The translations under genes were made by a program, and so were the position numbers. Shown here piece after piece: positions 1-33,408 of a stretch of DNA of 33,408 nucleotides. The first letter of the stretch is position 1. Every line of letters begins with the position of its first letter. The notes beneath the pieces were generated by a model. It saw only the letters and a list, made by a program, of their open reading frames with translations, was not told the DNA's origin and did no database searches. This DNA is from a virus. The DNA lies in IMG/VR virus record IMGVR_UViG_3300047560_000557, positions 1-33,408 of that record. The stretch is one strand, 5' to 3'.

Positions 1-10
1 TGATTATTTG

Positions 11-343
11 TCAAGCCTTGAACAAGCGATATGTAATACCCTGAGAAGTAATACATTTTTCTAAGCCTTCGTTTTTGTAGCACATGTCGAGCAATGCAAG
101 ACCTTTGCGGTCTGCAACGATTGGCTTAATCATCTTCACGCTGATAAATTTCTTGCGGAATTCAATGTATACTTTTTCAGTACGATATACTAACTCAAGT
201 GCCAATTTGACACGTTCGGCTTTGATTTTTTGTGCTTCTGAAAAAGTAGTACTATTTACTGCACTGCGGAGTCGTGCGTCACGTTCTGCGAACCATGCAA
301 ACTTGCCTGCTGATTTGTGTTCAGTTTCTTTTTCGAAAGACAT
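11..343 (-). CDS. Small conserved phage protein, function unknown
   Basis: A 110-residue, lysine- and arginine-rich protein with no domain I recognise, no signal peptide and no membrane segment. The centre (about residues 25-70) looks helical and basic. The ATG is supported by an AAGGAG ribosome binding site at 349-354 and by a consensus sigma70 promoter further upstream at 373-401, so it is probably an early gene with its own short transcript. The stop is TGA. It could be a nucleic-acid-binding or host-takeover protein, but nothing in the sequence proves that. Confidence 0.75.
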   Translation of the reverse strand: MSFEKETEHKSAGKFAWFAERDARLRSAVNSTTFSEAQKIKAERVKLALELVYRTEKVYIEFRKKFISVKMIKPIVADRKGLALLDMCYKNEGLEKCITSQGITYRLFKA

Positions 344-372
344 ACAAACTCCTTTTGTTAAACTATGAGAGT

Positions 373-401
373 ATTATATGCCCAAAACCATTTATTGTCA
401 A
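373..401 (-). promoter_or_regulatory. Consensus sigma70 promoter for the 110-residue gene
   Basis: TTGACA (396-401), a 17-base spacer and TATAAT (373-378), a perfect match to the bacterial housekeeping consensus. The TGA inside TTGACA is the stop codon of the upstream 283-residue gene, so the -35 box is built on a stop codon. Expected transcription start is about 366, giving a leader of about 23 bases with a good ribosome binding site. Confidence 0.85.
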
Positions 402-1249
402 GCCTGCAACTGCCACTTTTCACACACAAGATAGTACTCAAAACCATCAGCTTGTTTGTGGATCATAGTTGCGTCAATTTGTAAGGGGTCGTTGCTGTCG
501 AACAACTTATCCCAAATGTGTTGGAGTGGATTCTTAACTGATAGAGTTATCAATGCTGGTTCGTCATTTTTTGTTTTGAACCAGTATTCATGGCGCATGT
601 TGCTTCTAGTTTTGCGGAACATTCTTTTTAGAGGTTGCAATTCAACCACACCGGTACTTTTAGTCTTTAAGTTAGTGTGAGTAGTAGACAATCTAATTTC
701 TTCAAACTCTTGGTCATACTCATAGAATGCAGGTAGATGATATGCGATACCGAACTGGTCTTCACGCAAAATCATCCCGTCATTTTGAATCAACTTGGAT
801 AAGTCTCTGCGATAGCTAGTTAACTGATGACCCTTAAGAGTCCACATCATAATTTTCTTGCTATAGTAATCTCTAATCTCTGCTGCCTTTGTTCTATCAA
901 CAGAAGTAATCTCTTTGAACAAATTATAATCCATCAACTTAGAGATACCTTTACTGTAGTTACCCGAGTCACGTAAACGTTTCCACGTTGCGGCAAGAAC
1001 TATCACATCTTCTGGAGACTCAAATACTTCGTATTTCTTCACTTCAGGGTGACGATTGTAGTCACTTAAGTCCAACGAAACTGTATTGTATGATTGTCCC
1101 GATAGTGAGATATTGCTCGGCCAGCTTGATGCTGATGCTGATGCACTAGAGAGATTGATAGTACTCAATGGTACTGTTGTTAGGCTTGGCATAGTATTCA
1201 TAGATCCTGTGACTTGCACAAATCCTTTTCCTTTATATTGAGTTGACAT
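398..1249 (-). CDS. Conserved phage protein, function unknown (283 aa)
   Basis: No family recognised. The first 50 or so residues are Ser/Thr-rich and of low complexity; the rest is a mixed, basic and aromatic-rich domain. I choose the ATG giving MSTQYKGKG over an in-frame TTG five codons upstream. The sigma70 -10 box lies only five bases before this ATG, so the mRNA would start at or next to the start codon and no ribosome binding site is seen. The stop TGA lies within the next gene's -35 box. Probably early-expressed. Confidence 0.7.
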   Translation of the reverse strand: MSTQYKGKGFVQVTGSMNTMPSLTTVPLSTINLSSASASASSWPSNISLSGQSYNTVSLDLSDYNRHPEVKKYEVFESPEDVIVLAATWKRLRDSGNYSKGISKLMDYNLFKEITSVDRTKAAEIRDYYSKKIMMWTLKGHQLTSYRRDLSKLIQNDGMILREDQFGIAYHLPAFYEYDQEFEEIRLSTTHTNLKTKSTGVVELQPLKRMFRKTRSNMRHEYWFKTKNDEPALITLSVKNPLQHIWDKLFDSNDPLQIDATMIHKQADGFEYYLVCEKWQLQA

Positions 1250-1254
1250 GCTAT

Positions 1255-1283
1255 ATGATAGCAAAAACCTCGTACTGTGTCAA
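1255..1283 (-). promoter_or_regulatory. Sigma70-type promoter with -35 box in a terminator loop
   Basis: TTGACA (1278-1283), a 17-base spacer and TATCAT (1255-1260). The -35 box lies in the loop of the hairpin at 1265-1293 that ends the UvsY transcript. The -10 box ends five bases before the ATG at 1249, predicting a leaderless or nearly leaderless mRNA. Confidence 0.7.
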
Positions 1284-1293
1284 TACGAGGTTT
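1265..1293 (-). terminator. Hairpin terminator downstream of the UvsY candidate
   Basis: Ten-base arms (AAACCTCGTA / TACGAGGTTT) enclose a nine-base loop; on the minus strand the 3' arm runs into a short T tract. It begins three bases after the upstream gene's stop codon. The loop contains the -35 box of the following gene, so termination and re-initiation share the same DNA. Confidence 0.7.
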
Positions 1294-1296
1294 ATG

Positions 1297-1755
1297 TTAA
1301 AGGGAAATGTCTTCCATTCCAGCTGTCCGTAATCGAACTATGTGACCCATCTGCCATTGTTTGGCATCAAGCCCTTTTAAGATACCTAACCACTTGTTAC
1401 GCAAAAACGCAACTTCGTTGATTAGTGTTTCATAGTCAATTACTTCCTGCTCACCGTCAACATACTTTTCGGCATCACGACTAGTTAATGCTCTATTGTA
1501 TGCCTCAAGATATTTCTGGAAGTGTTTCCTACGAATCTTTCTAAGTTGAATGTTTAGATGATTCAAGACGGCTTCAATTTCTTGAAGCTGGTTGAAACGT
1601 TGTTCAGTGATACCCGGTAATGATGCAATGTTTTTTTCAACCTTGCCCCAAATCTTTACGTCATTCTTTGCTTGGCTGAGTTCAGCCTCATAGTGTGAAA
1701 TAAAGTCAGGTAGTTTACTGATATCGTTTGAAACGATTGTTAGCCAATGTGCCAT
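1297..1755 (-). CDS. uvsY: UvsY-like recombination mediator (candidate)
   Basis: A 152-residue helical, charged protein; T4 UvsY is 137 residues. In T4, UvsY helps UvsX recombinase load on gp32-coated single-stranded DNA. The C-terminal segment (MGHIVRLRTAGMEDI) resembles the UvsY C-terminal pattern of a short helix with a basic HI..(M/L)R motif. The gene lies two genes after uvsX and near the gp32-like SSB, the three partners of T4 recombination. The ATG follows directly on the TAA of the acidic 82-residue gene, so translation is probably coupled. Sequence similarity is weak; context carries much of the call. Confidence 0.55.
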   Translation of the reverse strand: MAHWLTIVSNDISKLPDFISHYEAELSQAKNDVKIWGKVEKNIASLPGITEQRFNQLQEIEAVLNHLNIQLRKIRRKHFQKYLEAYNRALTSRDAEKYVDGEQEVIDYETLINEVAFLRNKWLGILKGLDAKQWQMGHIVRLRTAGMEDISL

Positions 1756-2004
1756 TTAATCCCAACTATCTTCGTCTTGGTCTTCTTCGTATTCTTCGTA
1801 TTCTTCCTCTTGGAAGTGTTGTTCAGCATAACCTTTCAGAGCCTTAGTGATATCTTTGTCGTTGAATTCATCTTTGATTTCAGCAACTTCATAGTTACTA
1901 TCCATCAAATAATTAACCAACGAATCCGCAGCTTCCATGCGGTCATTAAAATCAATGTGCTCACGCAATACTTCCCAAACTTCTGCAATGGTACTTAAAC
2001 TCAT
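1756..2004 (-). CDS. Small acidic protein between uvsX and uvsY
   Basis: An 82-residue protein with a strongly acidic C-terminus (last 18 or so residues almost all Glu, Asp and Tyr). The start ATG overlaps the uvsX stop in an ATGA arrangement and its TAA abuts the ATG of the UvsY candidate, so the three are one translationally coupled unit. An acidic tail of this kind is common in proteins that bind or mimic ssDNA-binding partners (compare the gp32 acidic tail), so a modulator of the recombination complex is possible. The function is unknown; I recognise no family. Confidence 0.7.
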   Translation of the reverse strand: MSLSTIAEVWEVLREHIDFNDRMEAADSLVNYLMDSNYEVAEIKDEFNDKDITKALKGYAEQHFQEEEYEEYEEDQDEDSWD

Positions 2005-3062
2005 TCTGTAGTGTCTCCTTCTTCTGGTTCAACACTACTTATCACTTCTGGTTTGTATTCGCTCATTACTGTATCTAAGCATCCGCCTTCATTTGATTCC
2101 CAACCCTTGCGGAAGAACTTAAGAATCTCACCGTTCTCGGTTGTGTATGTCAAGCGATTGCCTTCTTTCTTCAACGTACCTTTGGCTTCAAACAAGTCAG
2201 TCAAACCACTATATGGATTCATACCTGTTTCATATGGAATCTTAACTTGCATAGTTTCAAAAGGCTTTGCGTAGCGTGTTTTCATAATCTTACACGCGGC
2301 ACGAATACCTCTTACTTCGCTAATCTTGTTACCATCTTCATCTTCTTTTAGTTTCAATTTCTTCATAGCAACTAGAATACTAGATGCGTAGACGAAACCT
2401 TGACCACCTGATACTTTATCATCTGGGTCAAACATATCTTGTGATGCGTATGTGTGATTAGTTGCAACCATACCGATGCCTAGAGAACCAAACATATTTA
2501 CACAGTTACGAACAAGCGCCGCAAGTGCTTTAGGCTTGCGACCCATATCACCCTTCAAGTCACCTGCATCAAACTGGTTAACGTCAGTTGGTGTCAACAA
2601 CATACCTAATGAGTCAACCACGAACAAGACCTTTGGTCTATCTTCTGGTGGCAATGTTTTATAATCTGCTACGAACTTTGAGATTGTCTTTGCGACATCA
2701 TCAATCATAGCCATGTTTAATTTGAGCAGTTTGTCTTCCGACGTATCCACGCCGAGGTTGTGCAACCAAACTTCATCCAGGGCATTCTCTGAGTCAACAA
2801 GCACCACATAGATACCTTGTTCTTGTGCATGTTTGATAAGATTTCCTGAACAAATATAGCTTTTGCCAGAGCCGCTTTCTCCAGCGAATACAGTAACTTT
2901 ACCCAAAGGAACGCCTTTGTTAAAATCACTACTAATAAGATAATTGAGTGCATAGTTTCCTGTGCTAACCCAGTCTGTAGGATCGTTGAATCCAATTGAT
3001 ATTCCCTCTATACTTTTTGTTATTTCTTTTCTAAACTTACTTACGTCAAATGGTTTTCCCAA
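2001..3062 (-). CDS. uvsX: UvsX/RecA-family recombinase
   Basis: A 353-residue RecA-fold strand-exchange ATPase that would form filaments on ssDNA for recombination-dependent replication and repair. Walker A is GESGSGKS (61-68), Walker B is VLFVVD (145-150), and the DSE segment at 90-92 carries the likely catalytic glutamate. Length is in the range of T4 UvsX (about 390) and RecA (about 350), with a short acidic C-terminal tail as in RecA. An AAGGAG site lies upstream of the ATG. It heads the uvsX-acidic protein-uvsY string, with the SSB gene just upstream. Confidence 0.95.
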   Translation of the reverse strand: MGKPFDVSKFRKEITKSIEGISIGFNDPTDWVSTGNYALNYLISSDFNKGVPLGKVTVFAGESGSGKSYICSGNLIKHAQEQGIYVVLVDSENALDEVWLHNLGVDTSEDKLLKLNMAMIDDVAKTISKFVADYKTLPPEDRPKVLFVVDSLGMLLTPTDVNQFDAGDLKGDMGRKPKALAALVRNCVNMFGSLGIGMVATNHTYASQDMFDPDDKVSGGQGFVYASSILVAMKKLKLKEDEDGNKISEVRGIRAACKIMKTRYAKPFETMQVKIPYETGMNPYSGLTDLFEAKGTLKKEGNRLTYTTENGEILKFFRKGWESNEGGCLDTVMSEYKPEVISSVEPEEGDTTE

Positions 3063-3082
3063 TTCGTTCTCCTTAAATATAC

Positions 3083-3316
3083 TTATTGTCTATGCACTAC
3101 ATTAGTGTACGCAGTCATAGGTTGTTTATCAAGCATGTCCGGGCATTTGTCTGCCATACAATCCAATTCATAATCAGATGGAAAGTGTCGCAATGCACCT
3201 CGTGCGCGGTCACGCACTATGCTTGGAACCCTAGGTGTTTTGCCAGGGTCACATAGTTCTTCCAATAGTTTTCTACCTTGCTTGAGGCTTCGGTATCTTT
3301 CATCTGGCATTGTCAT
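3083..3316 (-). CDS. BPSL0761-like small protein
   Basis: A 77-residue protein beginning MTMPDERYRSL, with a conserved-looking PRVPSIVRDRA and LRHFPSDYEL core. This pattern (MP-ER-R start, then VR--A--LRH-P) matches my memory of the BPSL0761 family, small proteins of unknown role that are common in Burkholderiales chromosomes. Its presence in a phage suggests acquisition from a betaproteobacterial host. It sits between the SSB and uvsX genes with a good ribosome binding site (AAGGAG). Two cysteines near the C-terminus (Cys-x-x-x-x-Cys region) are of unclear meaning. Confidence 0.6.
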   Translation of the reverse strand: MTMPDERYRSLKQGRKLLEELCDPGKTPRVPSIVRDRARGALRHFPSDYELDCMADKCPDMLDKQPMTAYTNVVHRQ

Positions 3317-3329
3317 TACATACTCCTTA

Positions 3330-3354
3330 ATGGGGAGAGGTTTCCCCCTCCCAT
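3330..3354 (-). terminator. Imperfect GC-rich hairpin after the SSB gene
   Basis: On the minus strand ATGGGAGG and CCTCTCCCCAT pair with one bulge, shortly after the SSB stop codon and just before the ribosome binding site of the next gene. There is no T tract, so it may be a partial terminator, an mRNA-stabilising 3' structure or a translation modulator. Confidence 0.35.
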
Positions 3355-3359
3355 TTCAA

Positions 3360-4364
3360 TTAAGCAGATTTGTTTTGACGGGCACGAATCATTGCTAGAA
3401 TGTCGTTAGCCTTATCGCCACTAGTTGCTTTTGGAACTTCGATTGGTGATGTTGCTGCTTCTGCCGCATCTTCTTCCCAAGGTTCAACTTGTTTAGCTTC
3501 TGCTACGGGTGCTGTTGCGGGTGCGCTAGCTTGTGCTGGCGCTGCTGGTTGTGCCGCGGTTGAACCTGCAGGTGCTTCTAAACCATATGGACGGTAGTAG
3601 TTGCCCCAACGTTCGTTGTCGAATGGTTGACCATCTACTGATGCTTCAAACATTTCTTTGATGATATTCAACTCTGCCGCAGTAGGCTTCTTAGGCAAGA
3701 ACTCTGCTAAGTCAAACAAACCATGTGCTTCGATAGCGGCTTGTTCTGCCTCTGTCAATGCTGATTCACGGCGTGACCAGTTACTTGTTGAATAGTCTGC
3801 GTAACCACCCTTTGTAGTTTTCTTGATGTTGAAGTCAAGACCACGTAGATAATCGGTTGGTAATTCTAAGATTTCAGGATCCATCAAACCAGCTTTAACG
3901 ATTGGGATGATTTGTGGGCTGATGATGAATCGGCGAATTGGGTTCGCTGGTGTCTTGTCATCGCCAAGTGGGTTTTGACGAACAAAACCTTGGAACAAGT
4001 ATGAACGCTTCTTCCAGTACTTGTTAGCCATTTCTTTCAAACTCTCGTCTTTGTACCATGGACGAACTTCTGCCAAGATAGGGCAACTATCACCATACAT
4101 TTCAACGCAAGGAACTTGCACGATTGTTTGTTTGATGTTAGGATCACCTTTGACACCATTGAATGGTAGCTTGATGATTTGCTTTTCTACCCAGAAGAAA
4201 GTGTTGTTTGGATTGCCATCTGGCAAGAAACGGATACTAGCTGTAGTACCTTCGTCCATGTTCCAGTGGGGGTAAACTGAGTTGTCAGATTGTTGGTTGC
4301 TTGAACCAGTTGACTTGTTTTCTTGCGCTGCAATACGAGCGCGGATTTCTGCTAATGATGCCAT
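3360..4364 (-). CDS. gp32-like single-stranded DNA-binding protein
   Basis: A 334-residue protein with the layout of T4 gp32: a short basic N-terminal helix (LAEIRARIA), a core with aromatic and basic residues, an Ala/Pro-rich linker (about 267-300) and an acidic C-terminal part. T4 gp32 coats ssDNA and recruits UvsX/UvsY. The core segment VPCVEMYGDSCPI (about 85-96) corresponds to gp32's zinc region, but only two cysteines (86 and 94) are present; the CxxC pair and histidine of T4 are missing. The extreme C-terminus (IRARQNKS) echoes the N-terminal helix. Two promoters of different class lie upstream. Confidence 0.85.
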   Translation of the reverse strand: MASLAEIRARIAAQENKSTGSSNQQSDNSVYPHWNMDEGTTASIRFLPDGNPNNTFFWVEKQIIKLPFNGVKGDPNIKQTIVQVPCVEMYGDSCPILAEVRPWYKDESLKEMANKYWKKRSYLFQGFVRQNPLGDDKTPANPIRRFIISPQIIPIVKAGLMDPEILELPTDYLRGLDFNIKKTTKGGYADYSTSNWSRRESALTEAEQAAIEAHGLFDLAEFLPKKPTAAELNIIKEMFEASVDGQPFDNERWGNYYRPYGLEAPAGSTAAQPAAPAQASAPATAPVAEAKQVEPWEEDAAEAATSPIEVPKATSGDKANDILAMIRARQNKSA

Positions 4365-4440
4365 GATATTTTTCCTTATAAAATTGAGATGGTCTCTGTT
4401 TAATATTCGCTACACGGAATGTGTAACTAACGTAGAAGAT

Positions 4441-4469
4441 AGTTTAGCAAATCTTTCTGTCTACGTCAA
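4441..4469 (-). promoter_or_regulatory. Putative sigma70-type promoter for the SSB gene
   Basis: TTGACG (4464-4469), a 17-base spacer and TAAACT (4441-4446): one mismatch in the -35 and two in the -10 box. It lies immediately downstream of a late-like motif, so the SSB gene may be transcribed both early and late, as T4 gene 32 is. Confidence 0.5.
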
Positions 4470-4472
4470 TAG

Positions 4473-4480
4473 TATTTATG
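4473..4480 (-). promoter_or_regulatory. T4-late-like motif CATAAATA upstream of the SSB gene
   Basis: CATAAATA differs from the T4 late consensus TATAAATA by one base. It lies just past the hairpin that follows the upstream 442-residue gene. Confidence 0.45.
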
Positions 4481-4490
4481 CCAGATATGG

Positions 4491-4516
4491 TAAACCTCAC
4501 AATTTAGTGAGGTTTA
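4491..4516 (-). terminator. Hairpin after the 442-residue gene
   Basis: Perfect ten-base arms (TAAACCTCAC / GTGAGGTTTA) with a six-base loop, starting ten bases after the stop codon. The minus-strand side lacks a T tract, while the plus-strand side is T-rich, so it may act on antisense transcription too, or as a 3' stabiliser. Confidence 0.5.
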
Positions 4517-4525
4517 TTTACCCTT

Positions 4526-5854
4526 TTATTTTGCTAGCTTGAGTAGTCTTGCTAGTGGGTCTGTTGATTCCATAGCGCCAACTAGCTTGCCTCTTGCACC
4601 ATTAGGTCCTACTTTCTCAGTTGGTCCTAATTGCCCTGCTGCTTTTTGGTTACTATCTAAATCTTCTGCAACGCCTTGTTCTTTTTCTTTGTATGCTTTA
4701 CGTGCGGCTGCTCTTTGGTCAATACCTTTAACAAACTCACCTGCACGACTTACCATATCTTGATATTCATCACCATAGTCGGCTTCTTCTGGGTCAACAT
4801 AATCTTCAACTTCATCTTCGTCATCGATGTTAGCTTGACCCATCTTGCTATCAGTTAAACTATCTGCCCATGCTTCAAGTGCAATAGTTTCTTCCATGTC
4901 TCTTGCTTCACCTAAGTTCTTACTTAGTTTGCTTAAGATAGGCATTACTGATTCAATGCGTGGATCTAATGAACTAGACATAAACATTTCTGATAAGTCA
5001 ACTTGTTCTTCGTCTTCCATTAATGAAGGTGTCCATGATTCAAAATAGGTATTGTAACCTTTCTTACCTGACATCTTGCTCAAACACTCACGTAGTTTTT
5101 GATAGTGTGCGACACCTTCAGTAACTAAACGCTGCGCTGATTCATTGAATTGTCCGTTACGAGTAGCACGAACAAAGCCTGCCATCTTGTTATATTCTTC
5201 ACACAAGCCGTTGATATGATTCCAACGGTCGTCATTAACTTTACCACCTTCGGCTACATGTCTTGCATAAACACGTGCGATGCCTGGCTTAGTTGTCTCT
5301 AACATAAAACGTTCACCCTTTGAATTCTCAATGAAGATAGATTCAATTTGACGGAAGCGTTGTTCACCTTCTTCCATGTTACGCTTATGCTTGATAATCA
5401 TTTTTGTAGTTGGGACAGAATCATTGTAACTTGCTTTCTTTCCCATTGGATGATATCCCTCGTATACCTTCTCTTGTTTCTTCGTGTATTCTCTTTTAGC
5501 CATATCATTTTCCAAATTGTCTTGGTCGCTAAGTTGGAAGCTCAATTGCTTCTGAGTAGCGAATCTCTTAAGTGTTCTGATTAACTGTTCCCATGATTCG
5601 GAATCGGTAGATCCGTTCTTAGGGCTTCTTGCTACTTTGTCATCAAAGTAAACTACTAACTGATGTAGACCGTCGATGGTTACATACACTTTTCCGTAAT
5701 TCTCGCCGTCCTTAATGAAGTCGAATTGGAATACTTCTGCTTCGTCTGGGACTGGAACTGCTTTGCCGTTACTGTCTAAACTAGTGACAACTCTGCCACC
5801 TCTAGACAAAAGGCTTCTTAATTCGACACGTAGGGGTTCTTGTTTCTTGGACAT
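4526..5854 (-). CDS. Conserved phage protein, possibly structural (442 aa)
   Basis: No enzymatic motif. It has a basic, mixed first half, a strongly acidic stretch (about 343-370, Asp/Glu-rich) and a C-terminal segment containing EQGVAEDLD. EQGVAE-type segments recur, from memory, in many structural-region proteins of uncultured T4-like phages. It follows the terminase gene, so a prohead, scaffold or head-completion role is possible but unproven. The ATG is only four bases from a GATAAATA motif and has no visible ribosome binding site, so a leaderless late mRNA is likely. Confidence 0.7.
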   Translation of the reverse strand: MSKKQEPLRVELRSLLSRGGRVVTSLDSNGKAVPVPDEAEVFQFDFIKDGENYGKVYVTIDGLHQLVVYFDDKVARSPKNGSTDSESWEQLIRTLKRFATQKQLSFQLSDQDNLENDMAKREYTKKQEKVYEGYHPMGKKASYNDSVPTTKMIIKHKRNMEEGEQRFRQIESIFIENSKGERFMLETTKPGIARVYARHVAEGGKVNDDRWNHINGLCEEYNKMAGFVRATRNGQFNESAQRLVTEGVAHYQKLRECLSKMSGKKGYNTYFESWTPSLMEDEEQVDLSEMFMSSSLDPRIESVMPILSKLSKNLGEARDMEETIALEAWADSLTDSKMGQANIDDEDEVEDYVDPEEADYGDEYQDMVSRAGEFVKGIDQRAAARKAYKEKEQGVAEDLDSNQKAAGQLGPTEKVGPNGARGKLVGAMESTDPLARLLKLAK

Positions 5855-5858
5855 ATTA

Positions 5859-5866
5859 TATTTATC
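5859..5866 (-). promoter_or_regulatory. T4-late-like motif GATAAATA
   Basis: GATAAATA (one mismatch to TATAAATA) overlaps the TGA stop of the terminase gene and ends four bases before the ATG at 5854. The predicted start of transcription therefore falls on the start codon. Confidence 0.5.
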
Positions 5867-7412
5867 AACTTAGTACAGCAAAGAAGGGCAATGGGGCGAT
5901 GAATTCCTCATGGTCACTGATGTAATTGTCTAAATCGTAGTGATATTCGCTCAATTGCTGTAAAATACGTACAACTAGCAACGATGCCATGACCAAATCA
6001 TCAGTATCACCGATCTTAGCTTCAAAACTGCCACCTAGGGCAACGAAACTCTTTAGCTCGGTGATAAGACTTTGACTATTGATAGTCATTTTCTTAGATT
6101 CAACTAGGGTTTTGAACTTCGCACAAGCTGCTAGCTTAGATTTGTTCGTAGTATTGAATCCCTTGCGCTTTTTTCCGGGCTCGGACATGAAAGAACCAGG
6201 GATGTTTGATTCCCCGTACTCAGCTAGTGATACCAATGCGGCCTCACCTAGCGTATTATTCTCAAATGAGTAGTAAAGATTCGTAGGTTCATTCGTACAC
6301 TCAACGATGTACTTGTTAATCTGTGCAACTAGCTTAACTTGGCTAGGAATGTCAGTCTTGTTGTGCTTCCACTCACCGATTTGCGTAGTTGTGTTTGCTT
6401 CAAATATTTGAATAGCTGCAGGGTCGCCACCTGTACCCAATGAGGGATCTAGCGCAACAACGTATATGTTGCCTTTCTCGGGTTTCTTGAACCAGCGAAT
6501 CTGTCCTTGTCTGAACAGAGGCTCTTTGCCTTCTAGTTCAATTAGAATAGCAGGTGCAATCAATGTTTCATCAGCGATAATGAACTCACAACCAATCTCT
6601 CGGCGGAAACGATCCTCGCCAAGCTGTGCTTTCATCTGGTCTGCCCATTCATCATCACGACCGGGCTGTTCTCTCCAGTGCGCTCTGTATGCTCTAAAGC
6701 CGTTGACACCTAGTTCGGTTTGATTACCATAAGAATCTTCTGTTTTGTTAGCACCCTTCCAGATTAAAGCAAATTGGTCTTCGTCTGAGTTAGGAGTACT
6801 TGTGATAATCGCTTTACCACCAGTAGATAGTGTCGGTGTAATCGCAGTCCAGAATTCTTGGGCGATGCTTGGTCGAACGAACGCAAATTCGTCCAGATAT
6901 AGAAGTGTAATAGACATACCACGACCTGTGTTTTCAGTCGTAGTAGCTGATACGATACGAGAGCCGTTCTCAAAGTCCAACGAACCCTTGTTATATGTTA
7001 CAACCCCTGCTTTGATGTGGTTAGGGCAGTTCTCATACGCATAGCGAATACGTTGCATAATTTCTTGAGCACCTGTGTACTTGTGAGCAGCGATAAGAAT
7101 TGTTGAGTCAGGTACAAACATAGCATACCACAATAGATATCCCGCAGCACTTGTTGACTTACCTGACTGTCGAGGCATAAGTGAGATACTGTAACGATAT
7201 TTGTGATATGTTTCGATTAGTTTCTCTTGATAGGGCCAAGGGTGATACAACATCGAACCTTTCGTTGGATGCTGAATATAGAAGAAGTTGTCCATGAAGT
7301 AAAGATAACCAGTATCAGGATCACAACACTTGATAAAGTCATCAAGTTCTTGTTGTGTACTGTACTTCGTCTTTACATACGGAGTCTTGATTAAGGTAGG
7401 TGTTCCACTCAT
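5865..7412 (-). CDS. Large terminase subunit (packaging ATPase/nuclease)
   Basis: A 515-residue gp17-type terminase that pumps DNA into the prohead and cuts concatemers. ATPase motor: Walker A PRQSGKST (80-87), Walker B LLYLDE (170-175) with the catalytic Glu, and coupling motif TSTPN (204-208). RNase H-like nuclease: DPSLG (Asp322), SFE (Glu384) and GDTDD (Asp471/472). All key residues are present and the length is close to T4 gp17 (610) and marine T4-like relatives (about 530-560). A TAAATA motif lies five bases before the ATG and no ribosome binding site is seen. Confidence 0.95.
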   Translation of the reverse strand: MSGTPTLIKTPYVKTKYSTQQELDDFIKCCDPDTGYLYFMDNFFYIQHPTKGSMLYHPWPYQEKLIETYHKYRYSISLMPRQSGKSTSAAGYLLWYAMFVPDSTILIAAHKYTGAQEIMQRIRYAYENCPNHIKAGVVTYNKGSLDFENGSRIVSATTTENTGRGMSITLLYLDEFAFVRPSIAQEFWTAITPTLSTGGKAIITSTPNSDEDQFALIWKGANKTEDSYGNQTELGVNGFRAYRAHWREQPGRDDEWADQMKAQLGEDRFRREIGCEFIIADETLIAPAILIELEGKEPLFRQGQIRWFKKPEKGNIYVVALDPSLGTGGDPAAIQIFEANTTTQIGEWKHNKTDIPSQVKLVAQINKYIVECTNEPTNLYYSFENNTLGEAALVSLAEYGESNIPGSFMSEPGKKRKGFNTTNKSKLAACAKFKTLVESKKMTINSQSLITELKSFVALGGSFEAKIGDTDDLVMASLLVVRILQQLSEYHYDLDNYISDHEEFIAPLPFFAVLS

Positions 7413-7417
7413 AAAAT

Positions 7418-7423
7418 TATTTA
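7418..7423 (-). promoter_or_regulatory. Late-like TAAATA motif before the terminase gene
   Basis: The sequence ACTAAATAA carries the TAAATA core shared by the other late-like motifs here. It ends five bases before the terminase ATG. The match is weaker than at the other sites. Confidence 0.35.
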
Positions 7424-7444
7424 GTAATGGGAGACTCTATTATA

Positions 7445-7657
7445 TTAATACCAAGGTCTGCCTTGCTGTAGACCACTTGGATTTGCGTTATCAACTAGTG
7501 TATCATTTGAATACTTCGTAGGTAACTTGTTGATATCATATGTATGAAGCGCACGATGCCCTGTACCGGCAGCCGTGCGCTTTGTCTGCGCTAAGTTCAA
7601 CTTAGCAACTTGTTTAGCTTGTTTTGTAGATAAGTGTGCGATACCATTTGCTGACAT
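7445..7657 (-). CDS. Small conserved protein next to terminase (70 aa)
   Basis: A 70-residue basic protein. The first half is Lys/Gln/Ala-rich and helical; the second half ends in VDNANPSGLQQGRPWY. A similar short protein with an (N/D)-NP-GL--GRPW ending is familiar to me from uncultured T4-like phages, in which it also neighbours terminase. Its role is unknown; a small virion or packaging accessory protein is possible. Its late-like promoter and ribosome binding site lie within a hairpin (7658-7682). Confidence 0.7.
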   Translation of the reverse strand: MSANGIAHLSTKQAKQVAKLNLAQTKRTAAGTGHRALHTYDINKLPTKYSNDTLVDNANPSGLQQGRPWY

Positions 7658-7682
7658 AATACTCTCCGATAGAGTATTTATC
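7658..7682 (-). promoter_or_regulatory. Late-like promoter embedded in an RBS-sequestering hairpin
   Basis: GATAAATA (7675-7682) overlaps the 5' arm of a perfect 8-base hairpin (AATACTCT / AGAGTATT, 7658-7678, five-base loop). The 3' arm includes the likely ribosome binding site (GGAGAG) just before the ATG. RNA started from this promoter would lack most of the 5' arm and be open for translation; RNA reading through from upstream would be folded. T4 gene e and soc use this logic. Confidence 0.5.
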
Positions 7683-7685
7683 AGC

Positions 7686-8384
7686 TTACTTGATATCTAA
7701 GGGGCACTTTTTGTGATTCATAAAGACAAAGTACTTCTCTTTCATCTGTACTTTCTCCCCTTCAGTCTCGACTGAGGGCATTTCAATATCAAATTCAATT
7801 GTATTGCACTTGTCAACTGCGAACCCTGCACGTGACAACAACGCATCCCATTGACGTAAACCCAAGATACTATAGTGATTTGAGTTATACTCATGGCGTC
7901 TGTCAGAGTCTGGGGCAGGAACTTCCATGTACAATGAACCCTTCAACTTCAATAAGCGATTGTACTCTGCTAGTGTGATGATTGGATATGGACTATGTTC
8001 CATTGAATGTCTACAGAAAATGAAGTCTACTGATTCATCATAGTATCCGTCTTTTTGAGGGATGAAACTCATATCATACTGTTTAATTGTGTGACCTTTA
8101 GCTTCACAAATCTTAGTATCTTCTGGACTCAATGTGATTCCAACAAGGTTTGTGTAACCACGTTCTTTCATCTCGTCTAGGAAGTAACCGGGACCGCAAC
8201 CCATGTCTAAAATCAATGCGTCTTTGGGTAGATTCAAAGGATCTACATAAGTCTCGACCATTTGTTTTGTCAATGTCTTGTGGTAATCAGCTTCGCCCTC
8301 ATCATACATGTGGGCAGTGTAAAGCCATTCGTTGAAGAATTTGAGTTTGATTAAGTCTAGGGTGTTGTTAATATCGATAAGCAT
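7686..8384 (-). CDS. Class I SAM-dependent methyltransferase
   Basis: A 232-residue Rossmann-fold methyltransferase of the Methyltransf_11/23 type. Motif I is ILDMGCGPGYF (58-68), the SAM-binding glycine loop; DFIFCRHSMEH (about 119-129) is the motif IV/post-IV region usual in small-molecule and sugar methyltransferases. There is no DPPY/NPPY motif, so it is not a typical adenine or cytosine DNA methylase. The substrate is unknown; together with the epimerase, carbamoyltransferase and repeat protein elsewhere in the window, a glycan or surface substrate is plausible. The ATG lies in the arm of a 9-base inverted repeat. Confidence 0.85.
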   Translation of the reverse strand: MLIDINNTLDLIKLKFFNEWLYTAHMYDEGEADYHKTLTKQMVETYVDPLNLPKDALILDMGCGPGYFLDEMKERGYTNLVGITLSPEDTKICEAKGHTIKQYDMSFIPQKDGYYDESVDFIFCRHSMEHSPYPIITLAEYNRLLKLKGSLYMEVPAPDSDRRHEYNSNHYSILGLRQWDALLSRAGFAVDKCNTIEFDIEMPSVETEGEKVQMKEKYFVFMNHKKCPLDIK

Positions 8385-8408
8385 ACGTCTACTTAGTCAT
8401 AGACGTAT
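8383..8408 (-). repeat. Inverted repeat over the methyltransferase start codon
   Basis: Nine-base perfect arms (ATACGTCTA / TAGACGTAT) around an eight-base loop. On the mRNA the start codon's first two bases fall at the end of the 3' arm, and no clear ribosome binding site is visible. It could act as a weak terminator for the upstream gene or reduce translation of the methyltransferase. Confidence 0.6.
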
Positions 8409-8413
8409 ATCGA

Positions 8414-8821
8414 TTATTTTTTCTTTTTCTTCGGGCGCTCGTCATAGCCCTTGAATCCCATTACAGGGCTGACTTTATGAGTATCATCTGGCTCTGAACT
8501 CTTACCGCGCTTTGCCATCTTGTGATGTTCGCTAGGAATAGTCTTCAAAGCAGCTTGAATCATGTTATGTTCTTCGTCAGTATATGGATGATAGCTATTA
8601 TATTTCTCTGTTGGGCCAGCAACATCCATCTTTACAGCTTTAGTTGATTTACCATCAGCCATAGCCATAGCCATAGCTAAACGATTCTGATGATATGTGC
8701 GGTCGTAACCACCTTCATCTCTTGCAATGATACTACCACCTGTACCAGTAGCATTTTCTTGGTCTTTGTCCATCTTTGCTCTAGCTGGACCACCTTCGTT
8801 TAAGAATTCATGTGCTCTCAT
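8414..8821 (-). CDS. Conserved phage protein with MRAHEFLNE start (135 aa)
   Basis: A hydrophilic 135-residue protein of unknown function, with an AMAMAMADGKS segment and a poly-lysine C-terminus. Starts of the MRAHEF(L/I).E type recur, from memory, in several unrelated small proteins of uncultured T4-like phages, perhaps a shared targeting or assembly peptide. Its ATG overlaps the stop of the fibre-like gene by one base (TAATG), so they are co-translated and it is probably a late virion-associated protein. Confidence 0.65.
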   Translation of the reverse strand: MRAHEFLNEGGPARAKMDKDQENATGTGGSIIARDEGGYDRTYHQNRLAMAMAMADGKSTKAVKMDVAGPTEKYNSYHPYTDEEHNMIQAALKTIPSEHHKMAKRGKSSEPDDTHKVSPVMGFKGYDERPKKKKK

Positions 8822-9654
8822 TATTGTTTGTCCGCCTGATATGAGAATAAGTGATTGATTTCTAAGTTAGGGATCGGAGAAACCATCAATCGTAGATTAC
8901 CATACGCCATATCAACGTTATACCTAGTCACTGCGTTGCCGATGAAAAGTGTACCGAACACAGCATGTTGCACTCTAATAGCGTCATTGCGTTTAGTAAC
9001 TTCAATCGTTGCAGTTTGACTATCGTTAGTACCCACAACAGATGACGTTACTTGGAATCGTACCGTAGAGAATCCTGCATGAGGCAATTCATAGATAACT
9101 TGGTTAGCAGTGTTATCTTGTGTAGTGATATTAGCCGAGTTGATAGAAATACCACCGTTCAAACCGATACCACCGTTAATAGCAATGTTACCAGTAGAAG
9201 TAACGTTACCGATAGCGATCAAGTCACCAGTAGCGTAGATGTTACCAACTTGCAAGTCACATGTTACTTGGTTATTACCGTTCTGGTAAAAACTCATAAC
9301 GTTGAAGTTCTCTGACATTGCAATGTTACCGATATGCAATGCATCATTCTTACCCAACCATAAGTTAGAGAATCTGTTAGAACTATTACCCAATGAATAT
9401 GTGTTACTGATTAGCGGCATAGCATTCATGCCAACATCTAACTGATTGTCAGGGATGTTGATGACGAGGTTTGCAGAGCCGCCGCTTAATCCATCGTTGT
9501 TATACTGAACTGCGCCGTTAGGACCACCCTGATTCAATAGGGGAATACTAGAAAAGTTGTTGTTAATCTTGTCAAAAGCAACACGTAACGGGTCACCTGT
9601 ACCGTCGTTTGGTAAGTCGCCAATATTGATTAGTTCTAGGGTATGTAAAGGCAT
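8821..9654 (-). CDS. Tail fibre or baseplate-like structural protein
   Basis: A 277-residue protein starting with INIGDLPNDGTGDPLRVAFD, a motif typical of the N-terminus of phage fibre and baseplate proteins (the IG---NDGTGD-LR-AF-KIN-NF pattern). The middle is rich in Asn, Gly, Ile and Thr in short repeating units (G-I-G-I-N-G-G) typical of a trimeric beta-helix shaft. The C-terminal 80 or so residues form a separate beta-rich part. Hence probably a virion protein that contributes to the tail tip or a short fibre. A GATAAATA late-like motif lies 21 bases upstream. Confidence 0.75.
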   Translation of the reverse strand: MPLHTLELINIGDLPNDGTGDPLRVAFDKINNNFSSIPLLNQGGPNGAVQYNNDGLSGGSANLVINIPDNQLDVGMNAMPLISNTYSLGNSSNRFSNLWLGKNDALHIGNIAMSENFNVMSFYQNGNNQVTCDLQVGNIYATGDLIAIGNVTSTGNIAINGGIGLNGGISINSANITTQDNTANQVIYELPHAGFSTVRFQVTSSVVGTNDSQTATIEVTKRNDAIRVQHAVFGTLFIGNAVTRYNVDMAYGNLRLMVSPIPNLEINHLFSYQADKQ

Positions 9655-9675
9655 GTTAAATTTCCGCTTATGATA

Positions 9676-9683
9676 TATTTATC
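9676..9683 (-). promoter_or_regulatory. Late-like motif GATAAATA for the fibre gene
   Basis: GATAAATA on the minus strand, 21 bases before the ATG at 9654. It is paired with a divergent plus-strand motif at 9712-9719, making this the only divergent promoter region in the window. Confidence 0.6.
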
Positions 9684-9711
9684 GTTGGTTGAACCGTTTT
9701 GATTTTGTGGG

Positions 9712-9719
9712 CATAAATA
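9712..9719 (+). promoter_or_regulatory. Late-like motif CATAAATA for the nuclease gene
   Basis: CATAAATA on the plus strand, 21 bases before the nuclease ATG, followed by an AAGGAG ribosome binding site at 9730-9735. The nuclease therefore appears to be a self-contained late transcription unit. Confidence 0.6.
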
Positions 9720-9740
9720 TACTACTATTAAGGAGCATTT

Positions 9741-10565
9741 ATGCATAAATTTCTAACAGGACTAGTGATGTTTGTATCATTATCCGCACAAGCATGGGAC
9801 CAGAGAGCCCCGTTACCCGTACAACAATGTCAAGTTCATAGTCCATATGGATTTGCAGCTACTCAACGTACAGCAACAGCTATTTGCCGTGAGGGTTATC
9901 TAGTTGCATATGATGCACCAGTTAAGATTCCAGCTTATGTAGCGTATACATTGAAGCCGGAAAACGCATTAGGTTGCTTTCCTCGAACAAACGCCTTCGT
10001 GGCTGACCAGTCTTTAAACGGCACAGGTGCAAGACCTGATGACTATGCTGGTACAGGATACGACAAGGGACACGCGGCACCGGATGGCGACCTATCCTAC
10101 AATCAGATGGTGGAATACGAAAGTTTTTTAATGACAAACATGTATCCACAGCATGGAAGTCTAAACCGTGGAATCTGGAAGTTACTGGAAACTTCAGTAC
10201 GTGGCTGGGCAGTACAAACGAACCAAAGCTATACAGTATACGTTGGAGCTATGTATGGCGCTACTGATGAATCAATCGGTAAGGGCGTTATTGTTCCTCA
10301 CGGCTACTACAAGATTGTAATCAACAATCAAACAGGAGCTGTTGCTGGTTGGAGATTCCCTCACACAAAGCCATATGTTAACTTGGGTAATGATTTGACT
10401 AAGTTCCGTGCCCCTATTGCACAGATTATGCAAGAAGCAGGTGTACAATATAAGTTCCCTGCAAATGCAAAAGAGTTGAATCCAGGACAAGAATGGCCTG
10501 TTAACTTCGGTGCATTGACACAGGCTAAACGTGCTAAGTGCGGTGCTAACGCATCAGCAGATTAA
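9741..10565 (+). CDS. Secreted DNA/RNA non-specific endonuclease (NucA type)
   Basis: A 274-residue beta-beta-alpha metal nuclease of the Serratia/NucA family, cutting DNA and RNA without sequence preference. A signal peptide is clear (MHKFLTGLVMFVSLSAQA, cleavage near residue 18), so it acts in the periplasm or outside. The active-site motif is DKGH (108-111), a conservative variant of DRGH, with catalytic His111, followed by TNMYPQ (Asn133) and LNRGIWKLLE, which supply the metal ligand and Glu150. Length is normal for the family. It is the only plus-strand gene and converges with the spanin genes, sharing the intergenic point between stop codons. Probably cargo acquired from a host. Confidence 0.9.
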   Translation: MHKFLTGLVMFVSLSAQAWDQRAPLPVQQCQVHSPYGFAATQRTATAICREGYLVAYDAPVKIPAYVAYTLKPENALGCFPRTNAFVADQSLNGTGARPDDYAGTGYDKGHAAPDGDLSYNQMVEYESFLMTNMYPQHGSLNRGIWKLLETSVRGWAVQTNQSYTVYVGAMYGATDESIGKGVIVPHGYYKIVINNQTGAVAGWRFPHTKPYVNLGNDLTKFRAPIAQIMQEAGVQYKFPANAKELNPGQEWPVNFGALTQAKRAKCGANASAD

Positions 10566-10832
10566 TTACTTGCCGATTTTATCGTAGTTAGCTTTGTTGA
10601 TTTGATACCATTCAATCCATACATCTGATTTGACAGCACATTCGTAGTATGTTGAATAGTTGATGTTGATGGTTTTACTAACATCGCTCAATTTTGCCCC
10701 GTCTTCTAATTTCTTTAGGTCGGGGCAATTCTCCATCGCCCCAGCCTTAACAGGTGCTTCGGGGAACTTAGGGATTACAGGTGGAGTTGTACATCCTGCA
10801 AGTAGTAGTGCTGATAGGATTAGTACTTTCAT
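10566..10832 (-). CDS. o-spanin-like outer-membrane lipoprotein
   Basis: An 88-residue lipoprotein with a type II signal peptide and lipobox LLAGC (Cys14), then a Pro-rich stretch (TTPPVIPKFPEAP) as in Rz1-type o-spanins. O-spanins bind i-spanins and fuse inner and outer membranes at the last step of lysis. Its ATG overlaps the i-spanin stop (ATGA), the usual coupled layout. It is longer than lambda Rz1, with about 60 residues of soluble domain. Its stop abuts the stop of the opposing nuclease gene. Confidence 0.75.
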   Translation of the reverse strand: MKVLILSALLLAGCTTPPVIPKFPEAPVKAGAMENCPDLKKLEDGAKLSDVSKTININYSTYYECAVKSDVWIEWYQINKANYDKIGK

Positions 10833-11257
10833 TTTGCTTTCTCCGCTGAATCATTGTGTGCTTTGACAAACTCTTTCGGAATTACACAAGTTTTGTCGTA
10901 TTTCGTAACTTCACGGTCAATGTAGCGAGTAACATACTCTTTCTTGACCTTAATCTTTTCTTTAGTTACAGTAGCTTTTTTGGCTAACTTGTTGTTTAGC
11001 TCTTGGTTCTTCTGTTCATACTCAGCCGTCTGTTGCTTTGCTTCTTCAATCCTAGCTTGCATTACGTTATAGTCGTATAATGCACCTTCTAAGAAAGTAG
11101 CAGTAGCAAATCCAATAACACCTGAGATTTTAAGCATCAGGGCATATTGTTTGATTAGTTTAGCTTTACCGAAAGCAAAGCCGAGAATCATGGCTACTAC
11201 GCTAGTATAGAATAATCCATGAAAGATCCAGTTGGGGGTGATTTCGAATATGAACAT
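10829..11257 (-). CDS. i-spanin-like inner-membrane protein
   Basis: A 142-residue protein with two hydrophobic segments (about 13-30 and 41-60) and a long charged coiled coil (about 65-115) that would project into the periplasm. It ends in CVIPKEFVKAHNDSAE, a pattern I associate with Rz-like C-termini. A single transmembrane anchor is the classical form, so the second segment is slightly unusual. It is coupled to the lipoprotein gene. A perfect TATAAATA lies five bases before the ATG, predicting a leaderless late transcript. Confidence 0.7.
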   Translation of the reverse strand: MFIFEITPNWIFHGLFYTSVVAMILGFAFGKAKLIKQYALMLKISGVIGFATATFLEGALYDYNVMQARIEEAKQQTAEYEQKNQELNNKLAKKATVTKEKIKVKKEYVTRYIDREVTKYDKTCVIPKEFVKAHNDSAEKAK

Positions 11258-11262
11258 GCTCT

Positions 11263-11270
11263 TATTTATA
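11263..11270 (-). promoter_or_regulatory. Perfect T4-type late promoter TATAAATA before the spanin pair
   Basis: An exact TATAAATA, five bases before the i-spanin ATG. In T4 the start of transcription is six bases past this octamer, which here is the A of ATG. A small AT-rich inverted repeat (TAGAAA / TTTCTA, 11269-11288) touches it. Late control suits lysis genes. Confidence 0.7.
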
Positions 11271-11275
11271 GAAAA

Positions 11276-11488
11276 TTAGGGATTTCTACGAGCAATGTTG
11301 ACTACTCTTAAGCATTCGTGCATAGTAACCTTGTTCCTAGTTTCACCGTTGCTTAGGCGTTCGATGAAAGTGTGCAGTGACGCCCGATCACGATAATTCA
11401 TCGTAAGACCGTTGTGTTGTAGGACTTTCTGAGCAAGAACTAGGGCTGTCGCTTTCTCATCGTTCGTTGCTTTCTGTTCATTACTCAT
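11276..11488 (-). CDS. Small phage protein, function unknown (70 aa)
   Basis: A 70-residue charged helical protein, start MSNEQKATNDEK. I prefer the ATG that overlaps the epimerase stop (ATGA) over an in-frame TTG four codons upstream. No family recognised; Arg-rich C-terminus. It ends just before the late promoter of the spanin pair. Confidence 0.65.
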   Translation of the reverse strand: MSNEQKATNDEKATALVLAQKVLQHNGLTMNYRDRASLHTFIERLSNGETRNKVTMHECLRVVNIARRNP

Positions 11489-12450
11489 TGTTTCCCCCAA
11501 TACTCACTCGATGATAACCAATCATAGTAAATTTTAAAGCCTTCTTCTACGTCAACTTTAGGGTCAAACCCAAAGTCTCGTCTAGCGGCATCAATATTCA
11601 ATGCTCCCCTGCTAGGGAAGTCTAAGTCTCGCTCACCGACGACAATCTCGCCTTTGCCTGCGACTTTGACAGCTAGTTTAGCAGCATCAAGTAAGGTATG
11701 AGAGTGCGACTTGGTGATGTTGTAGGTTCTGTTGTCTGTATTGTCTGAGAGGCTTGCGGCAACGATTCCGTTGGCTGCGTCATCAACGAACGTGAAGTCA
11801 AGAGTTTCACTCGCTCCGTTAACATTGATAGGTCTTCCTCTGATAGCGTTGAGGATGAACTTTGAGATAACTCTGTCTTCCACGTCCAATGGACCGTATA
11901 CAGCAGAGGGGCGTATAATAGTATAATTAAGATTGTCACGACGGCTATAATCTTTAACAAGGGCTTCGCCTGCGAGTTTGAGGATTCCATATTGTCCTTG
12001 CGGTTTGCAGTCATAATCTTCTTTCACATCATCTTTGAAATCACCATATACCATTGAACTACTGATATAAACAAACTTACGAACATCGTAGTTCTTGCTT
12101 GCTTCTAATAAGTTTAGCAAGCCTTCGCTCATTACTCTGCTTCCCCATGCAGGGTTTGCATTGACAACTTTTTGTCTCGGGAAGCTAGCCATGTGAATTA
12201 CAATCTCAGGCTGTTCAATGTTGAATACTTCATCCATACGTCTAGCATCACATATATCGTATTCATACAATCCACCTACGTCTTCAATCTTCTTTAAACG
12301 TTCATTGAGAAGATAATCGATTTCTTCCTGAGGAATTATTCCATAGTTTGTTTGGATATCTACAATAGACACCATGTGACCTTGCTCTTGTAGTTTCTTA
12401 ACTACATTGTGACCAATCAGTCCTAGTCCACCTGTTACTAAAATGTTCAT
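11485..12450 (-). CDS. NAD-dependent sugar-nucleotide epimerase/dehydratase
   Basis: A 321-residue extended short-chain dehydrogenase/reductase of the UDP-glucose 4-epimerase/dTDP-glucose dehydratase kind. The NAD-binding loop is TGGLGLIG (6-13), the catalytic Ser lies in YISSSMVYG (128-136) and the YxxxK pair is Tyr154/Lys158. Length is normal. Such enzymes convert nucleotide sugars used for surface polysaccharides. It starts and ends with ATGA overlaps in a coupled string with the thymidylate synthase and DHFR genes. With the methyltransferase and carbamoyltransferase it points to glycan modification, which is inference. Confidence 0.9.
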   Translation of the reverse strand: MNILVTGGLGLIGHNVVKKLQEQGHMVSIVDIQTNYGIIPQEEIDYLLNERLKKIEDVGGLYEYDICDARRMDEVFNIEQPEIVIHMASFPRQKVVNANPAWGSRVMSEGLLNLLEASKNYDVRKFVYISSSMVYGDFKDDVKEDYDCKPQGQYGILKLAGEALVKDYSRRDNLNYTIIRPSAVYGPLDVEDRVISKFILNAIRGRPINVNGASETLDFTFVDDAANGIVAASLSDNTDNRTYNITKSHSHTLLDAAKLAVKVAGKGEIVVGERDLDFPSRGALNIDAARRDFGFDPKVDVEEGFKIYYDWLSSSEYWGKQ

Positions 12451-12686
12451 TCAAATTTCAACTTGTAAAATGTTATTTGTTCTGGAGTCAAGTACGCTTT
12501 GATTGCATACTCATAGCTATATGTAGTGTGGCTGATACCTCGATGCCACTCGGGAGCAGGATTGCTATTCGCCATAATATACTTTCCTGCTTCCGTTTGT
12601 TGCCATTCGTATATAGGTTGTGCTATATACAAATCAGGGTCATCTACATCACCCATCAATATTTTTTTGACTATATAACCCTTCAT
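12447..12686 (-). CDS. Small protein between thyA and the epimerase (79 aa)
   Basis: A 79-residue soluble protein, Tyr-, Trp- and acidic-residue-rich, with no recognised domain. It overlaps both neighbours by four bases (ATGA), so it is translated as part of the nucleotide/sugar gene string. No function can be assigned. Confidence 0.7.
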   Translation of the reverse strand: MKGYIVKKILMGDVDDPDLYIAQPIYEWQQTEAGKYIMANSNPAPEWHRGISHTTYSYEYAIKAYLTPEQITFYKLKFE

Positions 12687-13594
12687 ACTGCCATCGGCGC
12701 TTTGATAGAGTCCATAGACTTGTAATCGTTCAACACAATATCGTTCATTGTAAAGTCAAAGATGTTAGTGACTGTGGGATTTAAGATTAGTGTTGGTGGC
12801 GCTAGAGGTTCTCTAGTAAGTTGTTCTTTAACTTGCTCTAAGTGATTTTGATAGATGTGAGTATCACCTGTACTGATAATAAGCTCACCGACTTTCAAAT
12901 CACACACGTGTGCAATCATGTGAGTTAACAATGCATAGCTAGCAATGTTGAATGGTAACCCCAAGAATACATCAACTGAACGTTGGTACATGTGACAACT
13001 TAGTTCACCTTTCTTGTTCACATTAAACTGGCTCATAACGTGACAAGGTGGCAACGCCATTTGGTCTAGCTCGCCTACGTTCCAGGCATTAATGATGTGC
13101 CTGCGCCCATTAGGATCTCGTTTAATTCCTTCTATGAGTTGAGCGATTTGATCCGTCTCTTTGATGTGTATCGACCCGCCCCTGCCATACTGATTGCCGA
13201 AGTCGTCTTTAAACGTTTCTTGTTTGTGAGTAACCGGCGTTTGCCATTTGCGCCACTGTACACCGTAGACACGACCCAAGTCGCCTTCGAATTTCGCTTT
13301 AGGCTTCCAATACGGTGCAAGCGCATTTGGCGTCCAGATTGTAACTGTACCGTCTGAGGTTCCATGTGTAATTTCTGCGAGGCGTCTTTCGTCACTAGAC
13401 CCTTCAAGAAACCAGAGAAGCTCACCTTTGCAAGCATTCCACGCAAGTTTCTTAGTAGTGACAGCGGGAAAAGATCCACGCAAATCAAAGCGAAGGCTAC
13501 GTCCAAACACACTAATAGTACCAATGCCTGTTCTGTCATCTTTCACTTCTCCGTTATCTAAAATATCTTGTAGTAAATCTAAGTACTGTTTCAT
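12683..13594 (-). CDS. thyA: Thymidylate synthase
   Basis: A 303-residue ThyA-type enzyme that methylates dUMP to dTMP with methylene-tetrahydrofolate. The catalytic Cys184 is in LPPCHVMSQF; RRHIINAWN (164-172) binds phosphate; CHMYQRSVDVFLGLPFN is the folate/dUMP-binding signature. It is slightly longer than the 264-residue E. coli form because of the mid-region insert (about 95-145) found in many ThyA proteins. I start at the ATG that overlaps the DHFR stop rather than at an in-frame TTG four codons upstream. The td/frd neighbourhood with DHFR is as in T4. Confidence 0.95.
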   Translation of the reverse strand: MKQYLDLLQDILDNGEVKDDRTGIGTISVFGRSLRFDLRGSFPAVTTKKLAWNACKGELLWFLEGSSDERRLAEITHGTSDGTVTIWTPNALAPYWKPKAKFEGDLGRVYGVQWRKWQTPVTHKQETFKDDFGNQYGRGGSIHIKETDQIAQLIEGIKRDPNGRRHIINAWNVGELDQMALPPCHVMSQFNVNKKGELSCHMYQRSVDVFLGLPFNIASYALLTHMIAHVCDLKVGELIISTGDTHIYQNHLEQVKEQLTREPLAPPTLILNPTVTNIFDFTMNDIVLNDYKSMDSIKAPMAV

Positions 13595-14037
13595 TTTCTT
13601 TTCCAAATTTCATACGAATGATCGGCGAAGTCCTCTTTGAACCAGCACATGAATTCGTTTTCTAATTTTACTAAATCAATGAAAGTATCGCAAGTGTATT
13701 CGGCGAAAGTTCTTGAGGCATGTATCTCGTCAATATAATCCCAACATGATTCAATTACTTTCGCACCACCGATGATCCAAGCGTCTGAGACTGAACTTAG
13801 ATACACTGGATCGCTGAGTGTGATTGCTCCATCTAGTGGAATACTAGAGAACACATAGTTAGTTCTGTTCGGTAAAGGCTTCTTTGGTAAACTTTCCCAA
13901 GTGTTGCGACCCATGACAATACTCTTGCCAGTAGTTAACTCCTTGAATCTTGGTAAATCGCCCTGGAGTTTAGTCCAGGGCAACCTACTATCATAACCAA
14001 TTCCTCCGTTAGGATCAAAGGCTATAATCAACTTCAT
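13591..14037 (-). CDS. Dihydrofolate reductase
   Basis: A 148-residue FolA-family enzyme that regenerates tetrahydrofolate used up by thymidylate synthase. Visible landmarks: the IAFDPNGGIGYDSRLPW Met20-loop region (5-21), DLPRFK (27-32) with the active-site Asp, GRNTWES (43-49) and the NADPH-binding IIGGA (88-92). It overlaps thyA by ATGA; coupled DHFR-TS pairs are typical of T4-like phages. Confidence 0.92.
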   Translation of the reverse strand: MKLIIAFDPNGGIGYDSRLPWTKLQGDLPRFKELTTGKSIVMGRNTWESLPKKPLPNRTNYVFSSIPLDGAITLSDPVYLSSVSDAWIIGGAKVIESCWDYIDEIHASRTFAEYTCDTFIDLVKLENEFMCWFKEDFADHSYEIWKRK

Positions 14038-14330
14038 AATTTTCCAAGCAGTTTATCTGTTTGTGGTTGAACGGTTTCTGCGATACTCTCTACGTTGAGA
14101 ACGAATTCAAAACTAGTAATCAAAGGATCTAACTCAAGTAACTTACGAGAAATTACTTCTTCGATTTCCTCTGGGTCTAATCCTTGTTTCATCAACGACT
14201 GAATGTTGATAGTATGTTGTTTCTTTCCAGTCATTCGTACAATTATCTTACGAATGAACTGTACTGGTACATTAACTTTGTCTACATCCTCAAGAATATG
14301 TTCCCATTTTCTGATGTATTCTGGTGTCAT
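14034..14330 (-). CDS. Conserved T4-like phage protein (98 aa)
   Basis: A 98-residue protein with alternating basic and acidic helices (GKKQHTINIQSLMKQGLDPEEIE). A protein with this pattern, including a C-terminal VEPxTDKLLG-like end, is widespread in marine and freshwater T4-like phages from memory, with no known role. Its ATGA overlap with DHFR puts it in the same coupled string. Confidence 0.7.
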   Translation of the reverse strand: MTPEYIRKWEHILEDVDKVNVPVQFIRKIIVRMTGKKQHTINIQSLMKQGLDPEEIEEVISRKLLELDPLITSFEFVLNVESIAETVQPQTDKLLGKL

Positions 14331-14337
14331 TTAAGCC

Positions 14338-15030
14338 TTAGACTGTTGCTTTTGCCTTTGACTTAGCTCCTGGTGGACGACCGCGACCACGCTTGACTGG
14401 CTCAGTAGTTTGTGTTGTGACTGGAATACCTAGCATTTCGTTTGCTTGTTGTTCTAATCGTGCGCTTTCAGCTAACAAACCTTTTGCTTCATTTGCCATG
14501 CGTTGTGCTTGACTTAATAAGTTGTTTGCTAATGCAGAATCACCCATTACTCCATCTGATGACTGAATGCCAGTGACCGGTGGTTGTTGGCTGTCTCTGA
14601 TTCTACGTGCAACATCTGCTGGATCTTGTAAGCCGCGACTTTGATCCAACTCAGCTAAACGCTTGACTGCTGTTTCACCTTGTTCCATTTCAGTTAAAAT
14701 CTTATTCAATTCATCTAACTTAATCTTTGTATTAGCGTTAGGTGTAACGATAACTTGACTAGTCTGCACTTTCTTCAACAAGCCTTCTGCGTGTAGAACT
14801 TGCAAGATATACTTGCCATCATTAGTATGTGTACGGTTCAATGCATCTGCTAGATTCTGACTGTTCTGACCAATATCAGATTCAATACATTGCATCATAG
14901 GATCGTGAATGTGACGATTCAATGATTCAGTGTATGTTACAAGAGCCATGTGTGGCTCTCCGGGCACTTCACGAAAAACGATAGCAACTTTTCTGTCACC
15001 GATCTTACCGATATGTCTTAAAAAACTCAT
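14338..15030 (-). CDS. Conserved phage protein with C-terminal AT-hook
   Basis: A 230-residue protein. The N-terminal 100 or so residues form a mixed domain found, from memory, in many uncultured T4-like phages; a helical, possibly coiled-coil part follows (about 105-200), and the C-terminus is KRGRGRPPGAKSK, an AT-hook-type DNA minor-groove binding motif. DNA binding, perhaps in nucleoid takeover or late transcription, is therefore likely; the precise role is unknown. AAGGAG lies upstream, and a TAAATA core (15060-15065) may serve as a late-type promoter. Confidence 0.75.
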   Translation of the reverse strand: MSFLRHIGKIGDRKVAIVFREVPGEPHMALVTYTESLNRHIHDPMMQCIESDIGQNSQNLADALNRTHTNDGKYILQVLHAEGLLKKVQTSQVIVTPNANTKIKLDELNKILTEMEQGETAVKRLAELDQSRGLQDPADVARRIRDSQQPPVTGIQSSDGVMGDSALANNLLSQAQRMANEAKGLLAESARLEQQANEMLGIPVTTQTTEPVKRGRGRPPGAKSKAKATV

Positions 15031-15088
15031 AGTATCTCCTTAAGGTTCTATATTTTAATTATTTAATATGATTTTATAGTAGCTGAAT

Positions 15089-15337
15089 TTATTTGCTACC
15101 CGCCCATCGTAGCTCAAACATTGTAGCTTCAGATGGGTCTTCAAAGAAGATGTATTGAGGTGATATGAGTAGAAAATCATCAGGGCCATCACCTTCTGCG
15201 ATAGCGTAGCGACCTTCAAGTTTTGTTATTACCCAAAGTTTAGCTTTATCGCTGATAGGTGTGGATGCTTTTATGAAATGTGGCGGTACTTTGTCTAGTT
15301 CTCTGACGCTAAACCATTTAACAGGATTCACATTCAT
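15089..15337 (-). CDS. Small phage protein (82 aa)
   Basis: An 82-residue soluble protein, mixed alpha/beta in appearance, with no recognised family. It overlaps the upstream 108-residue gene by ATGA and is the last gene of the coupled series that starts with the VWA protein. The stop is TAA. Confidence 0.65.
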   Translation of the reverse strand: MNVNPVKWFSVRELDKVPPHFIKASTPISDKAKLWVITKLEGRYAIAEGDGPDDFLLISPQYIFFEDPSEATMFELRWAGSK

Positions 15338-15660
15338 ACAATCACCTGCTTATCTGTCGCACTTCGGTCACTGTATATCTTGTTGCCTTGTTTGCGAATG
15401 ATATCAACAATAGCCTGTGGGTTATCTTTGAATGATTGACGAATAGATTCTTCTGTTACGGCTTCATCGGCTTGAAACGAATATATCTCATAACAACGTT
15501 GGCTATTCATTCTAGCCCGAATCATCATCATGTTAATGTTTATAGCCTGCGGACTTTCTTTCTCAGTCAGTACTGCCCAAGTAGTTTTCTTATGCCAGTC
15601 AGTGACATTGAACAAACACTCAAGACCATACATGTCCCACATAGCAATGTAGGTGTCCAT
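15334..15660 (-). CDS. Small phage protein (108 aa)
   Basis: A 108-residue protein of unknown function with no membrane segment or catalytic motif. It starts with MDTYIAMWDMYGLECLFNVT; proteins with a similar opening occur in uncultured phages from memory. It overlaps both neighbours by one to four bases. Confidence 0.65.
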   Translation of the reverse strand: MDTYIAMWDMYGLECLFNVTDWHKKTTWAVLTEKESPQAININMMMIRARMNSQRCYEIYSFQADEAVTEESIRQSFKDNPQAIVDIIRKQGNKIYSDRSATDKQVIV

Positions 15661-15872
15661 TACTTATCCTTTAACAATGCGTATAGCATTTCCACTTGCT
15701 TGATTGCATCATTCAAAGCAGGTTCAGTTTCAGCAAGTTTTACTATATCTTCAAACTTAGTCCAGCGATGTGCTATTCGGACTTCATCATTTTCGTAATG
15801 CAATTCCCTCTCCACAGAGCCAGGTTGACGGGAGTAAACTGTCTTACCCCCGTCTGGACTCTCAAAAATCAA
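15660..15872 (-). CDS. Small conserved phage protein, TTG start (70 aa)
   Basis: A 70-residue protein containing ESPDGGKTVYSRQPGS, a pattern I recall from many uncultured T4-like phages, where it has no known function. The only start in frame after an upstream stop is TTG (15870-15872), overlapping the stop of the preceding small membrane gene by four bases; translation therefore probably depends on coupling. Confidence 0.65.
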   Translation of the reverse strand: MIFESPDGGKTVYSRQPGSVERELHYENDEVRIAHRWTKFEDIVKLAETEPALNDAIKQVEMLYALLKDK

Positions 15873-16000
15873 TCGTCATTCTCTTTCACTGCGGAGAATG
15901 CAAATTTCAAGATGCGATAGAACGCATAGAAAACTGCACCAACTCCGCCCACTAGAATTAGTGTTCCGAATGTTTCACCTAGTATAGATAACGCTTCCAT
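15869..16000 (-). CDS. 43-residue single-span membrane peptide
   Basis: A short ORF with a good ribosome binding site (AAGGAG) seven bases before ATG. It encodes 43 residues: a short N-terminus, one hydrophobic Gly-rich span (LILVGGVGAVFYAFY) and a charged end. It lies between the VWA gene and the TTG-start gene, overlapping the latter by four bases. Small inner-membrane peptides are common in T4-like early regions; the role is unknown. Confidence 0.65.
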   Translation of the reverse strand: MEALSILGETFGTLILVGGVGAVFYAFYRILKFAFSAVKENDD

Positions 16001-16008
16001 ATTACTCC

Positions 16009-17292
16009 TTACTTTTCATCATAGATTGCGAACTGACCGAATGGGGGATGCGGGTCTTTATCACCATGAATGATCCAAGTAGTATCGCAATAGTCGGGGT
16101 CACCCCAAGAACCACAAGGGTAGCCATCAGTAAACACAATAAGTCGTTTAGGTACATTTCCAATCTCTTTCAAGTAATCAAAGATAACATCAAAGTCAGT
16201 ACCACCACCACCTTGAGGTTCGTATGTGTCGATAGTGTCAAGATTTTCACTAGTGAAGTCTTGAGGGTTGTACCAACGTGTATCAAAGCAGAACACGTGA
16301 ACTTTATAGCCATCGAATGCATCCATCATGCCTGCGATTTCACCCAAGAACGCTTGTGCTTGTTTGTTGCTAATAGAGCCTGACATGTCGAGGGAAACAA
16401 CAACGTCAATTTCTTCACCCGGTGTCATGCCGGGCATAACTGCATCCATGTGCCAACCCCGACGACTTGGACGCATCCAAGAATAGTCAGTACGAATAGC
16501 ACTAGTCAAGTTTGTTTGAATCAATTCACGCCAGGGCATTTGCGGGTCAGTGATATCACGTACTAGACGTTCAACACCTGCGGGCAATGTACCTGCTTCG
16601 GCAGATTGTGCCGCTTGCAAGATAGCTTGTTTCACTTCTTGACGAATACGGTCTTTTTCTTCCTGTGACATTTGAGGGCGCTTGCCTTTGCCTTCTTTGT
16701 CACCATCTTCGCCGCCATCACCTTCATCACCATCCATATGGTCGTCAAGCAATTGGTCAATCAATTGATCCATATCAATCTTTTGAACATTCTTCATCAA
16801 GTCATCATAGATTTCCTCAGCTGGCTTGCCATCATACTTTTGCTCATACAAGCAAGGTACTGTGGTGATGAACTGACCAACTTTGTGACGCTTCAAGTCG
16901 GCGTTAACTGCGTAGTCGTCAGCAATGTTCCAGATTTGAGGGTCACGATGATTGCGGCGACCCATATGGTCATAGACAACGTGCAACACTTCGTGACCTA
17001 CAAGAAACTCAACTTCTTTAGGCTTCAACATCATAATGAAGCGGCTATTGTAATAGAATGTTTGACCGTCTGTTGCCGCTGTTGCACACCACTCGTCTGC
17101 GTTGACAAGTTTCATGCGAGTAGCCAAATTGCCGAAGAATGAATGACGCAAAAGCAAACCAATACGTGCTGTCACCAAACGCTCACGTGCGTCATGGTCA
17201 ACTCGTGAATCAGTGGGTCCGATCAATTTATCAAACTTATCACTACGGCTCTTTTTGCTTTTAGTTTTTGCTTTGTCAATCACTGCACTCAT
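16009..17292 (-). CDS. VWA-domain protein with metallopeptidase-like N-terminus
   Basis: A 427-residue protein. The N-terminal domain carries HEVLH (100-104), an HExxH zinc motif, then NIADDYAVN, as in the DUF2201 putative metallopeptidase family. An acidic linker (185-205) leads to a C-terminal von Willebrand A domain with the MIDAS motif DMSGS (302-306) and GGGGTDF. Such proteins partner MoxR AAA+ ATPases, and the MoxR gene lies just upstream. I choose the ATG giving MSAVIDKAK because AAAGGAC precedes it; it has its own consensus promoter. The pair may act as a chaperone-like remodelling machine; the target is unknown. Confidence 0.85.
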   Translation of the reverse strand: MSAVIDKAKTKSKKSRSDKFDKLIGPTDSRVDHDARERLVTARIGLLLRHSFFGNLATRMKLVNADEWCATAATDGQTFYYNSRFIMMLKPKEVEFLVGHEVLHVVYDHMGRRNHRDPQIWNIADDYAVNADLKRHKVGQFITTVPCLYEQKYDGKPAEEIYDDLMKNVQKIDMDQLIDQLLDDHMDGDEGDGGEDGDKEGKGKRPQMSQEEKDRIRQEVKQAILQAAQSAEAGTLPAGVERLVRDITDPQMPWRELIQTNLTSAIRTDYSWMRPSRRGWHMDAVMPGMTPGEEIDVVVSLDMSGSISNKQAQAFLGEIAGMMDAFDGYKVHVFCFDTRWYNPQDFTSENLDTIDTYEPQGGGGTDFDVIFDYLKEIGNVPKRLIVFTDGYPCGSWGDPDYCDTTWIIHGDKDPHPPFGQFAIYDEK

Positions 17293-17319
17293 TTTGTGTC
17301 CTTTTGTTGTTGATAGCGT

Positions 17320-17348
17320 ATTATACAACAAATGCTATTTTTTGTCAA
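17320..17348 (-). promoter_or_regulatory. Perfect sigma70 promoter for the VWA gene
   Basis: TTGACA (17343-17348), 17-base spacer, TATAAT (17320-17325). The first 12 bases (TTGACAAAAAAT) are identical to those of the MoxR promoter at 18650-18661, so the two genes are probably co-regulated early. Confidence 0.88.
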
Positions 17349-17356
17349 TATCTTTA

Positions 17357-17391
17357 GAAAAAAAGGGTGAGAACATTGCTATCCTCACCCT
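17357..17391 (-). terminator. Intrinsic terminator after the MoxR gene
   Basis: Eight-base arms (AGGGTGAG / CTCACCCT), 12-base loop, then a run of seven T on the minus strand. It ends the MoxR transcript just before the VWA promoter, so the two partner genes are separate transcription units. Confidence 0.85.
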
Positions 17392-17444
17392 GTAAACGAA
17401 ACCTTTCGGCTCCGAGGGAGTCAACTAAATGTTGACCAAATTTA

Positions 17445-18584
17445 TTAGTTACCTGCGTCCACGATGTACTTGCCGTACTTCTTATGGAACTCGTCAAAGT
17501 TTTTCAACTGACTTGGTTCGATTGGCAACTCATAAGTCTTGAGAGCAATCTTAGCACCCATAACAACCAACTCAGTTTCAAAGTTGTTCATCATGTAGTC
17601 AAAGAAGTTTTGAGCCATTTCATGGAACTTCTTGTTGTCAACTTTCTTGTTTTGTACCAAGTCTTTCAACTCATAGCACATACCGATTGTCAAAGAATAC
17701 ATTGCTGAAATTTCTTTCACTTGCAAGTCTTTAACTTTACCACTCAAGATATCTTGAGGGTCGGGCATCTTACCTGCAACTTTGCGGTGTGCGGCGAACT
17801 TAACTGCAAGACCTTCACCAACTGCACCTGCGACCAAGTTGAACAATGAATCAGTATCAATGTTATCTTCGTCATTCAATAGGTCACTAACGAAACACCA
17901 TGAACGAGGTGTAGCGAATGCACGTGAACTAGACTTAGCATCAAAGTCGTACATGTCTTGTTTTGCAAAAGACAAATAACCAACAACGTCTTTGTGAATG
18001 TTATGATTCACAGCCCATTGCTGCCAAGATGTGAAGTCAGGGCGCATTTCCAAGTGAACGAAACGATTAGCGAGGGGCATCGGCATGCGATATGTCACAC
18101 CCTTGTCACTGTCGCGGTTACCTGCCGCAACGATAACAACGTTATCAGGCAATACGTACTTACCAACACGACGGTTCAAGATAAGTTGATAACCTGCTGC
18201 CTGAACTGCAGGGGATGCTGAGTTCATTTCATCCAAGAACAACACGACTGTTTTGTACTGGCTTGCGAATTCTTCGCTTGGCAAGTCAACTGGCTCAGCC
18301 CAATCCATCTTACCATTGTCTTTGTTGAAGAATGGGATACCACGAATGTCAGTGGGTTCCATCTGTGCCATACGCAAGTCAATCATAGCTTCTTTAAAGC
18401 CCTCTGGATTTTCTTTCGTAGCTGACATTTCCATAGCAAGTTGCTGAACAACGTCAGACTTACCGATGCCGGGAGGACCCCACAAGAATACGGGGCGTTT
18501 TGCTTTCATAGCTTGTTTCAAAGAACGGGCTACTTGAATAGCTGTGATTGTGTGATTGTCGCTCACTGCACTTGCTTTTGACAT
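17445..18584 (-). CDS. MoxR-type AAA+ ATPase
   Basis: A 379-residue AAA+ protein of the MoxR/RavA branch. Walker A GPPGIGKS (36-43), Walker B LFLDE (115-119), sensor 1 AAGN (153-156), and an R-rich region (NRFVHLE) typical of MoxR. MoxR proteins remodel or assemble partner proteins together with VWA-domain proteins; the partner is the next gene. A good AGGAG site precedes the ATG, and a consensus promoter lies upstream. Length suits the family with an added C-terminal helical domain. Confidence 0.92.
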   Translation of the reverse strand: MSKASAVSDNHTITAIQVARSLKQAMKAKRPVFLWGPPGIGKSDVVQQLAMEMSATKENPEGFKEAMIDLRMAQMEPTDIRGIPFFNKDNGKMDWAEPVDLPSEEFASQYKTVVLFLDEMNSASPAVQAAGYQLILNRRVGKYVLPDNVVIVAAGNRDSDKGVTYRMPMPLANRFVHLEMRPDFTSWQQWAVNHNIHKDVVGYLSFAKQDMYDFDAKSSSRAFATPRSWCFVSDLLNDEDNIDTDSLFNLVAGAVGEGLAVKFAAHRKVAGKMPDPQDILSGKVKDLQVKEISAMYSLTIGMCYELKDLVQNKKVDNKKFHEMAQNFFDYMMNNFETELVVMGAKIALKTYELPIEPSQLKNFDEFHKKYGKYIVDAGN

Positions 18585-18632
18585 TGTGTTAACTCCTGTT
18601 GTTAATGTCGATGAAAAAATTTAAGAATCTGT

Positions 18633-18661
18633 ATTATATGCTAGACTGGATTTTTTGTCAA
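18633..18661 (-). promoter_or_regulatory. Perfect sigma70 promoter for the MoxR gene
   Basis: TTGACA (18656-18661), 17-base spacer, TATAAT (18633-18638). The TGA stop of the upstream metallopeptidase-like gene lies inside TTGACA, the same economy as at 396-401. Confidence 0.88.
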
Positions 18662-19116
18662 ACATTTTTTAAAAGTTTTTTGACCGTCTTACCCATTTCC
18701 TTTTCAGCGAATGCTAGGGCACGTGATGCTAGCAAACGCTCACGGGCAAATGCTTCCTGTTCCCAAGGACGCTCATGGTATACGGTGTTGACTTTTTGCC
18801 CCAACCAACGTTGATTGTTGCGACGGTCTAATGTAAGTTGTCCTTTTGCGATTTGCTTCACGTGAACCATTTCGTGTGCTACGCATTGAATCAAGTCCCC
18901 TTCACCAAGGCGACTGTCAAGAATCATAGTCAACTCACGGGGACCTGTCTGAGACACCATCCCGTTGAACCCATCTTCTTTGCGTAGACGGGGGACAGTG
19001 TAAATGTTTAATTCGAAAGTACTCTTTTCTAGTTTAAGTTCCTTGCGTAAGAACTTAGTGGCTAAGTCAATCGTAATTCTACGGACTGCTGAACGAGATG
19101 TAATTTCAATTTTCAT
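18658..19116 (-). CDS. HExxH metallopeptidase-like protein (SprT-like)
   Basis: A 152-residue protein with HEMVH (81-85), the zinc-binding HExxH helix, and RPWEQEAF (about 116-123), whose Glu is a candidate third ligand. The layout (N-terminal beta, HExxH, then E) fits small SprT/M48-like zinc proteins common in phages. The substrate is unknown. The -10 box of its promoter lies exactly six bases before the ATG, predicting a leaderless early mRNA; no ribosome binding site is seen. Confidence 0.75.
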   Translation of the reverse strand: MKIEITSRSAVRRITIDLATKFLRKELKLEKSTFELNIYTVPRLRKEDGFNGMVSQTGPRELTMILDSRLGEGDLIQCVAHEMVHVKQIAKGQLTLDRRNNQRWLGQKVNTVYHERPWEQEAFARERLLASRALAFAEKEMGKTVKKLLKNV

Positions 19117-19122
19117 GCTGTA

Positions 19123-19151
19123 AGTATACTACTGTTTGGATTTATTGTCAA
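19123..19151 (-). promoter_or_regulatory. Sigma70 promoter, leaderless arrangement
   Basis: TTGACA (19146-19151), 17-base spacer, TATACT (19123-19128), then six bases to the ATG at 19116. With standard spacing +1 is the A of the start codon. Confidence 0.82.
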
Positions 19152-19165
19152 CCTCAAAAGTAATA

Positions 19166-19420
19166 CTAACTCATTAGTTTTGCAACGAGTAATAACTTTT
19201 CAAGGTGATTGATAGCAATGTTTATCTTATCAACCATTGGTTGATTGTACTCAGGCTTATTGATGCGTCTTGTCTCAACTTCGGCAGAACTCAATTCTGA
19301 GACCATGTGACTAATGTTATTCAGCATTCGCCACAAGTCTGGATTATAAGGAACTTGCCCAACTTGCTTTCGCAATTCAGATTGGACATCGTTCCAGTCA
19401 AGAGAAGTTTGTATTTGCAT
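19166..19420 (-). CDS. Small early protein ending in TAG (84 aa)
   Basis: An 84-residue helical protein of unknown function. It is the only gene in this window that ends in TAG (19166-19168). If the phage suppressor-like tRNA reads this codon, the product would gain three residues (YYF) before a TGA. The promoter's -10 box lies six bases before the ATG and there is no ribosome binding site, so a leaderless mRNA is predicted. Confidence 0.7.
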   Translation of the reverse strand: MQIQTSLDWNDVQSELRKQVGQVPYNPDLWRMLNNISHMVSELSSAEVETRRINKPEYNQPMVDKINIAINHLEKLLLVAKLMS

Positions 19421-19426
19421 ACCCTA

Positions 19427-19455
19427 AGTATAACACAAAAGGGTATGCATGTCAA
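19427..19455 (-). promoter_or_regulatory. Sigma70 promoter, leaderless arrangement
   Basis: TTGACA (19450-19455), 17-base spacer, TATACT (19427-19432), then six bases to the ATG at 19420. Same geometry as at 19123-19151. The -35 box lies just downstream of, but does not include, the preceding gene's TAA. Confidence 0.82.
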
Positions 19456-20283
19456 TTAAGCAAAAAGTTCTAAACTTGTTCCGCATTCACTGCAAAACTT
19501 GTTTGTTGCTTTGTTTTGCTTACCACAAGTATTGCACTTAGGCTTCATCTTTACATTCACTGGTTGCAACACAGGCTTGTTGTCCTCTGTCTCACCTAGC
19601 AACTTGAAGATGATATTGTGTGTTTCAGCTTCCATCACACCCATTGTAGTTGTAGTGAACTTTTGATTACTCTGACTACCAGGCACAGTGATGCCAACAT
19701 CATTCAATGACTGTGCAGTTGCATTGAGACTTGCGCCTGATGCAGTAAGCCAGCTACTATCCATTGACGTATCACTACATGTAGTACTACCACTAATGTT
19801 AGTAGCACAATAAGTTGCGCCCATCGGGACAGCCCAATCACCAGTAGAACCACTGATACCACGGGTGATACTCTTTGAGTAATAGTTATCAAATTTAAGT
19901 TTGTTGTTATCAAAGAATGCTTGCATTGGGTGTTCTTTTTCAAACTGAAACTCAATGCGGATCAACCCATCTTCTAGTTTAGCACCACGATGCTTCTCAA
20001 TAGAACTTGTGCGCTCAATGAATTTGAATTTGTTGCCGGTAGACAAGTTACCGTTTTTGACATAACGCTCTAAATCAATTTCTTGACCTGCGTTAAGAAC
20101 TAGACCATTCTCAATTACACTTTCACCGTCGATGTGAACGTAAACTAATGCTCGTTTTGTGTTGAGGTTCTTGATTAGAAAACTGTATTCTGATCCGAAG
20201 GGGATATAAACAGTGTCTTTAAATTCGCGGAGAATTTTACCATTGGCTTTTAGGCTCGCCACGAGCTTTGATTCATACATCAT
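19456..20283 (-). CDS. Phage protein with C-terminal zinc ribbon (275 aa)
   Basis: A 275-residue protein. The first 120 residues have a beta-rich look (PFGSEYSFLIKNLNTKRALV), familiar from many large phages. The middle (about 140-210) is Ser/Thr/Gly-rich, and the end holds a four-cysteine zinc ribbon (Cys250, 253, 264, 267). The function is unknown; a virion or nucleic-acid contact is possible. Two adjacent ATG codons; AAAGGAA precedes them. The 95-base leader contains two inverted repeats (20302-20355). Confidence 0.75.
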   Translation of the reverse strand: MMYESKLVASLKANGKILREFKDTVYIPFGSEYSFLIKNLNTKRALVYVHIDGESVIENGLVLNAGQEIDLERYVKNGNLSTGNKFKFIERTSSIEKHRGAKLEDGLIRIEFQFEKEHPMQAFFDNNKLKFDNYYSKSITRGISGSTGDWAVPMGATYCATNISGSTTCSDTSMDSSWLTASGASLNATAQSLNDVGITVPGSQSNQKFTTTTMGVMEAETHNIIFKLLGETEDNKPVLQPVNVKMKPKCNTCGKQNKATNKFCSECGTSLELFA

Positions 20284-20301
20284 ATTTTCCTTTTACTGAC
20301 C

Positions 20302-20355
20302 ACACTCTAAGGTCATATTGTTTAAAGAGTGTTAGAACTGCTAGCCTATCTAGCA
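20302..20355 (-). repeat. Two inverted repeats in the leader of the zinc-ribbon gene
   Basis: TGCTAG / CTAGCA (20339-20355, five-base loop) and ACACTCT / AGAGTGT (20302-20332, 17-base loop). They lie between a TATAATAAATA-like sequence and the start codon, so they may form a structured 5' leader. No known riboswitch is recognised. Confidence 0.45.
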
Positions 20356-20381
20356 ATGTATTTATTATAACACAAACCGCC

Positions 20382-20588
20382 TCAATCTAAAACTTTTAGG
20401 TCAAATTTGAGTATCAAAAAGGGCACAATTGAATGATCCTTTTCTAATTCAAGTTTGTACCCGGAAGTATATAACGGTTCAAAATTAGCCCATCTACGAA
20501 CAGGGTAGTACTTTACCCCGCTCATAGTGATATGCTTAAAAACTTCATTAAAGTCTGCGCTCTTGACAAACAGTTTAACTGTACTCAT
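20382..20588 (-). CDS. Small phage protein (68 aa)
   Basis: A 68-residue protein from the ATG giving MSTVKLFVKSADF; it overlaps the end of the upstream 579-base gene by 14 bases. The longer reading with extra N-terminal Arg/Thr/Lys residues lies inside the upstream gene and is less likely. No recognised family. Confidence 0.6.
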   Translation of the reverse strand: MSTVKLFVKSADFNEVFKHITMSGVKYYPVRRWANFEPLYTSGYKLELEKDHSIVPFLILKFDLKVLD

Positions 20589-21153
20589 ACGGGGTGTCCG
20601 GGTCCGAGTAGTCTGCTTGGATTCTGCTACCTTTCGTTTCATCATAATGTTTGTAGTAATACTCATTTTCTTTCACAATCCTAAACATATCATACTTCAA
20701 TGCGGCAAATGTAACTTCTTCCTTCTTCAACATATCACAAATAATGTATGTAGTTGTACAAGGTGCTGAGATAGTTTTGAATGGACTATGCTTAAATTCG
20801 TTACGTTTCAATGCTTCGTGTATCTTAGAACCAGGTGTAAACATAATACGAGTTATGCCTAACTTCTGGTTACGCAAACGTATTTTATCAAAGATTGTTA
20901 ATTCTGTCAAGGTCGCTTCGTTCTGTTCATTGATAGTAACCAACGCATTTTTGAACTTGATTGACCCTTTTGTACTTGGATTGTCGGGAGTTTCTTTTGT
21001 ACTCCATGGTAGCTGTGCGTCTACATGATTGACATAGTACGTTTCGCCATGAAATTTTAAGACCCACATGGGAATGGTCTCGTCTTGTAAGTGTGCTTTG
21101 TTAAAGTGGAAGACTACCTCTTTACATGCAAATTCAATCTATTGTTGTGTCAT
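20575..21153 (-). CDS. Conserved phage protein with in-frame TAG at codon 5
   Basis: From the ATG at 21151-21153 (GGAG eight bases upstream, perfect late promoter before it) the frame reads Met-Thr-Gln-Gln, then TAG (21139-21141), then stays open for 187 more codons: IEFACKEVVFHFNKAH, then IPMWVLKFHG and the main domain. From memory, relatives of this family have coding sequence before the MWVLK segment, so the stretch after TAG looks like real protein. The phage tRNA with a CUA anticodon could read TAG. Without read-through, translation would have to begin at the internal ATG (21069), which has only a poor GACGAGA site. Function unknown; late gene. Confidence 0.65.
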
Positions 21154-21177
21154 TTTGTTTCTCCTATATTGACATTG

Positions 21178-21207
21178 TATTTATATGGGGACTAGCCCCA
21201 TATAAAT
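21178..21207 (-). promoter_or_regulatory. Perfect late promoter in a 12-base-arm hairpin
   Basis: TATAAATA (21178-21185) forms the end of the 3' arm of a perfect hairpin (ATTTATATGGGG / CCCCATATAAAT, 21179-21207, five-base loop) that also covers the stop codon of the upstream membrane gene. The hairpin probably ends or caps the upstream transcript while the same DNA starts the next one. Confidence 0.72.
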
Positions 21208-21449
21208 CATTTGGTTTTGTGTGCTACACCGCTCACTGGGTCTAGTGTAGGTGCAACTTTTGCTTCTTCTTCCGGCGTCATGAATCGGGGTGGTTCTTGA
21301 TGCACCCAAGACATGAATGTCCAACCGAAACTCTTCCAATACTTATGGATGATGTTGTTTGCAATAATTGTTGCTGACAAGATTATCAAGATGCCTAAAG
21401 CATACAAGATAGTACCTGCCAAGAATACTGCTGCATTATCCATATCCAT
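21207..21449 (-). CDS. Small membrane protein (80 aa)
   Basis: An 80-residue protein with one long hydrophobic segment (about 6-30), then HKYWKSFGW and a hydrophilic tail. From memory, similar MDMNNAAVFLA-type proteins accompany T4-like phages, function unknown. Its ATG overlaps the rubredoxin stop by one base, so it belongs to the rubrerythrin-rubredoxin operon. Confidence 0.7.
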   Translation of the reverse strand: MDMDNAAVFLAGTILYALGILIILSATIIANNIIHKYWKSFGWTFMSWVHQEPPRFMTPEEEAKVAPTLDPVSGVAHKTK

Positions 21450-21577
21450 CAGATAGCCTCGTAATCTTCTTTACCTACGCCGCATTCAGGGCATTCGAAT
21501 GTCTCAGGCAAATCTTCCCATTTACCTTCAGTGGCTTCGTCATGTACGTGACCGCATACTACGCATACGTGTTCCAT
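21449..21577 (-). CDS. Rubredoxin-like electron carrier (42 aa)
   Basis: A 42-residue protein with two CxxCG knuckles, CVVCG (5-9) and CPECG (about 29-33), ending GKEDYEAI, close to the rubredoxin VCPxCGVGKDxFE signature. Rubredoxin binds one iron through four cysteines and passes electrons to rubrerythrin. It is about ten residues shorter than usual (shortened loop between the knuckles). The ATG overlaps the rubrerythrin stop by one base, so the two are co-translated. Too short for most gene finders' cut-offs. Confidence 0.85.
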   Translation of the reverse strand: MEHVCVVCGHVHDEATEGKWEDLPETFECPECGVGKEDYEAI

Positions 21578-22026
21578 TATAGACCTCCTAGTACTTGTTT
21601 GTAAGCATTAGCGTGACGTTCTTCAACTTTCTTCAAAGCCGTGAAACGCTTTTCTGCTTTTGCTAGAACTTCTTTGAATTGTTCTGCATGTTCTTTAGAT
21701 TCGGCAGCTTGATCCATCGCTTCTTGTGCGGCTGCATCATTACCTTCTCGCCATGCTTCATCTTGCATACGAGGATACATTTCTGTAAATTCGTATGTTT
21801 CACCTTCGATTGCCATTTCTAAGCATTTGCGTGTGTCTGGCTTACCGATCAACAATTCCAAGTGACCCCATGCGTGTAGAATCTCTTGGTCTGCTGTATG
21901 TTCAAAATGCTTTGCTACTTCTTCAAAGCCTTCAGCACGTGCAAGTTTCGCAAAGTAGCGATACTTGATGTGAGCCATTGACTCACCGGCTAATGCGCTT
22001 TCCAGATTTTTTAGTGTTACTGACAT
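21577..22026 (-). CDS. Rubrerythrin-type diiron protein
   Basis: A 149-residue ferritin-like four-helix protein of the rubrerythrin family, which reduces peroxide. Ligand-bearing segments: GESMAH (N-terminal helix), DQEILHAWGH, GETYEFTEMYP and SKEHAEQF, giving the expected E/ExxH sets. The usual C-terminal rubredoxin domain is absent here and supplied by the next gene. I start at MSVTLKNLE, preceded by AAAGGA; a longer in-frame start would run into the upstream gene. It may protect the infected cell from peroxide. Confidence 0.9.
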   Translation of the reverse strand: MSVTLKNLESALAGESMAHIKYRYFAKLARAEGFEEVAKHFEHTADQEILHAWGHLELLIGKPDTRKCLEMAIEGETYEFTEMYPRMQDEAWREGNDAAAQEAMDQAAESKEHAEQFKEVLAKAEKRFTALKKVEERHANAYKQVLGGL

Positions 22027-22423
22027 TAGTTTTTCCTTTAAGTGTTTTAAGTCGGTCAAGTAAAGATTCTGTCTTAGTGACTTCTTTAGCAACCTTCTTG
22101 GGTTTTTGGTGCGCTACGTGGGAATCGAACCCACTCCTAGAAGGTTTAGAATCTTCTGCTCGTCCTGTATGAGCCTCTAGCGCAAATTCCTTCAAACGAT
22201 TGATTTGCTCGTGTTTGACTATTATAACATTTTTTACAACGTCATCAATCTTAATGGGCAAATCTAAATGAACTGTAATGAAGGGACCATCAGTTTCATT
22301 AAGCTGTTTGTCGTTTCCGACTGTGCCGATGAATGGTATGCCCTCATATCTACCCAACACTCTATCACCTAAATGATAGGTTGCTTTGTACGTTACATTG
22401 GCAAAATATTCTTCATACGTCAT
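21983..22423 (-). CDS. Conserved phage protein whose frame spans a tRNA (146 aa)
   Basis: The first 80 residues (YHLGDRVLGRYEGIPFIGTVGN, then HLDLPIKID and VKHEQINRL) look like a real domain, a pattern I recall from uncultured T4-like phages. Residues about 81-107 are the translated sense strand of the tRNA gene at 22107-22183, with no stop in frame; the remaining 40 residues are Lys-rich. It also overlaps the rubrerythrin start. The protein may have gained its C-terminus when the tRNA moved in, or the RNA may be cut out of the mRNA. Confidence 0.6.
   Translation of the reverse strand: MTYEEYFANVTYKATYHLGDRVLGRYEGIPFIGTVGNDKQLNETDGPFITVHLDLPIKIDDVVKNVIIVKHEQINRLKEFALEAHTGRAEDSKPSRSGFDSHVAHQKPKKVAKEVTKTESLLDRLKTLKGKTNVSNTKKSGKRISR
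22107..22183 (-). tRNA. tRNA with CUA anticodon (amber suppressor type), CCA encoded
   Basis: A complete 77-base cloverleaf. Acceptor GCGCTAG / GTAGCGC (six pairs plus a G-G mismatch at 7-66); D stem GCTC / GAGC with GG in the loop; anticodon stem GAAGA / CCTTC (four pairs plus A-C at 31-39) and seven-base loop TTCTAAA, giving T33 and anticodon CTA; five-base variable loop; T arm GTGGG TTCGATT CCCAC; A73 and encoded CCA. Position 8 is A instead of the usual T. The CUA anticodon pairs with UAG. No other seven-base loop register gives a workable stem. The amino acid it carries cannot be read from this. Confidence 0.75.
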
Positions 22424-22514
22424 CTTTAGCTTTCGGTGGTCTAGAACTTACAATTATACATGCTAATGCAAAACTTGCAATAACAATGGCTAAACACATT
22501 ACAATGGCAAACAT
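22413..22514 (-). CDS. 33-residue membrane peptide
   Basis: A short ORF with an AAAGGA site before ATG. It encodes an almost wholly hydrophobic span (residues 1-22) and a short SSRPPKAKDDV tail. Its TGA overlaps the start of the 146-residue gene. A late-like CATAAATA lies 18 bases upstream. Role unknown. Confidence 0.6.
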   Translation of the reverse strand: MFAIVMCLAIVIASFALACIIVSSRPPKAKDDV

Positions 22515-22532
22515 AAATATATCCTTTATGTA

Positions 22533-22540
22533 TATTTATG
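22533..22540 (-). promoter_or_regulatory. Late-like motif CATAAATA
   Basis: CATAAATA directly after the porin terminator and 18 bases before the 33-residue gene. It would drive the small peptide, the 146-residue gene with the tRNA, and the rubrerythrin-rubredoxin genes. Confidence 0.5.
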
Positions 22541-22542
22541 GG

Positions 22543-22564
22543 AAAAGGCTCCGAAGAGCCTTTT
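22543..22564 (-). terminator. Intrinsic terminator after the porin gene
   Basis: Nine-base arms (AAAAGGCTC / GAGCCTTTT) with a UUCG tetraloop, then TTCCC on the minus strand. It starts about 18 bases after the porin stop codon. Confidence 0.85.
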
Positions 22565-22581
22565 AACTGAGAAAGTTCAGA

Positions 22582-23505
22582 TTAGAACTTGTGGATCATA
22601 CCAACTGCAACTTGCTTGATATCGTTTGCTGTGCCTGGGGCATTAACATGACGATACATTACTTGTGCTGTAGTACGTGCGCTGAAAACATAATCTGCGC
22701 CTAGGTTGTAAGCACGTGTATCACCTACACCAGCTTCATTCTTCTTACCATTTGTAGCCTTCAAGACAAATGGTGTGCCAGTGATTGGCTTCGCAACACC
22801 ATATGATAGTGCTTCTGACTTAACACCTGCTGTTGTGTCTGTGCTACGGATAGCTGACAAACGATAGTCTTGCAACATGTACACTAGACCCAAGATGTTT
22901 GTCTTGTCGTGTGTAGTATTGTCTGATTGCCAATGTGATGCATCAATCTTAAGACCTGCAACGTTTGCGATTGCACCATATGATTTAGTATCAGGTGTGC
23001 CAGGAACGTTTTGGCTGAACTCATAAGATGCTGTTACGTTAGGCATCAAGTTTGCTTTAACGAATGTACCGTTTGACAAACGACCGCTGTCACGGAACTG
23101 ATGCAAGTCAGCCGCTGTAGATGCGTACAATGCACCGAATGTATCAGTGAAACGCAATGTATTGAATGCTGAGTGATAGCTACGACCTAAGTCGATGCTA
23201 CCTAAACTGTTTGCCAAACCAACTGTAGATTCACGGTCACCTAACTGTGTCGTGTTACCAGTTGCTTTTGGATCGTTAGCTAAAATCTTGGTGTCAACGA
23301 ATGCACGTGCCTTCAAGCCATTGCCCAAATCTTCTTCACCGCGGAATGCGATGTTGCTTGTTGGGTCTGCGCCAACTGAGTGAGTTAATACGCCACCTTT
23401 AGTAGTGGAATCAAAATACTCTGCAATCTTACCAGTTACAGTAACTTGCGCTGATGCAGTCATTGCTGATGCTGCCAATAGTGTCGCTAATGCGAATTTC
23501 TTCAT
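22582..23505 (-). CDS. Outer-membrane porin of betaproteobacterial type
   Basis: A 307-residue porin with a clear signal peptide (MKKFALATLLAASAMTASA, cleaved before QVTVTGK), alternating amphipathic strands (FRGEEDLGNGLKARAFVDT, VGLANSLGSIDLGRSYHS) and a C-terminal Phe (GMIHKF), the sorting signal for the outer-membrane assembly machine. The pattern is that of general porins of Burkholderiales, somewhat shorter than the usual 330-390. Porins are trimeric channels. It stands alone between its own promoter, with a 40-base leader and AAAGGA site, and a strong terminator: a cargo-gene layout. Confidence 0.93.
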   Translation of the reverse strand: MKKFALATLLAASAMTASAQVTVTGKIAEYFDSTTKGGVLTHSVGADPTSNIAFRGEEDLGNGLKARAFVDTKILANDPKATGNTTQLGDRESTVGLANSLGSIDLGRSYHSAFNTLRFTDTFGALYASTAADLHQFRDSGRLSNGTFVKANLMPNVTASYEFSQNVPGTPDTKSYGAIANVAGLKIDASHWQSDNTTHDKTNILGLVYMLQDYRLSAIRSTDTTAGVKSEALSYGVAKPITGTPFVLKATNGKKNEAGVGDTRAYNLGADYVFSARTTAQVMYRHVNAPGTANDIKQVAVGMIHKF

Positions 23506-23545
23506 GTGTTTTCCTTTTTAAAAAGTTCTAAAATATTAGAAGTAA

Positions 23546-23553
23546 TATTTATG
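23546..23553 (-). promoter_or_regulatory. Late-like motif CATAAATA for the porin gene
   Basis: CATAAATA 40 bases before the porin ATG; the leader has a good AAAGGA site. No sigma70 -35/-10 pair is evident in the gap. Confidence 0.45.
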
Positions 23554-23579
23554 TGGGTAGTTTAACGTAAAAACTTAAA

Positions 23580-23888
23580 TCATTCTACGTCTTTTGGTAA
23601 ACCGTTGCTGTGTTTGTCAGTCAGTTTGTCCAAATCTTGGAACATACGCTTTTCTTGCGCTGTCAATCTATCTTTGTGTGTTTTGCGAGGATTGCCGCAC
23701 AGATAGCATTTTGGATTACCGCAATCCATTGCATGACGTTTAGCCATTCTATGTGGCTCTCGTTCAATGATAGAACGTGATGTTCCCATTGTGTGTGATC
23801 GTTTGGCAATTTTTACTTGTCTTGCGATATGAACGTCGGTCTTGTGACGGCGGCGTGAATTTAAAAACTTTGCTGTATCGTTGCTCAT
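23580..23888 (-). CDS. Small cysteine-containing phage protein (102 aa)
   Basis: A basic 102-residue protein with CGNPKCYLCGNPRK (three Cys in a C-x4-C-x2-C pattern), which may bind a metal. Proteins with CGNP(K/Q)C--C-NPRK are common in uncultured T4-like phages from memory, function unknown. Its ATG overlaps the stop of the PP-loop gene upstream by one base (TAATG). Confidence 0.7.
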   Translation of the reverse strand: MSNDTAKFLNSRRRHKTDVHIARQVKIAKRSHTMGTSRSIIEREPHRMAKRHAMDCGNPKCYLCGNPRKTHKDRLTAQEKRMFQDLDKLTDKHSNGLPKDVE

Positions 23889-25051
23889 TAGTTTCCTTCA
23901 ACTTTCTTTATCACATACTTACCAGAGATATGTGGTTTCTTACCTTGTAATATGTCATCGTTTATGAAATACTTAGACTTGCAATTGGTACCCATATAAT
24001 TAATTGCATCTCTATAGTTGTCCTTCATTTTATCCGTTGCATAATCCCAGAACCATGAATCTAAACTTCTAACTAATGAACCTGTTGCTTTGTCAGTCTG
24101 CCAAGTAGGTACAGTTGAGTATAGATAGGTAGATATCAATTCTTCCTTTACTCTAAGGAGTCTTGTGTTTGCCGTGCTAACTTCAATCAAGTGTTTCAGT
24201 TTTGCATCTGTCTGCGTACATGCTACTATAACCTGTGCTTGTTTCACTACTAATTCGGGTAAATAGGGAGTCCAGTAAAAAGGTTCATAGTGTACAAACT
24301 CTGTTAGGAGTTGTTTTGATTCGCTATGATATGGTGTTGAAAATGGATGCAGTGTAACATCTATGAAACTACAGTAGTACAACTTGAGTAGTTTGTCAAA
24401 GCTAATTCTAGGCTTATCAATTCCAAATATCAACCCAACGTGTTTACCTTGCATCGCTAACTCAACTAGTCTAGGATCTGTTGCAATTGAAGCCGTTCTA
24501 CTTGATACAGTCATACCATGATTGGGTGCTTGTTCAATCCAATTGTCGTTACTTAACAGTTTAAAGTTTGCGTCTGCAATATCAGAGTATCTAATCAGTG
24601 TGTTTGGTATCTGATTTCTATACTTCTCTAACAAGGGCTTCGCACTAAACTCAATCTCACTGAAATTGTTATCCCCTGATGTATCTTCTTTATTGAATTT
24701 ACTCTGTAGCGGGAACGGATAGTACATTACGATTTCATCAATGTGAATGCCACTATTGATTGCAGTTAACAAAATGTTAAGGCTGTCTGCGCCTCCACTG
24801 AAATACAACACAAGATGGTCGTATGTGTTACGCAATTGTCTGAGTCTCATTTCATACAACGCATCCAATGACATGTCGATGGGGATAGTCCAATCAATAG
24901 ACTTGAATACATTTTCACAGAAGTGCCATACCGGATCGGTGTCTAGACGAGTACCTAATAACAATGCTTCTGACGCATCACTGACTCGAATATCTCCTAC
25001 TGTATAGTGCCCCAATCTATCTTGGTATAGTTGTGAACTTCTATCAATCAT
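23888..25051 (-). CDS. PP-loop ATPase, paralogue 1 (387 aa)
   Basis: A protein of the PP-loop (N-type ATP pyrophosphatase) superfamily: LVLYFSGGADS (80-90) is the ATP-binding SGGxDS motif. Enzymes of this class (asparagine synthetase, QueC, NMP and tRNA thiolases) activate a substrate by adenylation. It has an N-terminal domain (YTVGD, PVWHF, FKSIDW, LYEMRLRQLRNTYD) and a C-terminal domain with FYWTPYLPELVVKQAQ and GKKPHISGKY, both shared with two other genes in this window. The substrate is unknown. The ATG overlaps the stop of paralogue 2. Confidence 0.85.
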   Translation of the reverse strand: MIDRSSQLYQDRLGHYTVGDIRVSDASEALLLGTRLDTDPVWHFCENVFKSIDWTIPIDMSLDALYEMRLRQLRNTYDHLVLYFSGGADSLNILLTAINSGIHIDEIVMYYPFPLQSKFNKEDTSGDNNFSEIEFSAKPLLEKYRNQIPNTLIRYSDIADANFKLLSNDNWIEQAPNHGMTVSSRTASIATDPRLVELAMQGKHVGLIFGIDKPRISFDKLLKLYYCSFIDVTLHPFSTPYHSESKQLLTEFVHYEPFYWTPYLPELVVKQAQVIVACTQTDAKLKHLIEVSTANTRLLRVKEELISTYLYSTVPTWQTDKATGSLVRSLDSWFWDYATDKMKDNYRDAINYMGTNCKSKYFINDDILQGKKPHISGKYVIKKVEGN

Positions 25052-26225
25052 GCACTACTCTCTTTAGAAAGTATTTGCCGCTGAAGTGTGGCTTCTTACC
25101 ATTAATAATATCACCATCAACAAATTCACTACTATCAGTCATATCACTTAATTGTCGTAGTGCATCCATGAAATTTGCTTTTGTTTTATCGGGCGCTAAC
25201 TCCCAGAACCACCTGTCGAGTGGGCGGAAGATGTTTCCGTATAGCTTCTCTGTTTGCCATACTTGCTCACCGTCTGAGTAGAGATAGTCACACATCAATC
25301 TTTCTTTAATCATCATATCTCTGTGCTTGTCATTACTAGTCATTGTACCTTTTATAACATCCCTAAGTACCGGATCAATGTCTAACACAGAGACAATCAC
25401 TTGTGCTTGTTTAATTACAAGTTCAGGTAAGAAAGGAGTCCAATAGAATGGCTCAGGGTGGATGTACTTATCTACCATTTCTCTATGCTCAGGTAATGAA
25501 GGATAAGTTACGGCATGCATAGGTAAGTCAGAGAAGCTAGCGAAGTACGTGCCATTCTCGTATAGCACACGTGGTTTGTCTATCCCTAGAATACTAGCCA
25601 CTCTCTTTTGATTCATTGCCAAGTCAATGATTTTCTCGTCATACAAGTATGATGCCATGCGGCTAGTAACAGTACACGATGTATGTGCTGGTAATATATC
25701 GAACCAATCATCTTTCGCAAGTATCTTAAGATTAGGCTCTGCTAAGTCTTGATATCGAATGATAGTTCTAGGGTCGATAAGATGTTTGTATTTGTCTAAT
25801 ATGACTTTAGCAGCGAACTCAATTTCACTAAAGTTGTTGTTTGATGATGTGTCATTATTGTTGAATCCTGATTCCATAGGGAACGGATAGTTCATAACAA
25901 TCTCATCCAAGAAGATGTTGTTGTTTAAGAATGTCAGTAATATATTGATACTGTCTCTACCACCACTGAAGTTAAGTATCAGATAATCATATTCGTTGCG
26001 TAATTGTTGGGCACGAATCTTATATAAGTCATCCAAAGATGTTTCTATAGGAGTTGACCAGTCGTATAGTTTGAACACATCTTCATTGAAGTTCCAGACC
26101 GGGCGAGGTAGTTTCAGTTTCTTTGCTAGAACCATTGCCCTGTGGGCATTTTTAATTTTCAAGTGACCAACTTGATAATATCCTAATCGATTTTTAAATG
26201 TTTCGCTGCCAAACTGACTTCTCAT
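25044..26225 (-). CDS. PP-loop ATPase, paralogue 2 (393 aa)
   Basis: A close relative of the next gene along its whole length. LILNFSGGRDS (82-92) is the PP-loop; NNFSEIEFAAK, FYWTPFLPELVIKQAQ and GKKPHFSGKYFLK are conserved blocks. It overlaps paralogue 1 by eight bases, so the two are co-translated and could form a heteromer. Tandem duplication followed by divergence is likely (about half of residues look alike by eye). No ribosome binding site; a TAAATA motif ends four bases before the ATG. Confidence 0.85.
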   Translation of the reverse strand: MRSQFGSETFKNRLGYYQVGHLKIKNAHRAMVLAKKLKLPRPVWNFNEDVFKLYDWSTPIETSLDDLYKIRAQQLRNEYDYLILNFSGGRDSINILLTFLNNNIFLDEIVMNYPFPMESGFNNNDTSSNNNFSEIEFAAKVILDKYKHLIDPRTIIRYQDLAEPNLKILAKDDWFDILPAHTSCTVTSRMASYLYDEKIIDLAMNQKRVASILGIDKPRVLYENGTYFASFSDLPMHAVTYPSLPEHREMVDKYIHPEPFYWTPFLPELVIKQAQVIVSVLDIDPVLRDVIKGTMTSNDKHRDMMIKERLMCDYLYSDGEQVWQTEKLYGNIFRPLDRWFWELAPDKTKANFMDALRQLSDMTDSSEFVDGDIINGKKPHFSGKYFLKRVVHD

Positions 26226-26229
26226 CCAT

Positions 26230-26235
26230 TATTTA
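26230..26235 (-). promoter_or_regulatory. Late-like TAAATA core before PP-loop paralogue 2
   Basis: TAAATA preceded by C; it includes the TAA stop of the 46-residue gene and ends four bases before the ATG at 26225. Same spacing as at 5859 and 27003. Confidence 0.35.
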
Positions 26236-26373
26236 GTGACAAGAGCATTTACCCATTCGTTTCTTGTCGCAGTTCGGGCAGCCCTTAGAACATACTCTAA
26301 AGAAGTTCATGGGTTCGTTCTTCGGAGGTTTGTTGTCCGAATGTTCTTTTGGTTTAACGATAATGTGTTGCAT
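26233..26373 (-). CDS. 46-residue cysteine-rich protein
   Basis: A short ORF with a good AAGGAA site. The C-terminal half has five cysteines and a final His (CSKGCPNCDKKRMGKCSCH), probably a zinc-binding knuckle; the N-terminal half is Lys/Pro-rich and disordered. It lies between the tmRNA terminator and the PP-loop genes. Unknown role; perhaps an RNA- or protein-binding accessory. Confidence 0.65.
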   Translation of the reverse strand: MQHIIVKPKEHSDNKPPKNEPMNFFRVCSKGCPNCDKKRMGKCSCH

Positions 26374-26420
26374 AAGATTTCCTTATACATATACAACGCA
26401 CTAGCTATCTATCCCGTTGA

Positions 26421-26445
26421 CAAAAGGAAACCTGCCGAAGCAGGT
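26421..26445 (-). terminator. Intrinsic terminator of the tmRNA gene
   Basis: ACCTGC / GCAGGT with a UUCG tetraloop (26430-26445), followed by TTCCTTTT. It closes the tmRNA transcript that starts near 26852. Confidence 0.85.
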
Positions 26446-26487
26446 CCTGAGTTTCTGTTACGAGGTATTTCTTACCCTAAGCAGCGT

Positions 26488-26520
26488 TTAGGCTGCTAAT
26501 GCAAAACTTTCGTCATTTGC
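26488..26520 (-). other. tmRNA tag reading frame (ANDESFALAA)
   Basis: Eleven codons, GCA to TAA. The tag ANDESFALAA differs from the E. coli tag ANDENYALAA at positions 5 and 6 only; the final LAA is the ClpXP degradation signal, so tagged proteins should be degraded by the host protease. Confidence 0.93.
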
Positions 26521-26607
26521 GTTTACTTTATTTTCTTCTTTTTACATCGTTGCTGATGTGCTGTCCACTCTGTTACTCTTTGCCCTGTCGAAACCATGAC
26601 AGGCCCA

Positions 26608-26775
26608 TCATAAGAAAACTTTTCTATAGACTGGATGAAACTTATCATTGAGTTTTATGTGTGGTATTCTAAACAACACATAATAACATTTTTTGGCAAT
26701 TTCAAACCCCCAACCAATATAGATGAGACAATAAAACAAACCAATAAGTATCCATTCTAGTATCCATTCTTTCAT
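26608..26775 (-). CDS. 55-residue membrane protein encoded inside the tmRNA intervening segment
   Basis: An ORF with an AAGGA site eight bases before its ATG, starting 13 bases after the CCA end of the acceptor piece and ending (TGA) one base before the mature 5' end of the coding piece. It encodes an amphipathic start (MKEWILEWILIG), one hydrophobic span (about 6-22) and a basic, aromatic C-terminus. It fills 168 of the 181 intervening bases. It has no relative I know. The clear ribosome binding site and exact fit argue for a real gene. Confidence 0.65.
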   Translation of the reverse strand: MKEWILEWILIGLFYCLIYIGWGFEIAKKCYYVLFRIPHIKLNDKFHPVYRKVFL

Positions 26776-26858
26776 TAAACTTCCTTATGGTGGACCTGGC
26801 GGGAGTCGAACCCGCGTCCAGAACACTTTTCTCTTTGCTTCATACAGCAATAACCCAT

Positions 26859-26887
26859 AATATATCACAGTACCTAAATACTGTCAA
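26859..26887 (-). promoter_or_regulatory. Sigma70 promoter of the tmRNA gene
   Basis: TTGACA (26882-26887), 17-base spacer, TATATT (26859-26864). Expected start near 26852, about 37 bases before the T arm. Confidence 0.85.
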
Positions 26888-26902
26888 TAGTAACTTGCCC
26901 GT

Positions 26903-26998
26903 TTACTCACCGTCTGGATGATGCTGTTTCCAGTCCATGATCCAGTAGATTGCGCCACTGACAATCCCTGCAATAACGATCCAAAATAAGTATGTCAT
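26903..26998 (-). CDS. 31-residue membrane peptide
   Basis: ATG to TAA, one hydrophobic span (TYLFWIVIAGIVSGAIYWIM) and a hydrophilic end (DWKQHHPDGE). It lies between the 1011-residue gene and the tmRNA promoter. The late-like CATAAATA at 27003-27010 ends four bases before its ATG. Probably real because of the membrane-protein composition and promoter, but short. Confidence 0.55.
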   Translation of the reverse strand: MTYLFWIVIAGIVSGAIYWIMDWKQHHPDGE

Positions 26999-27001
26999 GC
27001 A

Positions 27002-30000
27002 TTATTTATGCAGTTTTGTATAATGTTCTTTCAACCATGCCCAGTCGTAACTCTTACGCAACTGTTCAAAGTCTCCGTTAACAGTCTCATAGTATCTACA
27101 TGCATCTAACGCACCCATAGTACTAAACTCTCCGAACTCCCCGTCACCCATGTTAATCCATGAACTTAGTCTGAACTTAGCTTCTAGGTCGTTGTTGTGC
27201 TCATTGTAGTATTTCAACTTCAATGTCTCTCTAAACGCTGTACGCCAGGTGTCCCATGCACTAGAGTTATACATAGCAATACCTGAATTGATATCAACAA
27301 TCTCATGCTCACTATCCATAGTAAAGTCTAAGCCTACTGGGTTAGTGTTTAATGTTAGTTTCTTGTTGTTCGCAACCATAGCCATATGACCATACTCTAG
27401 TCCATTGACTGGATTAGTTGCTCTAAAGATATAGTGCTTGGGTATCTGTAGTCTATCGGGTTGCCAATCAAAGTCGAACTTATCATTCACTTTAAGTTTA
27501 GCATTCACTAAGAAGTACCACGGTGTTTCGCTTGCATTAGCAGCGGCGTGTTGACTAGCTACACGACCTTGTACTCCGTCTACTCTTACTACTCTATTGT
27601 CTAACCCAGCAGTCAAGAATATCAAGTGTTCATAGTTTTCATCAGCACATGCTTCCCCGTTACTAAAGAACACAATGTCTAAAGGTTTGCTAGGGCTTAA
27701 TTTATCAGATACTTTGATATACGGGTAATCGTATAGTTCTTTCTTTACAAACTCTCTTACTTCTTTAGGAACAACAATAGTACTTGCGCCATTCGATGTA
27801 ACGTAGATGCTCTTAGTATCTCTTTCCCATAGATTAAGAATTCTATCTCCTCTGTCGTAGGTTGTTTCAGTTTGGAAGATTGCGTAAGGAAACTTAAACT
27901 CTTGTTGAATCGATAGACAATGTGTGTCATCTGATACATCAATAATCGGACAGGGTATTCTCGTAACATTTTGGTGATTGTTAAAGTTGATTTTGTCATA
28001 GTCTTCTAGTATCGTTAATTCGTCTATCAATGAACGTAGCTTGTTTACATTCACTAAGAATGTATCGCCGAACTTTTCTTTGTTGCTAGGAAACACATGT
28101 AGTTGTTCTTTAGCATATGGATCACAAATGTATGTGAAGTCGAACCCACTATAATCACATATAGAACTAATCACCCACACATACTGCTCACGGGTGTCAG
28201 GTAGTTGTTTCAACAGTTCTCTGAATGTGTTTAGATAACTAGTGTCATACTTAACAACGTAATCACCTGTCATTGAATGCTCGTTCTCATGGTCAATCAA
28301 TACTGTAGGATATAGTTTCTCAACGGCTTTAGTGCGCTTACTCTTTACAAAGTTAAGAATGTTTAGATGCTCGATGACCTTAACATACTTTGTTGATTCT
28401 TCAAACGTTTCTTTGTTCACTAAGAACGTAGTTCCCCAGTGACTCCATTGTGTTCCGAACACATGAACCATGTTCATTTGCCATGGGCTAGGGTAGAAGT
28501 CAAACTTGAACTCAGTGTAATCAATCTCGCTATTCAATACCCAGAATAGTTTTGTCTCTGATTTGTTACAGCATCGTTGAATCGTTTCAACCCAACTGTT
28601 CAAGTATCGTGTACGTTGTAGTTGTGGGTATCTTTCTTTGAGACTGTCAAATCTATCTCTACCCAATCCCCTATCAACATAGAACATACTCACGTTAGTC
28701 TCTAGTTCTAACTGTTTATCTTCTACGTAGTTAAGTTCTTTGTGTCCTAGTTTGTACATAGGACCGTTCACAAAATACGTTTGTGTGTTCTTGTTCTCTG
28801 AGTTACCAAATACGTTTATGTGTCTAAAGTTTTCGCTGTCGGGCTTCCAATCAAAGTCAAAACTATCATAGTTCAAGTCAGGGTTCAACGCCCAGAATAC
28901 TTCGTCTAAGTGTTCGTTGATTAAGTCTGTGATATCAGTCTTAATGTAGTATTTGTTAACCTTGCTGATACTGTTCTCGATAGAGTATTCCATCAACACT
29001 ACATCTGTTGCACCCTCTACTGTATAGCAGGGTCCATTGTGTTCCCACTGATAGATTTGAGGAGGACTGAATGGATTAGGTCTCCATGAGTAATCAAACG
29101 ATTCATCATTCATGTTATTCCATCGTTCGACTTCAGGCTTTGTGATAGCAACTACGTCTGTTACATACTTTCTTTCAGTTGCGCCCGGTACTCTATACTC
29201 TAGCGTATCTTCTACGGTCGCATCATTCCATTTATTACCGAACACATAGATAAACGGTGGACTCAATGGATCAGGACGCCATGAATAGTCAAACGATTCT
29301 ACAGGAAGAATCTCTTTGTACTTACTCATATCAGCTAACGGAATAGCTAATATATCGTTCATGTACTTTCTTTCAGTAGCACCCGGCGTGTGATATTCTA
29401 TCGTAGGCTCACGCTCTGCGTTATTATACTTGTTACCCCATACATATATGAACGCAGGCTCACGTGGATCAGGACGCCATGTGAAGTCAAACGTATCTTT
29501 GTCTACGGGTATTAGTTCTTTCCACAACGACCATTGCGGAACTACTTTAACATCACCCATGTACTTTCTATCAGTTGCACCCTCTACGTGATACTCTAAT
29601 GTAGGTTGTATCTCAGCGGGGATATACTTGTTACCCCATGTATAGATATAAGGAGGGCTGTGTGGGTCTGGTCTCCAACTGAAGTCAAAACTCATATCAA
29701 TCGGGGTTAGTATCTTCCAATTGCTTTTTAGTTTAACTGGCTCTACATCCATTCTATACACAAACGTTTCTACGTCTTGTCTAGGGCATAGCCATGTACC
29801 GCTATCATTACTGACGGTAGAGGGCCATGCATTGTTAAACTCTTGCATCCATACATCTTCATCAGGAAGAAAGTCAAAGTCAAAGTTCCAATCAAAGTCT
29901 CTATAGTCACATTCATCATTGACTATCCAGAAATGCTCTGTAGTGGACAATGACCTAGCATGTGCTAAGTCATTTGCCTTTTGTTCTCTTGGGTGTGCAT

Positions 30001-30037
30001 TCGGCTTACTGCCGAAATAAAATACATCTCTTAACAT
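27002..30037 (-). CDS. 1011-residue repeat protein with glycosyltransferase-like C-terminus
   Basis: The motif F(D/K)(F/Y)xW occurs at least eight times (near 48, 117, 183, 249, 314, 393, 510, 632 and 854), usually followed by PDP/PDS and (I/H)(Y/N)VFGN. Four copies at 117, 183, 249 and 314 are tandem units of about 66 residues with EYH(V/T)PGAT-RKYM ends. The last 230 residues (DIVFFSNGEACADENYEH, HAAANASETPWYFLVNAKLKV, NPVNGLEYGH, AWDTWRTAFRE) resemble, from memory, a phage protein family related to GT-A glycosyltransferases, but the DxD position reads NAK. It overlaps the carbamoyltransferase stop by one base. Confidence 0.75.
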   Translation of the reverse strand: MLRDVFYFGSKPNAHPREQKANDLAHARSLSTTEHFWIVNDECDYRDFDWNFDFDFLPDEDVWMQEFNNAWPSTVSNDSGTWLCPRQDVETFVYRMDVEPVKLKSNWKILTPIDMSFDFSWRPDPHSPPYIYTWGNKYIPAEIQPTLEYHVEGATDRKYMGDVKVVPQWSLWKELIPVDKDTFDFTWRPDPREPAFIYVWGNKYNNAEREPTIEYHTPGATERKYMNDILAIPLADMSKYKEILPVESFDYSWRPDPLSPPFIYVFGNKWNDATVEDTLEYRVPGATERKYVTDVVAITKPEVERWNNMNDESFDYSWRPNPFSPPQIYQWEHNGPCYTVEGATDVVLMEYSIENSISKVNKYYIKTDITDLINEHLDEVFWALNPDLNYDSFDFDWKPDSENFRHINVFGNSENKNTQTYFVNGPMYKLGHKELNYVEDKQLELETNVSMFYVDRGLGRDRFDSLKERYPQLQRTRYLNSWVETIQRCCNKSETKLFWVLNSEIDYTEFKFDFYPSPWQMNMVHVFGTQWSHWGTTFLVNKETFEESTKYVKVIEHLNILNFVKSKRTKAVEKLYPTVLIDHENEHSMTGDYVVKYDTSYLNTFRELLKQLPDTREQYVWVISSICDYSGFDFTYICDPYAKEQLHVFPSNKEKFGDTFLVNVNKLRSLIDELTILEDYDKINFNNHQNVTRIPCPIIDVSDDTHCLSIQQEFKFPYAIFQTETTYDRGDRILNLWERDTKSIYVTSNGASTIVVPKEVREFVKKELYDYPYIKVSDKLSPSKPLDIVFFSNGEACADENYEHLIFLTAGLDNRVVRVDGVQGRVASQHAAANASETPWYFLVNAKLKVNDKFDFDWQPDRLQIPKHYIFRATNPVNGLEYGHMAMVANNKKLTLNTNPVGLDFTMDSEHEIVDINSGIAMYNSSAWDTWRTAFRETLKLKYYNEHNNDLEAKFRLSSWINMGDGEFGEFSTMGALDACRYYETVNGDFEQLRKSYDWAWLKEHYTKLHK
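27003..27010 (-). promoter_or_regulatory. Late-like motif CATAAATA
   Basis: CATAAATA overlapping the TAA stop of the 1011-residue gene and ending four bases before the 31-residue gene's ATG; it sits in the small palindrome TGCAT-AAATA-ATGCA. Confidence 0.4.
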
Positions 30038-31533
30038 TATGATATCACACGAATTCCATATAGTGCTTCAAATCTATCTGCATCTTCTCTATCATTGACC
30101 ATTGGCTCGCCTCTGATGTTTAAACTCGTGTTGAGTAGCATAGGGCATTCAGTCATTACATACCACTTCTCTAGTAGTTCTCTGATTCCTGATCCATCTT
30201 TTGGCACAGTCTGGACACGACTAGTCCCGTCGTGATGAACGATAGCAGGAAATAAGTCAGGGCACCTGCAAGTAGCGATGACTTGCATGTAGCGACTATC
30301 ACGCCAATTGTCAGGCATAATAAAATACTCGTCAACCAACTCTTCCAGAATAACTGGCGCAAAGGGTCTGAATTTTTGTCTACGTTTAATTTCATTTACT
30401 GTCTCCTTAATCGTGCTGCCTCGAGGGTCTGCAAGGAGCGAACGGTTTCCGAGTGCACGAGGGCCGAACTCTGCTCGACCGGATGCCACACCCACAATTT
30501 GCTTAGTAAGTAACTCACTAAGGATGTCATTAACAGGATAATTGCCAGGAATATTATGCCCAAGATAAGCACTCCGAAAGTCAATTCTACCCCCATACCC
30601 CAAAGCGGCAGCACCAAGGCTACTACCAGCATCACCGGGATTAGGCATAATCCATATATTATCGAATTTCTGTCCGAGGAGTCTGTTCGCACTACAGTTG
30701 AGGGCGACACCACCTCCATAAACAAGGTTTTTACTCTTTCCATACACTCTTGCCTTTTGCATTACTTGCATTATCAATTGTTCTACAAGTAGTTGACTAC
30801 TAGCGGCAATGTCCATATTGTCAGCGCCATCTAAGTAAGTATTGTCAACACCTATGTGCAAGTTATGCTTAAACTCAAGGTCACTGCTAGATTCTAACAG
30901 ATCCATATGCATTTGAGCATAGTGTTTGGGTTCACCGTATGCAGCCATACCCATCATAATATACTCTTCATCCATGGGTGCCAAACCCACCCGTTGTGTC
31001 ATTGCACTATAGAACAATCCAATGCTGTTAGGGTATTTATTACTGTACAGTTTCTTGTACTGCGCCTTACCATTCTTATAACAGGCATCCCATATAGTTA
31101 TAGTATCGAACTCTCCGATTGCGTCAATCACAACGACGGTAGCATCAGTGAATGGACTCGTTTGAAACCCTGCTGCCGCATGACTCAAATGATGATTATG
31201 TGTATGAATCTTGCCGCCGCGACCATCTTGTAACTGATGCAACACACCCTTACCGATGATATTACTAGCAAATAAATTAGCAATACAAGTATCTTCACCC
31301 GCACGTAACTGACGTAGATACTTCATAAACGGGCGCTCATAGTAATGAACTTCAATATCATGTCGGTCGTCTATGTAATTCATAGCGTCCTTGACGATAT
31401 CAATGTTCAAGTACTTTGTGTGCTTATTGCCGCAATATCTCTCACTGTGGCTAGCGAACGTAATCTCACCCTTGTCACTGACAACTGATAAAGCGGCATC
31501 ATGGAAGCCGCAACTGATTCCGATATAATCCAT
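30037..31533 (-). CDS. NodU/CmcH-family carbamoyltransferase
   Basis: A 498-residue O-carbamoyltransferase that moves a carbamoyl group from carbamoyl phosphate via carbamoyl-AMP to a hydroxyl, as in Nod factors, tobramycin and cephamycin synthesis. N-terminal Kae1/TsaD-like domain: GISCGFHDAALS (5-16), HHLSHA metal site (114-119), VIDAIGE (135-141), GGGVALNC. C-terminal domain: GRAEFGPRALGNRSLLADPR, FRPFAPVI, DGTSRVQTV and LLNTSLNIRGEP. All hallmarks are intact. It lies between small and large accessory genes of the same strand; the likely acceptor is a sugar or modified base. Confidence 0.93.
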   Translation of the reverse strand: MDYIGISCGFHDAALSVVSDKGEITFASHSERYCGNKHTKYLNIDIVKDAMNYIDDRHDIEVHYYERPFMKYLRQLRAGEDTCIANLFASNIIGKGVLHQLQDGRGGKIHTHNHHLSHAAAGFQTSPFTDATVVVIDAIGEFDTITIWDACYKNGKAQYKKLYSNKYPNSIGLFYSAMTQRVGLAPMDEEYIMMGMAAYGEPKHYAQMHMDLLESSSDLEFKHNLHIGVDNTYLDGADNMDIAASSQLLVEQLIMQVMQKARVYGKSKNLVYGGGVALNCSANRLLGQKFDNIWIMPNPGDAGSSLGAAALGYGGRIDFRSAYLGHNIPGNYPVNDILSELLTKQIVGVASGRAEFGPRALGNRSLLADPRGSTIKETVNEIKRRQKFRPFAPVILEELVDEYFIMPDNWRDSRYMQVIATCRCPDLFPAIVHHDGTSRVQTVPKDGSGIRELLEKWYVMTECPMLLNTSLNIRGEPMVNDREDADRFEALYGIRVIS

Positions 31534-31534
31534 A

Positions 31535-31630
31535 TTAATAAATGAAAGGATCTCGCTTACGTAATTCTTTGATACGCTTACGGTATTTGTATTCTCTGAC
31601 TAGCTTTTTAAAGAAATTAATTATGAACAT
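31535..31630 (-). CDS. 31-residue basic phage peptide (RKRDPFIY type)
   Basis: ATG to TAA, MFIINFFKKL followed by RKRIKELRKRDPFIY. A small protein ending in (K/R)ELRKRDPFIY is, from memory, very common in uncultured T4-like phages, with unknown function; the amphipathic start suggests membrane contact. It overlaps the end of the TctC-like gene by 14 bases and ends one base before the carbamoyltransferase ATG. Confidence 0.7.
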   Translation of the reverse strand: MFIINFFKKLVREYKYRKRIKELRKRDPFIY

Positions 31631-32522
31631 AATATTTGTCTAGGTACTCTCTTGTGAATTTGATTCTAGCTTCTGCTGACTTTACCGTACTATTTATAGG
31701 GGTATGGAAGGGGATACGACTTTTATAGAAAGCCTGACTGCTTGGAGTTGCAATAGCTGCATTCATTCTCTTGTTAAAGAATTGAACTTCCTCATCGCTA
31801 GCGTCAGCTTTCATATAGATATTTGACCCAGTGATTAATCCTACGCTATGCGGCTGAACCTTTTCGTAGATGTTTTCAGTATGACTACGCTTTGAGGGCG
31901 CAACGTGTGCGATTTCTTTAACGTATGGGTATTGGTCTAACAATGGCTTAATAGTTCCGCTATCTACATATACATCTAAGATACCCTCACGCAAGCTAAC
32001 TAAACTCTCTGCAGGGTTCTTGTACAGCACTAATTCATACTTGGCATTTAGCTTCTCCAAATACATAGTAAACAATCTAGTGCTATTGTGTGAAAACCCA
32101 CCCACTAAGATAGGCTTACCTGATTCTTTGCTACGCTTGACTAATCCTGTAACTGAGTCAGGATGCCCACTAGGAGTAAAGACAAACTGACTCAATGTTA
32201 CTAAGCCTACAACAGGTCTTATTGAATCAGCACTTGGGCTTGATTCTGGGAATAGCTTCTGATTCAAGCCGACAACACTATTGCCACCGCATAGAAACTT
32301 TGCTTTATTGTTGTTGATAAATGCTTTGTGTCCTAGACTTTGGTCTCCACCTGCAACGTTAATCACAACCGACTTAGTACCATACAATGAATCATATGAT
32401 TCCATCACATTGCGACACAATAAGTCTAAGAAGTTCCCTGCGGGTACGGATACAATGACCTCAATGTCTTGAGCCATTGCTGAGTTAGTTAATAATAAAA
32501 GAATTAAAAATAGTTTTTTCAT
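31617..32522 (-). CDS. TctC/Bug-family periplasmic solute-binding protein
   Basis: A 301-residue exported protein: signal peptide MKKLFLILLLLTNSAMA, cleaved before QDIEVIV. The two-lobed binding-protein pattern (VIVSVPAGNFLDLLCR, VVINVAGGDQSLGHKAF, GGFSHNSTRLFTMYLEK, LREGILDVYVDSG) matches the tripartite tricarboxylate transporter receptor family (TctC, Bug proteins), which is hugely expanded in Bordetella, Cupriavidus and Comamonadaceae. Length is normal. Its ATG overlaps the stop of PP-loop paralogue 3 (ATGA). No membrane transporter genes are present, so it would feed a host transporter or serve another role. Confidence 0.8.
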   Translation of the reverse strand: MKKLFLILLLLTNSAMAQDIEVIVSVPAGNFLDLLCRNVMESYDSLYGTKSVVINVAGGDQSLGHKAFINNNKAKFLCGGNSVVGLNQKLFPESSPSADSIRPVVGLVTLSQFVFTPSGHPDSVTGLVKRSKESGKPILVGGFSHNSTRLFTMYLEKLNAKYELVLYKNPAESLVSLREGILDVYVDSGTIKPLLDQYPYVKEIAHVAPSKRSHTENIYEKVQPHSVGLITGSNIYMKADASDEEVQFFNKRMNAAIATPSSQAFYKSRIPFHTPINSTVKSAEARIKFTREYLDKYYVHN

Positions 32523-33408
32523 AGTTTGTAAAATTTAGAATGTATGGAACTGAATCCATGTGTATGTATTTTGCTGTTGAAGTATTTCTCGTCTATACCC
32601 TTGCCCATCATATCAATAGCATATTCATAGTTGTGAAGTAAGTCACCGCCTACCCCCTCGTAGAACCAACGGTTCAATATTCTACCTACATTCTGTCCGG
32701 GCTTTCCTGTTTGAAAGTCTGGTCTATGCGTAGGATCGTATATGATAGATTGCATCACATCGCGGAAGATACCTACTTCCTGCTTCAATGTCTTGTTGAA
32801 TAGATTCTGCACAAGAATATTACTTTCACACGCAGCCTTAATCTCTTGTGCTTGCTTAACAACAATCTCGGGCATATCTGGTGTCCAATAAAAGAACTCG
32901 GTGACCGATATATCAAACAAGTCTTTTAGTGTATAGTCTCTGGGTTCAATATGATACGCTGATTGGTCAGCAAATGTACAGTAATAGCCCGTACCATCAT
33001 AGTGTACTAAGGGCTTGTCGATACCTAGTAACTGACATGAACGCTTGCCCTTCTCAGATACTTTCAATATCTCAACATCATTGAACTGACACATTGCTCT
33101 ACTGATAACGCCCAAGTTATATGAGGCGCCGGGTTGAATAATCTCTGTCCAATTATCATGCTTGAACGTATCTAATGTAGCTACGCTCATATCCTGCACA
33201 GTAATCGTAGTGTTTCTTAGCTGATGCTCGTGCTTCTTTAGATAGGGAATAGCTTGATATTCAAATTCAGCCCAGTGATTACTAAAGTCTGTATCGTCTT
33301 TTGCTTTAATGTGTTTAAGCATGGGCTTGGGTACTTGAATAATAATTTGGTCTAGATGAATATTATTATCAATAAATGAATGCAACATATTGTTGCTATC
33401 CTGTCCAC
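32519..33408 (-). CDS. PP-loop ATPase, paralogue 3 (cut by the window edge)
   Basis: A third member of the family at 23888-26225. The frame remains open to the window end, and its first visible codons (G-Q-D-S-N-N) are the second half of the SGGxDS PP-loop, so the N-terminal domain lies outside. Conserved blocks are FYWTPDMPEIVVKQAQ, RILNRWFYEG and, at the end, HSKFYKL. It is more diverged than the other two. An internal Met at 33388 would be a false start. It lies in the same coupled string as the TctC-like and carbamoyltransferase genes. Confidence 0.85.
   Translation of the reverse strand, partial: GQDSNNMLHSFIDNNIHLDQIIIQVPKPMLKHIKAKDDTDFSNHWAEFEYQAIPYLKKHEHQLRNTTITVQDMSVATLDTFKHDNWTEIIQPGASYNLGVISRAMCQFNDVEILKVSEKGKRSCQLLGIDKPLVHYDGTGYYCTFADQSAYHIEPRDYTLKDLFDISVTEFFYWTPDMPEIVVKQAQEIKAACESNILVQNLFNKTLKQEVGIFRDVMQSIIYDPTHRPDFQTGKPGQNVGRILNRWFYEGVGGDLLHNYEYAIDMMGKGIDEKYFNSKIHTHGFSSIHSKFYKL

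Follow-up and report, generated by a model that had tools for sequence, protein, structure and literature searches.

Two-piece tmRNAs encoded by phages have been published together with Methylophilales phage Melnitz; according to the tmRNA text of that report, the isolate collection of 2021 contains 53, of which 50 are aquatic (PMC9004378). The text available on a curated tmRNA database counts 79 sequences from phages. It notes a tRNA-Ala inside the intervening sequence of one permuted gene and a repeat in another, and refers to protein genes in tmRNA solely within group I introns (PMC11915505). Here we describe a permuted tmRNA gene in a T4-like phage that has an apparent protein-coding frame, which we refer to as cargo, in the segment between its two halves. 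The gene lies in a 33,408-nucleotide stretch of DNA (positions 1 to 33,408 of IMG/VR record IMGVR_UViG_3300047560_000557), the whole of which is called the window below. In carrying a protein gene in a part of the pre-tmRNA that would be removed, this arrangement resembles the group I intron tmRNA with a homing endonuclease; it differs in that LAGLIDADG genes in the latter sit in a self-splicing intron of the T loop, whereas the phage frames occupy the spacer between permuted halves and are varied (PMC11915505). The permuted tmRNA with tRNA-Ala likewise has another gene inside its intervening sequence, but it is one case with a tRNA gene, and the available text on it does not mention protein cargo (PMC11915505). 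Melnitz (MZ577097) is similar to the window in having a permuted tmRNA in a T4-like phage and differs in its alpha-type backbone, in a glutamine riboswitch noted in the tmRNA text (PMC9004378) and in a cargo unrelated to that of the window. The betaproteobacterial permuted tmRNA (Rfam accession RF01850) shares piece order, T arm, acceptor stem, tag type, pseudoknot and 3' hairpin with the window, but the bacterial permuted tmRNAs that we sampled have spacers of 7-46 nt without such ORFs, in contrast to 181 nt with an ORF in the window.

The permuted tmRNA gene of the window lies on the minus strand, from 26887 to about 26426. ARAGORN calls a permuted tmRNA at 26397-26880 (minus strand) with the tag ANDESFALAA, and cmscan matches the RF04321 tmRNA_permuted family at 26849-26488 (120.3 bits, against a curated threshold of 47) and the full length (1-331) of the RF01850 beta_tmRNA family at 26890-26426 (110.4 bits, against a threshold of 84; E = 5e-33). 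These matches bear out the original prediction of a complete circularly permuted tmRNA, which had been made without a strand and had named the permuted Infernal models and a pseudoknot as checks. As it had also described, the acceptor half (CAGGTCC-ACCA, ending at 26788) stands 5' of the coding half (GGGCCTG, starting at 26606) on one strand, a T arm and the G3-U70 pair are present, and the tag is encoded as stated. The acceptor piece (26788-26852) comprises the P2 5' strand, the T arm, the acceptor 3' strand CAGGTCC and an encoded ACCA, as placed by the RF04321 and RF01850 alignments, with a 5' end predicted from the promoter. The coding piece (26426-26606), delimited by the full-length RF01850 match, holds the acceptor 5' strand GGGCCTG, GGTTTCGAC, the tag frame (ANDESFALAA plus TAA, 26488-26520, from ARAGORN), the pseudoknot and the 3' hairpin. 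Across the break, GGGCCTG and CAGGTCC form a 7-bp acceptor stem, of which relatives have many compensated versions, as collected with a script that demanded at least six of seven pairs. An H-type pseudoknot spans the tag stop at 26476-26496 (S1 GCAG/CUGC, S2 CCUAA/UUAGG). Its S1 stem covaries, being fully paired in 51 of 57 loci of like layout in the versions GCCG/CGGC, GCAG/CTGC, GCTG/CAGC and GCGG/CCGC. With this pseudoknot and the model matches, the original prediction survives the refutation test it had set for itself. The tmRNA anatomy at this locus is far beyond chance. A group I intron form of tmRNA was considered and rejected, as the T loop is intact and cmscan finds no Rfam intron family.

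Control signals of its own, another element of the original prediction, flank the gene. A sigma70-type promoter (TTGACA-17-TATATT with TG ahead of the -10 element, 26859-26887, minus strand) scores 11/12 in a consensus scan, the best among seven sites in 3 kb, and predicts a transcription start near 26852; the tmRNA gene of a related IMG/VR locus (L091) has a similar type of promoter ahead of it. At the other end, a terminator-like stem-loop with a short T run lies at 26422-26447 (hairpin 26447-26428, then CCTTTT). Two parts of the original prediction fared less well. A tmRNA in a T4-like phage is not as unusual as it supposed, as phage permuted tmRNAs have been published (PMC9004378) and are common in IMG/VR, where our scan for this type of tag found at least about 80 permuted genes in 100 contigs. 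Its suggestion that the phage might redirect tagging finds no support in ANDESFALAA, which, with its LAA end, is a tag of ordinary betaproteobacterial type. No SmpB gene was found in the 11 phage records searched, the window and Melnitz included, and the tmRNA would thus rely on host SmpB.

Between CCACCA and GGGCCTG lies an intervening segment of 181 nt (26607-26787, minus strand), which appears as an insert in both Rfam alignments and is predicted to be removed at maturation. It reads TAAGGAAGTTTA-ATG...TTC-TTA-TGA-T and contains an ORF that was absent from the original prediction. A Shine-Dalgarno (SD) sequence, AAGGAAG (26780-26786), precedes this frame, MKEWILEWILIGLFYCLIYIGWGFEIAKKCYYVLFRIPHIKLNDKFHPVYRKVFL (26608-26775), which would encode 55 aa with one hydrophobic stretch and whose TGA stop ends one base ahead of the coding half. 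The probability that this segment alone would be open by chance is p = 0.012, and searches of IMG/VR, Pfam and PHROGs gave no homologue of the 55-aa ORF. From its SD, its frame, the position of its stop and the general pattern in relatives we infer that it is coding. The ends of the segment are complementary: the 5' strand of a putative processing stem, UAAGGAAGUUU (26777-26787), holds the SD and forms an 11-bp duplex with the 3' strand, AAGUUUUCUUA (26611-26621), which coincides with the final codons of the cargo ORF.

Pairing of the ends is a general property of these segments. Folded with their cognate partners, they reach a mean of -8.7 kcal/mol vs -3.6 kcal/mol for swapped partners, and the own partner is preferred in 81 of 83 segments. 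Stems of cargo-bearing segments are weaker than those of empty ones (-7.6 vs -10.0 kcal/mol, p = 6e-5). In the window and most cargo loci the SD falls within the stem, a position that could hide it from the ribosome. Most cargo clusters stop at a conserved TGA|T; in some loci the frame ends 12-13 nt before that point or reads on into the coding half.

Cargo frames recur in related phages. We searched IMG/VR for a T arm followed by CCACCA and AGG..ATG and added loci from other searches; two scans were conditioned on SD plus ATG, so that there only the sequence after the ATG is tested. Among the distinct segments listed in the SD-ATG set, which includes homologous families and whose members are thus not all independent, 53 of 55 stay open as far as the coding half, where dinucleotide shuffling predicts 8.2. 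A scan with the alpha-type T arm lists 50 of 76 segments as open (7.5 expected). Some unfilled alpha segments do hold frames on inspection: one (L342) has a GTG start, and two (L329 and L353) have two overlapping ORFs, the second of which ends at the cut site. In these two and their relatives, the first ORF has a GDSDEEPSSKK-like or EGQNDDPDP-like stretch, and the second encodes a membrane peptide and terminates at the RNase P site. The remaining two frames are open in just 3 and 9 of 117 segments. In a tag-based scan, an SD-led ORF was called in 9 of the 52 distinct segments listed, a few of these calls being artefacts; most tag-scan segments have no recognised SD-led ORF, and cargo is therefore not required for the tmRNA. 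Over all phage loci collected, cargo is present in at least 158 of the 275 listed and falls into at least 53 peptide clusters. An initial survey by regex overlooked long spacers and variant T arms, and three spacers (L091, L178 and L219) were missed by ARAGORN and recovered by a pairing-based search. Viral origin was checked for 18 IMG/VR contigs; a T4-type terminase is present on eight of these, including cargo contigs of 278-363 kb.

Several cargoes belong to known protein families. One spacer encodes a thioredoxin (L178; Pfam accession PF00085, 4e-21) inside an RF04321 match of 136 bits, and another a staphylococcal-nuclease homologue (L219; SNase, Pfam accession PF00565, 2e-12) inside an RF04321 match of 113 bits; both ORFs lie directly 3' of TCCACCA and an SD. 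Further cargoes include DUF2061 proteins (4e-20) at two loci (L340 and L360), a PGDYG domain (L138, 3e-6), a match to phrog_419 (1e-11) and a 44-aa protein of phrog_13558 (L004, 7e-11), a family whose members in cultured phages, Acidovorax phage ACP17 among them, are ordinary genes. Comparison of coding sequences indicates purifying selection on six cargo families of relatives, with pooled pN/pS values of 0.15 for a 122-aa family, 0.19 for 24-aa membrane peptides, 0.26 for a Cys-rich family, 0.30 for the Melnitz family, in which the length difference is eight whole codons, and 0.43 and 0.41 for two smaller families. Separately, one spacer ORF (L345, tmRNA at 2815-3396) encodes a 119-aa cargo with the motifs LYHAT...GLGG...VYLALDP that has no Pfam match and looks by eye like an ADP-ribosyltransferase or a Tpt1-type fold.

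The distribution of cargo suggests that it moves as a module and that the slot behaves as an exchangeable site. All 13 full-length copies found of the 122-aa ORF lie in tmRNA spacers, on both alpha- and beta-type backbones with differing tags, and several further cargo clusters are common to both backbones. Identification of this 122-aa cargo as an acetyltransferase was not sustained (Pfam match below threshold, model pLDDT of 65, and a weak best PDB E value of 0.017); with several acetyltransferases among its top weak PDB matches, the modelled protein is GNAT-like at most.

Melnitz provides an example in a cultured phage. Its spacer contains GGAG followed by an ORF, MFKWLSKTRLVVITRDYFRERNRKADAKIPKYLSGTRSV..., that starts MFKWLSK and runs into the coding half. 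Chance openness of this frame has p = 0.03, and at least 18 IMG/VR relatives keep both its SD and its place. The ORF is absent from the annotated features of MZ577097, and no mention of it was found in the tmRNA text of the Melnitz report (PMC9004378). Other isolates in which ARAGORN finds a permuted tmRNA are HTVC008M, RcXuper, vB_RpoS-V10, RcSimone-Hastad and Cp1R7A-A1; reading through the spacers of HTVC008M, V10 and RcXuper gave no obvious cargo ORF.

Bacterial spacers were compared in a modest sample of 22 distinct sequences; they come from species genomes and from a search of 300 genomes of one order, of which just 17 were above the family cut-off. These spacers are 7-46 nt long, and the three ORFs called in them merely read into the coding half. 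None of 84,980 bacterial species genomes matches the CCACCAWAAGGA..ATG pattern after a T arm; the same pattern stripped of its SD-ATG part finds 51 stretches in species genomes, showing that the bacterial scan works. No description of coding spacers in permuted tmRNA was found in the open-access literature, so that protein cargo in the spacer seems to be the new part of this system, apparently undescribed before.

The window otherwise has the character of a T4-like phage genome, as originally proposed, with a gp17-like terminase, UvsX, UvsY and a gp32-like ssb. Its terminase shares about 50% identity with the terminases of the jumbo phages PA5oct and Phosso. Upstream of the tmRNA lies a gene for a 1011-aa protein (27002-30037, minus strand) without a Pfam or PHROG family and without an isolate-phage relative; the protein has repeated FDFDW-like stretches, and its gene lies close to a permuted tmRNA in most of the relatives identified. 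Five IMG/VR contigs carry relatives of it at 44-51% identity, four of them with a permuted tmRNA, and in L091 the tmRNA is present with the same local order as in the window. That the tmRNA is kept near this gene across relatives marks it as a resident gene of this phage group. Spacer content around the 1011-aa gene varies, with a 55-aa ORF in the window, a 122-aa ORF in L091, a 44-aa ORF in L004 and almost nothing in L005. The 393-aa downstream neighbour had no relatives in our searches, and a search of isolate phages for close relatives of this tmRNA gave no more than short matches for the window and one other locus (L127) and none for a third (L360).

We propose, with a probability of roughly 0.8, that a single transcript gives rise to two products, a two-piece tmRNA and a small protein of the phage. 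The primary transcript would start at the sigma70 promoter, cover the acceptor piece, intervening segment and coding piece in turn, and end at the terminator-like hairpin. Its acceptor 7-mer would pair with the GGG 7-mer, the ends of the intervening segment pairing directly above. Cuts on either side by host RNase P and tRNA 3'-end enzymes would then free a two-piece tmRNA that could be charged with alanine and, together with host SmpB, rescue ribosomes during infection. The AAGGA on the 5' side of the stem may also recruit a ribosome, which would translate the ORF that ends at the TGA beside the RNase P site. A segment kept short by bacteria would thus serve as a small gene in phages that borrows the tmRNA promoter, its product in the window being the 55-aa protein. 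The tmRNA anatomy, pairing, covariation, ORFs, selection on several cargoes and homology of some are evident in the sequences compared, and from them we infer cleavage, tmRNA activity, translation and a role for the window's protein. More tentatively, the discarded spacer might be a dedicated, exchangeable expression slot in T4-like phages, in which cargo translation is physically coupled to tmRNA maturation and the precursor acts as a switch between rescue RNA and protein; we consider this stronger version possible, with the odds against it.

The simplest competing account is that this is an ordinary phage permuted tmRNA whose spacer ORF is a chance open frame that goes untranslated. In its favour, the window ORF has no homologue, its openness taken alone has p = 0.012, and many phage permuted tmRNAs have ORF-free spacers. 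Yet the frame has a good SD at normal spacing (5-10 nt) and a stop exactly at the cut site, the same layout recurs in over 100 distinct spacers (53 of 55 listed are open, against 8 expected), and relatives display purifying selection and known protein domains, all of which makes a chance frame improbable. Another account retains the tmRNA halves as mere processing signals that give a stable small mRNA, the tmRNA itself no longer serving rescue. Cargo turnover in genes whose tmRNA frame is retained would suit it; it is nonetheless very unlikely given that -AA tag ends, G3-U70 and a covarying pseudoknot are kept and that cargo-free phages retain the tmRNA. Host tmRNA genes are common integration sites (PMC11915505), which lends some initial plausibility to a bacterial contaminant or a host tmRNA fragment from an integration site. 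That origin can be practically dismissed: the window contains T4-type core genes, the tmRNA stays next to the 1011-aa gene in several phages, contigs of 278-363 kb that carry cargo also encode T4-type terminases, and the closest bacterial tmRNA in the sample matches over just ~70 nt, at 82-83% identity.

A regulatory device, in which cargo translation and tmRNA maturation exclude or tune each other, would add to the dual-product transcript rather than exclude it. The location of the SD within the stem, seen in the window and in most cargo loci, the stop at the RNase P site (at TGA|T in most clusters) and the weaker stems of cargo-bearing segments all point in this direction. Against it, the cargo (thioredoxin, nuclease, membrane peptides) is too varied to fit a single regulatory logic, not every stop coincides with the cut site (some come 12-13 nt sooner, some within the coding half), and the stem may serve processing alone, as in ORF-free spacers. 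By analogy with ArfA, such a device might extend further: the released spacer RNA would end one base past the stop, and trimming could turn it into a non-stop message subject to the tmRNA itself. Taken together with this extension, we regard the device as rather unlikely.

If one transcript does yield a two-piece tmRNA and a protein, a gene class treated as non-coding RNA would hold a second, protein-coding gene in its presumed waste in many phages, and cargo would explain why many phage permuted tmRNAs have long spacers. At least 53 clusters of small phage proteins would then be found at a predictable address, and the locus would offer a defined system for competition of translation vs RNA processing on one transcript. 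The example in the cultured phage Melnitz makes these ideas testable now.

Several minor features of the surrounding genome are recorded here. A tRNA with a CUA anticodon, amber-suppressor-like, lies at 22107-22183 (minus strand; tRNA-Pyl by ARAGORN, 40 bits with the Rfam tRNA model); just 1 of the 41 window ORFs has a TAG stop, and read-through there gains nothing. A Nol/NodU-like carbamoyltransferase gene (phrog_1601; 30037-31533, minus strand) adjoins the 1011-aa gene in the window and in three related contigs (L003, L004 and L006). The window also encodes a Gram-negative porin (Pfam accession PF13609, 2.5e-24) at 22582-23505 on the minus strand, here in a T4-like phage and near a rubrerythrin gene (21577-22092).
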